64,000 nt of DNA from Granulicella rosea (GTDB taxonomy: Bacteria; Acidobacteriota; Terriglobia; Terriglobales; Acidobacteriaceae), in NCBI RefSeq assembly GCF_900188085.1, contig NZ_FZOU01000007.1, positions 62,001 to 126,000 on the forward strand, written 5' to 3'. Made by a program: the position numbers and the translations under genes. The notes under the pieces were generated by a model, which saw only the letters and a program-made list of their open reading frames with translations, was not told where the DNA came from and ran no database searches. Positions 1 through 64,000 of the stretch are shown piece by piece (the stretch's first letter is position 1; each line of letters begins with the position of its first letter).

Positions 1-431
1 CCGCTGAGGAGGATTGCGCCCTTCGTCTTACGGGCCAAAGCCTTATCGAAGGTGACGAACCGTAGACCGGCGAGTTCAGCGAAGGCCGTCAAATAGACGT
101 CTGCCCATTCCTTTGTGGATACTTCGTCTTTTGAAGTCCGCAGCCGCAGCATCTCTTCGATTCCCTTGGGTTCGTCTGCCAGAAACGTCTTGCCGTTTGC
201 GTGAAAGAGATCGTAAATGCGCCACGCCTCGGCTTGTGTCGCGACGTCGTCTCCCATGGTGCTTGCATTCGTCAACAACCGAAGCAGGCTGAGTTGCGAA
301 AACCTGCAAAAGTAGAAGCGGGACGACGGATCGACCGATTCGCCCCATGCGACGGCGGCGCGGTGGTGTGGATGCACCTCATGAGCGAGCGCCAACCAAA
401 CGCTGACATCAAGGAAAAGGAATGTATTCAT
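1..431 (-). CDS. PIN-domain toxin, VapC-like (3' end beyond window)
   Basis: About 143 codons are visible and the frame is still open at base 1, so only the last few residues are missing. The translation reads as a PIN-domain ribonuclease: an early acidic residue in FLFLDVSVWLAL (D8), a CRFSQLSLLRLLTN helix, an acidic residue in ADVYLTAFAE (D111) and the late RFVTFDKALAR strand (D129). PIN toxins use such acidic residues to hold Mg2+ and cleave RNA. The ATG at 431 overlaps the end of the upstream antitoxin gene by 23 bases, which indicates translational coupling. The family call is secure; the RNA target is unknown. Typical VapC proteins are 130-150 residues, so the visible part is almost the whole protein. 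Confidence 0.85.
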   Translation of the reverse strand, partial: MNTFLFLDVSVWLALAHEVHPHHRAAVAWGESVDPSSRFYFCRFSQLSLLRLLTNASTMGDDVATQAEAWRIYDLFHANGKTFLADEPKGIEEMLRLRTSKDEVSTKEWADVYLTAFAELAGLRFVTFDKALARKTKGAILLS

Positions 432-633
432 ACACATCCTCCGAACCCAGTTTGAGAGAGCCCGGATTTTTAGCCTTGATGGCCGGGAACTTGATCTTTT
501 CGGAGGGTTTCTCACCAGCCGCCTGCTGCGTCACGCGTCGCAGGATCAGATCTTTGACAGATCGCCCTTCAAGCGCTGCTTCGCTCTTCAATTCGCGATA
601 GATGGGATCGGGTATATCGACAGTCGTCCTCAT
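409..633 (-). CDS. Antitoxin of VapBC-type module
   Basis: This 74-residue protein begins MRTTVDIPDPIYRELKSEAA, the usual N-terminal strand and first helix of a ribbon-helix-helix antitoxin, followed by a basic second helix (SVKDLILRRVTQQ). The C-terminal third is loose and polar and would be the part that wraps around the toxin. The gene precedes the PIN toxin and overlaps it by 23 bases, the normal antitoxin-first order of vapBC. By analogy the protein would bind its own promoter upstream of 633 and neutralise the toxin; both are inferred from the family and gene order. Confidence 0.8.
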   Translation of the reverse strand: MRTTVDIPDPIYRELKSEAALEGRSVKDLILRRVTQQAAGEKPSEKIKFPAIKAKNPGSLKLGSEDVYEYIPFP

Positions 634-760
634 GACGCAAGGCTACCATATTTATGGCTAAGCTAAACTTCGCACAACCTGTCCGATAACCGGCACGCAA
701 GCCCTCCGGACCGGAACCTTTTCCATGTTTCCCCATCTAAATAGGTAGAGGTTTAGAACC

Positions 761-1651
761 ATGCCAAGGTCGAAAGCACTTGCTCTTATGCTCTCCCTGG
801 CGACTCTGAGCGCGTCTGCCGTTGCACAGTACGGGCAGAATGCGAGCCCAGCCGGACCAGGTACCGTCAATTACATCGAAGGCCAGGCGATGCTCGCCGG
901 CCATCCTCTCAACCAGCGTTCGAACGCGACCATTCAGCCCGGACAGGTGCTGACCACCGGCGCCGGTAAGGCCGAGATTCTGCTGACGCCGGGCGTCTTT
1001 CTGCGCATCGGCCCGAACTCCGCCGTTCGCATGGTCTCGCCCGACCTGACCTACACCGAGGTGGAGCTGGAGCGCGGGCGCGCCGACGTGGAGGTCGACC
1101 AGCTCTATAAGCAGAACGACATCGTCATCCGCCAGCAGGGCGTGCAGACGCAGCTCGTCGAGACGGGACTCTATGAGTTCAATGCCGACAACGGCAGCCT
1201 GAACGTCTTCGAGGGCAAGGCGGCGGTCTTCACCGGCGACACCATGGACGTGAAGCCCGAAAACCAGCGCGCCACCGTCGTGAAGGGTGGACACCAGTTC
1301 ACCGTCACCGCGACCGGCAAGCCGCAGGGCTTCGACAAGGCCGCGGCCGAGTCGGACGATCTGTATAAGTGGAGCGGCCTGCGCTCGCAGTATCTCGGTG
1401 AAGCGACCTCGCAGATCGCGCCCTACGGCGAAGCGCCCGGCTGGGCCTATGCGCCGGGCCTCTACGGCTATACCTGGCTGCCGGGCGACGGGCTCTTCTA
1501 TAGCCCGTTCGGCTACGGCTTCTACTCGCCTTTTTACTTCGGCGCCGGGTTCGGCTATGGCTATGGATACGGCGGCTATCGTGGGGGCTTTGGCGGATAC
1601 GGCGCACGCGGCTTCGCCAGCGGCGGATTCCACGGCGGCGGACGCCGCTGA
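761..1651 (+). CDS. Secreted FecR-domain protein with Gly/Tyr-rich tail
   Basis: The 296-residue product starts with a clear signal peptide (MPRSKALALMLSLATLSASA, cleavage near residue 22). Residues about 35-180 look like a FecR-type beta domain: a sequence on low-affinity scaffolding (LTTGAGKAEILLTPGVFLRI, then IVIRQQGVQTQLVETGLYEF and LNVFEGKAAVF), as in many acidobacterial periplasmic FecR-like proteins. The last 80 residues are rich in Tyr, Gly and Phe (YGYGYGGYRGGFGGYG), a probable surface or matrix segment. It is not beside a sigma factor or TonB receptor, so an iron-signalling role is not supported. A strong terminator follows at 1676. Confidence 0.75.
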   Translation: MPRSKALALMLSLATLSASAVAQYGQNASPAGPGTVNYIEGQAMLAGHPLNQRSNATIQPGQVLTTGAGKAEILLTPGVFLRIGPNSAVRMVSPDLTYTEVELERGRADVEVDQLYKQNDIVIRQQGVQTQLVETGLYEFNADNGSLNVFEGKAAVFTGDTMDVKPENQRATVVKGGHQFTVTATGKPQGFDKAAAESDDLYKWSGLRSQYLGEATSQIAPYGEAPGWAYAPGLYGYTWLPGDGLFYSPFGYGFYSPFYFGAGFGYGYGYGGYRGGFGGYGARGFASGGFHGGGRR

Positions 1652-1675
1652 AGACCGCGCCAACCAGCGCAGCAG

Positions 1676-1713
1676 ACGGGCATCCACACAATCGTGGATG
1701 CCCGTTTTGTTTC
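1676..1713 (+). terminator. Rho-independent terminator
   Basis: A perfect 12-bp stem (ACGGGCATCCAC at 1676-1687 and its complement at 1694-1705) with a 6-base loop is followed by TTTTGTTTCC. It ends the FecR-like gene transcript. Confidence 0.85.
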
Positions 1714-1774
1714 CCCTCTTTCCCGCATCCTCCTCACGGCATAGAATCGCTCCAACCCTACCCGGAGCCAGCCC

Positions 1775-2233
1775 ATGCGGGTCTTTGCCTTTGCCGTCCT
1801 GATCGCCGCCTCGTCCCTGCGCGCCGCGCAGCCAGAGCAGGTTGTGCCGCCGTTTCCCGAGGTGCATGTGGACGAGCGTTGCCGCATCTTCACGCAGGAT
1901 CGCCCGCGCGGCGATCAGCACTATTCCAAGCCAAAGTTTCGCGCCGACACCTCCATCTGCCAGTTGAACGGCGAGCACCACACCAAACACTGGGAGCAGA
2001 CGGTCGAGGACGGCGTCGTGCGGCGCACGCGCGTGGAGGTTCGTGAGCACAGCTTCATCCTGCACAACGGAACCGATATGCCGGTCACGTTTGTCGTCGA
2101 CCAGTCGCTGCCGGCGGGCTGGCGCGTGGACTCCACCCCGCAACCGGTCGAGGTCGCCAACTCCATGGCAACCTTCAAGGTCGTCGCGGAGCCAGGCCAG
2201 ACGATACGGCTGCATGTCGGCGAACGGCATTAG
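1775..2233 (+). CDS. Small secreted protein of unknown function
   Basis: The 152-residue product has a short signal peptide (MRVFAFAVLIAASSLRA) and a beta-rich mature part. The second half (VREHSFILHNGTDMPVTFVV, then LPAGWRVDSTPQPVEV and AEPGQTIRLHVGE) reads like an immunoglobulin-like fold as found at the end of DUF4139-type proteins, but I cannot assign a family. The ATG at 1775 is preceded by AGCCAGCCC, with no good Shine-Dalgarno, so the start rests on the signal peptide. It converges with the next gene and the two stop codons overlap by four bases. Confidence 0.65.
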   Translation: MRVFAFAVLIAASSLRAAQPEQVVPPFPEVHVDERCRIFTQDRPRGDQHYSKPKFRADTSICQLNGEHHTKHWEQTVEDGVVRRTRVEVREHSFILHNGTDMPVTFVVDQSLPAGWRVDSTPQPVEVANSMATFKVVAEPGQTIRLHVGERH

Positions 2234-3786
2234 GGTTTCGCGGCGACCAGCGGCAGGTCGATGGTGCCGATGCGTCCCGTCGAACTGACCCGCACGACGA
2301 ATCGGACGCGCACGGCCTTGTCGTCGTGCGGCAGCTTGTAGGGCAGCTCGACCGGGCGTTCCAGCCGGCCTGTCGGCGGGTCGCTGCGCGGCGCGGTGAC
2401 CCGCAGAACGTTGGCGTCGTGCTTGATTTCCTTGCCTTTTTTGTCGAAGGTCGAGACCATCAGGATGATCTCAGCCCCGCGCGGCTTGTCGTCGGTCGCG
2501 GCGGACCAGTTCAAAGCCCGCGCATCCACGTGAATGTGGAACGCGCCCGGCTCGCTGGGCGATGGCTTCACCGTGATCGGCACGCCGTCGTAGACCATGG
2601 TGCTGTTATTGGCCAGCATCAGGTCCGAGACCAGGCGGGTGGCCGGCTTCTCCGCATTCACCCGCACCGGCGGACCCTGCGGATAGTAACCCTCGCGTGT
2701 GATCACCTTCAACCCCGGCCGGTCGACCGTGACGACGATCTTGCGGAACTTGCGCGGATCGTACGACTCCGATGTGGGCCGGTAGGTCAGCGTATAGAAG
2801 CTGGCGCCGTCGCGGATGGCCGTGCCGATCTCCGCATCCACGTCGTTTCGGCCGTAGAGCGTGCGTCCGCCGGTGGCCTTGGCCAGCTTGGCGAACTCGT
2901 AGTTGCCGCCGAAGGGATCGACCAGTTCGGCGTCGCCGCCATAGGCGTCGACGTTGGCGGAGATGCCGGCCGGGTCGATGGTGTAGAGCGTCACCCGCGC
3001 GTCGCGCAGCTTGTCCACGCAATCCTGCACGGCGGTGAAGATCCGATTCTCCGAGTCGACCGTGGCGTGGGCGTAGTTCAGCGACGGAAATCCCCGCCCC
3101 ACCCAGATCATGTTCTTGTGTCCGGGATGCCCGACGACGGCCTGCGCCACGCGCCGCAGCGTGTTGAACGCGGTCGCATAACGCTCAGCCAGCCATTGAT
3201 TCTGCTGCGTCCGCCAGGGGAGGGCGGCGAAGTGATGGTCGAGCGCGTTCAGAATCGCCGCGCGGCTCTGCGTGTAATCCTGCAGCACGGTGAAGTTGTC
3301 GATGCTCACCGCGATCAGCATCGTCGGCGTCGACAGTTTGTCCGACTCCTTCTTCGTCAGGTACTTCTTCAGCGAGTAGCGCGCGAAGGCCATGTCTTCG
3401 AACCGCGTGTTGAACTCGTCCAGCAGAATGATGTTGACCGGCGCGCGCGGCGCCAGGCGATCGAGCTCGGCGGTGGAGTTGATCGCCAGGTCGTCGCCCA
3501 CCGCGCGCGTCCCCGGCATCTCGAAGTTCTGCACGGTCTGCGTCTCATCCGCCTCGGTGACGTGGAAGTCCTCGCGCTTCAGATCGGGCACGGAGTTGCC
3601 CTTTGCATCGACCACGACCATGTCGAGCACGACCAGACGCGCGGTACTGCGGATGGTGTTCGCGGCGGTCTCGGCGGGCGCCGATGGCGCGGCGGCGGCA
3701 GGCGCAGGGCTGGCCGGCTGCTGCGCGTGCGGCGATTGGGGCGCCAGAAGAGCAAGTGCAGCAAGGCAGAGCAGGCGGATCGTCAT
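2230..3786 (-). CDS. Secreted VWFA-related acidobacterial domain protein
   Basis: The 518-residue product carries the acidobacterial VWFA-related domain: the opening strand LVVLDMVVVDAKGNSVPDL, the segment LKREDFHVTEADETQTVQNF, the VWA core around NIILLDEFNTRFEDM and the later VTLYTIDPAG strand. This family is strongly enriched in Acidobacteria and is exported. A start at 3786 (MTIRLLCLAALALLAPQ) gives a normal signal peptide; the longer frame to 3834 adds 16 residues that spoil it. The metal site is DEFNT rather than DxSxS, which is common in this family. Function is unknown; a role in protein-protein contacts at the cell surface is inferred. It is divergent from the DPP IV gene. Confidence 0.85.
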   Translation of the reverse strand: MTIRLLCLAALALLAPQSPHAQQPASPAPAAAAPSAPAETAANTIRSTARLVVLDMVVVDAKGNSVPDLKREDFHVTEADETQTVQNFEMPGTRAVGDDLAINSTAELDRLAPRAPVNIILLDEFNTRFEDMAFARYSLKKYLTKKESDKLSTPTMLIAVSIDNFTVLQDYTQSRAAILNALDHHFAALPWRTQQNQWLAERYATAFNTLRRVAQAVVGHPGHKNMIWVGRGFPSLNYAHATVDSENRIFTAVQDCVDKLRDARVTLYTIDPAGISANVDAYGGDAELVDPFGGNYEFAKLAKATGGRTLYGRNDVDAEIGTAIRDGASFYTLTYRPTSESYDPRKFRKIVVTVDRPGLKVITREGYYPQGPPVRVNAEKPATRLVSDLMLANNSTMVYDGVPITVKPSPSEPGAFHIHVDARALNWSAATDDKPRGAEIILMVSTFDKKGKEIKHDANVLRVTAPRSDPPTGRLERPVELPYKLPHDDKAVRVRFVVRVSSTGRIGTIDLPLVAAKP

Positions 3787-3943
3787 CGAGGGCTTCTCGC
3801 TTTTGCCGAAAGAGATGTGCGGCCTGACGACCAAGATACCCCGTTACGGCCCAGAGGCACAGTCGAATCTTCCATCGAGCGAGAGACTCCTCCCGGCCTG
3901 GATTCGTGGATGGCCGCCGGTCCGTCCCTTGTACACTGGGCGG

Positions 3944-6238
3944 ATGATGCGCATCTGCCGCCCCTTTTGCACGCTGACCGCGATGCTCAGCCTTTCGACC
4001 GCCGCCGCGCTCGCCCAGACTGCGACCCCGCCGCCGGCCGCCGATCCCGCGCATCTGACCGTCGACGCCGTGAACCGCAACCCCACCGGCCCGCCGCCGC
4101 GCGGCGCCGTCTGGAGTCCCGACGGACGGCTGCTCACCTGGATGGTCACCGCCAACCAGAGCCCTGTGCAGGACGGCCAGCCCATCGGCAGGAACGGCGA
4201 CATCGTCCAGATCGAGGCCGCGACCGGCAAGGTCGGCGTGCTCGCCACGGCGCAGCAACTGGACGCGCTTGGCGCAGCCGCCATCGACGAGAAGGACCGC
4301 GACCATCGCGACCGCTACAAGATGTCCGCCTTTCTGTGGGCCGACGACTCCAAACACCTGCTGCTCGATAAGGGCGGCATGCTCTGGCTCTACGACATCG
4401 CGGCGGGCACGGGGACGCTGATCGTCGACACCCGCGCCGGCTCCGGCGACGACCCCAAGTTCTCGCCCGACGCGAAGTTCGTCTCCTACCTGCGCGACCA
4501 CAATCTTTATGTGCATCCGGTGGCGTCCGACGGCAAACCGGGCAAGGAGATCGCGCTGACCGGCACGAAGCCATCCACGCTGCTGAACGGCGAACTGGAC
4601 TGGGTGTATCTGGAAGAGCTGGACGCGCGCAGCAACTACGCCTGGTCGCCGGACTCGGCCAATCTCGTCTACCTGCAGATGGACGAGGCGAGGGTTCCGG
4701 TCTATCCGATCGAAGACTTCCTGCCCACGCATGCGACGCTGGACCAGCAGCGCTTTCCGCAACCCGGCGACGCGAACCCCGGCGTGCGCGTCGGCGTGGT
4801 CCCGGCCAGGGGAGGCAAGACGAGCTGGATCTCGCTGCCGGTGAGCCAGAACAACGACTACATTCCGCGGCTCGGCTGGGTGGACGCGAACACAGTCTGG
4901 GTGCAGTTGCTGACGCGCGACCAGAAGTCGCTGGGGCTCTACTTCGCGGACATCAAGTCCGGCGTCTCCCGCCTGGTGCATCGCGAGACCGACGCCAAGT
5001 ATCTGGAGGACAACTACGACGTCATGCTGCTGCCGCACGGCCAGTTCCTGAACACCAGTTGGCGCGACGGCCACACGCATCTGTATCTCTACCAGTACGA
5101 CGAGAAGCACCCGGCCGACCAGGAGGCCACGCTCGTCCGCCAACTGACGCAGGGCGACTACGAGGTGGAACTGACCGGCGCGCCGAAGGTTCTGGGCGAG
5201 GTTCCGGCCGTCTACTTCCTTTCAACCGAGGGCTCGCCGGTCGAGAACAATCTCTGGTCGATCCGGCTGGACGGCATGGGCAAGCGCCAGATCACCACCG
5301 GCCACGGCGTACACGAGCTCACGCTCGCGCCCGACGGCCAGCACTTCGCCGATATCTACGGCAATATGACCACCGGCGACGTCTACAACCTGTGCTCGGT
5401 CGCGACCGCCGCCTGCTCGCCCATGTGGCAGTCGAAGCCCTTCGGACCGGTCTCGGGCGTCAGCGCGACGATCGTCAGCGCGCTGGCCGCCGACGGCGTC
5501 ACACCGCTCTACGGCACACTCTACGCGCCCGCCGGAACCGGCGCCGCGAGCATCCCCCTCATCGTGAACCCATACGGCGGACCGGTGCCGAACGCCGGTA
5601 CGCGCAACGCCTCGCCCAACACCATGAGCTTCTTCAGCATGCTGCTGGCGCAGCACGGCTACGCGGTGCTGACGGTCGACAACCGCGGCTCCGGCGGGCG
5701 CGGGCGCGACTTCCAGCAGGCGGACTACCGCAACTTCGGCGCCGTGCAACTGGCCGACCAGCTCGCCTTCCTCGACCAGACACTGGCGAAGAATCCGCAG
5801 TTCGATCCGCAGCGCATCGGCTGGTGGGGCTGGAGCTGGGGCGGAACCTTCACGCTCTACGCCATGACCCACTCGGACCGCATCAAGGCGGGTGTCGCCG
5901 TGGCGCCGGTGACCGACTTCCGCAACTACGACTCCATCTATACCGAGCGGTACCTGGGCCTGCCCGCCGAGGAGAAGGCCGCCTACGACGCGGCGGCCGT
6001 GAAGAACGCCGCCGCGAACCTGAAGGGTCGCATCCTGATCGCGCACGGCACGGGGGACGACAACGTCCACGTGGCCAACACGCTGCAGTTCATCCAGCCG
6101 CTCATCCAGGCCGGCATCCCGTACGACCTGCAGCTCTTCCCGCGGCTGACGCATTCCATCGCCGGACTGGCCGCGCGGAACGAGCTCTTCAACCGGATTT
6201 TGTACCAGTTCGACACGTATTTGAAGCCGAAGCCATAG
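3944..6238 (+). CDS. Dipeptidyl peptidase IV-type serine protease (S9B)
   Basis: The 764-residue product has a signal peptide (MMRICRPFCTLTAMLSLSTA), an N-terminal beta-propeller region (about 40-480; WSPDGRLLTWMV, FSPDAKFVSYLRD, WSPDSANLVYLQMDE) and a C-terminal alpha/beta-hydrolase domain. The nucleophile is S631 in GWWGWSWGG, with D705 in GTGDDNVH and H737 in RLTHSIAG completing the triad. The DPP IV Glu motif is visible as LDWVYLEEL. Such enzymes cut dipeptides after proline or alanine in the periplasm. Start 3944 (or 3947) was chosen because the frame upstream has no signal sequence and runs antisense through the neighbour. It fits a protein-scavenging lifestyle together with the tricorn protease at 22.8-26.2 kb. 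Confidence 0.93.
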   Translation: MMRICRPFCTLTAMLSLSTAAALAQTATPPPAADPAHLTVDAVNRNPTGPPPRGAVWSPDGRLLTWMVTANQSPVQDGQPIGRNGDIVQIEAATGKVGVLATAQQLDALGAAAIDEKDRDHRDRYKMSAFLWADDSKHLLLDKGGMLWLYDIAAGTGTLIVDTRAGSGDDPKFSPDAKFVSYLRDHNLYVHPVASDGKPGKEIALTGTKPSTLLNGELDWVYLEELDARSNYAWSPDSANLVYLQMDEARVPVYPIEDFLPTHATLDQQRFPQPGDANPGVRVGVVPARGGKTSWISLPVSQNNDYIPRLGWVDANTVWVQLLTRDQKSLGLYFADIKSGVSRLVHRETDAKYLEDNYDVMLLPHGQFLNTSWRDGHTHLYLYQYDEKHPADQEATLVRQLTQGDYEVELTGAPKVLGEVPAVYFLSTEGSPVENNLWSIRLDGMGKRQITTGHGVHELTLAPDGQHFADIYGNMTTGDVYNLCSVATAACSPMWQSKPFGPVSGVSATIVSALAADGVTPLYGTLYAPAGTGAASIPLIVNPYGGPVPNAGTRNASPNTMSFFSMLLAQHGYAVLTVDNRGSGGRGRDFQQADYRNFGAVQLADQLAFLDQTLAKNPQFDPQRIGWWGWSWGGTFTLYAMTHSDRIKAGVAVAPVTDFRNYDSIYTERYLGLPAEEKAAYDAAAVKNAAANLKGRILIAHGTGDDNVHVANTLQFIQPLIQAGIPYDLQLFPRLTHSIAGLAARNELFNRILYQFDTYLKPKP

Positions 6239-6353
6239 GGCGCGCACCGATTCGCTCCAACGAAATGCGACTCGATTCAGAGGAGGCTGGCATTTCGGGT
6301 TCCCCTGAACTCTCAACTGGACTTTACTTCCCACACGACATAGGCTTTGCAGC

Positions 6354-7952
6354 ATGTCCATTGATCGGGAAGACCTTAGGGTCGCACTAGAACTCGATCA
6401 GCTTGTACCGCATTTCCAACCCATCGTCAGTGTGAGTTCGGGTGAGATCTGCGGATTCGAGATTCTCGCGCGCTGGCGCCATTCCTCCGCAGGCAACATC
6501 CGGCCTGACGTCTTTATCCGCATCGCGGAAGAGAGCGGCCAGATCGACCTTCTCACGCAGCGGATTCTGCGTAAGGCTTTGCGCGCGGCGCCCAAACTTC
6601 CCGCACCCTTGTTTCTTACCGTGAACCTCTCTACGATCCAGCTTCAGAATATGGAGCTGGCCACCGAGTTTGAGACCCTGCTCACGAACTCCGGATTTCC
6701 CGCCGAACGCCTGACTCTCGAGATCACCGAAACCGCCCTGATCGTCGATATGAAGCGGACCTCCGCGACCATTCACGCGTTGAAGTCGCTCGGTTGCCGG
6801 CTGGCGCTCGATGACTTCGGCGTGGGCTGCTCGAACCTCGAACAACTTCAGTCCCTGCCCTTCGACATGCTGAAGATCGACCGGAGCTTCGTCGACTCGA
6901 TCGTGAAGAGCCGAAAAAGCCGCAAGATCGCCGCTTCCATCGTGGGGCTTGCCCGCAGTCTTGGCCTGACGACGGTTGCGGAAGGCATCGAAACCGAATC
7001 GCAGGCGGATATGCTGCTCTGGCTCGGTTGCCAGTTGGGCCAGGGCTGGTGGTACGGTCGCGCGGAGGCGGAGGACCAGATCACGCCGTTTCTCAACGCA
7101 CCACGCCACCCCGCCGCGTCAGCGATGCCAAGACCCGGAGACAACTGGGCCGTATCCAGTCTGGAGGCGCTTCCGGCGCAGCGTCTGTCGCAGCTTCAAG
7201 CCATCTACGCGGGATCTCCCGTGGCGCTTGCCTTCCTCGATCGAAATCTCCGGTATGTCAGTTTGAACGAGCGGTATGCCGCGATCACGGGCCGCACCGT
7301 TCAAGCTCACCTCGGCCAGACCGTGGAGGAGATGGCTCCCGAGGTCTACCCGGAGTATGAGTCCTACTGTGAGCGAGCGCTGGGCGGCGAGTCCATCCAC
7401 GAGGTGGAGATCAACTGGCCTCTGTCGGAGATCGGCCATAAGATTCAGACCGGGCTGGTCTCGCTGCAGCCCGCCTTCGACGAAGCCAACGAGGTGATCG
7501 GCATCTCGGTGGTCGTGATGGATGTGGCCAGGCTGAAGCGCAGGCTGGACGGAATGCTGGTGCGCGACAATCCGCAGCGCGACCTGGAAGATCTGGCGGC
7601 AAAAAAGGCCTGGACGATGGATGAAGTGGGTGACCGTGTGCCTTCGCGTGCCAACACCCGAAGCTCGGGTTGGCTCAGCGCCGTGCTGCCGGGCGCCTTG
7701 CGCATTGAGAATCTTGGCTGGCTGGAGGCGCTCCATGTCGACGATCTTGAACCGACCATGAAGGCCGTCAAGGAAGCCATGCTGACAGGGCGGCCGATCG
7801 ACGTGGAGTACCGGGTCTCGGACCTGATTGGCGGATGGAAGTGGGTGCGCTCGCGTGGCTCCGCCCGCCACGGCGAGGACGGCGAGATTATCCGCTGGTA
7901 TGGAAGTGTGCAGGAGATCGACAGGGCCAGCCGGAGTCCGTCGCCGGTATGA
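6354..7952 (+). CDS. EAL-domain c-di-GMP phosphodiesterase with two PAS domains
   Basis: The 532-residue cytoplasmic protein has an EAL domain first (1-245) and then two PAS modules (about 270-395 and 435-525). The catalytic set appears complete: E36 in FEILARW, N91, E123 in LEITE, D153-D154 in LALDDFG, K174 in LKIDRSF, E210 in AEGIET and Q230 in GQGWW. The EIL variant of the EAL signature is tolerated in active enzymes. The order EAL then PAS is reversed from the usual sensor-first layout. It should hydrolyse c-di-GMP under PAS control; the ligand is unknown. It stands alone, with a second EAL protein at 28.7 kb. Confidence 0.9.
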   Translation: MSIDREDLRVALELDQLVPHFQPIVSVSSGEICGFEILARWRHSSAGNIRPDVFIRIAEESGQIDLLTQRILRKALRAAPKLPAPLFLTVNLSTIQLQNMELATEFETLLTNSGFPAERLTLEITETALIVDMKRTSATIHALKSLGCRLALDDFGVGCSNLEQLQSLPFDMLKIDRSFVDSIVKSRKSRKIAASIVGLARSLGLTTVAEGIETESQADMLLWLGCQLGQGWWYGRAEAEDQITPFLNAPRHPAASAMPRPGDNWAVSSLEALPAQRLSQLQAIYAGSPVALAFLDRNLRYVSLNERYAAITGRTVQAHLGQTVEEMAPEVYPEYESYCERALGGESIHEVEINWPLSEIGHKIQTGLVSLQPAFDEANEVIGISVVVMDVARLKRRLDGMLVRDNPQRDLEDLAAKKAWTMDEVGDRVPSRANTRSSGWLSAVLPGALRIENLGWLEALHVDDLEPTMKAVKEAMLTGRPIDVEYRVSDLIGGWKWVRSRGSARHGEDGEIIRWYGSVQEIDRASRSPSPV

Positions 7953-7990
7953 ACGGCAACAGGAAGCGGCGCAACGGTTATCCTTGGAAC

Positions 7991-8584
7991 ATGCGCCGCT
8001 TCCTGTCGACCCTCGCCGCAGCCGTCCTTTTGATCGCACCCGCCGCCGCCGACGCCATCGAAGTCCGCGTCTCCCCCGAGGCGCTCGAGCGCACGCTGAA
8101 GGCGCAGCTCTTCTCCGGGCCGGACGGCCGCTACTTCCTCAAGGGCGACCCCACCACGCCCTGCCACGTCTACGGCGAGAACCCGCGCATCACCTTCAAG
8201 GACGACCGGGTCGTCGTCCACATCCACACCCACGCCAAGCTCGGCACGACGATCCACGGCTCCTGCATCGGCATCTCCATGACCAACGACGCCGACGTCA
8301 GCTTCATTCCCGAGGCGCAGGGCGAATCCGTCGGCTTCCGCGACGCGCGTATCGAGAGTCTGAGCGGCAACAAGGAGCTCGACTTCCTGCTCGTGCCCTT
8401 CCTCAGCCGCAAGCTGCCGCAGCAGATGAAGGTGAACGCCGCCGATCTGATGCGAACCCTGCTGGTGCAGTCGCCCAAGACCACCGGCTACACCCTGACG
8501 CTGAAGATGTTGAAGCTGCACTCCATGCTGGTGCAGGATAAGGCGCTGGTGGTTGACCTCGATGCGAATCTGAACGTCGAATAG
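7991..8584 (+). CDS. Exported protein of unknown function
   Basis: I do not recognise the family. The 197-residue product begins MRRFLSTLAAAVLLIAPAAA, a good signal peptide, which fixes the start at 7991 rather than further upstream where the frame overlaps the EAL gene. The mature part has regular amphipathic strands (RITFKDDRVVVHIHTHAKLG, ADVSFIPEAQGESVGF) and a C-terminal stretch ending in VVDLDANLNVE, resembling lipid-binding or LEA-like periplasmic beta proteins. It lies 38 bases after the phosphodiesterase gene and could share its transcript. Confidence 0.6.
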   Translation: MRRFLSTLAAAVLLIAPAAADAIEVRVSPEALERTLKAQLFSGPDGRYFLKGDPTTPCHVYGENPRITFKDDRVVVHIHTHAKLGTTIHGSCIGISMTNDADVSFIPEAQGESVGFRDARIESLSGNKELDFLLVPFLSRKLPQQMKVNAADLMRTLLVQSPKTTGYTLTLKMLKLHSMLVQDKALVVDLDANLNVE

Positions 8585-8596
8585 GTGTCTTGACTT

Positions 8597-8630
8597 GTCA
8601 TCCTTCGCGCAGCGGAGGATCTGCTTCTGT
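8597..8630. repeat. Dispersed palindromic repeat, family A
   Basis: The sequence GTCATCC-TTCGCGCAGCG-GAGGATCTGCTT is one member of a repeat family with outer blocks GTCATCC and GGATCTGC around a variable hairpin. Other copies are listed in the findings. Confidence 0.7.
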
Positions 8631-8683
8631 TTTAAATTCCGCCCAAGGCGCAAACCCGCCCCATCCCGAGCATCCAACAACCT

Positions 8684-9334
8684 ATGACGACCCAGTACGA
8701 GACCGGCCGCGGCTCCTCCGGCCTTCTGACCTTCGTATTCGCACTCCTCCTCGGCGCCGTGGGCGTCGTGCTCTTCCTGCGGCACGCGACCACCGGCGCG
8801 ATGGGCCGCATCGCCACGCTGATCGCCGGACGGCAGGAGAGCTTCGACACCTCCGTGCCCGTCGTCGTCAACAAGATTCAGAAGCTCAGCCGGCTCGAAA
8901 CCGTCGTCTACTCGCTCGACACCGTCGTGGAGGGCCAGCGTTCGAATCCGCTCATTCCGGACATGCTCGCCGGCGACCGCATCCTGCTCGTCGTGCACGG
9001 CCAGTCGATCGCGGGCATCGACCTCGGCAAGCTGAAGCCCGAGGATGTCCGCATCGACCACAACAACCAGCACGCCATCCACGTCACGCTGCCGGCCTCC
9101 GAGCTCTTCGTCACGACGATCGACAACGAACACAGCCGCGTCTACGCGCGATCCACCGGGCTGCTGGTGCCGGTGGACCAGAACCTCGAATCCGACACCC
9201 GCGCCAAGGCGCAGTTGCAGCTTCAGCAGGCCGCGCTGACCGACGGCATTCTGGACGCGGCGCGCAAGAACGCCCGCGCCACGGTCGCCACGCTGCTCTA
9301 CGGGCTGGGCTTCACGCAGGTCGAAGTCACGTAA
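8684..9334 (+). CDS. DUF4230-family membrane-anchored protein
   Basis: The 216-residue product has a short cytoplasmic head, one transmembrane segment (about 14-33, LLTFVFALLLGAVGVVLFL) and a periplasmic domain. The domain shows the DUF4230 pattern: VVVNKIQKLSRLETVVYSLD, ILLVVHGQSIAGIDLGKLK, a strand with HVTLPASELF and a C-terminal helix rich in Ala and Gln. The biochemical role of the family is not known. The start ATG at 8684 lies 54 bases after repeat A and has no strong ribosome-binding site, but the N-terminus is typical. Confidence 0.8.
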   Translation: MTTQYETGRGSSGLLTFVFALLLGAVGVVLFLRHATTGAMGRIATLIAGRQESFDTSVPVVVNKIQKLSRLETVVYSLDTVVEGQRSNPLIPDMLAGDRILLVVHGQSIAGIDLGKLKPEDVRIDHNNQHAIHVTLPASELFVTTIDNEHSRVYARSTGLLVPVDQNLESDTRAKAQLQLQQAALTDGILDAARKNARATVATLLYGLGFTQVEVT

Positions 9335-9370
9335 AGCCTTTTGTTTGTCTCGGTCGCTGTCGCTTTGTTT

Positions 9371-9396
9371 GTCATTCCCGCAGGGAATCTGCTTTT
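9371..9396. repeat. Dispersed palindromic repeat, short form of family A
   Basis: GTCATTCCCGCAGGGAATCTGCTT: the hairpin ATTCCCGCAGGGAAT is flanked by the same GTCAT and CTGCTT ends as family A. Confidence 0.65.
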
Positions 9397-9511
9397 GTCT
9401 TTGTATCTCCAGTCTTTTCTGGGCTGCGGAGTTCCCAATTCGATACCCCGCCGAGCCTCCCCGTTATGGTCATTTCACCTCTTTGCGCGTCTGGGGTATC
9501 ATCCACACATT

Positions 9512-9802
9512 ATGTCGTCGCTTCTGAACAACCTCTTCCACGGGCGCACCACCGAAGGCACACCGGCCAAGGCCGCAACCACCCCTGTTTCCGAACTCGT
9601 CGCGCAAAGCTGCGCGGAGGAGGCTGAAACCACGATGCTCAAGACGATCGGATGGATCTCCGCCGGACTGGGCGCGGTCGCCATCGGCCTGTTCGTAGGC
9701 CGCGAACTGCGCCAGCGCTACAAGTTCAACCGCCGCACGCCGTACGACTTCTACGCGCACTCGGGCGACTCCGAGGATATGGAGTTCGGCGTCGGCGTCT
9801 AA
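9512..9802 (+). CDS. Small single-pass membrane protein
   Basis: The 96-residue product has a polar N-terminal half and one membrane segment (about 44-62, TIGWISAGLGAVAIGLFVG) followed by the basic stop-transfer RELRQRYKFNRR. The C-terminal tail is acidic. The start at 9512 is the first ATG of the coding-like part; the internal ATG at 9632 (MLKTIGW) would give a 56-residue variant. No family is recognised. Confidence 0.55.
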   Translation: MSSLLNNLFHGRTTEGTPAKAATTPVSELVAQSCAEEAETTMLKTIGWISAGLGAVAIGLFVGRELRQRYKFNRRTPYDFYAHSGDSEDMEFGVGV

Positions 9803-9816
9803 GTTTCGGCTCCCTT

Positions 9817-10374
9817 TCAATCGAAAGGGAGTTCGCCTTCGATCATCAGACGGAATCCCTCATCCGCTGTGCCATCGTTGGGCATAAACATCTGCTCCAT
9901 TGGGAGATAGACCGCACTGCAGTTGTGGTCCCCCATATTCCGTGCGAATCGAGCGAGCGCGGCGTAGATCGCGCGCTTACTCTTCGGACCTTCTTTCCCA
10001 TTCAATAGATCGATCGACGCCCAGGCGGTGTGCGCGAGCCATGCTCGCCGCTGCTCTGCCTTCGGGAGCCAAATCGTGAGATCCTTCTCACTCAGATCTC
10101 CCATATAACGCTGATTCGCTTGCACAACATGCATAACGAAGTCATCTGCCTTGATGAACGTGACCATCCCTTTCTGAACGATAAAGCGAGTTGAACCCTC
10201 ACCCCGATGGAAGGGCGTCCGCAATCCTTTTTCGCCGGCGGCTTCCAGCTCCGCCTCGGTGAAGAAATGCGGTGATCGCAGAAGCAGTACGATGGACGGG
10301 AAAATGCTGTGATCTTCCTCTTTGTTATTTCGATTCCATAACATTGACCACAACCGGCGCAGATTCATGCCCAT
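9817..10374 (-). CDS. Uncharacterised protein
   Basis: I do not recognise this 185-residue protein. It has no signal peptide or membrane segment and reads as a compact alpha/beta cytoplasmic protein, with FPSIVLLLRSPHFFTEAELE near the N-terminus, RFIVQKGMVTFIKADDFVMH in the middle and an acidic C-terminal tail. Its codon use is less GC-rich than that of its neighbours (AT-rich third positions around 9,840-10,370), which hints at recent acquisition. It stands alone, convergent with the small membrane gene and divergent from fabD. Confidence 0.6.
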   Translation of the reverse strand: MGMNLRRLWSMLWNRNNKEEDHSIFPSIVLLLRSPHFFTEAELEAAGEKGLRTPFHRGEGSTRFIVQKGMVTFIKADDFVMHVVQANQRYMGDLSEKDLTIWLPKAEQRRAWLAHTAWASIDLLNGKEGPKSKRAIYAALARFARNMGDHNCSAVYLPMEQMFMPNDGTADEGFRLMIEGELPFD

Positions 10375-10438
10375 ATTTTAAGGGCTCCCAGCGACCTGAG
10401 ACCGCTGCCGCACCGATCATTTACCATCGGGTACGACG

Positions 10439-11473
<1,035 letters not shown>

Positions 11474-11482
<9 letters not shown>

Positions 11483-11535
11483 AGCCCTGTTGCTTCCACC
11501 GTTTCTTCATGGGGCTGAAGCCCCATGCTTCCACC
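11474..11535. repeat. Two palindromes of family B in tandem
   Basis: CAGGGCTAAAGCCCTG (11474-11489) and TGGGGCTGAAGCCCCA (11510-11525) are each followed by TGCTTCCACC. The first overlaps the end of fabD. They could act as terminators or protein-binding palindromes; neither has a T-tract. Confidence 0.65.
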
Positions 11536-11559
11536 CAGGAACTTCGCAGGAGAGTAGAC

Positions 11560-12045
11560 ATGCCCGCACCCAACGTCGGCGACGCCGTCCAGAACTTCAC
11601 GCTCAAGAACCAGGATGGCCAGGACGTCTCGCTGTCCGACTACGCCGCCAGCCCGGTGATTCTGTTCTTCTACCCCCGCGCCGATACGCCGGGCTGCACG
11701 ATCGAGGCCTGCGGCTTCCGCGATACGTTCGCCAAGCTGCAGGCGGCGGGCGCGGTCGTGCTCGGCATCTCGCGCGACGATGTGAAGTCGCAGAAGAAGT
11801 TCGCCGTGAAGTACGACCTGCAGTACCCGCTGCTGGCCGACCCCGATATGAAGCTGATCGACGAGTGGGATCTGGTGAAGCCGAAGAACATGTACGGCAA
11901 GCTGGTGAAGGGCGTCGAACGCACAACCTACGTGATCGCTCCGGCGGACAAGGACGGCAAGCAGAGGTTGCTGCATGTGTATTCGAAGGTCAAGCCCGAA
12001 GGCCACGCCGAGGAAGTGCTGGCTTTGATCGAAGCGAATAAGTAG
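11560..12045 (+). CDS. bcp: Peroxiredoxin, Bcp/PrxQ type
   Basis: The 161-residue cytoplasmic enzyme reduces peroxides with thiols. The peroxidatic Cys is C46 in ADTPGCTIEA and the resolving Cys is C51 in ACGFRD, the same spacing as in E. coli Bcp. The remaining thioredoxin-fold elements (VILFFYPRADTPG, VLGISRDDVKSQKKF, YPLLADPDM, TTYVIAPADKDGK) are intact. AGGAG nine bases before the ATG at 11560 decides the start. It is 77 bases downstream of fabD, separated by two palindromes. Confidence 0.93.
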   Translation: MPAPNVGDAVQNFTLKNQDGQDVSLSDYAASPVILFFYPRADTPGCTIEACGFRDTFAKLQAAGAVVLGISRDDVKSQKKFAVKYDLQYPLLADPDMKLIDEWDLVKPKNMYGKLVKGVERTTYVIAPADKDGKQRLLHVYSKVKPEGHAEEVLALIEANK

Positions 12046-12070
12046 AGGTATCGCCGCCGCGCGCGAGACG

Positions 12071-12244
12071 CAGGTCCTTCGACTGCGCTGCGCTCCGCTC
12101 AGGATGACAGGCATTCGTTAGCGGAGCTATAAAACGAAGCTGCATGAAGTTTGTCATCCTGAGAACAGAAGCCTGTCATCCTGAGCGACGCGAAGGACCT
12201 GCGTCTGTCTTTGTTGTCTATCCTTCCCGCAGGGAATCTGCTTG
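12071..12244. repeat. Cluster of family A palindromic repeats
   Basis: Four family A units lie head to head in 174 bases: an inverted copy at 12071-12110 (GGTCCTTCG...CTCAGGATGACAG), a partial one at 12153, a full copy at 12175-12204 (GTCATCCTGAGCG...GAAGGACCTGC) and a short form at 12218-12244 (CTTCCCGCAGGGAATCTGCTT). The last ends directly at the deacetylase start codon. Confidence 0.7.
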
Positions 12245-12245
12245 T

Positions 12246-12965
12246 ATGACCACGCCCGAAGCCATAGCCGCGACCGCCACTCTCGCCGCCGCAGCCGCGG
12301 GCGCGGCGGCCTACGCGAGCATGTGGCCCGCCTCGCAACTCTTCGGCGCGGTCGTAACTGCGGCCAAAGATCCGAACCAGTTCGCCCTGACCTACGACGA
12401 CGGCCCCAACCCGGCCGTCACGCCGCATCTGCTGGATGTACTGGCCGCGCGCAACGTGAAGGCGACGTTCTTCCTGATCGGCAACTTCGTCCGGCAGGAG
12501 CCGGAGCTGACCCGCGAGCTGGCGCGCCAGGGACACCTCGTCGGCTGCCACACCATGACGCACCCGCACCTGCCGTTCTGCGGCGCGGCGCGCATCCGGC
12601 AGGAGCTGGCGGACTGCCAGTCATTGATTGAGGACACGATCGGGAAACCGGTCACGTGGTTCCGCCCACCCTTCGGCCAGCGCCGCCCGGCCGTGCTGCG
12701 CATCGCGCGCGAACTGGGGATGGCGAGCACGACCTGGAACATCATCGTCGGCGACTGGAACCCCATCCCGGCAGAGACGATCCTCGCGCGCATCGAGCGC
12801 GGCGTCGCACGCAACCGAGCACACGGTCGCGGCTCAAATATCTGCCTGCACGACGGCGGACAGGGCGGCCTCGGCCAGACGCGGATGCCCTCGGTCGAGG
12901 CGACGCGGCGGTTGATCGAGGCGCATCCCGAAGCCGGTTGGGTGACGCTCGATGCATGGCGATAG
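12246..12965 (+). CDS. NodB-domain polysaccharide deacetylase
   Basis: The 239-residue protein has an N-terminal hydrophobic segment (about 8-30) that may act as a membrane anchor, then a full NodB homology domain. Motif 1 is TYDDGPN (D51, D52), motif 2 HTMTHPH (H102, H106), motif 3 RPPFGQR (140-146), and the last His lies in CLHDGG (H202). These bind the metal and deacetylate N-acetylated sugars, probably of peptidoglycan or an exopolysaccharide. The ATG at 12246 lies inside the end of a repeat and has no Shine-Dalgarno, so translation may start at a nearby codon. Confidence 0.88.
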   Translation: MTTPEAIAATATLAAAAAGAAAYASMWPASQLFGAVVTAAKDPNQFALTYDDGPNPAVTPHLLDVLAARNVKATFFLIGNFVRQEPELTRELARQGHLVGCHTMTHPHLPFCGAARIRQELADCQSLIEDTIGKPVTWFRPPFGQRRPAVLRIARELGMASTTWNIIVGDWNPIPAETILARIERGVARNRAHGRGSNICLHDGGQGGLGQTRMPSVEATRRLIEAHPEAGWVTLDAWR

Positions 12966-13044
12966 CGTCCGCAAGAGGACGCTACAGAGAGCTTTAAACT
13001 TGCAGCCATAAGCCGAGAGCTCCGGAAGACCGTACTATACGGCT

Positions 13045-13815
13045 ATGACTCCGGAAACCCTGCCCTACGACGCGCCGATCTTCGCGCCGCCAAGCCATCC
13101 GACGCCGGACAAGCGGATCGCCCCGTGGCAGCACACCGTCGCCGTGATCCTGCTGCTCGTCGGCTGGGCCGTGGGTGGGCATGCGACCAGCCGCATGATG
13201 CCGGGACGCGCGCACTGGGTCACCTATCTTTCGAGCATCATGATGCAGTGGATGTTGCTCGGAACCTGCGTCGCCGGGGTCTACGGACGCGGCGAGTTCT
13301 TCGCGCGGACGCTGCGCCAGAACGCGCGCCGGTGGGACTTCGAGATCCTGCGCGGCATCGGGCTTTACTTCTGCCTGCTCCTGATCTTCGGCACGGGCGG
13401 CGCGCTGCTGCGTCGCATGGCGCCGCGCGCGGGCTTCGACTCCACCCGCGTCCACGCCATGATGCCGACGAACCACTGGGAGCTGGCGATGTGGGCCTTC
13501 GTGGCCTTCAGCGCGGGCTTCTGCGAGGAGCACGTCTTTCGCGGATACCTGCTGCGGCAGGCGATCGCATGGGGCGAGCGGCTCGGCGCGCCGCGCCTCG
13601 TCAGCATGGCCGTCTCCGCCGTGGCGACGTCCGTGCTCTTCGGCAGCCTGCATCTGTACGAGGGCTTCGGCGGCGCGATCCTGATCACGCTGCTCGGCAT
13701 CGCCTTCTGCGCGGTGAGCCTCAAGACAGGCAATCTGCGCGTGGTCATCGTCGCGCATTTCCTGCAGGACTTCATCGCGGTCATCGCCATGATGAGCCAT
13801 CACGCGCCAAGATAG
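13045..13815 (+). CDS. CPBP-family intramembrane metalloprotease
   Basis: The 256-residue polytopic protein has membrane segments near 30-45, 62-80, 102-122, 147-160, 185-202 and 208-250. The CPBP (Abi) motifs are EEHVFRG (E161, E162, R166), a His in SLHLYEG (H203) and a final His in VIVAHFLQD (H238). Members of this family are related to Rce1-type CAAX proteases; many bacterial ones have unknown substrates. It stands alone between the deacetylase and a serine hydrolase. Confidence 0.85.
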   Translation: MTPETLPYDAPIFAPPSHPTPDKRIAPWQHTVAVILLLVGWAVGGHATSRMMPGRAHWVTYLSSIMMQWMLLGTCVAGVYGRGEFFARTLRQNARRWDFEILRGIGLYFCLLLIFGTGGALLRRMAPRAGFDSTRVHAMMPTNHWELAMWAFVAFSAGFCEEHVFRGYLLRQAIAWGERLGAPRLVSMAVSAVATSVLFGSLHLYEGFGGAILITLLGIAFCAVSLKTGNLRVVIVAHFLQDFIAVIAMMSHHAPR

Positions 13816-13881
13816 CAGCCGGAACTTTGCGGGAGAACGCTGCGTATGGACCTGCAGCCGACACCCCCAAAGGAATCTCCC

Positions 13882-14970
13882 ATGCGCCTTCGCTACCTTG
13901 CCAGCCTGCTCTGCCTGACCACCGCAGCCTTTGCCCAGACCCTGACGCCCCGCCAGCAGCTCGACCGGAAGGCGCCCGGATGGTTGAAGCTGTACGACGT
14001 GCCCAGCGTCTCGATTGCGTATATCGAGCACGGCAGAATCGCCTGGACCGCGGTCTACGGCGAGCAAAGTCCGGGCGTTCCGGCCACGACCGAGACGCTC
14101 TACAACGTCGCCTCGCTGACCAAACCGATCACGGCGGAGATCGTGCTGCGGCTGGCCGCGCAGGGCAGGCTGTCGCTCGATGAGCCGATGGCGCCGGTGT
14201 GGCTCGACCCGGATCTGCTCGGGCCGGATGGGCAGCCGCAGCCTTGGGCGAAGCTGCTGACGCCGCGCCTCGCGCTCTCGCACCAGACCGGCTTCGCCAA
14301 CTGGCGGCGGATGACCGGCGGCAAGCTGACGATGAAGTTCGAGCCCGGCACGCAGACCAGCTACTCCGGCGAGGGCTACAACTACGTCGCGCGCTTCGCG
14401 GAGAAGAAGACCGGCGAGCCGTGGGAGCAGCTTGCGCAACGGCTCGTCTTCGACCCGCTGGGCATGAAGAGCACGGCCTACTCGCCGCGTCCGTGGTTCG
14501 CGGGGCGCGTGGCCGAGCCGCACGGTCCGGCCGGGGAGGCCGCCCCGAAGCCCGCCACAAGCTGGAACGGCGCGGACCTGGTCGAGACCACCGCCTCCGA
14601 CTACGCCCGATTCGTCATCGGCGCCATGAACGACACGGCGCTGACGCCGGAGCTGCGTAAACAGCGCGTGACCAGCACACGCAACCAGGTCGAGCAGGCC
14701 GACGCCGACAAGCTTTGCTCCGCCAACGCGCCCGAGCTTCCCTGCCACGTCGCCGCCGGCATGGGCCTTGGCTGGCAGGTCTTCGACATCAACGGCACGG
14801 TCGTCGTCGACCACGGCGGCAACGACTGGGGCGTGCGCACCCATGTCTTCTACCTGCCCGCCACGCAGACCGGCGTCGTGATGCTGACGAACGGGGAGAA
14901 CGGCAACAAGGTCTATCGCGAGGTCACTCGGCTGCTCTACGACAATCCGCTGTACGTGGGCACGTTGTAG
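13882..14970 (+). CDS. Secreted serine hydrolase, class C beta-lactamase-like
   Basis: The 362-residue product has a signal peptide (MRLRYLASLLCLTTAAFAQ) and the beta-lactamase/transpeptidase-like fold. The SxxK motif is SLTK (S78, K81), the second motif is YSG (Y161, where YxN is usual), and the third is HGG in VVVDHGGNDWG. The missing Asn suggests an esterase or peptidase rather than a true beta-lactamase. AAAGGAATCTCCC before ATG 13882 and the signal peptide fix the start. A related but longer paralogue lies at 48.4-49.8 kb. Confidence 0.85.
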   Translation: MRLRYLASLLCLTTAAFAQTLTPRQQLDRKAPGWLKLYDVPSVSIAYIEHGRIAWTAVYGEQSPGVPATTETLYNVASLTKPITAEIVLRLAAQGRLSLDEPMAPVWLDPDLLGPDGQPQPWAKLLTPRLALSHQTGFANWRRMTGGKLTMKFEPGTQTSYSGEGYNYVARFAEKKTGEPWEQLAQRLVFDPLGMKSTAYSPRPWFAGRVAEPHGPAGEAAPKPATSWNGADLVETTASDYARFVIGAMNDTALTPELRKQRVTSTRNQVEQADADKLCSANAPELPCHVAAGMGLGWQVFDINGTVVVDHGGNDWGVRTHVFYLPATQTGVVMLTNGENGNKVYREVTRLLYDNPLYVGTL

Positions 14971-15002
14971 AGGCAAGGCTTTGAGAGCTTGTTGAATATC
15001 GG

Positions 15003-15177
15003 TCTTGCTTAAGGGCACGGCTTGAGCCGTGCCGTAAATGCGTCGTGAGCAGCGCGGCTTTAGCCGCTGAGGTACGCTTTTCGTTCCGTGGCAGCTCGAA
15101 CAAAACCGTACCCCGGCGGCTAAAGCCGTATTCGGGGCGGGGCGCGCGGCATGGCTCAAGCCATGCCCTTAACAAGA
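15003..15177. repeat. MITE-like element built from nested palindromes (family B)
   Basis: This 175-base block is a large inverted repeat. The ends are TCTTGCTTAAGGGCA and its near complement TGCCCTTAACAAGA. Inside each arm are two hairpins: GGCACGGCTTGAGCCGTGCC and GCGGCTTTAGCCGC on the left, GGCGGCTAAAGCCG and GGCATGGCTCAAGCCATGCC on the right, around a single-copy centre. It carries no gene. The flanks 14971-15002 and 15178-15262 hold nothing I can name. Confidence 0.7.
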
Positions 15178-15262
15178 CGCCGTTCTTGCTTGACGCCATC
15201 GCTCGGCATGAATCGGCGCCGGCACTTCCATCGAGCCGTCGCATTTCCTGTTTCGACACGGA

Positions 15263-15278
15263 TATCAGCTACCTGATA
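15263..15278. promoter_or_regulatory. MarR-type operator before MFS gene
   Basis: TATCAGCTACCTGATA is a perfect inverted repeat of TATCAG around CTAC, extended on both sides by matching GGA/TCC-type bases (10-bp arms, 15259-15282). The same half-sites form the two operators of the marR gene at 26808-26842. It lies 57 bases upstream of the MFS start. Confidence 0.75.
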
Positions 15279-15334
15279 TCCGCGCCTCAAATATTCCCAA
15301 AAATACTGCACTTTTCGCATCCTTGTGCGTTAGC

Positions 15335-16645
15335 ATGGATCCAATCTCCATGTCATCCACACAGGAAACAGACGCCCAAATTCCGGCAGCCGTCCTTGGC
15401 GCCACCGTTCCGCCAGAGCCCATGAGCATGGGCGCGGTGCTGCGCGTCGACGCCATGCGCCGCCTCTGGTACGCGCAGATCGTCTCCACCTTCGGCGACT
15501 TTCTTGCGCTCTTCGCGGTCATCAACGTGCTGACCTTCAAGCTGCACGGCACGCCGCAGCAGATTACCGGCGTGCAGATCGCGTACACCGCGCCGATCGC
15601 CGTGCTGGGCATTCTGGCCGGAGTCTTTATCGACCGCTGGTCGCTGAAGCCGACGCTGGTCGCCAGCGACTTTCTGCGCGCGCTGCTGGTGCTGCTGCTG
15701 CTCTACGCGAACAACGTCTGGGCGTTCTATGCGATTCTCGCGGCCATCAGCGTGGTTTCGAGCTTCTTCGGACCGGCGCAGGGCGTGGCGATTCGTTCGA
15801 TCATTCCGATGCACGGGCTGCGCTCGGCCAACGGCCTGATGCAGCAGGTGATGTTCGGCATGCGCATCGTCGGCCCGGCGCTGGCGGCGGTGATCGTTGC
15901 GAATCTCGGTCCGAAGTATTGCTATTGGGTGGACGCGGCGAGCTTCATCGCCAGCGGCAGCCTGATCGCATCGCTTGCGCTCAGCCGTCCCGCGCCGGCG
16001 CCGGGCGATGCGCCGAAGAAGCCGCTGGGAATCGGCAGCGTGCTGGACGACATGCGGCAGGGCATGAGCTTCATCTTTCACCATGCCGGCCTGCTCTTCG
16101 TCATTCTCGCGCTGGCCGCGGGCATGTTCGTACTGGGCTGCTTCGGCCCGCTGATCGCGGTCTATGTCCGCGATGCGCTGCATGCGAGCACGAAGGTCTA
16201 TGGCGCGGCCTCGGCGATGATCGGCCTGGGCATGCTGGGCGGCGTGAATGTGCTGAACTCCGTCGGCAAGAACCTGAAGAACTCCGTGCTGGTCTACGCC
16301 GGGCTGGGCGGCATCGCGGTGGGGCTCTGCCTGCTGACGGCGTTCGCCACCATCCCAACGACGGTGCTTGGCAATCTCATCATCGGCTTCTCGGTCTCGG
16401 GCATCGTCATTCCCTCGAACACGATGATTCAGCAGGAGACCCCGGCGGCGCTGATGGGCCGCGTCGGCTCGACCGTGATGAGCCTGATCTTCTCGGCGCA
16501 GATCGCGGGGCTGATCCTGAGCGGCCTGCTGGCGAACCACATGGGCGTGCGGCAGGTCTTCGCCGTGTGCGCGGTGATGCTGTTCGTGCTGATGGCGGCG
16601 GGCAAGATGTTCATGGAGCCGAAGGAGCCGGCGGCGGCTGCGTAA
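15335..16645 (+). CDS. MFS transporter (MFS_3-type efflux family)
   Basis: The 436-residue protein has about 12 membrane segments and the first-loop signature region VFIDRWSLKPTLVASDFLRA between segments 2 and 3. The layout with LGILAGVFIDRW and a central loop near residues 210-235 is that of the MFS_3/enterobactin-exporter-like group. It should export a small molecule with proton exchange; the substrate is unknown. ATG 15335 is used; ATG 15350 is also possible. The operator at 15263 suggests control by the MarR protein encoded at 26.3-26.8 kb. Confidence 0.85.
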   Translation: MDPISMSSTQETDAQIPAAVLGATVPPEPMSMGAVLRVDAMRRLWYAQIVSTFGDFLALFAVINVLTFKLHGTPQQITGVQIAYTAPIAVLGILAGVFIDRWSLKPTLVASDFLRALLVLLLLYANNVWAFYAILAAISVVSSFFGPAQGVAIRSIIPMHGLRSANGLMQQVMFGMRIVGPALAAVIVANLGPKYCYWVDAASFIASGSLIASLALSRPAPAPGDAPKKPLGIGSVLDDMRQGMSFIFHHAGLLFVILALAAGMFVLGCFGPLIAVYVRDALHASTKVYGAASAMIGLGMLGGVNVLNSVGKNLKNSVLVYAGLGGIAVGLCLLTAFATIPTTVLGNLIIGFSVSGIVIPSNTMIQQETPAALMGRVGSTVMSLIFSAQIAGLILSGLLANHMGVRQVFAVCAVMLFVLMAAGKMFMEPKEPAAAA

Positions 16646-16652
16646 CTTCGAA

Positions 16653-16684
16653 CTGGAGCTTGGAGCTGGCAGCTAAAGCTCCAG
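16653..16684. terminator. Hairpin between convergent genes
   Basis: CTGGAGCTT (16653-16661) pairs with AAGCTCCAG (16676-16684). It sits between the stops of two convergent genes and may end both transcripts, though neither side has a T-run. Confidence 0.4.
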
Positions 16685-16687
16685 TAT

Positions 16688-17623
16688 TTACGCCCCGAAG
16701 AGCTTGCGCGCGGGCAGCACGGACTTCGCGATGGACGCTGACACCGTCACCATCGGCTCGTTGACCACCTGGCTCAGCCGCAGGTTCATCGCGACGCTGC
16801 ACAGCAGGTACGCATGCACCGGCTCGAATCCCCAGCGGGCGACGAGCAGATCGACCATGCGGCTGGTCGCCGCGCGAGTTGCCGCAAGCGCATCCGCATC
16901 CGACGCTACGACGACCCAGCACGGACCTTCGGGCGCGGCGGCCGGCGTCTCGACCAGCGGGCCGGCGAGCGGCTGCGCCTTGTGCAGATGGAAGCGCAGC
17001 GTCGCATCCGCCGGGCACTCGATGCCGTTGATGCAGACCTCGCCATCGCCCTGCGCGGCGTGGGCGTCGCCGCAGGAGAAGAGCGCGCCCGCATGCTGGA
17101 CCGGCAGGTAGAGCGTCGCGCCGGTGAAGAGTTCGCGCACGTCGAGATTGCCGCCGAAGGCGCCTGGCGGCCGCGTCCGCAGCTCCTCGTCGCCCGCCGG
17201 ACAAACGCCCAGGATGCCGCAGAACGGGCGCAGCGGCACGATCGCCGGGGCGAGCGAAGCGGTCGTCTCTTGATCCAACGCCCAGTGAAAGAGGAACGGG
17301 TCCTTGAATCGGTCCTTCAAAAAACCAAGCCCCGGGATGACGCTCGACCAGCCCCAGCCCTTATGCGCGACCTCGAGCACGTCGATCTGCAGCACGTCGC
17401 CCGGCTGCGCGCCGTGGACCGCGACCGGCCCGGTGATCGCGTGGATCAGGCCGCGATCGATCCGCTGAAACTCGTCGACCGTCATGCAGGGATGCACCTG
17501 GGCGCCGCTCGAATCCAGGCACTCGAAGTGGACCGTGTCGCCCGCATCGATGGTCAGGCGCGGCGGGATAGCGGCGTTCCAGCGCGAGTGGGTCGGGATG
17601 GCCGAGAGCGTGTGGGTCGCCAC
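16688..17623 (-). CDS. Acetamidase/formamidase family protein
   Basis: The 311-residue protein matches the FmdA/AmdA family: the early PRLTIDAGDTVHFECLD, TGPVAVHGAQPGDVLQIDVL, the long middle part with GGNLDVRELFTGATLYLPV, and GALFSCGDAHAAQGDGEVC. These enzymes hydrolyse formamide or short amides to ammonia. The start is a GTG directly after the stop codon of the RidA gene (TAG then GTG), so translation is probably coupled. With RidA upstream it suggests handling of reactive imines and amides in nitrogen scavenging. Confidence 0.88.
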   Translation of the reverse strand: MATHTLSAIPTHSRWNAAIPPRLTIDAGDTVHFECLDSSGAQVHPCMTVDEFQRIDRGLIHAITGPVAVHGAQPGDVLQIDVLEVAHKGWGWSSVIPGLGFLKDRFKDPFLFHWALDQETTASLAPAIVPLRPFCGILGVCPAGDEELRTRPPGAFGGNLDVRELFTGATLYLPVQHAGALFSCGDAHAAQGDGEVCINGIECPADATLRFHLHKAQPLAGPLVETPAAAPEGPCWVVVASDADALAATRAATSRMVDLLVARWGFEPVHAYLLCSVAMNLRLSQVVNEPMVTVSASIAKSVLPARKLFGA

Positions 17624-18085
17624 CTAAATCTCCACCGTCATCTGCAGTTCGACGAGCGCATGACGTGGCAGGCCGCTGACCCCGATGGCCGCGCGGACGT
17701 GGCGTCCCGGCTCGCCGAAGACCGCGAGGAAGAGGTCCGACGCGCCGTTGACGACCTTCGGCGAATCGGCGAATCCGGCGATGGAGTTCACGTAGCCGTT
17801 CACCGAGACGACGCTCTTGATCGCCGCCAGCGAGCCGAGATGCCGCTCCAGCACGGCAAGCTGCAGCAGCGCGCAGCTCCGCGCGGCGTCGTAGCCCTCT
17901 TCCACCGTGCGGTCGAGTCCGACCGTGCCGGTGACGATGCCGTCGGCGGTCTGCGAGATGACGCCGGCGAGAAAGACGAGGTTGCCAACCGTCTTCGCGG
18001 ACATATAGTTGCCGCCCGGCGCGGGGGCTGCGGGCAGGGTCAGGCCAAGTTCGGCGAGCGCGGCGGTGGGATCGTGTGCGGGCAT
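17624..18085 (-). CDS. RidA/YjgF-family protein
   Basis: The 153-residue protein is of the RidA type (DUF1382/Rid2-like subgroup): GNYMSAKTVGNLVFLAGVIS, GLDRTVEEGYDAARSCALLQ, LGSLAAIKSVVSVNGYVNS and the final GLPRHALVELQMTVEI. RidA proteins hydrolyse reactive enamine/imine intermediates. The classical catalytic Arg before the C-terminal strand is replaced around ASDLFLAVFGEPGRHVRAAI, where R is retained in a shifted position, so deaminase activity is uncertain. ATG 18085 is preferred over 18148 because the upstream residues run into the neighbour's promoter. Confidence 0.88.
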   Translation of the reverse strand: MPAHDPTAALAELGLTLPAAPAPGGNYMSAKTVGNLVFLAGVISQTADGIVTGTVGLDRTVEEGYDAARSCALLQLAVLERHLGSLAAIKSVVSVNGYVNSIAGFADSPKVVNGASDLFLAVFGEPGRHVRAAIGVSGLPRHALVELQMTVEI

Positions 18086-18138
18086 GTTGATTCGTACTTT
18101 ATCATCGGCGCGAGCGGCGTATCGGCTACCATGAGCGC

Positions 18139-19011
18139 ATGAAGGCACGACAATTTGTGTTGGGGATGGGGTTGGCGCTGGGCGCGGTCTTTGCCTGCAT
18201 GCATGTACAGGCGGCGGCGAGGCTGCCGCTGCACGCGAAGCTGCGTCTCTACAATACGCGGCAGTCCGCGAGCGATCTCGAGATCGGCGGCGAACTGGCC
18301 GGCGTGCCGCCAGGCGAGACGCGCTTCGTCACGTACAAAGACCTGCTGGCGCTGCCGCAGGAGAGCTACCGCGTCGTCGACGATCCGAACTTCGATCACC
18401 CGGTGCAGATCGGCGGCGTGGCGCTCGACAAGCTGCCCGCGCTGCTGGGCGCCGCGCCCGCCGCCGACATGATGATTGCGATCTGCGACGACCAGTACGA
18501 CGCGCACTATCCGGCGGAGTATCTGAAGCAGCACCATCCATTGCTGGTGCTGAAGATCGACGGAAAACCGCCCGCCCAGTGGCCGAAGGGCAGCGGGCCA
18601 TACATGGTCTCGCATCCGGACTTCAAACCGGCCTTCCAGGTGTTGTCGCATGCGGACGAGGCGCAGGTGCCGTGGGGCGTCGTGCGGCTGGACCTGCGGC
18701 ACGAGACAAGGGTCTACGCGGCCATCGCCCCGCATAGCCATGACCCGCGGGTGCAGCAGGGCTACCGGATCGCGCGGCAGAGCTGCTTCCGCTGCCACAG
18801 CAACGCGGGCGAGGGAGGCCTGAAGTCGAGCCGGAGCTGGGGCGTAATCGCACGGCGCAGCGTGGCCGATCCGCAGTACTTCGACGCGTACGTCCGCAAC
18901 CCGCGGAAGCTGAACCCGGCCACGCAGATGGCCGCCAGTCCGGGCTACGACGACGCCACGCTCGAGGCGCTGCGAGCCTACTTCAAGGAATTTTCCGGGA
19001 GCCGTCCATGA
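18139..19011 (+). CDS. Periplasmic c-type cytochrome with molybdopterin-fold-like N domain
   Basis: The 290-residue product has a signal peptide (to about residue 27). Residues 45-200 resemble the sulfite-oxidase/YedY oxidoreductase molybdopterin-binding fold (TRFVTYKDLLALP, VQIGGVALDKLPALLG, AICDDQYDAHYP, KIDGKPPAQWPKGSGPYMV), though the Cys ligand there is not certain. Residues 205-285 form a class I cytochrome domain with the haem motif CFRCH (C216, C219, H220) and a later Met (TQMAAS) as probable second ligand. It would pass electrons in the periplasm. It overlaps the DUF2165 gene by four bases (ATGA). Confidence 0.8.
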   Translation: MKARQFVLGMGLALGAVFACMHVQAAARLPLHAKLRLYNTRQSASDLEIGGELAGVPPGETRFVTYKDLLALPQESYRVVDDPNFDHPVQIGGVALDKLPALLGAAPAADMMIAICDDQYDAHYPAEYLKQHHPLLVLKIDGKPPAQWPKGSGPYMVSHPDFKPAFQVLSHADEAQVPWGVVRLDLRHETRVYAAIAPHSHDPRVQQGYRIARQSCFRCHSNAGEGGLKSSRSWGVIARRSVADPQYFDAYVRNPRKLNPATQMAASPGYDDATLEALRAYFKEFSGSRP

Positions 19012-19493
19012 TTGTTGCACGCTGTTCCAAGGCAGCCCTGCTCGCCGCCATCGCCTTCTTCTTCACGCTGGTCGTCTTCAACAACACGACGGACTTCGAC
19101 TCCAACTACCAGTTCGTGCGGCACGTGCTGATGATGGACTCGACCTTTCCGGGCAACAAGGGCATGTGGCGCGCGGACAACCTGCGCTGGGTCCACCTCG
19201 CGTTCTACATCGGCATCATCGGCTGGGAGGCGGCAAACGCGGCGCTCTGCTGGCTGGGCGCGTGGCGTCTGCTGCGCGCCGTGGGTCTGCCCGCGGCGGA
19301 GTTCCGCCAGGCGAAGAGCATCGGTATCGTCGCGCTTACGTCGGGCATGCTGCTTTGGTTCGTGGCGTTCATCACGGTCGGCGGCGAGTGGTTCCTAATG
19401 TGGCAGTCGAAGCTCTGGAACGGGCAGGAGGCCGCGTTCCGGATGTTCGTGGTGGAGGGGATCGTGCTGGTGCTGCTGCAACTGCCGGAGTGA
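19008..19493 (+). CDS. DUF2165-family membrane protein
   Basis: The 161-residue protein has four predicted membrane segments (about 9-24, 64-85, 103-122 and 141-158). The NTTDFDSNYQFVRHVLMMDS and MWRADNLRWVHLAFYIGI sequences are typical of DUF2165, a family of small inner-membrane proteins of unknown role. The ATGA overlap with the cytochrome gene shows co-translation, so the pair may form one membrane-bound electron-transfer or metal-handling unit. Confidence 0.85.
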   Translation: MIVARCSKAALLAAIAFFFTLVVFNNTTDFDSNYQFVRHVLMMDSTFPGNKGMWRADNLRWVHLAFYIGIIGWEAANAALCWLGAWRLLRAVGLPAAEFRQAKSIGIVALTSGMLLWFVAFITVGGEWFLMWQSKLWNGQEAAFRMFVVEGIVLVLLQLPE

Positions 19494-19506
19494 GGAAGGA
19501 ATTGAC

Positions 19507-19521
19507 AAGTTCGCAAATTGC
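19507..19521. promoter_or_regulatory. Probable HigA operator
   Basis: TTCGCAAATTGCGAA at about 19508-19522 is an inverted repeat with 7-base arms (TTCGCAA / TTGCGAA). It follows TTGACA (19502-19507, a good -35 box) and lies 24 bases before higB, so a bound antitoxin would block the promoter. Confidence 0.6.
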
Positions 19522-19545
19522 GAATCAGATACAGGCAGGCGAAAT

Positions 19546-19833
19546 ATGCACATCATCAGCCGTAAGCGATTACTGGAAGCAGCGGCGGAGCATCCCGAGC
19601 TTGCTGCTCCGCTCGACGCCTGGTACCGCATCGCAAAAAAAGCAGAGTGGCATTCTCTGGAAGATGTGCGGAAGGTCTTTCCGTCTGCCGACTCTGTCGA
19701 TCGGTTTACGGTCTTCAACCTCAAGGGCAATCAATTTCGATTGATCGCGGAGATCAACTACAGAACGGGACGGCTGTACGTACGGCACGTTCTGACCCAT
19801 GCCATATACGACAGGGGAGGATGGAAGCGATGA
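19546..19833 (+). CDS. higB: HigB-type mRNA interferase toxin
   Basis: The 95-residue basic protein matches the HigB_toxin (RelE-like) family: MHIISRKRLLEAAAEHPELA, WYRIAKKAEWHSLEDVRKVF, RFTVFNLKGNQFRLIAEINY and the end LYVRHVLTHAIYDRGGW. These toxins cut mRNA at the ribosome. The gene comes before its antitoxin and overlaps it by four bases, the normal higBA order. Upstream, 19494-19545 contains GCAAATTGCGAATC, which holds an inverted TTCGCAAATTGCGAA likely to be the antitoxin operator. Confidence 0.9.
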   Translation: MHIISRKRLLEAAAEHPELAAPLDAWYRIAKKAEWHSLEDVRKVFPSADSVDRFTVFNLKGNQFRLIAEINYRTGRLYVRHVLTHAIYDRGGWKR

Positions 19834-20231
19834 GCGCACTTGCAGTCAATCCAGCCTACACGGCGCTGCTGGCCAAGTTCCCGCCGAGAATCATCCGGTC
19901 GGAGGAGCAGAACGAAGGCTACGTTCAGGCTCTCTATGAGCTCGAGCAGCGTCACGACCAGTGGACTTCGGACGAGGCCGAACTCGCGGACCTATTCACG
20001 CTGTTGATCGAAGACTTTGAAGACAAGAACTACCAACTCCCAAAGGCCACACCGCTGGAGGTGTTGGCCTTCCTGATGGATCAGCATGGGCTAAAGCAGA
20101 AGGATCTAACCGGCGTCTTCGGCACACGAAGCGTGGTCTCCGAAGTCTTGAGCGGCAAACGGGAGATGAACAAGGAGCAGATTCGCCGGCTCAGCGAAAG
20201 ATTTGGCGTCTCCGTTGAGTTATTTTTCTAG
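19830..20231 (+). CDS. higA: HigA-type antitoxin with HTH domain
   Basis: The 133-residue protein ends with a helix-turn-helix of the XRE/HigA kind: LEVLAFLMDQHGLKQKDLTG, RSVVSEVLSGKREMNKEQIR, LSERFGVSVELFF. Its N-terminal half is acidic and would contact the toxin. ATG 19830 gives the four-base overlap with higB and a GGGAGG nine bases upstream; the in-frame ATG at 19821 has no spacing to that site. It should bind the palindrome in front of higB and autoregulate. Confidence 0.9.
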   Translation: MSALAVNPAYTALLAKFPPRIIRSEEQNEGYVQALYELEQRHDQWTSDEAELADLFTLLIEDFEDKNYQLPKATPLEVLAFLMDQHGLKQKDLTGVFGTRSVVSEVLSGKREMNKEQIRRLSERFGVSVELFF

Positions 20232-21929
20232 CTACTGTGTGCTGCCAGTCGTGAAGATCTGTTGCGACTGCGCGCCGATGACCCTATACAGCGCGAACTG
20301 GCGCGAGTGCTGCGCGCGCAGCTCCATCAGCAGGCTGGCGCGGTTGGACGCCTCGACGTCGACCGCGTCCACCAGCCGCATGCGTGGCGTGCGGTCCAGG
20401 TGCAGGGCGTCGGTCACGCTGGACATCGCCACCTTCAGCTCACCCAGCGCGTCCGCCTGCGCGACCACCGCGACATAACGCACGGCGCCGTCCGGCCCCG
20501 GCGGCGCGGCGGCGGTGTAGACATAGGTCGGCGCGCCGCCGTAGCTCAGCGTATAGGCCTTCACGGACTCGTCCGTCAGCGCCATCTCCGGCGGAGGCAT
20601 CTTCGCCGCGAGCGCGGCCTTGCGGCGAGCGGCAGCGGTGGCAGGCGGCTTCACCGGCGGCGGAGGCGGCGCGGCAGCCGCGACCGTGGCGTTATAGGCC
20701 AGCACCTTTTCGCGCGCGAAGCCCTGCAGCTTGCCCAGAATGACTGCGTGCTCCTGCTCGGTGTCCCACGCGAGGGTGAAGTTATGCGGCGGCCGGTTGA
20801 CGGCGTCCGAGACCGCGACCATCTGGTGCAGGTTCTGCGGCAGCCCGGTCAGCTTGGTGAGGTCGTCGTCGCTCAGCGCGCCCGCGGGTTTGCCGCGATG
20901 AATCTTCGGGCGGTTGGGGTCGTCGTTCAAGGATCCAATGCCATCGGAGGAGGACTGATTGCGCTCCTTCGCCGCCTGCTTCAGCTCGGCCGGGCTCCGT
21001 TTCTTGAGCGTGGGGCGATCCGGGTCGTCGGCGGGAGGCGTGCTGGTGTCTGTCGTCGTCGAGGCCGTATCCTGACGCTTCTTCATCGTGGGCCGGTCGG
21101 GATCGTCCGCCGAAGAAGAGGATGTGGTGGATGCGGTCGAGTCCGTCTTGCGCGTCAGCGTCGGACGGTCCGGATCGGCGGCGGGCGTGCTTGTGGTGGT
21201 CGCGGCCGGCGTCGTGCTCGGCGCGGACGAGTCGTCGCGGCGCTTCATGGTGGGCCGGTCGGGATCGTCGGCGGGAGCGCTGGCGGCGGGGGTGGTCGTC
21301 GAAGAGGTCGCGGCCGGAGTCGAGGCGGCGGAGTCGTCCTTGCGCTTCATCGTCGGACGGTCCGGATCATTCGAAGAGCTGTTGGAAGCGGTGGGAGGGG
21401 CGGACGAGTCCGCCGCGGGCTTCCTGGCGAACGACGGCCGGTCGGAGTCGGGCTTTGTCTGGCCGTTCACCGCGACCGATGCGTTCGACTGCCGGACCTT
21501 CGTCGCGGGCTTTACCTTGATGACCGGCAGCGGCTTGTAGACGCCGTAGCCGAACCAGCCGTCGTCGTAAGGTGTGGCGTCGTTGCTGGCCGTCTCGGAC
21601 GGCACGAGGTGGCGCGCGAACGAGAGTTCGACCGTGCCCTTGACGATGCCCGCCTCGTCGAGGTCGAAGATGGTGCCGGTCTCGAGCGCGAAGGGCACGG
21701 GCCGCGCGAGGTAGACGCCCGCGTCCCGCAGCTCGCTGTCGATGTAGACCGTGACCGGGATGAGCCGGCTGGCGTCTGGTTTGGCAAGGTCGCCCGTCCA
21801 CTCATAGACCCCGACCGCGCGCACGACCGCCTGCTGCTTCTCGACCCGGTGGGTCTGGGAGAACAGGGCGTGGCTCAGCATTGGAGGCGCGAACAACAGC
21901 GCGGCGAGGATGGTGCGACGGCTCATCAT
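20232..21929 (-). CDS. Secreted DPDRPT-repeat protein
   Basis: I do not recognise a named family. The 565-residue product has a signal sequence (MMSRRTILAALLFAPPMLSH), a folded N-terminal domain (30-150) and a C-terminal domain (350-565). Between them is a low-complexity region rich in Ser, Thr, Ala and Pro that carries seven copies of D(S/P)(D/N)RP followed by two to four basic residues, at residues 161, 188, 222, 252, 276, 302 and 337. The linkers of 24-35 residues look like flexible spacers. The C-terminal part has a poly-Pro patch. ATG 21929 is chosen because GGGGTG precedes the MM pair. It converges with higA with no gap. Confidence 0.7.
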   Translation of the reverse strand: MMSRRTILAALLFAPPMLSHALFSQTHRVEKQQAVVRAVGVYEWTGDLAKPDASRLIPVTVYIDSELRDAGVYLARPVPFALETGTIFDLDEAGIVKGTVELSFARHLVPSETASNDATPYDDGWFGYGVYKPLPVIKVKPATKVRQSNASVAVNGQTKPDSDRPSFARKPAADSSAPPTASNSSSNDPDRPTMKRKDDSAASTPAATSSTTTPAASAPADDPDRPTMKRRDDSSAPSTTPAATTTSTPAADPDRPTLTRKTDSTASTTSSSSADDPDRPTMKKRQDTASTTTDTSTPPADDPDRPTLKKRSPAELKQAAKERNQSSSDGIGSLNDDPNRPKIHRGKPAGALSDDDLTKLTGLPQNLHQMVAVSDAVNRPPHNFTLAWDTEQEHAVILGKLQGFAREKVLAYNATVAAAAPPPPPVKPPATAAARRKAALAAKMPPPEMALTDESVKAYTLSYGGAPTYVYTAAAPPGPDGAVRYVAVVAQADALGELKVAMSSVTDALHLDRTPRMRLVDAVDVEASNRASLLMELRAQHSRQFALYRVIGAQSQQIFTTGSTQ

Positions 21930-22007
21930 GCACCCCATTAGACGCGGAAAACGGGTTCGAGTTCTACCCGCGCCGCAAATGGTCTGGATTCAGTTTAGGA
22001 TTCAGCG

Positions 22008-22823
22008 ATGGCGCCTCTTTTACAGGCAGACAATCTCACCATCGCCTTTGGCGAGCGCGCCGTCGTGCATGGCATCTCGTTCCACGTGGACGCGGGCGAG
22101 ACGCTGGGGCTGGTGGGCGAATCCGGCTCGGGCAAGTCGGCGACCTCGCTGGCGCTGCTGCGTCTGCTGCCGCCGGGCGCACGGATCTCGGGCTCGCTGC
22201 GGCTGGCGGGCGAAGACCTGCTGGCGCTGCCGGAAGACGCCATGCGCCGGCATCGCGGATCGAGCATCGCCATGATCTTCCAGGAGCCGATGACCGCGCT
22301 GAACCCGGTGATGACCGTCGGGCGCCAGATCGCCGAGGCGGTGCTGGTACACCATCCGAAGCTCGACAGGAAGGCGGTGAAAGAGCGGGTGCTGGCCGCG
22401 ATGGACGAGGTCGGCCTGCCGGACCCGATCCGCCGCTATGGGGACTACCCGCATCAGTTCTCGGGCGGCCAGCGCCAGCGCATCCTGATCGCCATGGCCA
22501 TCGTCAACCGGCCCCGACTGCTGATCGCCGACGAGCCGACGACCGCGCTCGACGTGACCATCCAGGCCCAGATTCTGCGGCTGCTGGACGATCTGCGCCG
22601 AACGCACGGACTCGCGATGCTGTTCATCTCGCACGACCTGGCCGTGGTCGCGCAGGTGGCGGATCGCGTCGCGGTGATGCAGCACGGGCATCTGGTCGAG
22701 CAGGGCGCGGCGACGGAGCTCTTCCGCAACCCGCAGCATGCGTATACGCGCAAGCTGCTGGCATCCGCGCCGACCATGCGGACGGACCGCCAGCAGCCGC
22801 TGGCGACTCTTGCCGGCGCCTAA
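22008..22823 (+). CDS. Oligopeptide/dipeptide ABC transporter ATPase (DppD/OppD type)
   Basis: The 271-residue ATPase has Walker A GESGSGKS (37-44), Q-loop [10 protein letters not shown], signature FSGGQRQR (151-158), Walker [13 protein letters not shown] (171-182) and the switch His in FISHDL (H209). The C-terminal [10 protein letters not shown] belongs to the oligopeptide group. No permease, binding protein or second ATPase lies nearby, so this subunit is either an orphan or works with parts encoded elsewhere. It is 78 bases from the divergent repeat-protein gene and its stop is 3 bases from the tricorn stop. Confidence 0.9.
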
Positions 22824-22826
22824 GGC

Positions 22827-25800
22827 TCAGTACTTGAACGACTTATCCGGATACGCCGGCGGCGGCGGCACGGGTCTTGGGTCGGCGGCGATCTGCTTCT
22901 TCAGCAGCTCGATGGCCGACTGCAACTGCTTGTCCTCACCGGCAAAACTCGCGTGCGGCAGGTTGTCGACGACCACATCCGGGTCGACGCCGTGGCCTTC
23001 GATCAGCCACTTGCCCTCCGGTCCGTAGACGGCCATCTCGGCCGCGGTGGCGATGCCGCCGTCGGCCTGGCGATTGTTCGCGCTCAGCCATATCTCGCCG
23101 CCCCAGGTGCGCGTGCCGATGACTGTGCCGATCTTCAGCCGCTTGACGCCTTCGGTGAAGGCCTCGCCGTCGGACGCCGTCTCCTGGTCGCAGAGCACGA
23201 CGACATGGCCGCGGAAGGCCTCCTGCATGTTCCAGGTCGGGTTGCCGGTGCGCGGCTGCCAGTAGAACCAGGCCTGGCGCAGCAGCTTGCCCAGCAGCCA
23301 GGAGTCGATATTGCCGCCGTCGTTGTGGCGCACGTCGATGATGAGCCCCTGCCGGTTGTAGATGGGGTCGAACTCGCGCGCCCACTGCTCGATATCCGGC
23401 GGCCCCATGGCGCGCAGGTGGACGTAGCCGATGTGGCTGGCCGAGGCCGACTCGACCGTGACGCGTCGGCTGTACTCCCAGTCGTTGTAGCGCATGTCGA
23501 ACTCGGCGCGCGCGCTGACGGGACGGACGAGCACCTCGCGGATCTCGCCCGCAACGGGCTTGACCCGCAGCATCACCTGCTGTCCGGCCTTGCCGCGCAG
23601 CAGGTCGCGCTCATCCGAGACCGAGAGTGCGTCGGCGCCGTCGATGCCGACGATGACCTCGCCCTCCTTCACCAGCGACTCCGGCCGGGCGAAGGGCGGC
23701 GCCGTGTCGGGCCGGTCGGGATCGTGCAGGTAGATGTGTTCGACGACGAAGCCGCCGGCGCGCTCGTCGCGGCGCAGCCGGGCGCCGAGCGTGGCCAGAT
23801 CGATCTTGTCCGACGGCATGCGCGCATCGCCGCCGCGCACGAAGGTGTGCAGCGCCGAAAGCTCGCTCACCATCTGCGAGATCACGTCGTTCAGCTCCTC
23901 GCGGGTCGACACGCGATCGACCAGCGGCGCGTAACGGACGCGCATCGCCTTCCAGTCCACGCCGTTCATGTGCGGATCGTAGAAGTAATCCCGCTCCAGC
24001 CGCCAGGCGTCGTTGAACAGACCTTTGAACTCCTCGCGTGGATCGACCGCGAAGGTCCAGTGTGAGAGGTCGATCTGGGCCTTGGCCTGCGCCTTCGGGT
24101 CGCCCGCGCCCGAACCCTTCACGTCCGCATCGAAGATGTAGAAGTTCTCCTCCTTGCGGATGAGCATCTTCTTGCGGTCGGCGGAGATCTCGAAGCTGCG
24201 CACGCCGGACATGACCGTGTCCGCCTCGTCGCCCTTGTTGGCGATGTCGAGGCACTGGAGCTGCGCCCTGGGCTCGGATTCATCCGGAGAGCTCAGCCAG
24301 CAGAGGCGCTTGTCGGTGATCTGCAGGCTGCGGAAGTTGCCGGAGGGCGCCGGGACCTCGGTCAGGCGCGCGGCGAGACCGGCGAAGTCGATCTTGACCT
24401 CGGCGACCTTCTTGTCCTTCGCCTTATCGTCCTTTTCTTTGTCCGCGTCCTTCACGGCGTCGGCGGCCTTTGCATCGCCTGCAGCGGCCTTCTTCTCGGT
24501 CTCCTTCTTCTTATCGTCCTTCTTGTCTTCGTCCTTCTTATCCTTCGATTCGGGATGCAGCTCGTCGTAGGGCAGGAAGGGCGAGCGCTGGTCCGGCTGC
24601 AGGGCAAGCTGGTAGATCTTCACCGAGCGGTCGAAGTGCGGGTCCGGCTGGCGCGAGCCCCAGGGCGACTGCACCGAGGTCTTCAGCATGCGGTCCGAGA
24701 GGAAGTAGAGCCACTTGCCGTCCGTGCTCCAGACCGGGTCGGAGCTGTTATAGCGGTCGGAGGTGATGGCCGTGATCGCGCCTGTCTCGACGTTCAACAC
24801 CCTGGCCTGCTGGAACTGGTTATCCCCGGCCTCGACGAAGGCGAGCCAACGGCTGTCGGGCGACCAGCTCAGGTTGCTGAAGTCGTCGTTCGCGGACTTC
24901 GCGATGAGCTTTTCGGTCTTGCTCTTCGTGTCGAAGACCCAGAGCTGCTGCTTCTTGTCCGTGTGCGCGAGCCACCGGCCGTCGGGCGAGGAGACGCCAT
25001 CCCAGCGCAGGACGTCGGCGTCTTTGGTCCACTGCTCCGGCTTGCCCTGTCCGTTGGCGGGATACTTCCAGAACTCCGTCTCGTCCGTCTGGGTGGAGAG
25101 GGCGAGGATGCTCTTGCCATCGGGCAGGAAGCGCGCGCTGCGGAAGCGCACGGCGGAGTCCGCCGCGATGCGGACCGTGCGACCGCTGCTCTTCGCCGGC
25201 AGGGTAAAGACCTCGCCGCGCGCGGTGAAGACGGCGGAGCCGCCATCGGGCGAGAGATGCACGCTGGTCAGGTAGTCGGTCGGCTTCTTCACCCAGTGCT
25301 CGCGCAGTTGCTCGAAGTCCGAAAGCAGCGTGATGGGGATGATCGCCTCCTTGCCGGTCGCGAGGTCGAGCGACCACAGGTCGGCCCCGCAGGCGTAGAC
25401 GATGTGTCCGTCCGAGACCGAGGCGGAGGCGATGTCGAAGCCATGCTGATGGCTCTCCTGCTTCACGCCCTTGCCCTGCGGGTCCATCGAGTAGACGTTC
25501 ATGACGCCGTCGCGGTCGGAGAGGAAGTAGACGCGGCCGTTCCAGAACATGGGATTGTGCGAGGTGCCGGCAAAGTCGCCGGTCAGGGGCACGGCCTCGG
25601 AGTGGCCGTCGAAGCGCCAGATGGTCTCCGGCCAGCCGCCCTGGTAGCGCTTGGTGTAGCTGAACTGCTTCTCGAAACGGGTGAAGAAGAGCGACTTGCC
25701 GTCGGTGGAGTAGGCCGCCTCGGAGCCGGTGGCGAGCGGCACGGTCTCCTGCTCGCCGTGTTCGCCCAGCAGGACCAACTGCGCGTCGGGCAGCGTGGCG

Positions 25801-26210
25801 TAGCGGCTGGTGCTGACGATGAGGCGGCCATCGGGAGTCCAGCCATCGGGAATGGCGTCGCCGTTCCAGGTGCGGCGGCGCGGTACGCCACCCAGGATCG
25901 GCAGGGTGTACGCCTCGGCCGGACCCTCGTACTGCGCGGTGAAGGCCACGGTCTGGCCGTCGGGCGAGATGGTCGCGTGCCGCTCGAGGCCGCTGCCGGA
26001 GGTCAGCCGCCGCGCCGCGCCGCCAGCCAGCGGCACGGACCAGAGATCGCCCTCGGAGGTGAAGACGACCGTATCGCCGTGAACCGCGGGAAAGCTGTAG
26101 AAGCCGCGATGCGCCGCAAGATCCTTCCCGGCCGCCAAAAGCGAGACAGGAACGGCAAGGCAGAAGGCAAACAGAGAGATCGTCCGGCGGAGGGTGGTTC
26201 CTCTAAACAT
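22827..26210 (-). CDS. Secreted tricorn-type protease (S41)
   Basis: The 1127-residue product begins at 26210 (MFRGTTLRRTISLFAFCLAV), giving a signal peptide; the longer frame has none. Residues 30-550 are two beta-propellers with repeated WSPDSRWLAF and SPDGRWLAHT blades. A charged Lys/Asp/Glu linker fills about 551-600. The C-terminal part has a core domain with H788 in LSALHTFVRGG, a PDZ-like segment (VIVGIDGADALSV) and the protease core with S1013 in ETASDGEAF. Tricorn enzymes degrade peptides made by upstream proteases. It complements DPP IV at 3.9 kb. Confidence 0.92.
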   Translation of the reverse strand: MFRGTTLRRTISLFAFCLAVPVSLLAAGKDLAAHRGFYSFPAVHGDTVVFTSEGDLWSVPLAGGAARRLTSGSGLERHATISPDGQTVAFTAQYEGPAEAYTLPILGGVPRRRTWNGDAIPDGWTPDGRLIVSTSRYATLPDAQLVLLGEHGEQETVPLATGSEAAYSTDGKSLFFTRFEKQFSYTKRYQGGWPETIWRFDGHSEAVPLTGDFAGTSHNPMFWNGRVYFLSDRDGVMNVYSMDPQGKGVKQESHQHGFDIASASVSDGHIVYACGADLWSLDLATGKEAIIPITLLSDFEQLREHWVKKPTDYLTSVHLSPDGGSAVFTARGEVFTLPAKSSGRTVRIAADSAVRFRSARFLPDGKSILALSTQTDETEFWKYPANGQGKPEQWTKDADVLRWDGVSSPDGRWLAHTDKKQQLWVFDTKSKTEKLIAKSANDDFSNLSWSPDSRWLAFVEAGDNQFQQARVLNVETGAITAITSDRYNSSDPVWSTDGKWLYFLSDRMLKTSVQSPWGSRQPDPHFDRSVKIYQLALQPDQRSPFLPYDELHPESKDKKDEDKKDDKKKETEKKAAAGDAKAADAVKDADKEKDDKAKDKKVAEVKIDFAGLAARLTEVPAPSGNFRSLQITDKRLCWLSSPDESEPRAQLQCLDIANKGDEADTVMSGVRSFEISADRKKMLIRKEENFYIFDADVKGSGAGDPKAQAKAQIDLSHWTFAVDPREEFKGLFNDAWRLERDYFYDPHMNGVDWKAMRVRYAPLVDRVSTREELNDVISQMVSELSALHTFVRGGDARMPSDKIDLATLGARLRRDERAGGFVVEHIYLHDPDRPDTAPPFARPESLVKEGEVIVGIDGADALSVSDERDLLRGKAGQQVMLRVKPVAGEIREVLVRPVSARAEFDMRYNDWEYSRRVTVESASASHIGYVHLRAMGPPDIEQWAREFDPIYNRQGLIIDVRHNDGGNIDSWLLGKLLRQAWFYWQPRTGNPTWNMQEAFRGHVVVLCDQETASDGEAFTEGVKRLKIGTVIGTRTWGGEIWLSANNRQADGGIATAAEMAVYGPEGKWLIEGHGVDPDVVVDNLPHASFAGEDKQLQSAIELLKKQIAADPRPVPPPPAYPDKSFKY

Positions 26211-26307
26211 GTGCGGCTGCTCCAGTGCGTCGTTGGGAGATGAATGCACGGAGAATACCACCGATCGAATGCAGGGAATAGGAACCTTGTGTGGATGCCC
26301 TTCTTCC

Positions 26308-26808
26308 CTAGCCCTTGTCGCGCGTCCGGTCATGCGGCGCCAGATTCCCCAGCGCCTTCTCGATCAGCGCGCTGAAGCCCTCGATCTCCTCGGTGGCGAC
26401 GCCCTTCCAGATGGCCTTTTCGATCTCCGCGTAGGTCGTGTCGCCGTGTTCGAGCATCTGCAGACCGGCCGGGGTCAGCGTAAAGGTGACCAGGCGGTTG
26501 TTCTCCGTATCCTTGCCGCGTTCGAGCCAGCCGCGTTCGACCGCCTTGGCGAGCATCGTTTGCGTCGTCTGCGGCGTGACGTTGCAGGCGCGGGCCAGTT
26601 GCGCGCCCGTGGCGCCCGGCTCCAACTTGACCTCGTACAGGATGCGAAGCTGCGCGGCCGTGACCTCCTGCGGACGCAGCTCGTCGTCGAGGCGGTTCTT
26701 CGCCGCCAGAATCAACCGGCGGATCAGCTTGCCTGCCTGGCGCAGGGTCTTGGCTCTCGAAAGGCGGCGGGTTGGCTTGCCGGGTTTGCCGGCGACGTCT
26801 GCGCTCAT
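26308..26808 (-). CDS. MarR-family transcriptional regulator
   Basis: The 166-residue protein has a basic N-terminus and a winged helix: LRILYEVKLEPGATGAQLAR, ACNVTPQTTQTMLAKAVERG, then the wing LERGKDTENNRLVTFTLTPAG. It starts at ATG 26808, inside the first of two operators; the long frame upstream runs antisense through the exporter gene. MarR proteins repress efflux genes until they bind a phenolic or drug ligand. The divergent EmrB exporter, and the exporter at 15.3 kb that carries the same site, are the likely targets. Confidence 0.9.
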   Translation of the reverse strand: MSADVAGKPGKPTRRLSRAKTLRQAGKLIRRLILAAKNRLDDELRPQEVTAAQLRILYEVKLEPGATGAQLARACNVTPQTTQTMLAKAVERGWLERGKDTENNRLVTFTLTPAGLQMLEHGDTTYAEIEKAIWKGVATEEIEGFSALIEKALGNLAPHDRTRDKG

Positions 26809-26842
26809 ATCAGCTTGCTGATACTCTATCAGGAAGCTGATA
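26808..26842. promoter_or_regulatory. Twin MarR operators
   Basis: TATCAGCTTGCTGATA (26808-26823) and TATCAGGAAGCTGATA (26827-26842) lie three bases apart, 19 bases centre to centre. Both are TATCAG-N4-CTGATA. The first covers the marR start codon, which explains autorepression. Confidence 0.8.
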
Positions 26843-26851
26843 CGGAAAGAC

Positions 26852-26878
26852 AGAAGCGGATCCTCTTCGAGGATGACA
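26852..26878. repeat. Dispersed palindromic repeat, family A
   Basis: CAGAAGCGGATCCTCTTCGAGGATGACAAA is an inverted copy of family A. It lies in the leader of the exporter gene. Confidence 0.65.
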
Positions 26879-26931
26879 AACAAGCGAAAGCAAGAACAAC
26901 AAGCACAGGTACAGCAGCACACGAGCCGACG

Positions 26932-28527
26932 ATGCCAGACCAATCGCACCACGAAGAAGAATGGAAGCCAAGTCATAACCCCTGGGCCGTCGCCCTGACC
27001 GTGACGCTCGCGACCTTCATGGAGGTGCTCGACACCTCGATCGCCAACGTCGCGCTGCCGCACATCGCCGGATCGCTCGGCGCGTCGGGCGAAGAGGCGA
27101 CGTGGGTGCTGACCAGCTACCTGGTTTCGTCGGCCATCATCCTGCCCATCTCCGGCTGGATCTCGAATCGCATCGGCCGCAAGCGCTTCTACATGACCTG
27201 CGTGGTGATGTTCACGGCCTGCTCGATGCTCTGCGGCCTGGCGCCGACGCTGCCCATCCTCATCTTCGCGCGCATCCTGCAGGGTCTTGGCGGCGGCGGT
27301 CTCGCGCCGTCCGAACAGGCGATCCTCGCCGACACCTTCTCCGTCGCCGACCGCGGAAAGGCCTTCGCGCTCTACGGCACGGCGGTGGTCATCGCGCCGG
27401 CCATCGGGCCAACGCTGGGCGGCTGGATCACCGACAACTTCAACTGGCACTGGATCTTCTTCATCAACCTGCCCATCGGTCTGCTGTCGCTCTATCTTTC
27501 GAACCGCATGGTCGAAGACCCACCGGCGGTGAAAGCGCGCACACTGATCAAGAGCCCGGTGGACTTCACCGGCCTGGGCCTGGTCGCCGTCGGCGTCGGC
27601 TGCCTGGAGTTCTTCCTCGACAAAGGACAGGAAAAAGACTGGTTCGGCGATCCGATGATCTGCACGGTCGCGGCCATCGCCTGCATCCTGTTGATTGCCT
27701 TCGTCTTCTGGGAGTGGCGCCATCCCGACCCGATCGTGGACCTGAAGCTGTTGAAGAATCGCAACTTCGGCACGGCGGTCTTTCTACAACTCATTCTCGG
27801 CATGGTGCTCTTCGGTTCGACCGTGCTGATTCCGCAGTACCTGCAGGGTTTGCTGGGGTATACGGCGGAGCGCGCCGGCCAGGTGCTCTCGCCCGCCGGC
27901 CTCGTCATGATGGTCATGATGATCGTCGCGGGCCGGTCGCTGGGCAAGTTCGACCCGCGCCTGATGGTCTCGCTGGGGTACATCGCCGTCGCGGCGGGGC
28001 TTTACAACCTCACGCGGCTTTCGCTCGACAGCGCCTTCGGGACGGTGACGCTGTGGCGCATGCTGCAGGTCATCGGGCTGCCGTTCGTCTTCATCCCCAT
28101 CAGCACGCTGAACTACGTCGGCGTGCCGCGCTCGAAGTCGAACCAGATCTCGAGCCTCTCGAACTTCGCCCGCAATCTCGGCGGCTCGGCCGGCACGGCG
28201 CTGCTGACGACCTTCCTCGCGCGCCGCGGACAGACCTTCCAGTCGCAGCTTGCGGAGCATTCGGTGCAGGGCAGCGTGCAGTACACGCGCTACATCGACA
28301 GCGTGGCGGCGGTGCTGCGCCAGGGCGGCATGTCCGCCACGCAGGCCATGCAGAGCGCCGTCGGCTATGCCTATCAGCAGATGCTGCGGCAGGCATCCAT
28401 GCTGGCGTACAAGAACGCCTTCGCCCTGCTTTCGTTCGTCATCGTGTGTCTTACGCCATTACCCTTCTTGATGCGCCTGCCCAGCAAGGCCGAGAAGCCG
28501 CTACCCGAAGACGCGGTAGCCCACTAG
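26932..28527 (+). CDS. MFS multidrug exporter, EmrB/QacA (DHA2) type
   Basis: The 531-residue protein has about 14 membrane segments. Typical signatures are FMEVLDTSIANVALPHIAGS in segment 1, WVLTSYLVSSAIILPISGWI, RIGRKRFYMTCVVMFTACSM and RILQGLGGGGLAPSEQAIL, and the motif C part GTAVVIAPAIGPTLGGWI. The family uses the proton gradient to expel lipophilic drugs, usually with an EmrA-type adaptor, which is not seen here. The divergent marR gene and the twin operators 90-124 bases upstream make repression by MarR very likely. Confidence 0.92.
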   Translation: MPDQSHHEEEWKPSHNPWAVALTVTLATFMEVLDTSIANVALPHIAGSLGASGEEATWVLTSYLVSSAIILPISGWISNRIGRKRFYMTCVVMFTACSMLCGLAPTLPILIFARILQGLGGGGLAPSEQAILADTFSVADRGKAFALYGTAVVIAPAIGPTLGGWITDNFNWHWIFFINLPIGLLSLYLSNRMVEDPPAVKARTLIKSPVDFTGLGLVAVGVGCLEFFLDKGQEKDWFGDPMICTVAAIACILLIAFVFWEWRHPDPIVDLKLLKNRNFGTAVFLQLILGMVLFGSTVLIPQYLQGLLGYTAERAGQVLSPAGLVMMVMMIVAGRSLGKFDPRLMVSLGYIAVAAGLYNLTRLSLDSAFGTVTLWRMLQVIGLPFVFIPISTLNYVGVPRSKSNQISSLSNFARNLGGSAGTALLTTFLARRGQTFQSQLAEHSVQGSVQYTRYIDSVAAVLRQGGMSATQAMQSAVGYAYQQMLRQASMLAYKNAFALLSFVIVCLTPLPFLMRLPSKAEKPLPEDAVAH

Positions 28528-28674
28528 ACTCAGTGAGGGTCGGTGGCCAATCTCGTAAACGGAGACGAAATCGAAAGATTCGTCTTCGTTAGGACATGGC
28601 TTCCTCCGCGCTCTCTTCCTACTGCGGCTCCGGCAACTTGCAATCTTGGGTCAGATATCACGGGGCGGTAGATT

Positions 28675-29448
28675 ATGGCATCGGTACTCAGCTTCATCAC
28701 GCGCAAACCCGCTCCGCGGGCGCCGGTCACGATGGCGTTTCAGCCGATCGTGGACGTACGCGGCGACCGCATCGTCGCGTATGAGGCGCTGGCGCGCGGT
28801 CTGCAACGGGAGCCGGCGCAGGCGCTGCTCGGCGGCCTCTCGCTCGAACAGCTTCACCTGATGGACGGCGACTGCCGCAGCGCCGCCATCGACTGGGCCG
28901 GACGACTGGGCCTGATGCAGACACGCGCCGACCTCTGCATCAACTTCTCGCCCAACTCGGTCCTCGAGACCGCCGAAGGGCTGAGCGGACTCGCCGAGCT
29001 GGCCGCGAAAGCGCGCATTCCGCTCGACCGCATCGTGCTCGAGATTACCGAGATGGAGCGCATCCGCGACCATGAGCAACTCCGCGCGCTCTTCGAACCC
29101 TACCGCACGCAGGGCCTGCGCACGGCCATCGACGACTTCGGCGCGGGCTACGCAGGCCTCTCGATGCTGGCCGCGTTCCAGCCGGATATCCTCAAGATCG
29201 ACATCGAGCTGACGCGAAGGATCCACGAGCGCTGGCCAAGCCAGACGATCGTGAAGTCCATCCTGCAGGTCTGCCGCGACCTCGACATCGACGTGATCGC
29301 CGAAGGCATCGAGCAGGAGGCCGAGTTCGACACGCTCTACACGCTCGGCGTACGCAAGTTCCAGGGCTTCTACTTCGGCCGGCCGGGCTTCGAACGGCTG
29401 CCCGGCCACAACCGGCAGGCCAGCTCGCGGCAGTACAAGCTGATTTAG
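28675..29448 (+). CDS. EAL-domain c-di-GMP phosphodiesterase
   Basis: The 257-residue protein is an EAL domain without any sensor module. The catalytic positions are present: E37 in YEALARG, N in INFSPNS, LEITEME, IDDFGAG, LKIDIEL, AEGIEQ and the KFQGFYFG loop. It begins MASVLSFITRKPA and ends just after the domain. It should degrade c-di-GMP to pGpG, and partners outside this window would regulate it. It is the second EAL protein of this window and has no GGDEF partner in sight. Confidence 0.92.
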   Translation: MASVLSFITRKPAPRAPVTMAFQPIVDVRGDRIVAYEALARGLQREPAQALLGGLSLEQLHLMDGDCRSAAIDWAGRLGLMQTRADLCINFSPNSVLETAEGLSGLAELAAKARIPLDRIVLEITEMERIRDHEQLRALFEPYRTQGLRTAIDDFGAGYAGLSMLAAFQPDILKIDIELTRRIHERWPSQTIVKSILQVCRDLDIDVIAEGIEQEAEFDTLYTLGVRKFQGFYFGRPGFERLPGHNRQASSRQYKLI

Positions 29449-29460
29449 ATTTTCTTGTTT

Positions 29461-29560
29461 GTCATTCCCGAAGGGAATCTGCTTCTGCCTTTCTCACGAG
29501 CTTCCACTGAAGCTAGGGTGCCCCATTCTTTGCGGTCGTATCGCGAAGAATGGGGCACCC
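29461..29560. repeat. Family A short repeat followed by a family C hairpin
   Basis: GTCATTCCCGAAGGGAATCTGCTTC (29461-29485) is a short family A unit. Then GGGTGCCCCATTCTTTGCG (29516-29534) pairs with the complement at 29542-29560 (one mismatch), a long GC-rich hairpin. Related sequence is found at 57614-57712. Confidence 0.7.
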
Positions 29561-29596
29561 AGGCGCTTCCGGTTCTGCCAACAGGAAAGGCAAAGA

Positions 29597-30466
29597 CTAG
29601 TCCCGCCGCGCGCGAAACTCATTCGCCAGCCGGAACTCCTCGCGCAGCTCCGGCGTCTTCAAGCCTTCGCGCAGATGCGCCAGCCGCTGCTCGAGCGCGT
29701 AGATCGTCGCGGCGAGCGGCTGGGTGTTGGTCATCGCGACGTCGCGCCACATGCTGTAGGGGCTCGCGCCCAGTCTGGTCATCTCGCGCAGCGCCCGGCC
29801 GCCGATGGCCTGAAACTCCGCCGCCAGCTCCGGCGTGTGGCTGAACTCTTCTTCGAACATGGCCGACATCGCGGTCGCGACCATCTGCGGCAGATGGCTG
29901 ACCCAGGCGCACACCTGGTCGTGCCGCGCCGGGTCGAGATCCATGCTGCGCGTGCCGAAGCGGCTCACCCAGGCGCGCCACTCGGCCTCGATCGAGGTCT
30001 CTTCGGCGACGGGTGTAAAGAGCCACATCGCGCCCTGAAAGAGACTCGCCTCGGCCAGCGCTGCGCCGCCGGACTCCTTGCCGGCCATGGGGTGTCCGGG
30101 CAGGCAGCGCGCGCCAGCGGGGGAGTTGTAATGCGCCTGCGCCTGATCCGCGATGGCGCGCTTGGTGCTGCCGGTGTCCGTAACCAGTTGATGGCGGCCA
30201 AGTTCAGGCGCGAGCAGGCGCATCCAGTCCAGAATCGCCAGCACCGGCACGGCGAGCAGGATCACATCGGCCTGTTTCGCGGTGGCGATGGCCTCGTCGC
30301 GGCTGCGCACGAAGGAATCGATCGCGCCCGAGGCCAACGCCGCTTCCAGCTCGGCGGCGCTGGCGTCGAAGCCCGCAATCTGGCCCGTGAATCCAGCAGC
30401 GCGCAAGGCAAGACCCGTGGACGCGCCGATAAGACCTGTGCCGACGATCAGGATGCGTTCAATCAT
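29597..30466 (-). CDS. tyrA: Prephenate (or arogenate) dehydrogenase
   Basis: The 289-residue enzyme has an N-terminal NAD(P) site, GTGLIG (9-14), the AVPV strand, TDTGSTKRA and GHPMAGKE motifs, and an all-helical C-terminal domain. It oxidises prephenate to 4-hydroxyphenylpyruvate, or arogenate to tyrosine. No regulatory ACT domain is present. ATG 30466 overlaps the end of the PfkB gene by four bases (ATGA). It is the last gene of the aromatic cluster on this strand. Confidence 0.92.
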   Translation of the reverse strand: MIERILIVGTGLIGASTGLALRAAGFTGQIAGFDASAAELEAALASGAIDSFVRSRDEAIATAKQADVILLAVPVLAILDWMRLLAPELGRHQLVTDTGSTKRAIADQAQAHYNSPAGARCLPGHPMAGKESGGAALAEASLFQGAMWLFTPVAEETSIEAEWRAWVSRFGTRSMDLDPARHDQVCAWVSHLPQMVATAMSAMFEEEFSHTPELAAEFQAIGGRALREMTRLGASPYSMWRDVAMTNTQPLAATIYALEQRLAHLREGLKTPELREEFRLANEFRARRD

Positions 30467-31431
30467 TGTGAAAGGCCCGCGGAGGACGAGGCAAACTGCA
30501 TCGGATACCGCTTGCCCGTACGCATCAGCTCCTCGATCGCCGCCTGCGGCCGAATCGCCCCGCGCGCGCCGACGGCGGTGCAGTTCAACGCCGCGGCCGC
30601 GCAGGCGTAGTCGAGCGTGCGCGCCAGCGGCCAGCCCCGCACCAGTCCGAAGATAAAGCCCGCGTGAAAGATGTCGCCCGCGCCGGTGGTGTCCAGCACC
30701 GGAACCTCGTACGCGGCGCTGCCGGTGAACTCGTGGCCGTCCCACGCGAGCACGCCGTCAGGGCCAAGGGTCGCCGCGGCCAGCTTGCAGCCGTAGCGCC
30801 GCTGCATGGCGACGAGCGCCTGCCGGAGGTCGTCCTCGTGCATCAGGCGGCAGGGAAAGTCGCGGCTGACGATCAGGTAGTCGACATTTTCAAGCAGCTC
30901 GTCGACGCCGGGGTAGGGCTCGTCCATATCGGCGACGACGGGAACGCCGGCCTCGCGGGCCCAGCGCGCGGCCGTGGTGGCGGCGGCGGTATCGTGGCCG
31001 TCCACGTGCAGAACGCGGGCGTTGACGATCCACTCGCGGGTGAGGTCGGTGGGCTGGAGGATCAGGCGCTCGTCGCGCCGGCAGAGCACGGTGCGCTCGC
31101 CCTCGGCATCGACCAGGATCAGCGACTGCGGACTGGCGCCGCCGGGAACGATGATCAGCCGCGTCTCGACGCCGGCATGGTCGAAGGCCGCGCGATGCAG
31201 CGTGCCGGCGGTGTCGTCGCCCAGCTTGCCGACGTAGCGCGTGCTGAGACCCCAGCTCTGGCAGGCGACAACGGTGCTGGCGACCTGGCCGCCGGGCAGG
31301 ATGGTCGCGGTGGCGTACTCCACCTTCGACCCGCGCGCGGGGTAGCTGGTGAGCGGAATGACGGTGTCGGTCGCGTTCAGACCGACGCCGACGAGATCGA
31401 CCTTCTGGTACAGCGGGGATTCATTCATCAT
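30463..31431 (-). CDS. PfkB-family sugar kinase
   Basis: The 322-residue protein has the ribokinase fold: VDLVGVGLNATDTVIPL, the first family motif at GGQVASTVVACQSWGLSTRY, then DTTGAGDIFHAGFIFG with the anion-hole GAGD that binds ATP. The sugar or nucleoside substrate cannot be read from sequence. ATG 31431 (ATG ATG AAT) overlaps the fic stop codon by four bases and tyrA starts within its own stop, so fic, this kinase and tyrA are translationally chained. Confidence 0.88.
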   Translation of the reverse strand: MMNESPLYQKVDLVGVGLNATDTVIPLTSYPARGSKVEYATATILPGGQVASTVVACQSWGLSTRYVGKLGDDTAGTLHRAAFDHAGVETRLIIVPGGASPQSLILVDAEGERTVLCRRDERLILQPTDLTREWIVNARVLHVDGHDTAAATTAARWAREAGVPVVADMDEPYPGVDELLENVDYLIVSRDFPCRLMHEDDLRQALVAMQRRYGCKLAAATLGPDGVLAWDGHEFTGSAAYEVPVLDTTGAGDIFHAGFIFGLVRGWPLARTLDYACAAAALNCTAVGARGAIRPQAAIEELMRTGKRYPMQFASSSAGLSQ

Positions 31432-32042
31432 GAGTTCATCGCGCGGCTGGAGAATAACGCCGCTTCCACGATGGTAGCAAGTTGGCCGTTGTCGCCGCTC
31501 AGAAGGCTTGCGATCGAAGCGTCGATCATGGCCTGCTGGGTGAACCCGGCCCAACTCAACGAATGCCCGGCGTGGACGCCGAGCTGACGGATGAACTCCC
31601 GCTGGGCGCGTCCGTTGCCCTCGCGAAACGGGTGGATGGCGTTGATCTCGCCGAGATAGAATGCCGCCCGAGTGGCAAAATCCTTCGGGCTGAGGTTGAC
31701 GAGGAATCCCTCGCGCTTCAGCTTGCCAAGCGCATCGTCCAGCGCGCCGTGTATGTGCATCGCAGGCCCGAAGTTGGAGTTGCCCTTCGAGATATTGACC
31801 ACGCGGAACTCGCCCGCCCAGGGGAAGACGTCCTGGAAGAGGTACTTGTGGATGGATTGCAGGTGCGGGATATCGAACTTGCCGGTGACGCCGCGATCCC
31901 GGAGTTCTCCGGCTCGTTTGATGCCGAGGGATGTTTCAATCTCATGCAGCTCGGCGTAGTCTGTGATGCCGAATCGGTTCTTCGGACACGGAAAGCCACG
32001 TTCCGAATGCGGGTCGCTTGCGAAGCCTCGATCAGCCGCCAC
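31428..32042 (-). CDS. fic: Fic-domain AMPylating toxin
   Basis: The 204-residue protein carries a complete Fic core: RFGITDYAELHEIETSLGIK at the start, ISKGNSNFGPAMHI for the flap, and HPFREGNGRAQREF (H137) as the AMP-transfer loop. It has no N-terminal inhibitory helix of its own, so it depends on the upstream antitoxin (class I Fic). It starts at a GTG immediately after the antitoxin stop (TAA then GTG). The family AMPylates or otherwise modifies targets such as DNA gyrase or GTPases; the target here is unknown. It ends inside the PfkB start codon. Confidence 0.9.
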   Translation of the reverse strand: MAADRGFASDPHSERGFPCPKNRFGITDYAELHEIETSLGIKRAGELRDRGVTGKFDIPHLQSIHKYLFQDVFPWAGEFRVVNISKGNSNFGPAMHIHGALDDALGKLKREGFLVNLSPKDFATRAAFYLGEINAIHPFREGNGRAQREFIRQLGVHAGHSLSWAGFTQQAMIDASIASLLSGDNGQLATIVEAALFSSRAMNS

Positions 32043-32264
32043 TTACGCAGCGCCAGCCATGTGCCCTCGTGCGGTAAGAAGCTGCTGGACGTGAAGGTCG
32101 ATGGCGGCAGAAAGCTGCTCACGGTTCAATTCGCCCTCAGCGAATCGTTCCAGAAGCGCAGTCGTTGTGGTGTCCGGAAAGAGGCCTTCCATGGCGTGGG
32201 TACCAAGAACGTCTTCGTTTGACTGTCTACGGCGAAGCTTTTCATCCTCGGAGATGTGAGCCAT
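32043..32264 (-). CDS. VbhA-like Fic antitoxin
   Basis: This 73-residue protein has the class I inhibitory motif [S/T]xxxE[G/N] as THAMEG (T22-G27). Its Glu would point into the Fic active site and block ATP. The following acidic segment and C-terminal helix (ELNREQLSAAIDLH) match the VbhA antitoxin layout. The gene sits directly before fic with adjoining stop and start codons. Confidence 0.85.
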   Translation of the reverse strand: MAHISEDEKLRRRQSNEDVLGTHAMEGLFPDTTTTALLERFAEGELNREQLSAAIDLHVQQLLTARGHMAGAA

Positions 32265-32280
32265 GGCGATGCCCTCGTCC

Positions 32281-32988
32281 TTATTTTATCGCCGTTTCAG
32301 CAGTTTGCTCCAGGAAACGACAGAGGATCTCTACCATTCGTTTCGGTTCTCGCTGCGCCAGTAGGTGAGGCCCGGGAACACGCACCACCTCGACGCCTGG
32401 CAGGCAGCGCCGAATCTCGCGCAGCGCCTCCTGTCCCACCAGACGGTCGCCTTTCGCAAGGACATAGAGCACCGGCACCGCAATTTGAGCGAGCTCCGCG
32501 CGGACGTCGCAGTTCAATACAAGGCGCAGGCGGTGGGCCAGGACGGAAGGCGCCACACGTCCTACCGCGGCTCGCACTGCGTCGAGCAGCGACTGTGGCG
32601 CGTCTTGACCGACAAGCGCGGCGCGCAGAATTGAGTCCGGCAAGGGCAGGCGAAACAGTAGTCCGGCAAACAGACCTGCGAGGATGCGCCTCCAACCTGA
32701 CAAAGGGCTTCTGGCAAAGCCCGCGATCAGCACCAGCCCGAGCACGTTTTCCGGTGAGCGTGCTGCGTATCGGATTGCCGTGGGCGTCGAAAATGACTCC
32801 GCAACCAGCAAAAACGGTGTCTCCGTCTCCGCCCAGACATCGATCGAGGCACGGAGTTGTTCCTCGTCCAGACACACATCGACCGGATAGCACAGTGCGC
32901 GGACCCGCACCTCCCCGGGTAGCGCCATGATGAGGTCGGCATAAAGGTCGCTGGTTCCGTCGAGTCCTGGAAGAAGAACGATCCGCAT
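32281..32988 (-). CDS. Alpha/beta-hydrolase
   Basis: The 235-residue cytoplasmic protein follows the hydrolase fold: VLLPGLDGTSDLYADL, the nucleophile elbow LVAESFST (S65), ILRAALVG, VPVLYVLAKGDRLV with D181 and VPGPHLLAQ with H208. The elbow is A-E-S-F-S instead of G-x-S-x-G, a change seen in some esterase-like proteins. The substrate is unknown. It lies 16 bases upstream of the VbhA-like antitoxin gene, and 119 bases after the DAHP synthase, so it may form the end of the aromatic operon or the start of the toxin unit. Confidence 0.8.
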   Translation of the reverse strand: MRIVLLPGLDGTSDLYADLIMALPGEVRVRALCYPVDVCLDEEQLRASIDVWAETETPFLLVAESFSTPTAIRYAARSPENVLGLVLIAGFARSPLSGWRRILAGLFAGLLFRLPLPDSILRAALVGQDAPQSLLDAVRAAVGRVAPSVLAHRLRLVLNCDVRAELAQIAVPVLYVLAKGDRLVGQEALREIRRCLPGVEVVRVPGPHLLAQREPKRMVEILCRFLEQTAETAIK

Positions 32989-33009
32989 CGCTACTCTCCC
33001 TCATCAAGC

Positions 33010-33091
33010 GCATTTCGCCAGCGACGCTCTATCGGCGGCACTGGCGAAATGCGGGGGGTTCTCCACTTCGCTGCGCTTCGGTCGAGATGAC
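33010..33091. repeat. Inverted repeat and family A remnant
   Basis: GCATTTCGCCAG (33010-33021) pairs with CTGGCGAAATGC (33041-33052), a 12-bp stem with a 19-base loop. A degenerate family A unit follows (CTCCACTTCGCTGCGCTTCGGTCGAGATGACG). The stem may end the aroF transcript. Confidence 0.5.
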
Positions 33092-33107
33092 GAGGCCTGA
33101 GGCGAGT

Positions 33108-34127
33108 TTATGCCACCGTACGCCCAACCACCGGCGCCAGCGCCCGCAACTGCGCGACGAGCTTCTCAAGCTGCTCCGGGAAGAGGCTCTGCGCGCCGTC
33201 GGACATCGCCTTGTCGGGGTTGGGGTGCATCTCCATCAGCAGGCCGTCCGCTCCGGCGGCGACCGAGGCCAGCGCCATCGGCGGCACGAAGTCGCGGATG
33301 CCTACGCCGTGCGACGGGTCGCCGAAGACCGGCAGGTGCGTCAGCTTCTTCAGCACCGGAATGGCCGAGATGTCCATCGTGTTGCGGGTGTAGGTCTCGT
33401 AGGTGCGGATGCCGCGTTCACACAGCATCAGGTCGTAGTTGCCGCCGGACAGGATGTACTCGGCCGAGAGCAGGACCTCCTCGATCGTCGCCGCGATGCC
33501 GCGCTTCATCAGCACCGGCTTGCGCACGTGGCCCAGCTCGCGCAGCAGGTTGAAGTTCTGCATATTGCGCGCGCCGACCTGGAAGCAGTCGATGTAAGGG
33601 AGCATCACCTCGATCTGCGAGATCTCCATCACCTCGGTGATGACGAGCAGGCCGGTCATGTCGGCGACCTCGCGCAGCAGCTTCAGTCCCTCGACGCCCA
33701 TGCCCTGGAAGCTGTACGGCGAGCTGCGAGGCTTATACGCGCCGCCCCGCAGGAACTGCGCTCCGGCGGCCTTCACCTGCTGCGCGCTCAGCAGGATCTG
33801 CTCGCGCGATTCGACCGAGCACGGACCCGCCATGATCGTCACTTCCTTGCCGCCGACGACCACGCCGTTGGGGAAGGTGATGGTCGTGCCCTCGGGGCGG
33901 AACTTGCGGCCGGCCAGCTTGTAAGGCTGCGTGATGCGGTACGCATCCTGCACGCCGGCGAGCACCTTGAACTCGGTCACGTCGAACTCCGTCGGCTTGC
34001 CCACGCCGGCCAGAATCGTCTGCTGTGTGCCGGTCGTGCGGTGGACGTTGAATCCGAGGTCGACCATGCGTTCGATCACGTGTTGAATATTCTCTTCGGT
34101 AGCCTGGTCCTGCATTGCAACGATCAT
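33108..34127 (-). CDS. aroF: 3-Deoxy-7-phosphoheptulonate (DAHP) synthase, AroF/AroG-beta type
   Basis: The 339-residue protein has a ferredoxin-like N domain (1-90, MIVAMQDQATEENIQHVIER) and a TIM barrel. Motifs include IMAGPCSVESREQ, FLRGGAYKPRSSPYSFQG, VGARNMQNF and GDPSHGVG for metal and phosphoenolpyruvate binding. It makes the first shikimate intermediate from PEP and erythrose 4-phosphate; the N domain is the usual site of feedback control. AAGGAAAG before ATG 34127 fixes the start. It follows chorismate mutase with a 59-base gap, so both belong to the trpBA transcript. Confidence 0.93.
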   Translation of the reverse strand: MIVAMQDQATEENIQHVIERMVDLGFNVHRTTGTQQTILAGVGKPTEFDVTEFKVLAGVQDAYRITQPYKLAGRKFRPEGTTITFPNGVVVGGKEVTIMAGPCSVESREQILLSAQQVKAAGAQFLRGGAYKPRSSPYSFQGMGVEGLKLLREVADMTGLLVITEVMEISQIEVMLPYIDCFQVGARNMQNFNLLRELGHVRKPVLMKRGIAATIEEVLLSAEYILSGGNYDLMLCERGIRTYETYTRNTMDISAIPVLKKLTHLPVFGDPSHGVGIRDFVPPMALASVAAGADGLLMEMHPNPDKAMSDGAQSLFPEQLEKLVAQLRALAPVVGRTVA

Positions 34128-34186
34128 CGTGCTTTCCTTCGCGGCCGCGGTCTGCAGCGGCATCTATCACCGGGTAAGTTACAAAT

Positions 34187-34441
34187 TTATTTCTGGATCG
34201 AACGCATCACGTCGATGATGCGTTCGTACACATGCATGAGCTGAGCGTCGTCGAGCGGACCTGGGTTGGCGGCCTTCACGCGGTCGAAGACGGCCTGCTC
34301 GCGCTTCGGTTCGTAGACCGGCATGTCGGTCTGCTTCTTCAATGCGCCGATGGCCCGTGCGGCCTCGGCCCGCTTGCTGATGAGCTGTACGATCTGCACG
34401 TCGAGCTCATCGATCTTCTCCCGCCAGTCTGCTATCTCCAT
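34187..34441 (-). CDS. Chorismate mutase, AroQ type
   Basis: The 84-residue all-helical protein has the AroQ pattern: WREKIDELDVQIVQLISKRA, AIGALKKQTDMPVYEPKRE and ERIIDVMRSIQK. It converts chorismate to prephenate, feeding TyrA downstream. GAGGCAAGGGC before ATG 34441 gives the start; the longer frame adds 12 residues with no site. It is between trpA and aroF and completes a trp/tyr/phe cluster. Confidence 0.9.
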   Translation of the reverse strand: MEIADWREKIDELDVQIVQLISKRAEAARAIGALKKQTDMPVYEPKREQAVFDRVKAANPGPLDDAQLMHVYERIIDVMRSIQK

Positions 34442-34511
34442 GCCCTTGCCTCGCTTTGTGCGGATGGCGTGCGCCATCGCCGAATCTTGATTCCGACCAT
34501 CATAGAAGTTG

Positions 34512-35281
34512 TCATGAGCGAAGCCCCGCGATGAACTCGCCCACAGCCTTCGCGGCCTCTTCGGGCGCGGTCTTTTCGATCAGCGCGACCAGCGCGCTGC
34601 CGATCACGGCCGCATCGGCGAACCCGCCCACGGCCTTTACATGTTCGGCGTTCGAGATGCCGAACCCCACCGCCACTGGGATGCCCAGTGGCTCGGTAAA
34701 CTTGCGCAGCCGTGCGACCAGTCCGGGCGCGTCGCTGTTCACGGTCTGCTGGGTGCCGGTGATGCCCACGCGGGAGATGGCGTAAACGAAGCCCTTGCTG
34801 GCCTCGGCGATGGCCTTCAGCCGTGCGTCGGGGCTGGTCGGCGCGGCGAGGAAGACCGGCGCGAGATTGTTTGCCTGCATCTCGGCGATGTACTCGGCGG
34901 CCTCTTCGACGATCATGTCGGTCAATAGAACGCCGTCTGCGCCTGCCTCAGCTGCTGCCTTGCAAAAGGCTTTAAGGCCCATCCGCACTACCGGGTTCAG
35001 GTAGCTGAAGAGGATGATCCCGCACTGCGGGCGCGCCTCGCGCAGCTCCTTGCACAGGGCCAGGACATCGGAGAGGCGGACGCCGTGCGCGACGGCGCGT
35101 TCGGACGCACGCTGGATGACCGGGCCGTCGGCGAGCGGGTCGGAGAAGGGGACGCCCAACTCGATGACGTCCGCGCCGTTGTCGATGGCGGCAAGCGCGA
35201 TCTCGCGGGTGATGGCGATGCTGGGATCGCCGGCGGTGAGATAGGCGATGATGCCGGGTTTGTTTGCGAAATTAATGGGCA

Positions 35282-35282
<1 letters not shown>
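34512..35282 (-). CDS. trpA: Tryptophan synthase alpha chain
   Basis: The 256-residue TIM-barrel subunit cleaves indole-3-glycerol phosphate. Catalytic E41 and D52 are in ELGVPFSDPLADGP, with YLNPVVRMGLKAF and GFGISNAEHV conserved. The ATG at 35282 shares a base with the trpB stop (TAATG), so translation is coupled. Confidence 0.95.
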
Positions 35283-36532
<1,250 letters not shown>

Positions 36533-36566
36533 CGGGAACACTCCTGAGCACTAAGAACAAGTTCGC

Positions 36567-36606
36567 AAACAACACAAAAGCCGCACCTTGTGGAAAGGTT
36601 GCGGCT
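36567..36606 (-). terminator. Attenuator terminator of the trpBA leader
   Basis: On the minus strand AGCCGC-ACCTT pairs with AAGGT-GCGGCT (one bulged A) around a TCCAC loop. The stem is followed by TTTGTGTTGTTT. It sits between the leader peptide and trpB, 35 bases before the ribosome-binding site. Confidence 0.8.
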
Positions 36607-36660
36607 CGTCTGGGGTCGAATCGTCTGAAGATTGGGGTGATGCCGTCTTTCAGAGGATGC

Positions 36661-36744
36661 TTACACCGTCGAGGCCGCCATGGCCGCCCAATACTGGGCA
36701 CGCCAGAAGCGGTTGGTAAACGACGGGCTGAAAGAGTTGTTCAT
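36661..36744 (-). CDS. Putative trp operon leader peptide
   Basis: A 27-residue frame begins at ATG 36744 behind TAAGGTAGAG and ends with TAA at 36661. The middle is FTNRFWRAQYW: two Trp codons and four Phe/Tyr codons in eleven. A leader before trpBA with Trp codons and a terminator is the classical attenuation set-up: with little charged tRNA-Trp the ribosome would stall and the downstream hairpin would not form. The Trp codons are not adjacent, and no antiterminator was modelled, so the mechanism is inferred. It also contains a run of small residues at its C-terminus (AAMAASTV). Confidence 0.75.
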   Translation of the reverse strand: MNNSFSPSFTNRFWRAQYWAAMAASTV

Positions 36745-36800
36745 CTCGGTCTCTACCTTACAACGGGTCCGGGGGTGGTGGCAACTGCGGAGGCAAAAAC

Positions 36801-36830
36801 AGAAGCAGATCCTCCGAGAGGATGACAGAC
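36801..36830. repeat. Dispersed palindromic repeat, family A
   Basis: AGAAGCAGATCCTCCGAGAGGATGACAGAC is an inverted family A copy with the TCCTCCGAGAGGA hairpin. Confidence 0.65.
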
Positions 36831-36899
36831 AAGCAAGACAATAAAAAGAAAACGGCGCCCGCCATGTAGCATTGCGACAGACGCCGTACCGGAGAGCCC

Positions 36900-37142
36900 T
36901 TGCCCTACATCTACATCGATAAAGTCCTGAACGAACTGCGCGACGAGCTGCTCTCGGCCATGCATGCCGCCGTCGACCGCGAACTGCGCCAGGGCCGGGT
37001 GGACGTGGCGAAGCTCTACCGGGCGTTCACCCGCGCGGCGGCCAACCAGTGCTCGAACCCCGCGCTGGTCTCGGATAAGTGCATTGAAAACAATACGGTG
37101 CGGCCCAAGAAGGGTCGCGGCGGCGTACGCTCCGAGGAGTAA
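36900..37142 (+). CDS. Small conserved-looking protein
   Basis: The 80-residue frame starts at a TTG with GGAG eight bases upstream, and its sequence is ordered rather than random: an N-terminal MPYIYIDKVLNELRDELLSA with a regular amphipathic helix, AVDRELRQGRVDVAKLYRAF, then a Cys-containing segment and a basic tail. I do not recognise a family. It is on the opposite strand to the trp genes, within the spacer between trpF and the trp leader. No promoter is evident; the start could be an alternative codon. Confidence 0.5.
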   Translation: MPYIYIDKVLNELRDELLSAMHAAVDRELRQGRVDVAKLYRAFTRAAANQCSNPALVSDKCIENNTVRPKKGRGGVRSEE

Positions 37143-37300
37143 CGCCTACCGCGGCGACGCGGGTCCGCGCAGACCCGATCGTGGTAGAAGACGCTAAGCA
37201 ACCCAGGTGACATTACCGTCATCCGAATGAGCCGCATTTCGCTGAATCCGCGACCCACCCTCCCGCGTCAGATGTAATAGAAACGGAAGGGTAGGACACC

Positions 37301-37477
37301 ATGAAGAATTCGGCCAAAGTAACGGTTGCTCTCTTTGCTCTCGCACTTGCACTCAGCCCGGCGCTTGCTTCGGCCCAGGGCCAGAACCAGAACAACGGCG
37401 GCGGCCACTCGCACGGCGTAACGGTCCACGACCGCAGCCCGCGTCCGCATGTGCACGAGATCTCGATGCATCACTAA
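37301..37477 (+). CDS. Small secreted His-rich peptide
   Basis: A 58-residue frame begins at ATG 37301 after GGAAGGGTAGGACACC. A signal peptide (MKNSAKVTVALFALALALSP, cut near ASA) leaves about 33 residues, including HSHGVTVHDRSPRPHVHE and a final ISMHH, with eight His. Such a tail could bind a metal such as Zn, Ni or Cu in the periplasm; that is inferred from composition only. It is too short for most annotation pipelines. Confidence 0.65.
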   Translation: MKNSAKVTVALFALALALSPALASAQGQNQNNGGGHSHGVTVHDRSPRPHVHEISMHH

Positions 37478-37599
37478 GACGCCGGGCGCGGCGCCTGCAC
37501 TGGCTCGAACGATCAGCCGGCAGCGAGTTTCAAAATCCACCGACAACTCAGGATTCACAGCTTCCACAACCGAAGCCTTTGAACCCCTGCGCCCAGACG

Positions 37600-38289
37600 T
37601 CACAACCTCACGGCCCTGGCGGCCTCGATGAAGCGCTTCAGGCGCTCCGGGGCCTTCCGGCCGGGAACCTCTTCCACACCGCTGGCCACGTCCACTCCCC
37701 ATGGGTGGAGCGCACGGATCGCGTCGGCGACGTTCTCCGGATTCAGACCGCCCGCGAGGATGATGTCATGAGCCTTAAGTCGGCTGTCGCTGTCGATCAC
37801 AGCACGCGCCTTCGCCCAGTTGAATGCGATACCCGTACCGCCCAGTTCGTCTTTGACCTTTGAATCCAACAGGATGCGGGTATCAACGCGCGTGTGGTGC
37901 GCGAGTTGCAGCAAAAGTTCAGCGGCCTGCCGATCGGACTCCTCGTCGCCATTCACTACCCACGAAGCCGTTCGTATGACTTCGACGTAATTCTCACCCG
38001 GACGCGCACCCAGCCGAGAGATGTACTCTGCGTCGTGATGCCCCCCGTGCAGCTGAACACCGGTGAGATCTGCTTTCCCCACAATCTGGATGATCTCGTC
38101 GTCGCTCGTCGTCGTGAATACACCAATGCGTTCGACATTCCGCGGCAGATGCGGCGTAATCGCCGCCACCTGCTCCACCGTCACCTGTCGCTTGCTGGGC
38201 GCGAAGACGAACCCCACCGCATCCGCGCCAAGCTCAGCCGCCATCAGGGCGTCGTCGAGGTTCGTGTTCGCGCAGATCTTGATCCACAT
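37600..38289 (-). CDS. trpF: Phosphoribosylanthranilate isomerase
   Basis: The 229-residue enzyme is a TIM barrel that isomerises phosphoribosylanthranilate. The catalytic Cys is C6 in MWIKICANTN and the catalytic Asp is in ILLDSK; LAGGLNPENVADAI and GVDVASGVE form the phosphate site. The second-residue pattern KICANTN differs from the usual KICG, the Gly being replaced by Ala. ATG 38289 is 6 bases after the trpC stop. The gene ends before the two small plus-strand genes. Confidence 0.93.
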   Translation of the reverse strand: MWIKICANTNLDDALMAAELGADAVGFVFAPSKRQVTVEQVAAITPHLPRNVERIGVFTTTSDDEIIQIVGKADLTGVQLHGGHHDAEYISRLGARPGENYVEVIRTASWVVNGDEESDRQAAELLLQLAHHTRVDTRILLDSKVKDELGGTGIAFNWAKARAVIDSDSRLKAHDIILAGGLNPENVADAIRALHPWGVDVASGVEEVPGRKAPERLKRFIEAARAVRL

Positions 38290-38294
38290 CGGAG

Positions 38295-39098
38295 TTAGAT
38301 CTCCGACGCGTAGTCGCGACCGGTCAGCAGGGCGAGCGTCGCCGCCGGGTCTGGCTGGCGCATCAGCGCCTCGCCGATCAGGAAGGCGTCGTAACCCGCC
38401 GCAATCAGCTTCTCCACGTCCTCTGGCGTGCGGATGCCGCTCTCGGCCACGCGAATCACGTTCGCCGGCAGATACTGCAGCAGGTCCAGATGGCTCTCCA
38501 GCGTCACCGCCATGGTCTTCAGATTGCGGCTGTTCACGCCGACGATCTCGAAGCCCAGATCCTTCGCGCGTTCGATCTCCTCGCGATCGTGTACCTCGCA
38601 CAGCACGTCGAGCTGCAGCGAACGCGCCTCGGCGGCCAGCATCTTCAGCGTCTCGTCCTTGTGCGCGGCGACGATCAGCAGGACCGCATCCGCGCCGGCC
38701 GCGCGCGCCTCGAGAATCTGAAACGGGTCCAGAATGAAATCCTTGCGCAGCACCGGGATCGAAACCGCCTTCGAGACGGCCTCCAGATGGTCGAGCGAGC
38801 CCTTGAAGAACTCCTCGTCGGTCAGCACCGAGATGGCCGCCGCACCCGCCGCCGCGTAGCCCTTGGCGATCTCCACCGGCTGATAGTGATCGCGAATGAT
38901 GCCACGCGAAGGCGAAGCCTTCTTCAGCTCCGCGATGACCGCCGGGCCGGCGACCGCGGCCTTGCGCAGTCCGGCGGCAAATCCGCGAGGCTTGTGCTCG
39001 GCGGCGTGACGCTCCAGCCGGGCAAAATTGGCGGTCTCCTTCTTCGCGTGAACCTGAAGAAGCGTGTGGGCCATAATCTGATCTAGGGTTGTAGACAT
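38295..39098 (-). CDS. trpC: Indole-3-glycerol-phosphate synthase
   Basis: The 267-residue enzyme closes the indole ring. Conserved parts are AVIAELKKASPSRGIIR, AAAISVLTDEEFFKGSLDHL, VLRKDFILDPFQILEARAAG, EVHDREEIERA, GVNSRNL and VAESGIRTPEDV. It begins at ATG 39098; an in-frame ATG at 39122 is an alternative. It is the first gene after tRNA-Leu and its terminator. trpE, trpG and trpD are not in the window. Confidence 0.94.
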   Translation of the reverse strand: MSTTLDQIMAHTLLQVHAKKETANFARLERHAAEHKPRGFAAGLRKAAVAGPAVIAELKKASPSRGIIRDHYQPVEIAKGYAAAGAAAISVLTDEEFFKGSLDHLEAVSKAVSIPVLRKDFILDPFQILEARAAGADAVLLIVAAHKDETLKMLAAEARSLQLDVLCEVHDREEIERAKDLGFEIVGVNSRNLKTMAVTLESHLDLLQYLPANVIRVAESGIRTPEDVEKLIAAGYDAFLIGEALMRQPDPAATLALLTGRDYASEI

Positions 39099-39201
39099 TT
39101 CTAACCTGTTTTTGAGGGGCATACCACTAAGTAGCGCCGCGAGGCGGTATGGTTGCTTGGGAGCCGGCTGCTCTGATCCGGTCCATAGAATGTCCAGATA
39201 C

Positions 39202-39235
39202 AGCAAAACCCCTCGCTGATTTGAGGGGTTTTGCT
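39202..39235 (-). terminator. Terminator of tRNA-Leu
   Basis: A perfect 13-bp stem (AGCAAAACCCCTC / GAGGGGTTTTGCT) with an 8-base loop lies 10 bases past the tRNA 3' end, on its strand. The T-rich half TTTTGCT fits a terminator. Confidence 0.75.
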
Positions 39236-39244
39236 AAAAATCTT

Positions 39245-39331
39245 TGGTGCCGAAGAAGGGACTCGAACCCCCACACCCTTGCGAGTACGTGGACCTGAAC
39301 CACGCGCGTCTGCCAATTCCGCCACTACGGC
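39245..39331 (-). tRNA. tRNA-Leu (anticodon CAG)
   Basis: The 87-base minus-strand sequence begins GCCGTAGTGGCGGAATTGGC and ends TTCGGCACCA with CCA encoded. The anticodon arm CGTGG-TTCAGGT-CCACG gives CAG. There is a long variable arm (TACTCGCAAGGGTG) as in class II tRNAs and a GGTTCGAGTCC T arm. The acceptor stem pairs GCCGTAG with CTTCGGC, leaving a T-T mismatch at the fifth pair. Confidence 0.93.
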
Positions 39332-39372
39332 ACGAGTCGAACGTTCAAAAGAACGTTCTCTCTTGCTTTCCA

Positions 39373-39401
39373 AGTATCGCAAAAGCGCCGGGGGCTGTCA
39401 A
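39373..39401 (-). promoter_or_regulatory. Promoter of tRNA-Leu
   Basis: On the minus strand TTGACA (39396-39401) and GATACT (39373-39378) are 17 bases apart, an almost perfect sigma-70 promoter 41 bases upstream of the tRNA. Confidence 0.8.
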
Positions 39402-39469
39402 TTCTCCGCGCCGCTGGCTTACACTTGGCAAAGCTCCGCGAATCTCTCCCATTTAAGGAATTTCTCCAC

Positions 39470-39724
39470 ATGACCCAGACTCCACCGTCTTCCGCCAACT
39501 CCAACGAAGTCATTCCGGAAGACCTGGCGATCGAGATTCGCAAGCTGGCGCACGACCTGTCGAACGCTCTCGAAATCATCGTGCAGACCAGTTTCCTGCT
39601 CTCGACCGCGGAGCTGAAAGAGCCCGCCTCCGCATGGCTGGGCATGCTCGACAGCGGCGTCACCAAAGCGCTCGATATCAACCTGGCGCTGCGCGCTTAC
39701 ATCAAGGCGCACACGCCGAAATAA
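39470..39724 (+). CDS. Small DHp-like helical protein
   Basis: The 84-residue protein is predicted to be all-helical. IRKLAHDLSNALEIIVQTSF (residues 23-42, H28) closely resembles the phospho-accepting His helix of sensor kinases of the HD-(L/F)-(S/N)-N kind, and the second part would form the other helix of a two-helix DHp. There is no ATP-binding domain. It may be a dimerisation or phosphotransfer helper, or a fragment. AAGGAATT stands nine bases before ATG 39470. A response-regulator gene lies 124 bases downstream on the other strand. Confidence 0.6.
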   Translation: MTQTPPSSANSNEVIPEDLAIEIRKLAHDLSNALEIIVQTSFLLSTAELKEPASAWLGMLDSGVTKALDINLALRAYIKAHTPK

Positions 39725-39847
39725 AGGGGATAGGGCCTAACGGGGATAGGGAATCAAAGCCAGGCGGCAAGAGCATCCGTGGCGGCTTTTGCCTCACTGG
39801 CTTGTTCTCCTTGAGGAGGACCCGCTTTGGTCGTCCTTCCGGCGGGA

Positions 39848-40402
39848 CTAAACCTTCTTCTTCGCGGCCTTCTTCGCCACTTTCTTCGCAACGGCCTTCT
39901 TCGCAGCCGTCTTTTTCGCCGGGACGACTTTCTTTGCCGGCGCAACCTTCTTCGAGACCGCCTTGCGCGCCGCCACAGCCTTTACCGGCGCTGCCGTCAC
40001 GGGCGCGGAGGCAGCCGTCGCCAGCTTCTGCAGTTTGGCCGCATGGCTCACCATCAGCTTTTCGATATCGGCCAGCAAAGCGCGGGTCTGCATCGGCTTC
40101 AGCAGCATCTTGTCGGCGCCCATCTCGGCCCAGTCTTCGTCGCCGACCGGGAAGGCCGTCAGCAGCGCGACCGCCGGATGATACGGCGCGGTGCGCGCGG
40201 CCAGAATCACGTCGCGGCCCGCCACATCGGACTCCATCCGCATATCCGTAATGACCATCTGGTACTCGCGGGTCTTGATCTTCGAACGGCCTTCGCGGGC
40301 CGAGGCGGCGGTATCCACGTCGAATCCACTGATCTCCAGCACCGCTTTCAAGGTCAACAGGACGGCGACTTCATCGTCTACGAGCAGGATCTTGCGCTTC
40401 AT
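39848..40402 (-). CDS. Response regulator with histone-H1-like Lys/Ala tail
   Basis: The 184-residue protein has a receiver domain (1-120) with D9-D10, phospho-acceptor D53 (VITDMRM), T82 and K102 (LLKPM). A Thr/Ser-like and Ala/Pro/Lys-rich tail (135-184) follows with repeated AAKKAVAKK units, like eukaryotic histone H1 and bacterial Hc1/AlgP-type tails. The tail should bind nucleic acids without sequence preference. No classical output domain exists, so phosphorylation may control nucleoid binding. The partner kinase is unknown; the lone DHp gene next door is a candidate. Confidence 0.85.
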   Translation of the reverse strand: MKRKILLVDDEVAVLLTLKAVLEISGFDVDTAASAREGRSKIKTREYQMVITDMRMESDVAGRDVILAARTAPYHPAVALLTAFPVGDEDWAEMGADKMLLKPMQTRALLADIEKLMVSHAAKLQKLATAASAPVTAAPVKAVAARKAVSKKVAPAKKVVPAKKTAAKKAVAKKVAKKAAKKKV

Positions 40403-40550
40403 CTTTTCTACCTCTTAGGAATGGCTTCGCCGCATCCCATCATGCAGCAAAGCCCCAGCCGCTGCAACCCGCACGGGCATGAATCGGCGCGGACAACCTT
40501 TTCGATTCGCCGAACATCTATGTATGGTGACTCGGCTACACTTTGTGCGA

Positions 40551-40559
40551 TGGTATACT
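40551..40559 (+). promoter_or_regulatory. Extended -10 promoter for infC
   Basis: TGGTATACT matches the extended -10 element (TGN-TATAAT class). It lies about 113 bases upstream of the infC start; no good -35 is seen. It is the only strong box in the 269-base gap 40403-40671. Confidence 0.45.
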
Positions 40560-40671
40560 TCGACGTGCAGCGCACAGATTCCTGTCGGGCGCGCGTTCTC
40601 TGGCGTCGTGTACGCCCTCAACTCCTAACCCACGCATGGCTTGCCCGTGAGGCACGCTGTGGAGGCCAACT

Positions 40672-41319
40672 ATTCCACCGATCGATAAGCGTTCCATCAA
40701 GTCTTTCATCCGCACGAACGAGAAGATTCGTGCACGCGAAGTCCGCGTCATCGACGAAAACGGCGAGCAGCTCGGCGTCATGGTGCCGTTCGAGGCCCTG
40801 AAGATGGCCCGTGAGCGTTCGCTCGACCTCGTCGAGATCTCGCCCAACGCCGTCCCCCCTGTGTGCAAGATCCAGGACTACGGCAAGTATCTCTACGAAA
40901 AAGACAAGTCCGACCGCGCCGCGCGCAAGAAGCAGAAGGTCATTGTCATCAAGGAGGTCAAGTTCTCCGTGACGGTGGACGAGCACGACTATGTCACCAA
41001 GAAGAACATGGCCGTCCGGTTCCTGGGCGACGGCGACAAGGTGAAGGCGTCGCTGCGCTTCAAGGGCCGCCAGATGGCGCACCGCGATCTGGGCTACAAG
41101 ATCATCAACCGCCTCATCCTCGACATCGGCGACGCCGGTACGGTCGAATTCATGCCGCGCATGGAAGGCACGACGCTGCACGCCATCCTCGCCCCGACCA
41201 AGAAGGCCGAGGTGCAGAACCCGCCCGCGGTGAAGAAGCCCGCAGCCGTGGCTCCCGCCGCTCCTGCCGCAGCCAAGCCTGCGGAAACGGCTCCCGCGCC
41301 TGTCACCGCTCAGGCATAA
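40672..41319 (+). CDS. infC: Translation initiation factor IF-3, starting at AUU
   Basis: The 215-residue factor binds the 30S subunit and checks the start codon. The frame is N-terminal domain (PPIDKRSIKSFIRTNEKIRA, then VRVIDENGEQLGV), linker, and C-terminal domain (KFSVTVDEHDYVTKKNMAVR, GDKVKASLRFKGRQMAHRDL), plus a 45-residue Pro/Ala/Lys tail. Between the TGA at 40648 and the first ATG at 40780 there is no ATG, GTG or TTG. GGAGG stands 7 bases before ATT 40672, so AUU is the start, as in E. coli, where it drives autoregulation. Starting at 40780 would delete the N-terminal domain's first strands. rpmI and rplT do not follow. Confidence 0.9.
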   Translation: MPPIDKRSIKSFIRTNEKIRAREVRVIDENGEQLGVMVPFEALKMARERSLDLVEISPNAVPPVCKIQDYGKYLYEKDKSDRAARKKQKVIVIKEVKFSVTVDEHDYVTKKNMAVRFLGDGDKVKASLRFKGRQMAHRDLGYKIINRLILDIGDAGTVEFMPRMEGTTLHAILAPTKKAEVQNPPAVKKPAAVAPAAPAAAKPAETAPAPVTAQA

Positions 41320-41334
41320 CTGCCTCGTTGCCAA

Positions 41335-41368
41335 CAAGAATGCCCGCCTTAGCCGGCGGGCATTCTTG
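41335..41368 (+). terminator. Terminator after infC
   Basis: A perfect 14-bp stem (CAAGAATGCCCGCC / GGCGGGCATTCTTG) with a 6-base loop follows infC by 15 bases. There is no T-run. Confidence 0.75.
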
Positions 41369-41388
41369 CGTTTGCGACCGAAATCAAG

Positions 41389-41502
41389 CTACCGGCGAAC
41401 GCAGACGCGGTGATGGTGACGAACCTTCCAGACCTTACAGGGGCGGGCAAAGGCGCTGGTGGTCATGAGCAGAAGTACAGCCGAGATCGTGATTTTCTTC
41501 AT
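41389..41502 (-). CDS. Secreted cationic two-cysteine microprotein
   Basis: A 37-residue frame begins at ATG 41502 with CAGGAG six bases before it and ends with TAG 41389. A signal peptide (MKKITISAVLLLMTTSAFA) leaves RPCKVWKVRHHHRVCVRR: 18 residues, two Cys 12 apart, five Arg, three His and no acidic residue. A disulfide would make a hairpin with a basic turn. Function is unknown; toxin, ligand or metal site are possible. It is convergent with infC. Confidence 0.65.
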   Translation of the reverse strand: MKKITISAVLLLMTTSAFARPCKVWKVRHHHRVCVRR

Positions 41503-41729
41503 TGATTTCTCCTGGGGTTCCTGGGGGTGTGATGCTTCGGGAGCATGAAGAATCTCCTGTGGAGAATACGTTTCGCAGTTGGAAAAGACGCGGGCTGATG
41601 GATGGCTTTCGTTTTTACTCTCCTGCGTGCTTGAGGACGCGAGAGGCGATCGCGCTGAAAATAAAGAGAATTATGCAACCTGCTCCACTTCTCGCACGTC
41701 TCCTCTGTGTCGCTCCGTGAGGTTTCACC

Positions 41730-42221
41730 ATGCGTTCCGCCCTTAGCCTTGTTCTCGTCTCCAGTCTCGCCTTCGCGGCGCCCGCTCTCCATGCACAAGC
41801 TGCGCCGGCGAACCCCCAAAGCTGCCCGGTGCAACCCGTGAAGTTCGACCCCAGCGGCCTTTCCGTCCGCATCGAGAACACCAGCGGCAAGATGATCGTC
41901 GGCATGACCTGGTTTGCCGCTATCGCCGACGGGACCGAGCACTGGAACTGGATCTTCTGGAACATTCCCGGGCCGCTGCGCCTGCGCGAGTTCAACTGGA
42001 ACAAGGAGATCAAGCCCGGCTCGAAGAAGACCCTGAGCTGGCCCTATGAAGATCTGAACTTCCAGCACGCAAGCGGGGGAGCCTTCATCCTCGGCAGCGT
42101 GCTCTTCGCCGATGGCTCCCGCTGGGAACAGAACCCACAGGCGCACACCTGCCAGGCGGTCTGGCTTAACGGCAACAAGAGGATGCTGACCCGGCCGGAA
42201 GAGCTCCCGCCAAGCCAGTAA
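41730..42221 (+). CDS. Secreted protein of unknown function
   Basis: The 163-residue product has a signal peptide (MRSALSLVLVSSLAFAAPAL) and a folded, Trp-rich mature part with two Cys (C32 and C141), likely one disulfide. The middle is beta-rich (SGLSVRIENTSGKMIVGMTW, EIKPGSKKTLSW, GGAFILGSVLFADGSRWEQN), like an immunoglobulin-type fold. I do not recognise a family. GAGGTTTCACC before ATG 41730 supports the start. Confidence 0.65.
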   Translation: MRSALSLVLVSSLAFAAPALHAQAAPANPQSCPVQPVKFDPSGLSVRIENTSGKMIVGMTWFAAIADGTEHWNWIFWNIPGPLRLREFNWNKEIKPGSKKTLSWPYEDLNFQHASGGAFILGSVLFADGSRWEQNPQAHTCQAVWLNGNKRMLTRPEELPPSQ

Positions 42222-42294
42222 GTATCGGGTCTTCAGCGGGGTTCGGTCCCGACCCCGTGACACACGTTCGTCATCCCTTGCAACACCAACCGGA

Positions 42295-44088
42295 TCAATG
42301 CAGCCGTAGCGCCCGGTCGACCTGCATCTTCTCGTTCATTAGCGTCATCGCCAGCTCCGCATCCCCACGCCGTTCCGCGTCGGCGATGGCGGCGCGCAGG
42401 TCGCGCTGCTGTCGCTTCAGTCGCTCATACGCCAGCGCCTGCAGCGCATTCTCCGTCTGCTCCTCCATGCTCTGCTGAGGAGAGCCCTCGACCGCCTCGG
42501 GGATCGTCTGCAGCACCTGCGCGAGCATCGCGCGCGTGGCGTTGTCCGGCGCGGCGTCCAGCGGATTGCCTGGGACGACGTTGTGGGCCAGCACGTCGAA
42601 GAGCGGCGCGGCCGGCAGCCCCTCGTACCACTCCGGGTTGTCGGCGAGCTTCTCGGCGGCGAGGACGCGGGCGGGGTCGGTCTCCGGCAGCACCAGCGCG
42701 CGCAGCAGCACGCGTTCGGTCTCGCTGATCGGCTCCACGCGATGCGCGCGGACGCTTTCGACCCGCTGCGCCGCGGCCTGCTTCAGTTCCTGCCGCAGGA
42801 TGTCCGACGGGATCGCCAGCTTCTGCGCCGCGTCCTCGGCGAACTCGTTGCGCTGCAACGCGTTGGGCATGCGCCGGATGTGCGGCAACAGGAAGTTCAT
42901 CGCCTTCACCTTGGCCTCGGCCGTGCGCGCGGGATAGAGCTGGCGCGCGCGATCGATCAGGTAGTCGGCGTAGCGCTTGGCTCCGCGCAGCGCCGCCATG
43001 TAGGCCTGCACGCCATGCTTGCGCAGGTACTCGTCCGGGTCCAGCCCGCCCTCGAGCGCGACGACCTTCACGTTGAAGTCCTCCTCGGTCAGCAGGGCGA
43101 TCGACTTTTCGGCTGCGCCTTCGCCGGCGGTGTCCGGGTCGAAGTTCACGATCGCCTGCTTGGTGAAACGGCTCAGTAGCCGCACCTGCGTCTCGGTGAA
43201 TGCGGTGCCGGAGACCGCGACGACGTTCTTCACCCCGGCCATGTAGACCGAGATGCAGTCCATCTGACCCTCGACCAGCAGCGCGAAGTCGAGCGTGCGC
43301 ATGTCGGCCTTGGCCTTGTCCAGGTTGAAGAGCACGTTGCCCTTGGTGTAGAGCGCCGTCTCGGGCGAGTTCATGTACTTGGCGATGTCGCGGCCCTTGT
43401 CGTCCTGCGACTCCAGCGCGCGCGCCGTGAAGGCGATCGTCTTGCCCTGCTCGTTCGCGATGGGAAAGGTGATGCGCTTGCGAAAGCGCGCGTACATCTG
43501 GCCCTGGCCGCCGTCGGCCTGCTCCTTGGCGCTGAAGAGGCCGCTGGCGCGCAGGACATCCTCGGGAAAGTGCTGGCGAAGCCGGTCGCGCATATCGTTA
43601 AAGTCGTCCGGCGCATAACCGATACGGAACTTCGCGATGGTCTCGGCGGTCATGCCGCGGCCCGTCAGGTACTCGCGTGCGCGCGCCGCGCCGGGGCTCT
43701 TCAACTGCGCCTCGAAGTACTGCGTCGCCGCCTCGTGGATGTCGATCAGCGACCGCCGCAGCCCGGCCTCGCGCGCCTCCTCGGGGGAGTTGAACTCGCG
43801 CTTGGGCAGCGCGATGCCGCACTTGGTCGCGACCGCACGGACGGCTTCGGGAAAGCTGAGCGTCTCCAGCTTCATCACGAAGGTGAAGACATCGCCCTTC
43901 TCATGACAGCCGAAGCAGTAGAAGTAGCCGTGCGTGGCGTTGACCGAGAACGACCCGGATTTTTCTTTGTGGAACGGGCACAGGCCGGTATAGTTCTGAG
44001 CGCCGGTCTTGCGCAGCTTCACGTAGTCGCCGACAATGCGAACGATGTCGGCCTGGGCCTTCACGAGTTGGGCAAAGTCGTCGGCCAT
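42295..44088 (-). CDS. dnaG: DNA primase
   Basis: The 597-residue primase makes RNA primers for replication. It has the zinc finger CPFH...CFGC (C37, H40, C58, C61), the TOPRIM core with LLVEGQMDCISVYMAGVKNV and NFDPDTAGEGAAEKSIALL, and a C-terminal region that in other bacteria binds DnaB. Length is normal. The start ATG 44088 is the end of a 64-base tandem duplication, so the first initiation region is preceded by two copies. rpoD, usually next to dnaG, is not seen. Confidence 0.95.
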   Translation of the reverse strand: MADDFAQLVKAQADIVRIVGDYVKLRKTGAQNYTGLCPFHKEKSGSFSVNATHGYFYCFGCHEKGDVFTFVMKLETLSFPEAVRAVATKCGIALPKREFNSPEEAREAGLRRSLIDIHEAATQYFEAQLKSPGAARAREYLTGRGMTAETIAKFRIGYAPDDFNDMRDRLRQHFPEDVLRASGLFSAKEQADGGQGQMYARFRKRITFPIANEQGKTIAFTARALESQDDKGRDIAKYMNSPETALYTKGNVLFNLDKAKADMRTLDFALLVEGQMDCISVYMAGVKNVVAVSGTAFTETQVRLLSRFTKQAIVNFDPDTAGEGAAEKSIALLTEEDFNVKVVALEGGLDPDEYLRKHGVQAYMAALRGAKRYADYLIDRARQLYPARTAEAKVKAMNFLLPHIRRMPNALQRNEFAEDAAQKLAIPSDILRQELKQAAAQRVESVRAHRVEPISETERVLLRALVLPETDPARVLAAEKLADNPEWYEGLPAAPLFDVLAHNVVPGNPLDAAPDNATRAMLAQVLQTIPEAVEGSPQQSMEEQTENALQALAYERLKRQQRDLRAAIADAERRGDAELAMTLMNEKMQVDRALRLH

Positions 44089-44235
44089 TGCGGGAAGCTC
44101 CGTTCAGTTTGCGCCGAAACGGCGATGTTGCTCAGATAAGGTCGCCCGCCATTGCGGGAAGCTCCGTTCAGTTTGCGCCAAAACGGCTATGTTGCTCAGG
44201 CAACGTCGTCGCCATGGCGGCAAGCTCCAGTTTAG
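44086..44235 (-). repeat. Tandem duplication of the dnaG initiation region
   Basis: Units at 44086-44149 and 44150-44212, with a partial third at 44213-44235, share the block CATTGCGGGAAGCTCCGTTC and differ at a few bases. Each carries (minus strand) a GGAG, a spacer and an ATG: at 44088 for dnaG, at 44152 for a 6-codon frame (MAGDLI) and at 44215 for a 15-codon frame. The tail of each unit also resembles dnaG codons 2-6. Confidence 0.85.
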
Positions 44236-44351
44236 ATCAGCGGGACAGGGGAACGTTTTCCGCAGAACTAACAGCCAGAAACCGGGTCTAAACTCTCTGG
44301 GGAAGATTCCCAAAGTTGAGGCCTTCGCGCCGCCGCGTATGGGAGAAAGAC

Positions 44352-45395
44352 ATGATCGCGTTGAAGATGAAGAGGTTAATGCTGAAAATGGTCGTGGGCG
44401 CCGCGCTGCTTACCGCTCCGGCCATGTCGTTTGCCGGCGTGTTCATCTCGGTGGGCTTCGCTCCGCCGGTGCTGCCGGTCTATACCCAGCCCCTTTGCCC
44501 CGGCGACGGCTACCTGTGGACGCCGGGTTACTGGGCCTACGGCCCGTACGGCTACTACTGGGTGCCGGGCGTGTGGGTGCAGCCGCCGGGCGTCGGCCTG
44601 CTCTGGACACCGGGTTACTGGGGCTTCTTCGGCGGTTCGTATCGCTGGAACGCCGGTTACTGGGGACCGCATATCGGCTTCTACGGCGGCGTGAACTACG
44701 GCTTCGGCTATATCGGTCATGGCTACGAGGGCGGCTACTGGGAAGGCGGCCACTTCAGCTATAACCGCTCGTTCAATAACATCAATGTCTCGGTGATCCA
44801 CAACACCTATTCGCATCCGGTGGCTGTGGGTGGCGGCGGCTATAGCCGCGTCAGCTTCAACGGCGGCGCGGGCGGCATTGCGGCGCGTCCGCTGCCGAAT
44901 GAGATGGCCGCGCAGCGCGAGCAGCATGTACAACCGACCGCCCTGCAGCAGAGCCACCAGGCCGCGGCCGGACAGGATCGCAACCAGCTCGCAAGCGTGA
45001 ACGGCGGACATCCGCAGATGGCCGCGGCGCACACCGCGAACGAATACCACAACGTCGCGACGCAGCACGCACAGGCGCATCCGCTGACCGCAAACGACCG
45101 CGCCGGAGCGGCCGGCGGTGGTGCGCGTCCGAACACGGTGGCGGGCAACAACGCGACGCAGCGCGGCGGCTTCGCCGGCGGCGCGCAGCAACAGGCGCGT
45201 CCGCAGGGTGGCCAGCCCCAGCAGCAGGCTCGACCGGTCGCCCAGCCGCAGCAGGCGGCTCGTCCGCAGCCGCAACAGGCAGCGCGACCTGCTGCCGCAC
45301 AGTCTCAGCCGCAGGCCAGACCGCAGCCGCAGGCGCGCCCGCAGGCTGCGCCACACGCGCAAGCCGCGCCGCAGCGCTCCAACGGACATCGCTAG
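44352..45395 (+). CDS. YXWGXW-repeat surface protein
   Basis: The 347-residue product has a signal peptide (MIALKMKRLMLKMVVGAALL), then YXWGXW-type repeats: YLWTPGYWAYGPYGYYWVPG, then LLWTPGYWGFFGGSYRWNAG. A Gly/Tyr-rich segment and a long His/Gln-rich tail made of QQQARP-like units follow. The family is exported and common in Acidobacteria and Proteobacteria. GGGAGAAAGAC before ATG 44352 gives the start. A strong terminator follows at 45418. Confidence 0.85.
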   Translation: MIALKMKRLMLKMVVGAALLTAPAMSFAGVFISVGFAPPVLPVYTQPLCPGDGYLWTPGYWAYGPYGYYWVPGVWVQPPGVGLLWTPGYWGFFGGSYRWNAGYWGPHIGFYGGVNYGFGYIGHGYEGGYWEGGHFSYNRSFNNINVSVIHNTYSHPVAVGGGGYSRVSFNGGAGGIAARPLPNEMAAQREQHVQPTALQQSHQAAAGQDRNQLASVNGGHPQMAAAHTANEYHNVATQHAQAHPLTANDRAGAAGGGARPNTVAGNNATQRGGFAGGAQQQARPQGGQPQQQARPVAQPQQAARPQPQQAARPAAAQSQPQARPQPQARPQAAPHAQAAPQRSNGHR

Positions 45396-45417
45396 AACGA
45401 GATGATCGTGAAGATCG

Positions 45418-45454
45418 ACCGGGCTGGGTGGAATCTCCACCCAGCCCGGTTTTT
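45418..45454 (+). terminator. Rho-independent terminator
   Basis: A perfect 15-bp stem (ACCGGGCTGGGTGGA and its complement) around a 3-base loop ends in TTTTT. It follows the YXWGXW gene. Confidence 0.9.
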
Positions 45455-45494
45455 CGTGCTCGTTGGAGCCGTCCCGCACGTCTCCTGACAGGGG

Positions 45495-46463
45495 CTAAAC
45501 CGGAAACTGCACCCCCGTCAGCTCCTCGCAGACCTGCCACAGCCGCTTCGCCGCTGCCATGTCCCGCGCCGCGGCCGATATCTTCGCCGACCCCACATCG
45601 CCGCCGCGCATCTCGCGAAAGCCCTGCGGGCCGTAGTACCCGCCGCACTCCGCCTCCGGAGCCGTCGCCGCATACAGCGTCGGGAGCGCCCCTTCGGCGT
45701 CGGAGTTCAGCAGCGCACCGATGGCGTGGCCGAAGAGCCTGCGGATCGCCCGCTCCGGCGCGGAGAAGTCGCCGACCTGAAACAGATTCGTGTTCGCCAC
45801 GCCCGGATGCGCCGCCAGACTACAGATGCCCAGGCCGGCGGCCCGCAGCCGGCGCTCCAGTTCAAAGGCGAACATCAGGTCGGCCAGCTTCGTCTGCGCG
45901 TAAGAACCCATCGGCGCGTAGCGCCGCAGCGATTGCAGATCGTCGAAGTCAATCTTTCCGCGAAGGTGCGCGATGGACGCAATCGTCACCACGCGCGGCG
46001 CGACCCCGCCCACAGCCAGCCGCAGCGCAGGCAAAAGCAACAACGTCAACGCAAAGTGCCCCAGAACGTTCGTACCGAACTGCAGCTCGAAGCCATCCTG
46101 CGTCTCCAGCCGCTTCGGAGGGGCCATCACCCCGGCGTTATTGACCAGGAGATCGAGCGGCCGGCCATCGGCGACGATCCTCGCCGCCACCTCCCGAACC
46201 GATGCGAGCGACGCCAGATCCAGCAAAACCAGCTCCGCCTCAGATGCAGCCGAACCGGGGCCCGTTGCCTCGCGCCGCAAACGCGCCAGCGCCGCCTCGC
46301 CGCGCGCGCGGTCTCGGCTGGCGAAGAGGAGCGTCGCGCCGTGTCGCGCCAGCTCCAGCGCCGCGTGGTAGCCGATGCCGCTGTTCGCGCCCGTGATGAG
46401 CACGCGACGGCCGGTCTGTGAGGGGATGTCCTTCGGGCGCCAGGTAGAAGTCGTTGCGTTCAT
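45495..46463 (-). CDS. Short-chain dehydrogenase/reductase
   Basis: The 322-residue protein has the SDR nucleotide site GANSGIG (25-31), NNAGV, the catalytic SYAQTK (Ser and Lys of the active site) and a C-terminal substrate part. The long form with LNTDFLSPL-like spacing fits the retinol-dehydrogenase-like group; substrate unknown. ATG 46463 is preferred to 46562 because the Rossmann fold begins there. Upstream, 46564-46700 is AT-rich. Confidence 0.87.
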   Translation of the reverse strand: MNATTSTWRPKDIPSQTGRRVLITGANSGIGYHAALELARHGATLLFASRDRARGEAALARLRREATGPGSAASEAELVLLDLASLASVREVAARIVADGRPLDLLVNNAGVMAPPKRLETQDGFELQFGTNVLGHFALTLLLLPALRLAVGGVAPRVVTIASIAHLRGKIDFDDLQSLRRYAPMGSYAQTKLADLMFAFELERRLRAAGLGICSLAAHPGVANTNLFQVGDFSAPERAIRRLFGHAIGALLNSDAEGALPTLYAATAPEAECGGYYGPQGFREMRGGDVGSAKISAAARDMAAAKRLWQVCEELTGVQFPV

Positions 46464-46719
46464 AGGACTTTTGGATGCGAACGGCTTGGAAACGTCTGCA
46501 ATTTCTCCATCCGGTTCTCGCTTGGATGACTGAAGGAGATCACCGTTCCGAGGCTCCAGCATCTCTTCCGTAATTGATTACCTTAGTAACAATGTTTATT
46601 GAATACTTGTGTATATCGTTCAAAACATTAGACTTCGCTAAGTATAGCCTCCATAGTTACAACATCTGGTAACCGAGTCCAGAGAAATCTTAGAGCAATA
46701 CCACTAAAGGAGTACCGAA

Positions 46720-46881
46720 ATGAACACGATCATCCGCCTCTCCGTCGCTGCCCTCGTCCTCACCGGTGTCGTCGCGACCACCCAGGCCAACGCTTCCTCG
46801 AAGACCACCATTCAGCCCAAGATCAGCGCCATGCCCGTCCCCTCCTGCGCGCCCGACGGACAGAACTCCTGCGGTCTCTAG
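46720..46881 (+). CDS. Secreted two-Cys microprotein, copy 1
   Basis: The 53-residue product has a signal peptide (MNTIIRLSVAALVLTGVVAT, cut near QANA) and ends in SAMPVPSCAPDGQNSCGL, with Cys separated by seven residues. AAAGGAG precedes the ATG. It is about 75% identical to copies 2 and 3, including the whole C-terminus. I do not know the family. Confidence 0.7.
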   Translation: MNTIIRLSVAALVLTGVVATTQANASSKTTIQPKISAMPVPSCAPDGQNSCGL

Positions 46882-46955
46882 TTTCGACGGCTTTCAGCTT
46901 GCTGTGCTGTCCCACCTCCCCCTTCAACTCAGAGCAGCTTTCAAGGAGTAACACC

Positions 46956-47114
46956 ATGAAGACCACCATCCGCCTCGCCGTCGCCGCCCTCGTACTCACC
47001 GGTTTTGCCGCGACCACCCAGGCCAGCACCTCCAAGACCACCGTTCAGCCCAAGGTCAGCGCCATGCCCGTTCCCTCCTGCGCGCCCGACGGACAGAACT
47101 CCTGCGGTCTCTAG
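46956..47114 (+). CDS. Secreted two-Cys microprotein, copy 2
   Basis: The 52-residue product has a signal peptide (MKTTIRLAVAALVLTGFAAT) and the same C-terminal SAMPVPSCAPDGQNSCGL as copy 1. CAAGGAGTAACACC precedes ATG 46956. It is part of a 233-base tandem duplication with copy 3, so the protein is identical to copy 3. Confidence 0.7.
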   Translation: MKTTIRLAVAALVLTGFAATTQASTSKTTVQPKVSAMPVPSCAPDGQNSCGL

Positions 47115-47188
47115 TTTCGACGGCTCTCAGCTTGCTGTGCTGTCCCACCTCCCCCTTCAACTCAGAGCAGCTTTCAAGGAGTAACACC

Positions 47189-47347
47189 ATGAAGACCACC
47201 ATCCGCCTCGCCGTCGCCGCCCTCGTACTCACCGGTTTTGCCGCGACCACCCAGGCCAGCACCTCCAAGACCACCGTTCAGCCCAAGGTCAGCGCCATGC
47301 CCGTTCCCTCCTGCGCGCCCGACGGACAGAACTCCTGCGGTCTCTAG
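47189..47347 (+). CDS. Secreted two-Cys microprotein, copy 3
   Basis: This 52-residue protein is identical to copy 2. The AAGGAG site stands eight bases before ATG 47189. It ends 89 bases before the membrane-protein gene. Confidence 0.7.
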   Translation: MKTTIRLAVAALVLTGFAATTQASTSKTTVQPKVSAMPVPSCAPDGQNSCGL

Positions 47348-47436
47348 TCCAGTCCCGATGTACCTGAACTAACACTTAAGTTGCTGTTGAAATCTCCCTC
47401 CGGTGCGGTATTCTAGTGATCCGGAGGGCACGACGA

Positions 47437-48324
47437 ATGAAAACAAGTGGCATCATCGATCTTCTGAGCTACGCAGAGCTTGCCGCTTGCTTTTGCATCA
47501 TTGTCGTCATGTTCGTCCGCAAGCAGATGGCCGCTTACGGCCCACTGGCCGCCTTTCTGACGGTTCGGGCCGGGTCGAGCGTCATATTGCTTTGCGTTCA
47601 ACATCTTTCGGGACACGGCCTGGATCGCGGCCACGCCTATCAGGTTTACTTCTACGTCTATTGGGCCTCCCATACGATGGAGGCGCTGCTCGGTATCGCG
47701 GTCATCTACAACCTCTATAAGCTGGCCATGGCGCCGCTTAAGGGGCTGCAAAGTCTCGGTATGCTGATGTTCCGCTGGGCCGCCGCAATCGCGGTTCTGG
47801 TCGCGGTGGGAATGGCCTTTGGCCCGCACGTGACAGCCACTAAATTTATCGTGACGGCCGTCAGCCAGTTGCAGCAGACGCAGAGCATCCTGACGCTCTG
47901 CCTGCTTCTCTTCGTCACCTTTGCGATCCGGCCGATGGGGCTTTCGTATAAGAGCCGCCTCTTTGGCGTCAGCTTCGGCCTGGGCATCATGTCCGTCATG
48001 AGCCTGATCGGTTCTGCCTGGATTCCGCACGACCAGCAGACCATGTTCACCGCCTTCGGCATCGCCAACGGCGTGGCCATCGTTGCGACGCTGCTCACCT
48101 GGATGGTTTACTTCACCCTGCCTGAGCCGAAGCGCCGCATCATCGTCCTGCCCACGACGTCGCCCTTCCTACGCTGGAACCAGATCTCCGAGGCGCTCGG
48201 CGATGAGCCGGGATACGTCGCGGTCGGCGGCGTTCACCCCGAGATCTTCGCCCCTGCGGAGCTTGAGGTCATGCGCCGCGCCTCGATGAAGATGATCCTC
48301 GAACCGATCTCGATCAACGAATAA
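47437..48324 (+). CDS. Polytopic membrane protein of unknown function
   Basis: The 295-residue protein has about seven membrane segments (from residue 10, ELAACFCIIVVMFV, to about 230, VAIVATLLTWMVYF) and a soluble C-terminal tail of about 60 residues with AALGDEPGYVAVGGVHPEIF-like sequence. I do not recognise the family. CGGAGGGCACGACGA before ATG 47437 is the ribosome site; a GTG at 47416 is possible. Being next to the microprotein genes it could export, process or sense them. Confidence 0.65.
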   Translation: MKTSGIIDLLSYAELAACFCIIVVMFVRKQMAAYGPLAAFLTVRAGSSVILLCVQHLSGHGLDRGHAYQVYFYVYWASHTMEALLGIAVIYNLYKLAMAPLKGLQSLGMLMFRWAAAIAVLVAVGMAFGPHVTATKFIVTAVSQLQQTQSILTLCLLLFVTFAIRPMGLSYKSRLFGVSFGLGIMSVMSLIGSAWIPHDQQTMFTAFGIANGVAIVATLLTWMVYFTLPEPKRRIIVLPTTSPFLRWNQISEALGDEPGYVAVGGVHPEIFAPAELEVMRRASMKMILEPISINE

Positions 48325-48341
48325 ATTCGTTTGGAAGCAAG

Positions 48342-48375
48342 AAAAAGGCCATCCATTCCCGGGTGGCCTTTTTTT
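48342..48375 (+). terminator. Rho-independent terminator
   Basis: AAAAAGGCCATCC pairs with GGGTGGCCTTTTT (one G-T pair) and ends in a run of seven T. The A-run on the other side suggests it also serves the convergent gene. Confidence 0.85.
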
Positions 48376-48390
48376 CATTCCGGAAGGAAT

Positions 48391-49800
48391 CTACTTGCCT
48401 TCGACCAGGAACTGCTCCAGCTTGCCGTCAGCCAGGGTATAGGTCGAGATGCTCACACTCCGGCCACCGGTGAAGACCGCCTCATACTCCCGCGCGACCA
48501 TGCCCCCGCGGAGATTCTCCCGCTGCTTCTTCACCGACGTCACCGCGCCCAGCGGATGCAGACTGCTTGCGAACTCCGCAAGCGTCGTGGCGGAGAAGTA
48601 GAAGTTCGCATCCGGGGTGAACAGCGAGCGATCGATGCTGCCCGCCTGCAGCCCTTTCAGAATGGCCAGCGTCTGCGCCTCGACGGCGTCGTCGGCCGGC
48701 GCGGCAGCCGCCGGTTTGGCATCCGCAGGCACAACCAGCGGAGCGATCGCCTTCGCGATCAGCGACGCCGCATTGCTCGCCTCTTGATTGGTCAGCACGA
48801 CGATGGCGATGCCGTCGTCCGGCCATACGATGTTCTCGGAGACGAATCCGCCGACCTCGCCCGAGTGCTCGAGAAGGCGGCGTCCGCCACGCTGGTAGAC
48901 GCCGATCCCCAGCCCGTAAGTCGTTTCCTTGCCGCTCTTCAACTTCACGGCGGACTCGAAGGCGTCATAGCTGGCCGGCTTCAGCAGGCTGCGCTTCATG
49001 ATGCTGATATCCCAGCGCAGCAGGTCGGCGGGTGTGAGCGCCAGATTGGCGTCGCCGTAGTACCAGCCCGGCGCCTCGAGCTTCGCCGGACTGAGCGGCG
49101 CAAGCGCATGCCGCTCGTACCCCTGCGGCTCGACCAGATTGCGTTGCGTATCCAGGTTGAGCGCGCCCGTCAGCGCCAGCGGCTTCAGGATGTTGCGATC
49201 GAGAAACTCGTAGAACGGCGTACCCGAGGCCTTTTCGACGATCAGCGCGGCCAGCACGAAGTTCGTGTTGCTGTACTGCCACTCCGTGCCGGGGTCGAAG
49301 TCGAGCGGCTTCGTCGCCCACTCCTCGACCACCTTGCGTGGGTCGACCGGCTTCGTCCACGCGGGAATGGTGTAGTCCTGCGGCGCATAGTCCTCGTAGC
49401 CGCTGGTGTGCGAAAGCAACTCCCGCACCGTCACCTCGTTCGACCGCGTCAGCTCGGGAAACCAACGGCTCACCGAATCGTCCAGCGTCAGCTTGCCCTG
49501 CTCCGCAAGCAGCAGCACGCAGGCGGCGGTGAACTGCTTGGTCACCGAGCCGATCGGATAGCGCATCGCCGCCGTCGCCGCCATCTTCGGCGACAGCCGC
49601 GCATCGCCGAAGGCCTGGGTGAAGACGATCTTTCCATCGCGCGCGATGCCGACCGAGGCGCTCGGCACGCCGGTCTTCGCGACCACCTGCTGGATAGCCG
49701 CGTCGATCCGGGCGCGAAGATCGGGCGCAAGATCCTGCGCAAGCGCTGCATGACAGCCGATGCCCAGAACGGCTGCTGCAAGTAGACCATGAGATTTCAT
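48391..49800 (-). CDS. Secreted serine hydrolase, class C beta-lactamase-like
   Basis: The 469-residue product has a signal peptide (MKSHGLLAAAVLGIGCHAAL) and a complete beta-lactamase fold: SVTK (S85, K88), YSN (Y176-N178) and HSGEVGG near 317. The C-terminal 110 residues add a separate domain (GLQAGSIDRSLFTPDANFYF). Estrase, D-amino-peptidase or beta-lactamase activity are all possible. ATG 49800 is used because it carries the signal peptide. The first paralogue is at 13.9-15.0 kb. Confidence 0.88.
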   Translation of the reverse strand: MKSHGLLAAAVLGIGCHAALAQDLAPDLRARIDAAIQQVVAKTGVPSASVGIARDGKIVFTQAFGDARLSPKMAATAAMRYPIGSVTKQFTAACVLLLAEQGKLTLDDSVSRWFPELTRSNEVTVRELLSHTSGYEDYAPQDYTIPAWTKPVDPRKVVEEWATKPLDFDPGTEWQYSNTNFVLAALIVEKASGTPFYEFLDRNILKPLALTGALNLDTQRNLVEPQGYERHALAPLSPAKLEAPGWYYGDANLALTPADLLRWDISIMKRSLLKPASYDAFESAVKLKSGKETTYGLGIGVYQRGGRRLLEHSGEVGGFVSENIVWPDDGIAIVVLTNQEASNAASLIAKAIAPLVVPADAKPAAAAPADDAVEAQTLAILKGLQAGSIDRSLFTPDANFYFSATTLAEFASSLHPLGAVTSVKKQRENLRGGMVAREYEAVFTGGRSVSISTYTLADGKLEQFLVEGK

Positions 49801-49850
49801 ACAGACATGATAACGGCAAGGAAGACGCTCATTCGCTCGCCACAAAGCCT

Positions 49851-49940
49851 GTCATCCTGAACGAAGTGAAGGACCTGCGTCTCGAACTGGCGGTCAAGCC
49901 GGTCCTAAACGCAGATCCTTCACTTCGTTCAGGATGACAG
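49851..49940. repeat. Inverted pair of family A repeats
   Basis: GTCATCCTGAACGAAGTGAA (49851-) and the complement at 49911-49940 form a long stem around a 30-base loop. Two further GATGACAGG fragments follow. It fills the spacer between a serine hydrolase and a secretin-like gene. Confidence 0.75.
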
Positions 49941-49997
49941 ACATCTGTGTTGATGACAGGCATCCGTGGTGAGGATGACAGGAGCCTGTGGGAAGAC

Positions 49998-50783
49998 TTA
50001 CTTCACCGGCTCCAGCACGACCTCCACGTCCAGATGCCGCGTGCTGCCCGCGACGTCCACCGACCCCAGAATCTGCGGTTTACCGACGGTCAGGATCGAC
50101 GTGCCTTCGATCACCGTCTGCCGGATGACCGGGTCCTGCGGGCCGACGCTCGACCGGTCCTCCGCCACGCTCGACTGCTCGATCTTCGACTTCAGCCGCA
50201 CGCCGTTCGCCAGTTCATCCACCGAGGCGTCGATGTTGATGCCAACATCGAGGTACGTCGCCTGCTGCTGCGCCGAAGCGCCCGCTGTATAAGTTCCGGT
50301 GATGATCGGAATCTTGCTGCCCTGCTTGGTCGTCGTCCGCCCGCCCGAGGCCACCAGCTCCGAGAAATGCTGCACCCCGATGCGCTTGCCGCTGTCCGAC
50401 TCCGTGATGGTGTAGGTTAGGTGATAGATGCTCTTCGGCCGGTCGAGATCCTTCAGCAGCTTCTGGGCAAGCGCCAGCTGGTCCGGCGTGGTGGTGATGA
50501 CGATCGCGTTCTGCGACGGCACAAGGAACATCTTCGACGACGGCTGCAGGATGTTGCGCAGCGCGTTCACGACCTCGTTGCTGTCCGGCAGAACGCCGAT
50601 GTTGCGCAGGTAGAAGGTCTGGGTCGAATCCACGCTGGGCTTGGCGTACCCCCACTCCACGGACTTCGACTTGTCGCCTGCGGCCTTTGCCTTCTCATCC
50701 GCGGGCTCTACCTGCGCCCACGCGTGCAGCCCGCCCAACATGACGGCCAGCGCCGTTCCAGCTACCCATGTCTTTCCCTTCAT
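49998..50783 (-). CDS. Secretin-like exported protein
   Basis: The 261-residue product has a signal peptide and a secretin N1-type domain (VSVDSTQTFYLRNI-like, ALRNILQPSSKMFLVPSQNA, TTTPDQLALAQKLLKDLDRP). The C-terminal half resembles the start of a secretin core (YLDVGINIDASVDELANGVR) but the rest of the gate is missing. It may be a reduced pilotin or a regulatory protein. It is downstream of the sigma/anti-sigma pair, an arrangement seen in Acidobacteria. Confidence 0.75.
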   Translation of the reverse strand: MKGKTWVAGTALAVMLGGLHAWAQVEPADEKAKAAGDKSKSVEWGYAKPSVDSTQTFYLRNIGVLPDSNEVVNALRNILQPSSKMFLVPSQNAIVITTTPDQLALAQKLLKDLDRPKSIYHLTYTITESDSGKRIGVQHFSELVASGGRTTTKQGSKIPIITGTYTAGASAQQQATYLDVGINIDASVDELANGVRLKSKIEQSSVAEDRSSVGPQDPVIRQTVIEGTSILTVGKPQILGSVDVAGSTRHLDVEVVLEPVK

Positions 50784-50857
50784 TGTGCTTCTCCTTTGGT
50801 GTTGCGGTTGTGAAATGCGTGAGGGCTTCGGTCTGTGGACAGCCGCAAAAAATGCTC

Positions 50858-50884
50858 GTCATCCTAAGCGCAGCGAAGGACCCT
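50858..50884. repeat. Dispersed palindromic repeat, family A
   Basis: GTCATCCTAAGCGCAGCGAAGGACCC is a family A copy in the 125-base gap before the anti-sigma gene end. Confidence 0.6.
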
Positions 50885-50908
50885 GTATTGGCCCTGACTA
50901 CTCCCTAT

Positions 50909-51604
50909 CTACCGCTCGACGACCAACGGCGGCGGCGGCGGAAAAAACGCCCGGAAGTCGGCGGCGCCCTTCGCCAGCGCGCGATCCCGCAGCTCGGGAT
51001 TCAGCGCTGCGAGCTCTTCCGGGTCGCCGGTGTGGGCGATCTTCAGCAGCAGCCGCTCCTGCTCGGTCAGCGGCATCGGCGGCGCAGGGTGGCTGGCGGC
51101 GAGCGTGTCGCTCAGCGCCTTCGACTCTGCGGCATCCTCCGGCGTCGCAGGCCGTCTTGCATCGGAGAAGACTCCAGAGAGCCTCTTAGATCGGATGGCC
51201 TTCTGCCGGCCATCTCCCAAACTGCTCGTCGTCCTGAGTGCAGCGAAGGCCCCCTGTCTTGGTTCGTGCCGTTGCCTGTTCTTGCTTGCATCCGGAGCAT
51301 CCTCCGCTGTACGCGCGGCAGAAAACCCTTGTGCGGAATCCAACCCCATCCTCACTGGCCTTCGAACCGCCAACAGCGCGGCGCCTCCCGCGATGAGAGC
51401 CGCAACCGCCAGCCCGTACGCCATCGACCGGCCCCTTCCCAGCGACGCCAGCCAAACTGGCTGCCAAACTGGACGCGGGCCAGCCGCCTCCATCTCCGCA
51501 ACCCGGCGCAGAACGCGCTGCTCCAGCCCTGCCGGAGCCTGCACCTCGCGCAGCCCGCCCAGCACCTTCTCGATCGCCTGCTCATGCTTCTCCGAAGCGT
51601 TCAT
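50909..51604 (-). CDS. Anti-sigma-factor-like membrane protein
   Basis: The 231-residue protein has a cytoplasmic N domain (about 1-57), one membrane segment (61-80, MAYGLAVAALIAGGAALLAV) and a disordered periplasmic part ending in a poly-Pro patch. It overlaps the sigma gene by four bases (ATGA), so it probably inhibits that sigma factor. Residues 117-133 are encoded by a family A repeat inserted in frame (51223-51265). Confidence 0.75.
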   Translation of the reverse strand: MNASEKHEQAIEKVLGGLREVQAPAGLEQRVLRRVAEMEAAGPRPVWQPVWLASLGRGRSMAYGLAVAALIAGGAALLAVRRPVRMGLDSAQGFSAARTAEDAPDASKNRQRHEPRQGAFAALRTTSSLGDGRQKAIRSKRLSGVFSDARRPATPEDAAESKALSDTLAASHPAPPMPLTEQERLLLKIAHTGDPEELAALNPELRDRALAKGAADFRAFFPPPPPLVVER

Positions 51605-52158
51605 CGCCTGCCTCCCTTCGCTTCCAGCCGCTCGCGCAGCCTCGTTCTGGCGCGGAAGAGCAGCGCCCGCACCGCCGACTCGCTCTTGCCCAGCACCCCG
51701 GCCATCTCCGCCGTGCCCAGCTCCTCGATCGCCGCCAGCAACAGCACATGCCGCTCCGCCTTCGGCAGCTTTTCCAGCTCGGCCAGCACCGCAGCCAGCC
51801 GTTGCGACTCGTCCAGCGCCTGATCCGCCGCGACGCTCGCAGAGGCCAACCGCTCAGCAAACGCCCCATCGATCTGCTCCGGTCGCACGCGCCGCCGCCG
51901 GTCCAGCGCCAGGTTCCACGCGATACGCACCAGCCAGACCCGCATCTCGCGCACCTGCGGCAACGAGTTGCGATGCCCCAGCACGCGGACGAAGACATCC
52001 TGCACCACGTCCTCGGCCTCCGCCCGGCTGCGCAACACCGAGTGCGCCACCCGGAAGAGAAGCGCGGAGTAGGTCTCGACCAGCGCCGCGAGATCGACCT
52101 CCACCCGCGCACTCTCCATCGATCCCAACGCCAAGCTGTGTCCCTCGAACGAAGCCAT
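51601..52158 (-). CDS. ECF sigma factor
   Basis: The 185-residue protein has region 2 (LVETYSALLFRVAHSVLRSR, AEDVVQDVFVRVL) and region 4 (LPKAERHVLLLAAIEELGTA, MAGVLGKSESAVRALLFRAR). The group is ECF, controlled by an anti-sigma factor encoded next. Its regulon is unknown; the secretin-like gene in the same cluster is a candidate. ATG 52158 is used; ATG 52116 (MESARVEVDL) is also possible. Confidence 0.88.
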   Translation of the reverse strand: MASFEGHSLALGSMESARVEVDLAALVETYSALLFRVAHSVLRSRAEAEDVVQDVFVRVLGHRNSLPQVREMRVWLVRIAWNLALDRRRRVRPEQIDGAFAERLASASVAADQALDESQRLAAVLAELEKLPKAERHVLLLAAIEELGTAEMAGVLGKSESAVRALLFRARTRLRERLEAKGGRR

Positions 52159-52248
52159 GTCGCCCCTTCTATGGAGACAGACGGCTGGGTAAGAGTTCCG
52201 CTCGACTATTTGTTGAGGAAGCTATCCTGGTGAATTCAGAGTATTGAA

Positions 52249-52935
52249 TCAGGCCTGCGACCGGAGCCTCATTGATTCAATACCCATAAGGATCAGATCG
52301 ATTCCGGCGAGAAAGTCCGCCCGGTCATCGTGATCTCGTATCCTTCCCGCCACGCTTCTTGCGAACGGATACTCTTCAGGATCAAGCTGTGACCACGTAG
52401 TAGACAACGCCTCGAGAAAGTCGGTTCGATCAAGATTTTGCCGTCTGGCGAGTTGTCCGTTCGCGGCATTTTGACTGCTGACGCCGAGAATGAAGGCCAT
52501 CAAAGCGCCTGCGGCCGTCCACTGGTGAGTCTCTGGCACATGGAGCTGGCAAATCTGCTGGCCGATGCTCTCGACAATGCGCACGATGGGCGACGCTCCC
52601 GGAGCACTTGTGAGCGCGGAGCCAATCCACGGATGCGTGGAGATCGCGTCGAATAAGCCAGCCGCAATCGCACGAATCGTCTCCTCGGGTGTTGTCTCGA
52701 CGATCTCGTGAATCGTTCGCGCCACCACTGAGTCGCAGGCTGCCGTGAGCAAATCGCTCTTGTCGGCAATGTGCCAGTAAATCGCGCCGGGACCGGTTGA
52801 GAGCCGCTCGGAGAGTGCACGGAAGGTCAGACCGTCTTCGCCCCCGCTATCCAGCAGCGCGACGGATGCCTCGATAATGCTGTCGCGTGAGAGAGATTCT
52901 TCCCGTCGCTGAAGACTCCGCTGCTTTTTCACCAT
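52249..52935 (-). CDS. TetR-family repressor
   Basis: The 228-residue protein has a TetR-type N-terminal HTH (REESLSRDSIIEASVALLDS, LTFRALSERLSTGPGAIYWH) and a ligand domain. This is the TetR_C_1 kind that senses drugs. ATG 52935 lies at the edge of the divergent operator region. It should repress the neighbouring monooxygenase gene and itself. Confidence 0.9.
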   Translation of the reverse strand: MVKKQRSLQRREESLSRDSIIEASVALLDSGGEDGLTFRALSERLSTGPGAIYWHIADKSDLLTAACDSVVARTIHEIVETTPEETIRAIAAGLFDAISTHPWIGSALTSAPGASPIVRIVESIGQQICQLHVPETHQWTAAGALMAFILGVSSQNAANGQLARRQNLDRTDFLEALSTTWSQLDPEEYPFARSVAGRIRDHDDRADFLAGIDLILMGIESMRLRSQA

Positions 52936-52954
52936 GATCTTTATATTGACACAG

Positions 52955-52992
52955 GTGGAACGGCGTTCCACACTAATGGAACGGGATTCCAT
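52955..52992. promoter_or_regulatory. Twin TetR operators
   Basis: GTGGAACGGCGTTCCAC (52955-52971) and ATGGAACGGGATTCCAT (52976-52992) are related 17-base inverted repeats (TGGAA-N7-TTCCA) 21 bases apart centre to centre. A TTGACA box (52946-52951) adjoins the first, on the monooxygenase strand. Confidence 0.8.
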
Positions 52993-53027
52993 TCCCAAGA
53001 ATCGTGTGCAACGGCCGGGAGGTTTGT

Positions 53028-54188
53028 ATGAGTGCTCTTGAAGCAAGGAAGATCGCTATCGTTGGTGGGGGACCAGGCGGGCTTACGCTGGCGCGACTGC
53101 TGCAGCAAGGCGGCGCGCAGGTGACCGTGTTCGAACGCGACCAGAGCCGCAGCGCGCGCGTCCAGGGCAGCGCGTTGGACCTCCACGAAGACTCCGGACT
53201 CGCAGCGCTGGACGCCGCTGGTCTGATGGACGCATTCTGGGCCAACCATCGACCGGACCTCAACAGCCTTCGCCTGACCGACTCCGATGGGACGATCCTT
53301 CATGAGCACCTCCACCAGGTGTCGGGGCCCGGGAAACGTCCAGAGATCGAACGCGGTCCGTTGCGCGATCTTCTGCTTGACTCGCTTCAGCCTGGCACGG
53401 TGCAGTGGGACTGCAAGCTGGAGTCTTCCGAGGTTCACGGCGAGCGCGTCTTCCTGCGATTTGCGAACGGGCAGACCTCGGTGGCTGATATTGCCATCGG
53501 CAGCGACGGCGCGAACTCTCGCATGCGCGAGTTGGTGACTCCTCTTCGACCGCAGCATGTTGGAATTTCGCTCGCAGAGGGCCTCGTTCCTGCGGCTGCG
53601 CGGACGATACCGGCGTTGTGGGATCTTCTCGGCGGTTCGGCGTTGATTGCCTTGGGAGGCGAACGAACGATCGGCATGGGGACGAAGCCAGACGGGAGCG
53701 TGCTGTTCTACGCGGGATTGAAAACCGACGACCCTGCGGCCAGGCAGAGCCTGGAAGAGGCGATCCGTCCGGAACAGCGAGTGGGTTGGTTTCGATCCAA
53801 TTTCAAGGGCTGGAGTGAACGGTGGGAACCGCTCTTCCGGGAGGCTGTCTCCATCGTCTGGCGTCCGCTGCTCGTTTGCCCGACGGCTCAGCATTGGATG
53901 CCGAAGCCAAACGTCACCCTGATCGGGGATGCGGCGCACGTGATGCCGCCCTATGCGGGGGAAGGCGTGAATATGGCGATGCTCGATGCGCTCGTGCTGT
54001 CAAAGTTTCTCTTCCACGAAGACACGCCTGCGGAGGCAATCGCCGCGTATGAGGCGGAGATGTTCTCCCGCATGCGATCCATGACGGAGGACACCATGGT
54101 GAACACGGAGATGTTCTACGCCCCCGATGCCTGCGAGCGCGTTGTCGCCCTCTTCCGCGGCTTCGGTGGACGAGAGAAGTCAGCGTAG
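53028..54188 (+). CDS. FAD-dependent monooxygenase, TetX-like
   Basis: The 386-residue enzyme has the FAD site GGGPGG (13-18), an arginine-rich ARVQGSALDLHEDSG segment and the second FAD motif LIGDAAHVMPPYAGEGVNMA (G300, D301). This second motif and the length fit the TetX tetracycline-destructase and related antibiotic hydroxylases. The substrate is unproven. GGAGG eight bases before ATG 53028 fixes the start. A TetR repressor with twin operators is divergent, the classical drug-response layout. Confidence 0.88.
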   Translation: MSALEARKIAIVGGGPGGLTLARLLQQGGAQVTVFERDQSRSARVQGSALDLHEDSGLAALDAAGLMDAFWANHRPDLNSLRLTDSDGTILHEHLHQVSGPGKRPEIERGPLRDLLLDSLQPGTVQWDCKLESSEVHGERVFLRFANGQTSVADIAIGSDGANSRMRELVTPLRPQHVGISLAEGLVPAAARTIPALWDLLGGSALIALGGERTIGMGTKPDGSVLFYAGLKTDDPAARQSLEEAIRPEQRVGWFRSNFKGWSERWEPLFREAVSIVWRPLLVCPTAQHWMPKPNVTLIGDAAHVMPPYAGEGVNMAMLDALVLSKFLFHEDTPAEAIAAYEAEMFSRMRSMTEDTMVNTEMFYAPDACERVVALFRGFGGREKSA

Positions 54189-54218
54189 CAGAGGTAGCCG
54201 CGCTTCGAGCACTCCAGC

Positions 54219-55349
54219 CTACGACGCAATCATCCCCGCCAGCAGCGCCAGCCTCGGCACGATGTGCTCGACGACAATATGCTCATGCGGAGCATGGGCG
54301 CCCTCACCCACCGCGCCCATGCCGTCGAGCGTCGGTACGCCCAGGCCGGCGGTGAAGTTGCCGTCCGAGCCTCCGCCGGTCGCCGCCTCATCCAGCACGA
54401 ACCCCAGCCCGGCGGCCAGCTTGCGCGCCTGTTTGTACAGCCGCACCGTTCCCGGCTTGCGCTCCATCGGCGGACGGTTGATCCCGCCCGTGACCTCCAG
54501 CCTGCAGGCCGGGTCCGTCACCTTCAGGCTGCGGAAGAGCTTTTCGACATACGCGGCATCCCGAGCCCTGGCGATCCGCACATCCACCTCGACGACAGCC
54601 TCCGCCGCCACGACGTTCAACCGCGTGCCGCCGGTGAAGACGCCGCAGTTCACCGTCAGACCGCGCGACAGGTCCGTAAACGCCGACACCTTTTCGACCA
54701 GCCGAGCCGCCTCCAGGATCGCCGAGTGGCCGCGCGTGAAGTCTACCCCCGCATGCGAAGCCACGCCGGCGACCTTCAAGGTGTAAGCCCCGACGCCCTT
54801 GCGGGCGGTCTTGTAGGCAAGCCCCTGCGCCGGTTCCAGAACAAACACGTGAGACGACTCCAGCGCCAGCCGCTCCGTCACCGGCCGCGAAACCGGGCTG
54901 CCGACCTCTTCCTCGCTGACCAGCAGCAGCGTGACCGGCGGCAGGAGTTTTTTCTCTTTTAGAATTTTTATCGCCGCGAGCGCCTGCACGACGCCGAACT
55001 TCATATCCAGCACGCCCGGCCCCCACAGCCGGCCGTCGGCCTCGCGCCAGGGCATCTTGGCGAGCGTGCCCCGCGACCAGACCGTATCCAAATGTCCCAG
55101 AATGAGCAGCGGCTTCTTCAACGCGCGCGAAGGGCCGAAGCGCAGCTCCAGCAGGTCGCCGAACTCCTTTTGTTTGTGACGCTTGACGCGCCCACCCAAC
55201 TCCCGCGCCCAACCCTCGACCAGCGCTCCGGCGGCGTTCACCCCGGCGGGATCTTCGCTGGGCGATTCGACCTCGACCAATGCCTGCAGCCGCTCGCGCA
55301 GCCAGCCCTCATGTGCCTCCGCGGAGGCGAGCAACGATTTAATCTCCAT
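54219..55349 (-). CDS. M20-family metallopeptidase (glutamate carboxypeptidase-like)
   Basis: The 376-residue enzyme has HLDTVW, the metal motif GPGVLDMKFG, the general base region SEEEVGS, the lid region with SHAGVDFTRGHSAI, and the closing DEAATGGGSDGNF and HEHI. It removes C-terminal Glu-like residues or cleaves small amides. It has no signal peptide, so it acts in the cytoplasm. It is convergent with the monooxygenase gene. Confidence 0.9.
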   Translation of the reverse strand: MEIKSLLASAEAHEGWLRERLQALVEVESPSEDPAGVNAAGALVEGWARELGGRVKRHKQKEFGDLLELRFGPSRALKKPLLILGHLDTVWSRGTLAKMPWREADGRLWGPGVLDMKFGVVQALAAIKILKEKKLLPPVTLLLVSEEEVGSPVSRPVTERLALESSHVFVLEPAQGLAYKTARKGVGAYTLKVAGVASHAGVDFTRGHSAILEAARLVEKVSAFTDLSRGLTVNCGVFTGGTRLNVVAAEAVVEVDVRIARARDAAYVEKLFRSLKVTDPACRLEVTGGINRPPMERKPGTVRLYKQARKLAAGLGFVLDEAATGGGSDGNFTAGLGVPTLDGMGAVGEGAHAPHEHIVVEHIVPRLALLAGMIAS

Positions 55350-55493
55350 GGGGCGAATCTTATCAGTCGCAATCCCCGTCTACTCCGATGTCCGGAACTG
55401 CTGCTGTTTTCTGTGTCTGCACTGTGTCTTTTTTGCCACACCCAATTCGCCCGCAAACGACGTTACGCTGTTAAAAGCAGGAGAACGATCAGG

Positions 55494-56417
55494 GTGCAAG
55501 TCAGCGCTCACTTCGAGCAGACAATCCGGTCAGAGATCGCCTTTGCGGGCGTCGGTCTGCACAGCGGGGCGCAGGTCTCCATGCGGCTGGTGCCAGCCGC
55601 CGCCGGATCCGGCATCGTCTTCCGCCGCACCGACCTCGACAACTTCGAGATTCCCGCCACTGGCCGTAACGTCGCGAAGGTCAGCTACGCCACCTCGCTG
55701 ATGCGCCAGTCGGTCCTGATCTCCACCACGGAACATCTGCTCTCCGCCCTTATCGGCTTCGGCGTCGATAACGTGATTGTGGAGATCGACAATCTGGAAG
55801 TTCCCATTCTCGACGGGTCCGCGCTTCCTTATGTATTGGCCTTCCAGAAGGTTGGACTGCGCCAGCAACGTCGCCGCCGCGAGTATCTGAAGATCCTCAA
55901 AGAGGTCGAGGTTCGTGATGGATCGAAGTTCATCGGCGTCTACCCCGGCGCCGGCTACAGCATCGACTACATGATCGACTTTCCCGCGCCGATCGGCTAC
56001 GAGACCTTCCGGGGCGACCTGGCAAGCGGCGACTACGTTCGCCAGATCGCGCCGGCGCGCACCTTCGGCTTCAAGGAAGACGAGGCCATGCTGCGCGATA
56101 TGGGCCTCATCCGCGGAGCGTCGGACGCCTGCGCCATCATCCTGACGCGTTCCGGAGTTCAGAACGGCCCGCTCCGCTTCCCGGACGAGTTTGTCCGCCA
56201 CAAAGTCCTCGACCTGATCGGCGACCTCGCGCTCGCCGGACGCCGCATCCAGGGACGTGTCGTCGCCGAGCGCGCCGGACACGCCATGCACACAGCGCTG
56301 GTCCAGCGGCTGATGCGCGACCGCTCCGCCTGGGAGCTGGCTCATGGATACGATGTCGTCCGCGACGAAGAGGTCGCAAGCCCCCGGCTCGGCGCGCTGC
56401 AACCCATGCATGCGTAG
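55494..56417 (+). CDS. lpxC: UDP-3-O-acyl-N-acetylglucosamine deacetylase
   Basis: The 307-residue zinc enzyme commits to lipid A synthesis. It opens with FAGVGLHSGAQVSMRLVPA, has H81 in TTEHLLSAL, H236 and D240 in RHKVLDLIGDLAL as zinc ligands, and H263 in GHAMHTAL. It is the only LPS gene of its kind in the window but supports a Gram-negative outer membrane with lipid A. GTG 55494 is the start with GGAG upstream. The stop overlaps the folK start. Confidence 0.92.
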   Translation: MQVSAHFEQTIRSEIAFAGVGLHSGAQVSMRLVPAAAGSGIVFRRTDLDNFEIPATGRNVAKVSYATSLMRQSVLISTTEHLLSALIGFGVDNVIVEIDNLEVPILDGSALPYVLAFQKVGLRQQRRRREYLKILKEVEVRDGSKFIGVYPGAGYSIDYMIDFPAPIGYETFRGDLASGDYVRQIAPARTFGFKEDEAMLRDMGLIRGASDACAIILTRSGVQNGPLRFPDEFVRHKVLDLIGDLALAGRRIQGRVVAERAGHAMHTALVQRLMRDRSAWELAHGYDVVRDEEVASPRLGALQPMHA

Positions 56418-56886
56418 CGGAATCGCACTCGGCTCCAACCTGCCCTCAGCCTTCGGCGACCGCGCCGCCAACCTGCGCGAAGCCCTGCGGCGGCTTGGAG
56501 CGCTGGGTGAGGTCGTCGCCGTCTCCAGCTTTTACGACACCGACCCGGTCGGATACCTCGACCAGCCCCAGTTCCTGAACGCCGCCGCTCTTTTAGATTC
56601 CGATCTACAGCCGCTCGCTCTGCTGCGCGCCCTGCTGGAGATCGAACGCGAGATGGGCCGCCGGCGCGAGCTCGTCCCGGCCAAAGGCCCTAGAATCATC
56701 GACCTGGACCTGCTCTTCGCGGACGATGTTGTGATGGAGACGTCCGAGTTGACGCTGCCGCATCCCGCCATGGCCGAACGAGCCTTCGTCCTGGCTCCGC
56801 TGGCGGAGATCGCGCCGGAGTGGGTGCATCCGGGGACGAGACACACCGTTGCAGCGATGGTTACAGCGCTAACGATCCAAGGCTAA
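56410..56886 (+). CDS. folK: HPPK (6-hydroxymethyl-7,8-dihydropterin pyrophosphokinase)
   Basis: The 158-residue enzyme transfers pyrophosphate to the pterin in folate synthesis. It opens with GIALGSNLPS and carries GPRIIDLDLLFADD and LPHPAMAERAFVLAPLAEIA. It overlaps lpxC by eight bases, so they are co-transcribed. folP and folB are not nearby. Confidence 0.92.
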   Translation: MRSGIALGSNLPSAFGDRAANLREALRRLGALGEVVAVSSFYDTDPVGYLDQPQFLNAAALLDSDLQPLALLRALLEIEREMGRRRELVPAKGPRIIDLDLLFADDVVMETSELTLPHPAMAERAFVLAPLAEIAPEWVHPGTRHTVAAMVTALTIQG

Positions 56887-56966
56887 CCCCTGTGCCTTCC
56901 GGTCTCTATTCCTGCGGATGAAGCCCCACGCTTTCACCAGAACCGGCGCAAATCCACCACCAAGCT

Positions 56967-56996
56967 GTCATCCTGAGCGTAGCGAAGGATCTGCTT
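56967..56996. repeat. Dispersed palindromic repeat, family A
   Basis: GTCATCCTGAGCGTAGCGAAGGATCTGCTT is a near-consensus family A unit. A degenerate family B remnant (GATGAAGCCCCACGCTTTCACC) precedes it at 56919. Confidence 0.7.
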
Positions 56997-57014
56997 TTCG
57001 GGACTGGCTATTCT

Positions 57015-57518
57015 CTAACCGAACTGCGTCGCAAGCCTCGGAAACCGCTCAGCCACCGTCTCCTCATCGAACGGTTCGCCTACAGGTTCGCCATCCGGAT
57101 TAATTCCTGCGATCGGGTGGTCATCCAATCCACGCTCCTTCAGCAAGGTGACCGCGACGTATCCCAACCCTTCGTTGTCGACAGATGGGTCGTCGATATG
57201 CGGTCCCAGCGCGTCGGGATCGGTCATCGCGATATCGAAGACGACCTTGCCTTTACCGACGATCCAGGCGCGGAAATAGTGGAAGCTGTCGTCGCTCATA
57301 CCGCCTGCGATGACATAGCCCGCGCCCCACAGCCGCCAGCTATTCATTTCGCCGACCTTCCGGTAGAACGTTCGTCCAAAGTCGTAAACCTCGTCGTTGC
57401 CGAGGGGCTTCAATACTTTACGCATTCGGTCGGGATCGGCGGATGCCTTGCTGTTTGGACGGAATAAGCCGCCTGCGCGAGCTTTCTCGATGAGCGCCCA
57501 GAATCGTTCGTCTGTCAT
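57015..57518 (-). CDS. DUF4240-like protein
   Basis: The 167-residue protein begins MTDERFWALIEKARAGG, the DUF4240 opening, and keeps the FYRKVGEMNSWRLWGAGYVI, GGMSDDSFHYFRAWIVGKGK and later segments of that family. Function is unknown. The longer frame to 57680 adds repeat-derived residues, so ATG 57518 is used. Confidence 0.8.
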   Translation of the reverse strand: MTDERFWALIEKARAGGLFRPNSKASADPDRMRKVLKPLGNDEVYDFGRTFYRKVGEMNSWRLWGAGYVIAGGMSDDSFHYFRAWIVGKGKVVFDIAMTDPDALGPHIDDPSVDNEGLGYVAVTLLKERGLDDHPIAGINPDGEPVGEPFDEETVAERFPRLATQFG

Positions 57519-57558
57519 AGGCGCCAGTGTATCGGTTGACCGCCAAAGACAAAAGCGA

Positions 57559-57712
57559 AAAGCAGATCCTCTTCGAGGATGACAAACAGAGTCAAGAACA
57601 ACACCGACAGCCCGGGCGCCCCATCCTTCGCGCGTTTGCGAAGGGTGGGACGTAAAGTGCCGAAGCGGCGTACGTCCCACCCTTTCGATGAAACCGAAAG
57701 GATGGGGTACCC
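57559..57712. repeat. Family A repeat and a large inverted repeat (family C)
   Basis: An inverted family A unit (57559-57590) is followed by a ~100-base inverted repeat: GGGCGCCCCATCCTTCGCG near 57614 pairs with the complement near 57694-57712, with inner arms AAGGGTGGGACG and CGTCCCACCCTTT. Related to the hairpin at 29516-29560. Confidence 0.75.
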
Positions 57713-57731
57713 GAGCGTCAGTGGTAAGTCT

Positions 57732-58844
57732 TTAGTGGGCGTCGTTCTTGAAGATCTGCTCGGCGAAGAAGTTCTCCACCTTGGACTGGTCGCGCAGCAT
57801 CTCGAAGTAGGCGCCCTTCAGCAGTTGGGCGCGGGCGTCGTGCAGGCCCTGGCGGATGCGCTGCTGGATCTGCGGCTCCTTCACGTCGTGCTGGCCGGCC
57901 GGGTCGCGGGAGATGAGCTGGAAGATCGCGTACCCGCCGATCTTCTTCGGGTCCTGCGGATCGGGGAAGGGCAGGATCGGAGTGACGCCGCCCGGCTTCA
58001 GCCCGCTGATCGCCTGAAAGACCACAGGATTCGAGCGCAGTTGCGACTCCGACACCGAACCCATGTCGCCGCCCGAGGCCGAGGTCTGCGGGTTCTCCGA
58101 AAAGTTCATCGCGAGCGAGCCGAAGTCCTCGCCCGAGTCCACGCGGTTGCGCAGCGCGGCGATCTTCTTGCGCGCCTCTTCGTCGTTGCTGGCTTTGCTA
58201 CCCTGCAGATTGTTCGCGCGCTGTGCGCCGTCCGAGGTCACCAGAATCTGCGCCAGGTGGTACTGCGTCTCGATGTTGTTGAACTCGGCCTTGTGCAGGC
58301 TGTAGTAGTTGTTGATGTCCGCGTCCGAAACCGTGATCTTGGAGTTGATCTCCTTGTTCAGCAGCTTGTTGATCGTCAGCGTGTGGCGCAGGTCGTGCTT
58401 CACCTCGTCCAGCGTGTGCGAGCTGGCCTTCAGGCGCTGGTCGAACTGCTCCTCGGTGTAAGGCGCCTTCATCTCGGCGAGCTTCGCGTCCACCTCGGCG
58501 TCGGTCGCGGTCAGATTCATCTTCGCGGCGCGCTGCTGCAGCACCTCTTCGTCGATCAGCTCGCGCAGCACGCCGAGCCGCAGGCTGTCGGCCTGCTCGC
58601 TCGAAGGTTGTCCCTGCTGCTGTTGCGCGGCCTCGCCCAACTGCGCCGTGTACATCTTTTCCATCTCGGCGCGCATGATCGCGTGGCCGTTGACCGTCGC
58701 GACGACGTCGGCGTTGGGCTTGGCCTTACAGCCTGCGAGAGCCAGCGCCAGAATCAGGGCCGCCGGCGCGAGGACATGCATACGTGCTCCCGCCGAGGTG
58801 GTGCGGTGTGCGTTCACGGGTTCCATCAGATTCGGCACGTTCAT
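57732..58844 (-). CDS. SurA-like periplasmic peptidyl-prolyl isomerase, lipoprotein
   Basis: The 370-residue protein has a lipobox ALALAGC (Cys at about residue 39), a SurA-like N domain (VVATVNGHAIMRAEMEKMYT) and one rotamase domain (TQYHLAQILVTSDGA, GEDFGSLAMNFSENP). It folds outer-membrane proteins in the periplasm, anchored by lipid. ATG 58844 has GCAGGAGAGC upstream. It is the last gene of the lptD-dsbA operon. Confidence 0.87.
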   Translation of the reverse strand: MNVPNLMEPVNAHRTTSAGARMHVLAPAALILALALAGCKAKPNADVVATVNGHAIMRAEMEKMYTAQLGEAAQQQQGQPSSEQADSLRLGVLRELIDEEVLQQRAAKMNLTATDAEVDAKLAEMKAPYTEEQFDQRLKASSHTLDEVKHDLRHTLTINKLLNKEINSKITVSDADINNYYSLHKAEFNNIETQYHLAQILVTSDGAQRANNLQGSKASNDEEARKKIAALRNRVDSGEDFGSLAMNFSENPQTSASGGDMGSVSESQLRSNPVVFQAISGLKPGGVTPILPFPDPQDPKKIGGYAIFQLISRDPAGQHDVKEPQIQQRIRQGLHDARAQLLKGAYFEMLRDQSKVENFFAEQIFKNDAH

Positions 58845-58884
58845 GCTCTCCTGCATCCTGAAAAAATAAGTGGTTCGTTCCTGG

Positions 58885-59934
58885 CTACTTGCTGGATGTT
58901 GCGGGGGTCGCGGCGGGTGCGGGGGCCGTCAGCACGGTCGGTGTCGCGGGCGGCGGCGGAGTCTGCCCGGCAGCCACCAGCGCGCCGTCGATCATGCGAA
59001 AGACGTCGTCCAGCGGATACGCGCCTTCGAGCTTTTCGCCATTGATGAAGAGCACCGGCGTCGCCTCGACGCCCAGGCTTTCGCCCAGCTTCAACGAGGC
59101 GTCGATGGCGGTGTGGTCCTGCTTTTCGATGCAGGCGTTCAGCTTGGCCTCGTCGAGCTTGTTGCGCTTGGCCTCTTCGCGGGCCAGCCGGTCAAGCTCG
59201 GCGTTGGCCTTCGCGATGGTCTTCTCCTCGCCGCCCATCTCACCCGCGTGCGCGTGGATGTAGTCGACCAGGCTCCAGTACGCGGGCGAACTCTGCGCCG
59301 CGACGCAGCTCGTATCCACCGCCGCGCGCATCGCCCACGGGTGCTGCGAGATGGGGAAGTCGCGGTAGACGAAGTGGACGTTGTCGCCGTAGCGCTTGGT
59401 GATGGCCGGGAAGAGCTGCGCGTTCATCTTCGCGCAGTACGGGCACTCCAGGTCGTCGAAGCCGACGATCAGCACCGGCGCGCTCGCCGGGCCGCCGCGC
59501 CAGGGGCGTCCGCCGTCCGAGACCAGCTCCTTCGGATTCTTCGAGAGGTCGTACTTGTTCAACTGCGCCAACTGGTTGCCGTCGGTCGAGAGCAGAAACT
59601 TCGCCGCCGGGCTGCTCTTGCCGTCGGCCGTGAAGACGACCGCGATCTGGTCGAAGCCCGCGACCTCGCTGGGCGAGCGGCCGCTGATCTCCAGCGAATA
59701 GTTGGGCGGCACGCCGAGCTTCTGGCGGATGAGGATCTCGACCCGCCGGTTCAGCTCGGCCGGCAGCTTGGCGCCGGCAGCCGGAACCTGCGCATGGCAG
59801 CCGGTTACGGCGCCAAACGAAAGGCCAAGGCAGAGAGCCGCCGAAGCTAAGCTCAGACTCAAACGCAGGGGCTTCAGCGAATTGTGGACAATCGGCACAA
59901 TCCCGATTATCTCACGCAGATGTGTTCGGACCAC
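58885..59934 (-). CDS. DsbA-family thiol-disulfide oxidoreductase
   Basis: The 349-residue protein has an N-terminal membrane or lipid anchor (about 25-46) and a thioredoxin-like domain with CPYC (C164-C167) and a cis-Pro in VEATPVLFING. CPYC suggests a DsbA-like oxidase. GTG 59934 is used because GGGAGTCGACC precedes it and it follows the lptD stop by 13 bases. It may form the disulfides that LptD needs. Confidence 0.88.
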   Translation of the reverse strand: MVRTHLREIIGIVPIVHNSLKPLRLSLSLASAALCLGLSFGAVTGCHAQVPAAGAKLPAELNRRVEILIRQKLGVPPNYSLEISGRSPSEVAGFDQIAVVFTADGKSSPAAKFLLSTDGNQLAQLNKYDLSKNPKELVSDGGRPWRGGPASAPVLIVGFDDLECPYCAKMNAQLFPAITKRYGDNVHFVYRDFPISQHPWAMRAAVDTSCVAAQSSPAYWSLVDYIHAHAGEMGGEEKTIAKANAELDRLAREEAKRNKLDEAKLNACIEKQDHTAIDASLKLGESLGVEATPVLFINGEKLEGAYPLDDVFRMIDGALVAAGQTPPPPATPTVLTAPAPAATPATSSK

Positions 59935-59947
59935 GGTCGACTCCCGC

Positions 59948-62566
59948 TTAGAACAGGCGTTCGGCGCGCTTCAGATTGCCCGCCGTGCCCACGTTGACCA
60001 GCGTGAAGTTGAACCGGTAGACGCCCTCGTTGCGCACCGAGCCGAGTTCGTACTTGCGATACTCCACGCTGATGCCGCAGCAGTTCCAGTTGTAGCTGCT
60101 CTGCAGCGCCGCGTACTGCAGCAGGGACTGATAGCTGGTGGTCGTGGTGGCGGGCGTGGTCGCAGTGGCCGCGACCGTGGTGGTCACGTTCGAACCCGCG
60201 TCCAGATCGATGCCGGCGTTTGCCGCCACGCTCAGCCCCGGCTTGGTGGGCACGCCATAGCCCATCAGCACGCGTAGCTGGCTGAAGTTCGAGGTCGAGG
60301 AACTCGTCCCCTGGGTGTAGAAACGGCCCGGAGCGTCCAGCCGCGCGTAGCTGAGCGCGCCAAAGCTCTTGCCCTGGTGCAGGTCGATGAAGACGTTGTT
60401 CGAGGTGAACTTCTTCGCCCCGGAGTCGTAGTCGAAGTCCCACTCCAGGTCCATCTTGGCGTTGGTGCGGATGCGCAGCCGCGACAGGATCGGCGAGGTC
60501 TCGCGCGGCTCCGTCAGAAAGGCCACGCCCGAGAACTGCAGGGTCGAGTCGAAGATGTTGCGCCGGCCACGGATCACCGCGCCGCCGAAGCTCTGGTCGA
60601 AGAAGTACTTCTGCGAGAGCCGCCAACTGATCCACTCCTCGTTCGGACAGGTCTTCTTCCCGCCCGCGTCGTCGGTCTCGACCTCCGCGTCCTCGGTGTT
60701 CAATCCCGGCTCCTGACTGACCTCGGCCGTGTTGCAGCTATGTTTGCGCGGACGCAGGTAGATGCGCTGCGTCACGCCGTACTCGGCCTCGTTCGTATCG
60801 GCCACCACGTCGGCCTCGTCGAAGCGCAGCACATTCAGGAAGTTGCCCACGCCGGTCGTATACCGGTAGGTCAGCTCCGGTTGGATGGTGTGCTTCAGCT
60901 CCGGGCCGAAGAGCTTCGCCGCTCCGCCCTTCAGCGCGAAGGTGCGTTCAAGCACCGGCGGCCGGGCGTCCACCTTCACCTCCACATCCGACCGGCTCAG
61001 ACCGGCCTCGCTCTCGACCGGAACGGTCCCGGTATACGGCGTCACGCGGCTGCGCGTATAGAGCGTCTCCCGCCCGGCGATCGACGGCCGGAAGCGCCAG
61101 CCGCCCGGTAGTCCGAACGGAAACGCCAGCTCCGGATGCAGGTCGAAGCGTTCGATGACGCCGCTGGTGGTGAAGTTCGGCTGCGTCCGCTTCAACCCCG
61201 CGGCCGAGGCGTCGAAGCTCCACTGCAGGTTCGTGCCGGCGAAGGCATGGTCGGTCGTCGAGACCTCCAGCGCCGGCGCATGGAAGATGCGCACCTGCTG
61301 CCCGGCGGCGGTCACCGACTGCACCTCCTTGATGCCCTGGTAGCGATCGCCTTCGAGCGCCGTCTCGATGCCGTTGCTCTCGCGCGTCGCGTACATGGTC
61401 GAGACGACGTCGCTGGTCACGGCCTGGTTGAAGTTCGGCGTGAAGGCCTCGCGGTAGATGTACGAGCTGAGATACTCGACCGTGGCCGCCAGCCGGGTCT
61501 TCTGGCTGAGGTCGCGCCGGCCCGAGAAGAGCACGTCCTCACCGCCCTGGTTGGTCGGACCCGGCGGCTGCCGGTCCAGCACGCCGTTGTAGTGCGCGGT
61601 GGCGAAGTCGTTGCCTGCGCCCTTCCAGCGGAAGACCGCCGACTGCTCCCAGCCGACCGACGAGTAGTACGCCGCGCCGACCGTCATGTCCATGCTGCGA
61701 TTGATGACGAAGTAGATCTCCTCGCCGATCACCAGGCCCTTGGTCGAAGACTTGCTGATCACCGGGATCAGGATGCCGCTCTGCCGGTCTTCCGAATCGA
61801 CCGGGTGCGTGACATACGGCAGATAGAGCAGCGGAATGTTCAGCAGGTGGAAGATCGAGTTCCTCGCCCGCGCCTTGTCGCCGTCGAAGGAGAGATGGGC
61901 CGCGGCCAGGAGCCAGTCCGGCTTGGGCAACTGACACGAGGTCACCGTGCCGTCGTAGACCTCGTACTCATGCTCGCCCGTCTTCACCACCAGCCGGCCG
62001 GTGAAGAGAAACGGGTTCGAGTTGGTATAGCTCAGCTTCATGTTCGGCGAGACCTTCACCCCGACCGAGCCCGTGACGTCGTAAAAGCGGCCGGTTGAGG
62101 TCTTCAGGTTCATCGTCGCGTGGCTGGCGTGGATGACCTCGTGGTTCGACCCGCCGGAGATGGTCAGGTGGCCGGTCGCCGTCACCTCGTCCGTGTTGGC
62201 GTCGTATTCGATGTGGTCGGCCTGGACGGTGTGGTCCTTGTAGAGAATCGTCACATTGCCGTCGAGCACGTAGACGCCGCCCGACTCCGACTGCGTGGCG
62301 GAGTCGATCTTGACCAGCGTGCTGTCGCCTGGAGGAGTGACGATCTGTGCGACGGGAAACTGCGTCTGGCCCGGTCTGTCCGGCAATGGAGCGGGCGGTT
62401 CGGCCGGGATCGCGATGGCGGCAGGGGGGGGTGCCTCCGGCGTCACCTGCTGGGCCGCAAGCTGCGGATGAAACCCACCCAGCAGCGTGATAGATATGAA
62501 GAGGTAAGCGCGGCGTGCGGCGATATACGGCGAAAAAGCGTTTGAAGCCCAGCGGAAACCCGGCAA
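59948..62566 (-). CDS. lptD: LPS-assembly outer membrane protein
   Basis: The 872-residue barrel inserts LPS into the outer leaflet. It has an OstA-like periplasmic part (VYVLDGNVTILYKDHTVQAD, ATGHLTISGGSNHEVI) and a barrel with the C-terminal NWNCCGISVEY that carries adjacent Cys, as in E. coli LptD where these form disulfides. A TTG at 62566 with GGGGAGAG upstream starts a signal peptide; the only ATG in frame is 126 codons further and lies antisense to the divergent gene. It is followed by dsbA and a SurA-like gene. Confidence 0.9.
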   Translation of the reverse strand: MPGFRWASNAFSPYIAARRAYLFISITLLGGFHPQLAAQQVTPEAPPPAAIAIPAEPPAPLPDRPGQTQFPVAQIVTPPGDSTLVKIDSATQSESGGVYVLDGNVTILYKDHTVQADHIEYDANTDEVTATGHLTISGGSNHEVIHASHATMNLKTSTGRFYDVTGSVGVKVSPNMKLSYTNSNPFLFTGRLVVKTGEHEYEVYDGTVTSCQLPKPDWLLAAAHLSFDGDKARARNSIFHLLNIPLLYLPYVTHPVDSEDRQSGILIPVISKSSTKGLVIGEEIYFVINRSMDMTVGAAYYSSVGWEQSAVFRWKGAGNDFATAHYNGVLDRQPPGPTNQGGEDVLFSGRRDLSQKTRLAATVEYLSSYIYREAFTPNFNQAVTSDVVSTMYATRESNGIETALEGDRYQGIKEVQSVTAAGQQVRIFHAPALEVSTTDHAFAGTNLQWSFDASAAGLKRTQPNFTTSGVIERFDLHPELAFPFGLPGGWRFRPSIAGRETLYTRSRVTPYTGTVPVESEAGLSRSDVEVKVDARPPVLERTFALKGGAAKLFGPELKHTIQPELTYRYTTGVGNFLNVLRFDEADVVADTNEAEYGVTQRIYLRPRKHSCNTAEVSQEPGLNTEDAEVETDDAGGKKTCPNEEWISWRLSQKYFFDQSFGGAVIRGRRNIFDSTLQFSGVAFLTEPRETSPILSRLRIRTNAKMDLEWDFDYDSGAKKFTSNNVFIDLHQGKSFGALSYARLDAPGRFYTQGTSSSTSNFSQLRVLMGYGVPTKPGLSVAANAGIDLDAGSNVTTTVAATATTPATTTTSYQSLLQYAALQSSYNWNCCGISVEYRKYELGSVRNEGVYRFNFTLVNVGTAGNLKRAERLF

Positions 62567-62694
62567 AAGCCGCTCTCCCCTCTGGATCTCCAGGCTCTCT
62601 CCCCGGCTTCGTCGAACTGGTTCCCTACGGCTCACACGCACCACACTTGTCAGGCTAAACGATTTCACGAAACTGGGTCCTGTCCTTGAATACC

Positions 62695-64000
62695 ATGAGC
62701 TCCGCACAGCTCGACATTCTGCCCTCCGAGTACGAGGCCGCCGACCTGCGTTCAGACCGCTCCGACTCCCCCGTTGAAGTATTAGACGGAGGAGCAGCCA
62801 ACGCGTTGCGGCAACAGGCAGCGGCGACTCTGGCCGCGCACCGCGAGCGCAGAACGCGCAGCCAGGCCGCGGCCCGGCTCGCCGCAGCGCCGGTTCAGAC
62901 CAAGGCCAGACCCACGAACTCCGCCGCGGCAGCCGTCGCGGCACGCTTCGCCCAGTCCCCCAGCTACCGCGCCGTGCTGGCCGAAGAGGCTCGCCGCGCC
63001 ATCGAACAGGCCGCCGCCGCCGCCGAGGTCGCCACGCGCAGCGCGGAGGCCGTCGTCGCCGCCCAGCGCCAGATCCTCGACGAGCTGCAGAAGTGGGAGG
63101 CTCCGCAGGAGTTCAAGCCCGGCCCGCAGGCAGTCGTGCCCGCCGCCGCACCCGCGCCGCGCCTTGTCACCACCGAAGCCGAGCAGCCCAAACCCTCCGA
63201 GTTCGAACCCCTGGCGCTGTCGCCGGTGGACCTCACCCCCATCACGCCCGCGCCGGCTCGGTCCGAGGTGGTGAAGGAACGCTCCTCCGCCGGGCTGACC
63301 GTTCGTCTTTACGAGGATGTCGGCCTGAAGCAGGTGCCCTTCAAGGACAACGCGCTCGTCCACCGCGTCGACCCCGAAGAGACCGAGGCGCTCGACGAAG
63401 AGATCGCCTTCCGCCAGTCGCCGGTCTTCGAACCGATCGAGCCGCCGGCGCCGCTCGAAGAGATTCCGGCCAACCTGCTCGAATTTCCGCGCCAGCTCGT
63501 CGCCACCCGCAAGGCGCGTCCCCGCCTGGCCGAAGGCCCGCTGCGCGAGGACGCCGACGCCTTCGAGGCAGAGCAGAGCGCGCAGCTCCGCATCTTCGAA
63601 GTCGAGGCCGACCAGCCCGCACCCGCCGCCGCGCAGGACCTGCAGCCGATTTGGTCCGCCATCTGGCTCGATGCCATCAGCACGCCCCCGGCCGCATACG
63701 ACAGCGAGCCGGAGTATGAGCGCACCCTCGCGACCCGCGCCGAAGACCTGCTGCCCTCGCTGGTGCCGCCCGACACCGCCAGCATCCCGCACCGGCTGAT
63801 GGCCGCCACGGTCGACGCCGCGCTGGTGCTGGGTGGATTCATCGCCTTCGGCACGGCCTTCGCCGTCGCCTGCGGCCCCACGCTCGAGCTGCCGGGCGTC
63901 GTCCCGACCGCCATCGCCGCCGTCGCGACGCTCGCGGTCTTCCACATCCTCTACCACCTGCTCTTCTTCACCTTCTCGGACGCGACGCCCGGCATGCGCT
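62695..64000 (+). CDS. RDD-family membrane protein with long soluble head (3' end beyond window)
   Basis: The frame is open at 64000, giving at least 435 residues. The first 350 residues are Ala-rich and charged, with coiled-coil-like helices (RQQAAATLAAHRERRTRSQA; LAEEARRAIEQAAAAAEVAT) and Pro-rich linkers. Then comes an RDD domain: HRLMAATVDAALVLGGFIAF, and FHILYHLLFFTFSDATPGMR with the conserved D and TPG. Function is unknown. It is divergent from lptD with a 128-base shared promoter region. Confidence 0.8.
   Translation, partial: MSSAQLDILPSEYEAADLRSDRSDSPVEVLDGGAANALRQQAAATLAAHRERRTRSQAAARLAAAPVQTKARPTNSAAAAVAARFAQSPSYRAVLAEEARRAIEQAAAAAEVATRSAEAVVAAQRQILDELQKWEAPQEFKPGPQAVVPAAAPAPRLVTTEAEQPKPSEFEPLALSPVDLTPITPAPARSEVVKERSSAGLTVRLYEDVGLKQVPFKDNALVHRVDPEETEALDEEIAFRQSPVFEPIEPPAPLEEIPANLLEFPRQLVATRKARPRLAEGPLREDADAFEAEQSAQLRIFEVEADQPAPAAAQDLQPIWSAIWLDAISTPPAAYDSEPEYERTLATRAEDLLPSLVPPDTASIPHRLMAATVDAALVLGGFIAFGTAFAVACGPTLELPGVVPTAIAAVATLAVFHILYHLLFFTFSDATPGMR

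Follow-up and report, generated by a model that had tools for sequence, protein, structure and literature searches.

In quorum sensing of the AgrD/AgrC type the receptor is a membrane histidine kinase whose response regulator gene lies beside it, and bufferin systems have a maturation enzyme encoded nearby. Here we describe a locus from Granulicella rosea in which genes for short, apparently secreted peptides are followed by a gene for a seven-transmembrane (7TM) protein. By Pfam, no bufferin maturation enzyme is among the two genes flanking this pair in the window (the whole stretch of 64,000 nucleotides that was analysed); in relatives the neighbours were compared by clustering only. Open-licence full texts gave, among the matches listed, no pointer to a peptide/7TM system or to a peptide signal in Acidobacteria, and the excerpts of PMC7074687 and PMC5900883 contain nothing on a peptide/7TM system. 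We interpret the arrangement as pairing a secreted peptide ligand with a kinase-less 7TM protein that is dedicated to it and probably its receptor, a reading to which we assign about an even chance. The feature as a whole spans about 46575-48324, taking in a conserved upstream block and the 7TM gene besides the peptide genes (Table 1).

Three open reading frames (ORFs) with signal-like starts and an identical tail had been recognized in the sequence-only reading, which also placed the second and third in a 233-bp tandem repeat with one base change. Both descriptions were confirmed. All three ORFs have signal-like N-termini, each is preceded by one AAGGAG, and all share the identical 18-residue C-terminal end SAMPVPSCAPDGQNSCGL. 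Comparison of the units at 46883-47115 and 47116-47348 gives a difference at 1 of 233 bases, with the change located in the spacer, and ORFs 2 and 3 are identical to each other while copy 1 has 83% identity to them. The 233-bp array is also detected by TRF (score 1126). Beyond these three copies the genome itself yields only two weak peptide matches (E 0.34 and 0.59). A separate 64-bp tandem repeat (2.3 copies, 89% matches) occurs at 44084-44228, where the minus-strand ORF 42295-44088 begins.

Table 1. Positions in the window of the peptide genes, the 7TM gene and their associated sequence elements
Feature	Position	Strand	Remarks
Conserved upstream block, probably promoter region	46575-46688	+	Match of sequence-only model R1
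Palindrome TTACCTTAGTAA in upstream block	46578-46589	+	Sequence
AAGGAG, likely ribosome site of copy 1	46707-46712	+	Sequence
Peptide precursor copy 1, 53 aa	46720-46881	+	Tail codons 46825-46878
Peptide precursor copy 2, 52 aa	46956-47114	+	Tail codons 47058-47111; AAGGAG 46943-46948
Peptide precursor copy 3, 52 aa, identical to copy 2	47189-47347	+	Tail codons 47291-47344; AAGGAG 47176-47181
8-bp hairpin CCCTCCGG...CCGGAGGG	47396-47428	+	3' arm contains likely 7TM ribosome site
Seven-TM protein, 295 aa	47437-48324	+	Constant partner, next after peptides; predicted N-out/C-in

With one window peptide as query, a search of 398 genomes from the same family gave matches in 161 (E <= 0.1). The strongest came mostly from the same genus, often in tandem (best E 2e-12 within the genus). 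Readable peptide genes are present in 58 of the sixty longer stretches retrieved; of the other two, one comes from an unrelated part of the own genome and the second is truncated where its contig stops. The precursor set comprises 123 precursors from 57 loci, with the window included and two loci with multi-tail ORFs excluded. Both Cys residues are present in all 123 homologous precursors, with a spacing of seven residues in 121, and this retention together with the same-genus homologues argues that the window ORFs are not chance occurrences. The number of peptide genes per locus ranges from one to six, with a single gene in 29 loci and two to six genes in 28. Among 173 distinct precursors, 157 P-x-P-x-C sites have the context [ST]-S-[AMS]-[LMV]-P-[VIT]-P-x-C-[AP]-P.

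Judged from substitution rates across 39 same-genus loci, the tail is the constrained part of the precursor. Its dN/dS is 0.09, a rough value because synonymous substitutions there are almost saturated, against 0.59 in the linker and 0.18 in the signal region, which agrees with the earlier suggestion that the C-terminus is kept while the remainder drifts. Of 28 arrays, 23 have the same tail in every copy and 2 have fully identical precursors, while between loci the tails differ (mean identity 0.71). The expectation that homologues would conserve the Cys residues and retain the tail holds for close relatives; among more distant ones the tail drifts, and the Cys pair is missing from some candidate peptides. 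Additionally, ORFs of genus g34 carry several tails each, with 3, 5, 3 and 4 copies in L091, L092, L117 and L194, respectively (for example, the repeated tail AMPIPTCGPSGCNG). The copies inside each of these ORFs have the same residues encoded by different codons, as expected if selection maintains every copy, and this arrangement points to the tail being the released unit.

The pairing of peptides with the 7TM gene was assessed from both directions. Starting from the peptides, the next gene on the same strand is the 7TM gene in 61 of 61 readable peptide loci, which were chosen by their peptides without regard to the 7TM gene (57 loci obtained by clustering, two by profile, plus L035 and L036; L036 and L050 are one contig). 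Starting from the 7TM gene, we used 90 loci that were hand-picked from 7TM match lists with peptide-fetched loci excluded; four 7TM genes were set aside as they have too little upstream sequence. An upstream signal-like ORF with a P..C..C tail is present in 68 of 89 testable genes versus 1 of 519 control ORFs (Fisher p 5e-70), the controls being ORFs of at least 200 residues from the other stretches that were chosen by length and are not all proven genes. At the less stringent levels, a signal-like ORF of any kind lies upstream of 77 of the 89 genes and one with two Cys upstream of 69, as compared to 44 and 8 among the 519 controls. The rule was drafted after the upstream ORFs of 50 loci had been viewed, where 31 of 49 genes are positive; in the 40 loci that were unseen before it was written, 37 of 40 are positive. 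A motif-bearing upstream ORF is missing from 21 of the 89 genes, 12 of which have no signal-like ORF at all, and some candidate partner peptides of 7TM genes do not have two Cys. The adjacency in 61 of 61 loci and the contrast of 68/89 with 1/519 establish the 7TM gene, previously noted simply as following the peptides, as a true partner, and the peptide/7TM module is real and conserved across genera.

Several variant arrangements were also seen. Diverged 7TM genes in L157, L159, L162 and L169 have an upstream signal-like ORF without the two-Cys tail, most of these tails being proline-rich. In addition, L102 (5038-5889) and L109 (4980-5822) contain a second, diverged and weaker 7TM gene directly downstream of the first, with no motif-bearing peptide ORF of its own.

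No other neighbour is constant, as clustering of the genes around the relatives' loci gives no non-7TM cluster in more than 33 loci. The window pair is flanked by a short-chain dehydrogenase (SDR) gene and a beta-lactamase-like gene (Pfam), unlike most relatives, and so the pair and its upstream block stay together when their surroundings change.

At E <= 1e-5, with weaker paralogous groups included, the 7TM profile detects members in 75 of the family's 79 genera and in 367 of its 398 genomes. In a phylum sample of 347 genomes the 7TM family occurs in 37 of 38 genomes of this acidobacterial family and in 0 of the 309 others, which were taken as outside the family because the sample list runs by kinship. 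The peptide profile finds 29 of the same 38 genomes. Peptide matches outside the family in 11 of 309 genomes (E 2e-4 to 7e-3, five with internal stops) were taken as chance. The module is thus confined, as far as sampled, to one acidobacterial family. Within the own genome a complete 7TM gene occurs once, alongside a single weak partial match (E 0.0045), and the window 7TM protein has no match in plasmid and phage collections at E <= 1e-3.

Seven hydropathy peaks are evident for the 47.4-kb ORF over the family alignment, and seven helices are present in a low-confidence AlphaFold2 model (pLDDT 52, three sequences). Loop charges, with segments set by hand, are compatible with an N-out/C-in orientation. 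Mean information in the family alignment is 3.1 and 3.4 bits for inner loops L3 and L5 and 3.4 bits for the C-proximal segment, as compared to 1.6, 2.1 and 2.0 bits for the outer loops; the exception is inner loop L1 (1.95 bits), which together with the first two helices is as variable as the outer loops. This pattern resembles that of a receptor whose ligand side changes and whose inner side stays fixed, a pattern that other proteins could show as well. Residues invariant among 35 aligned 7TM proteins are G, W, F, S, Y, P, E, R and N, and judged by eye they form no familiar protease or metal site.

The sequence-only reading held that no family names these proteins, and neither the peptide nor the 7TM protein has a credible match in the libraries tried. 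The window 7TM protein has no match in Pfam, NCBIfam or PADLOC, each at E <= 1, and one window peptide has none among the PADLOC anti-phage defence models at E <= 1. No kinase domain is found in the window 7TM protein (E <= 1) or among the Pfam matches listed for 35 members, and no immunity family is among the 25 listed of the 26 Pfam families that these members match at E <= 10. These weak Pfam matches were regarded as noise, including the best one (Lambda_Bor, E 2.7e-4, one member) and DUF7434 (8 of 35 members, best E 0.0024), and NCBIfam gives none for the 7TM proteins at E <= 0.01. The same judgement applies to the 35 peptides searched, for which NCBIfam returns 26 families (best E 0.0023), among them MarB (9 members), MTB12 (8), the pheromone family AimP (4 peptides, best E 0.0044) and PhrK (1, E 0.099), while Pfam returns 14 families (best E 0.0082). 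A Foldseek search of the 7TM model (pLDDT 52) against PDB gives 0 matches at E <= 0.001; the best is a GPCR at E 0.046, and the GPCR and rhodopsin matches of this model are insignificant, Ste2 at E 0.16 included. Protein kinases, the sole matches in a PDB sequence search (best E 0.088), were taken as noise.

The first peptide gene is preceded by a block, some 112 nt long, that different genera conserve. The TTAC-N4-GTAA palindrome or a close variant is found in 52 of 56 upstream regions and T[AGT]GACTTA in 41 of 56, and the block is probably the promoter region. When six genomes were searched with model R1, every one gave a single strong match, immediately ahead of its peptide genes (E 6e-17 in the own genome), and G300 gave two additional weak ones (E 0.48 and 0.75). 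Of 71 further loci, 19 give an R1 match at E < 1e-4; two of these are in the model. The search of the six genomes gave no wider regulon sharing the block, since the single strong R1 match in each is the one at the peptide locus. A second exact palindrome match in the own genome, apparently in coding sequence by eye, was taken as chance because a reversed-pattern control also gave one match. No consensus RNA structure is predicted in the upstream block.

The region before the 7TM start tends to fold into a hairpin. Mean z is -2.02 across 55 loci, 25 of which are below -2, as compared to 0.00 for 102 control starts with 4 below -2. The 7TM ribosome site is paired in 33 of the 35 loci where one was seen versus 44 of 102 controls, a comparison in which 20 of 55 loci have no SD-like site where it was looked for, partly because start codons were assigned by rule, and in which control starts were required to have one. 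Genes from the 7TM-first collection behave similarly, as 39 testable genes among the 68 motif-bearing ones have a mean z of -2.30, with 20 below -2 and 30 of 39 sites paired. First peptide starts have a mean z of -0.50, with 8 of 57 below -2 and 35 of 57 ribosome sites paired, which blurs the contrast. The window hairpin is weak on its own (z -0.36 over 95 nt and -1.79 over the last 75 nt). An alignment of 22 regions gives no common structure, and the evidence for the hairpin accordingly consists of single-sequence z-scores with their control. The hairpin at the 7TM ribosome site (within 47348-47436 in the window) varies in sequence between species while its position is kept.

At first the tail seemed to covary with the 7TM protein's outer half (partial r 0.44 in the genus and 0.21 over all), and none of 119 slides of the outer/inner labels along the 7TM sequence reached as high a value. 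However, neighbour genes give 0.22-0.57 in the same test, and 0.20-0.53 remains when a neighbour gene is also held fixed. As neighbour genes behave alike, co-evolution with the outer face is not clearly specific and is not counted as evidence.

If the 7TM protein is a receptor for the peptide, the upstream block would drive the peptide genes (one to six) followed by the 7TM gene, on a presumed shared transcript. Precursors would be exported by their signal peptides, the variable linker would be cut off at the conserved S-A/M junction just before [ML]-P-x-P-x-C, and the released peptide, closed by one disulfide, would be about 16-18 residues long; the best hint for such a released tail comes from the repeated tails of the multi-tail precursors. 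The peptide may then bind the outer face of the 7TM protein, with the conserved inner loops and C-terminal segment relaying its state to a cytosolic partner, and the hairpin at the ribosome site of the 7TM gene would make the receptor scarcer than its ligand. As no further gene is constant beside the pair, its surroundings offer no transducer, which we count against the receptor interpretation, as we do the poor 7TM model without a significant PDB match, the 21 of 89 7TM genes that have no motif-bearing ORF, the candidate partners without two Cys and the variability of L1 and the first two helices. A more ambitious form of this model, a family-wide peptide-hormone system with prohormone-like precursors, a kinase-less 7TM receptor of GPCR-like topology and a hairpin limiting the receptor, is tentative, and we lean against it on present evidence.

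A small, apparently secreted two-Cys peptide with amplified genes and an adjacent membrane protein would also be expected if the peptide served as a toxin or bacteriocin against sibling or neighbouring cells, with the 7TM protein conferring immunity or self-protection, by analogy with SdpC/SdpI of Bacillus subtilis. Tails that differ between loci (mean identity 0.71) and are the same within 23 of 28 arrays would fit such a pair as well. We consider this unlikely on several grounds, none of which is decisive: the inheritance of the 7TM gene looks vertical given its presence in 37 of 38 family genomes and 0 of 309 others of the phylum, the tail is under strong purifying selection, the window 7TM protein is without a plasmid or phage match at E <= 1e-3, and the 7TM protein has no credible Pfam match to an immunity family.

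The strict adjacency of peptide and 7TM gene could alternatively mean that the 7TM protein exports, cleaves or anchors a peptide that acts elsewhere, such as in a surface layer or in metal or redox binding, and the multi-tail precursors would need processing of some kind. This seems improbable to us, as the precursors have a signal-like N-terminus of their own, the invariant 7TM residues form by eye no familiar protease or metal site, and some candidate partner peptides are without the Cys pair. In a third alternative the peptide is no released ligand but serves the 7TM protein as a small subunit or as a folding partner. This might explain why all 61 readable peptide loci encode both, and why the conserved part is at the peptide's end. 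With up to six genes, or five tails per ORF, and a drifting linker, these peptides look more like precursors of released units, and the hairpin suggests unequal amounts of the two products; we regard the subunit role as very doubtful.

If the 7TM protein is a receptor, it would represent a kinase-less class of bacterial peptide receptor, and each species would offer a candidate signal short enough to be synthesised. If it is a toxin/immunity pair instead, the module even then would constitute a family without a name in the libraries tried. Similarity to described systems is partial in each case. Like BufA2 of the bufferins (NF050166), the precursor appears to be a small exported Cys peptide, but the match to residues 5-50 is weak (14.2 bits, far below the curated cutoff of 60) and only the 7TM gene is constant beside it. 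PatX (NF047413) is likewise an exported precursor, but its weak match to residues 1-30, the signal region, excludes the tail and at 16.8 bits is below the cutoff of 30. SdpC/SdpI shares a secreted Cys-pair peptide with a multi-TM partner, although the 7TM protein has no credible Pfam match of that kind and the window neighbours are of other kinds. With AgrD/AgrC and CSP/ComD the module has in common a short exported, lineage-specific peptide near a polytopic membrane protein. It differs from both in that the 7TM protein is without a kinase domain by Pfam and that the window flanks are the SDR and beta-lactamase-like genes, and from AgrD/AgrC in that its precursors have a signal-peptide-like N-terminus and not an Agr-type leader. 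Finally, while the module is bacterial and no sequence relation to yeast alpha-factor/Ste2 was found, it resembles that system in its multi-copy precursor, in the presence of more than one precursor gene and in a 7TM partner, for which an N-out/C-in orientation is predicted here.
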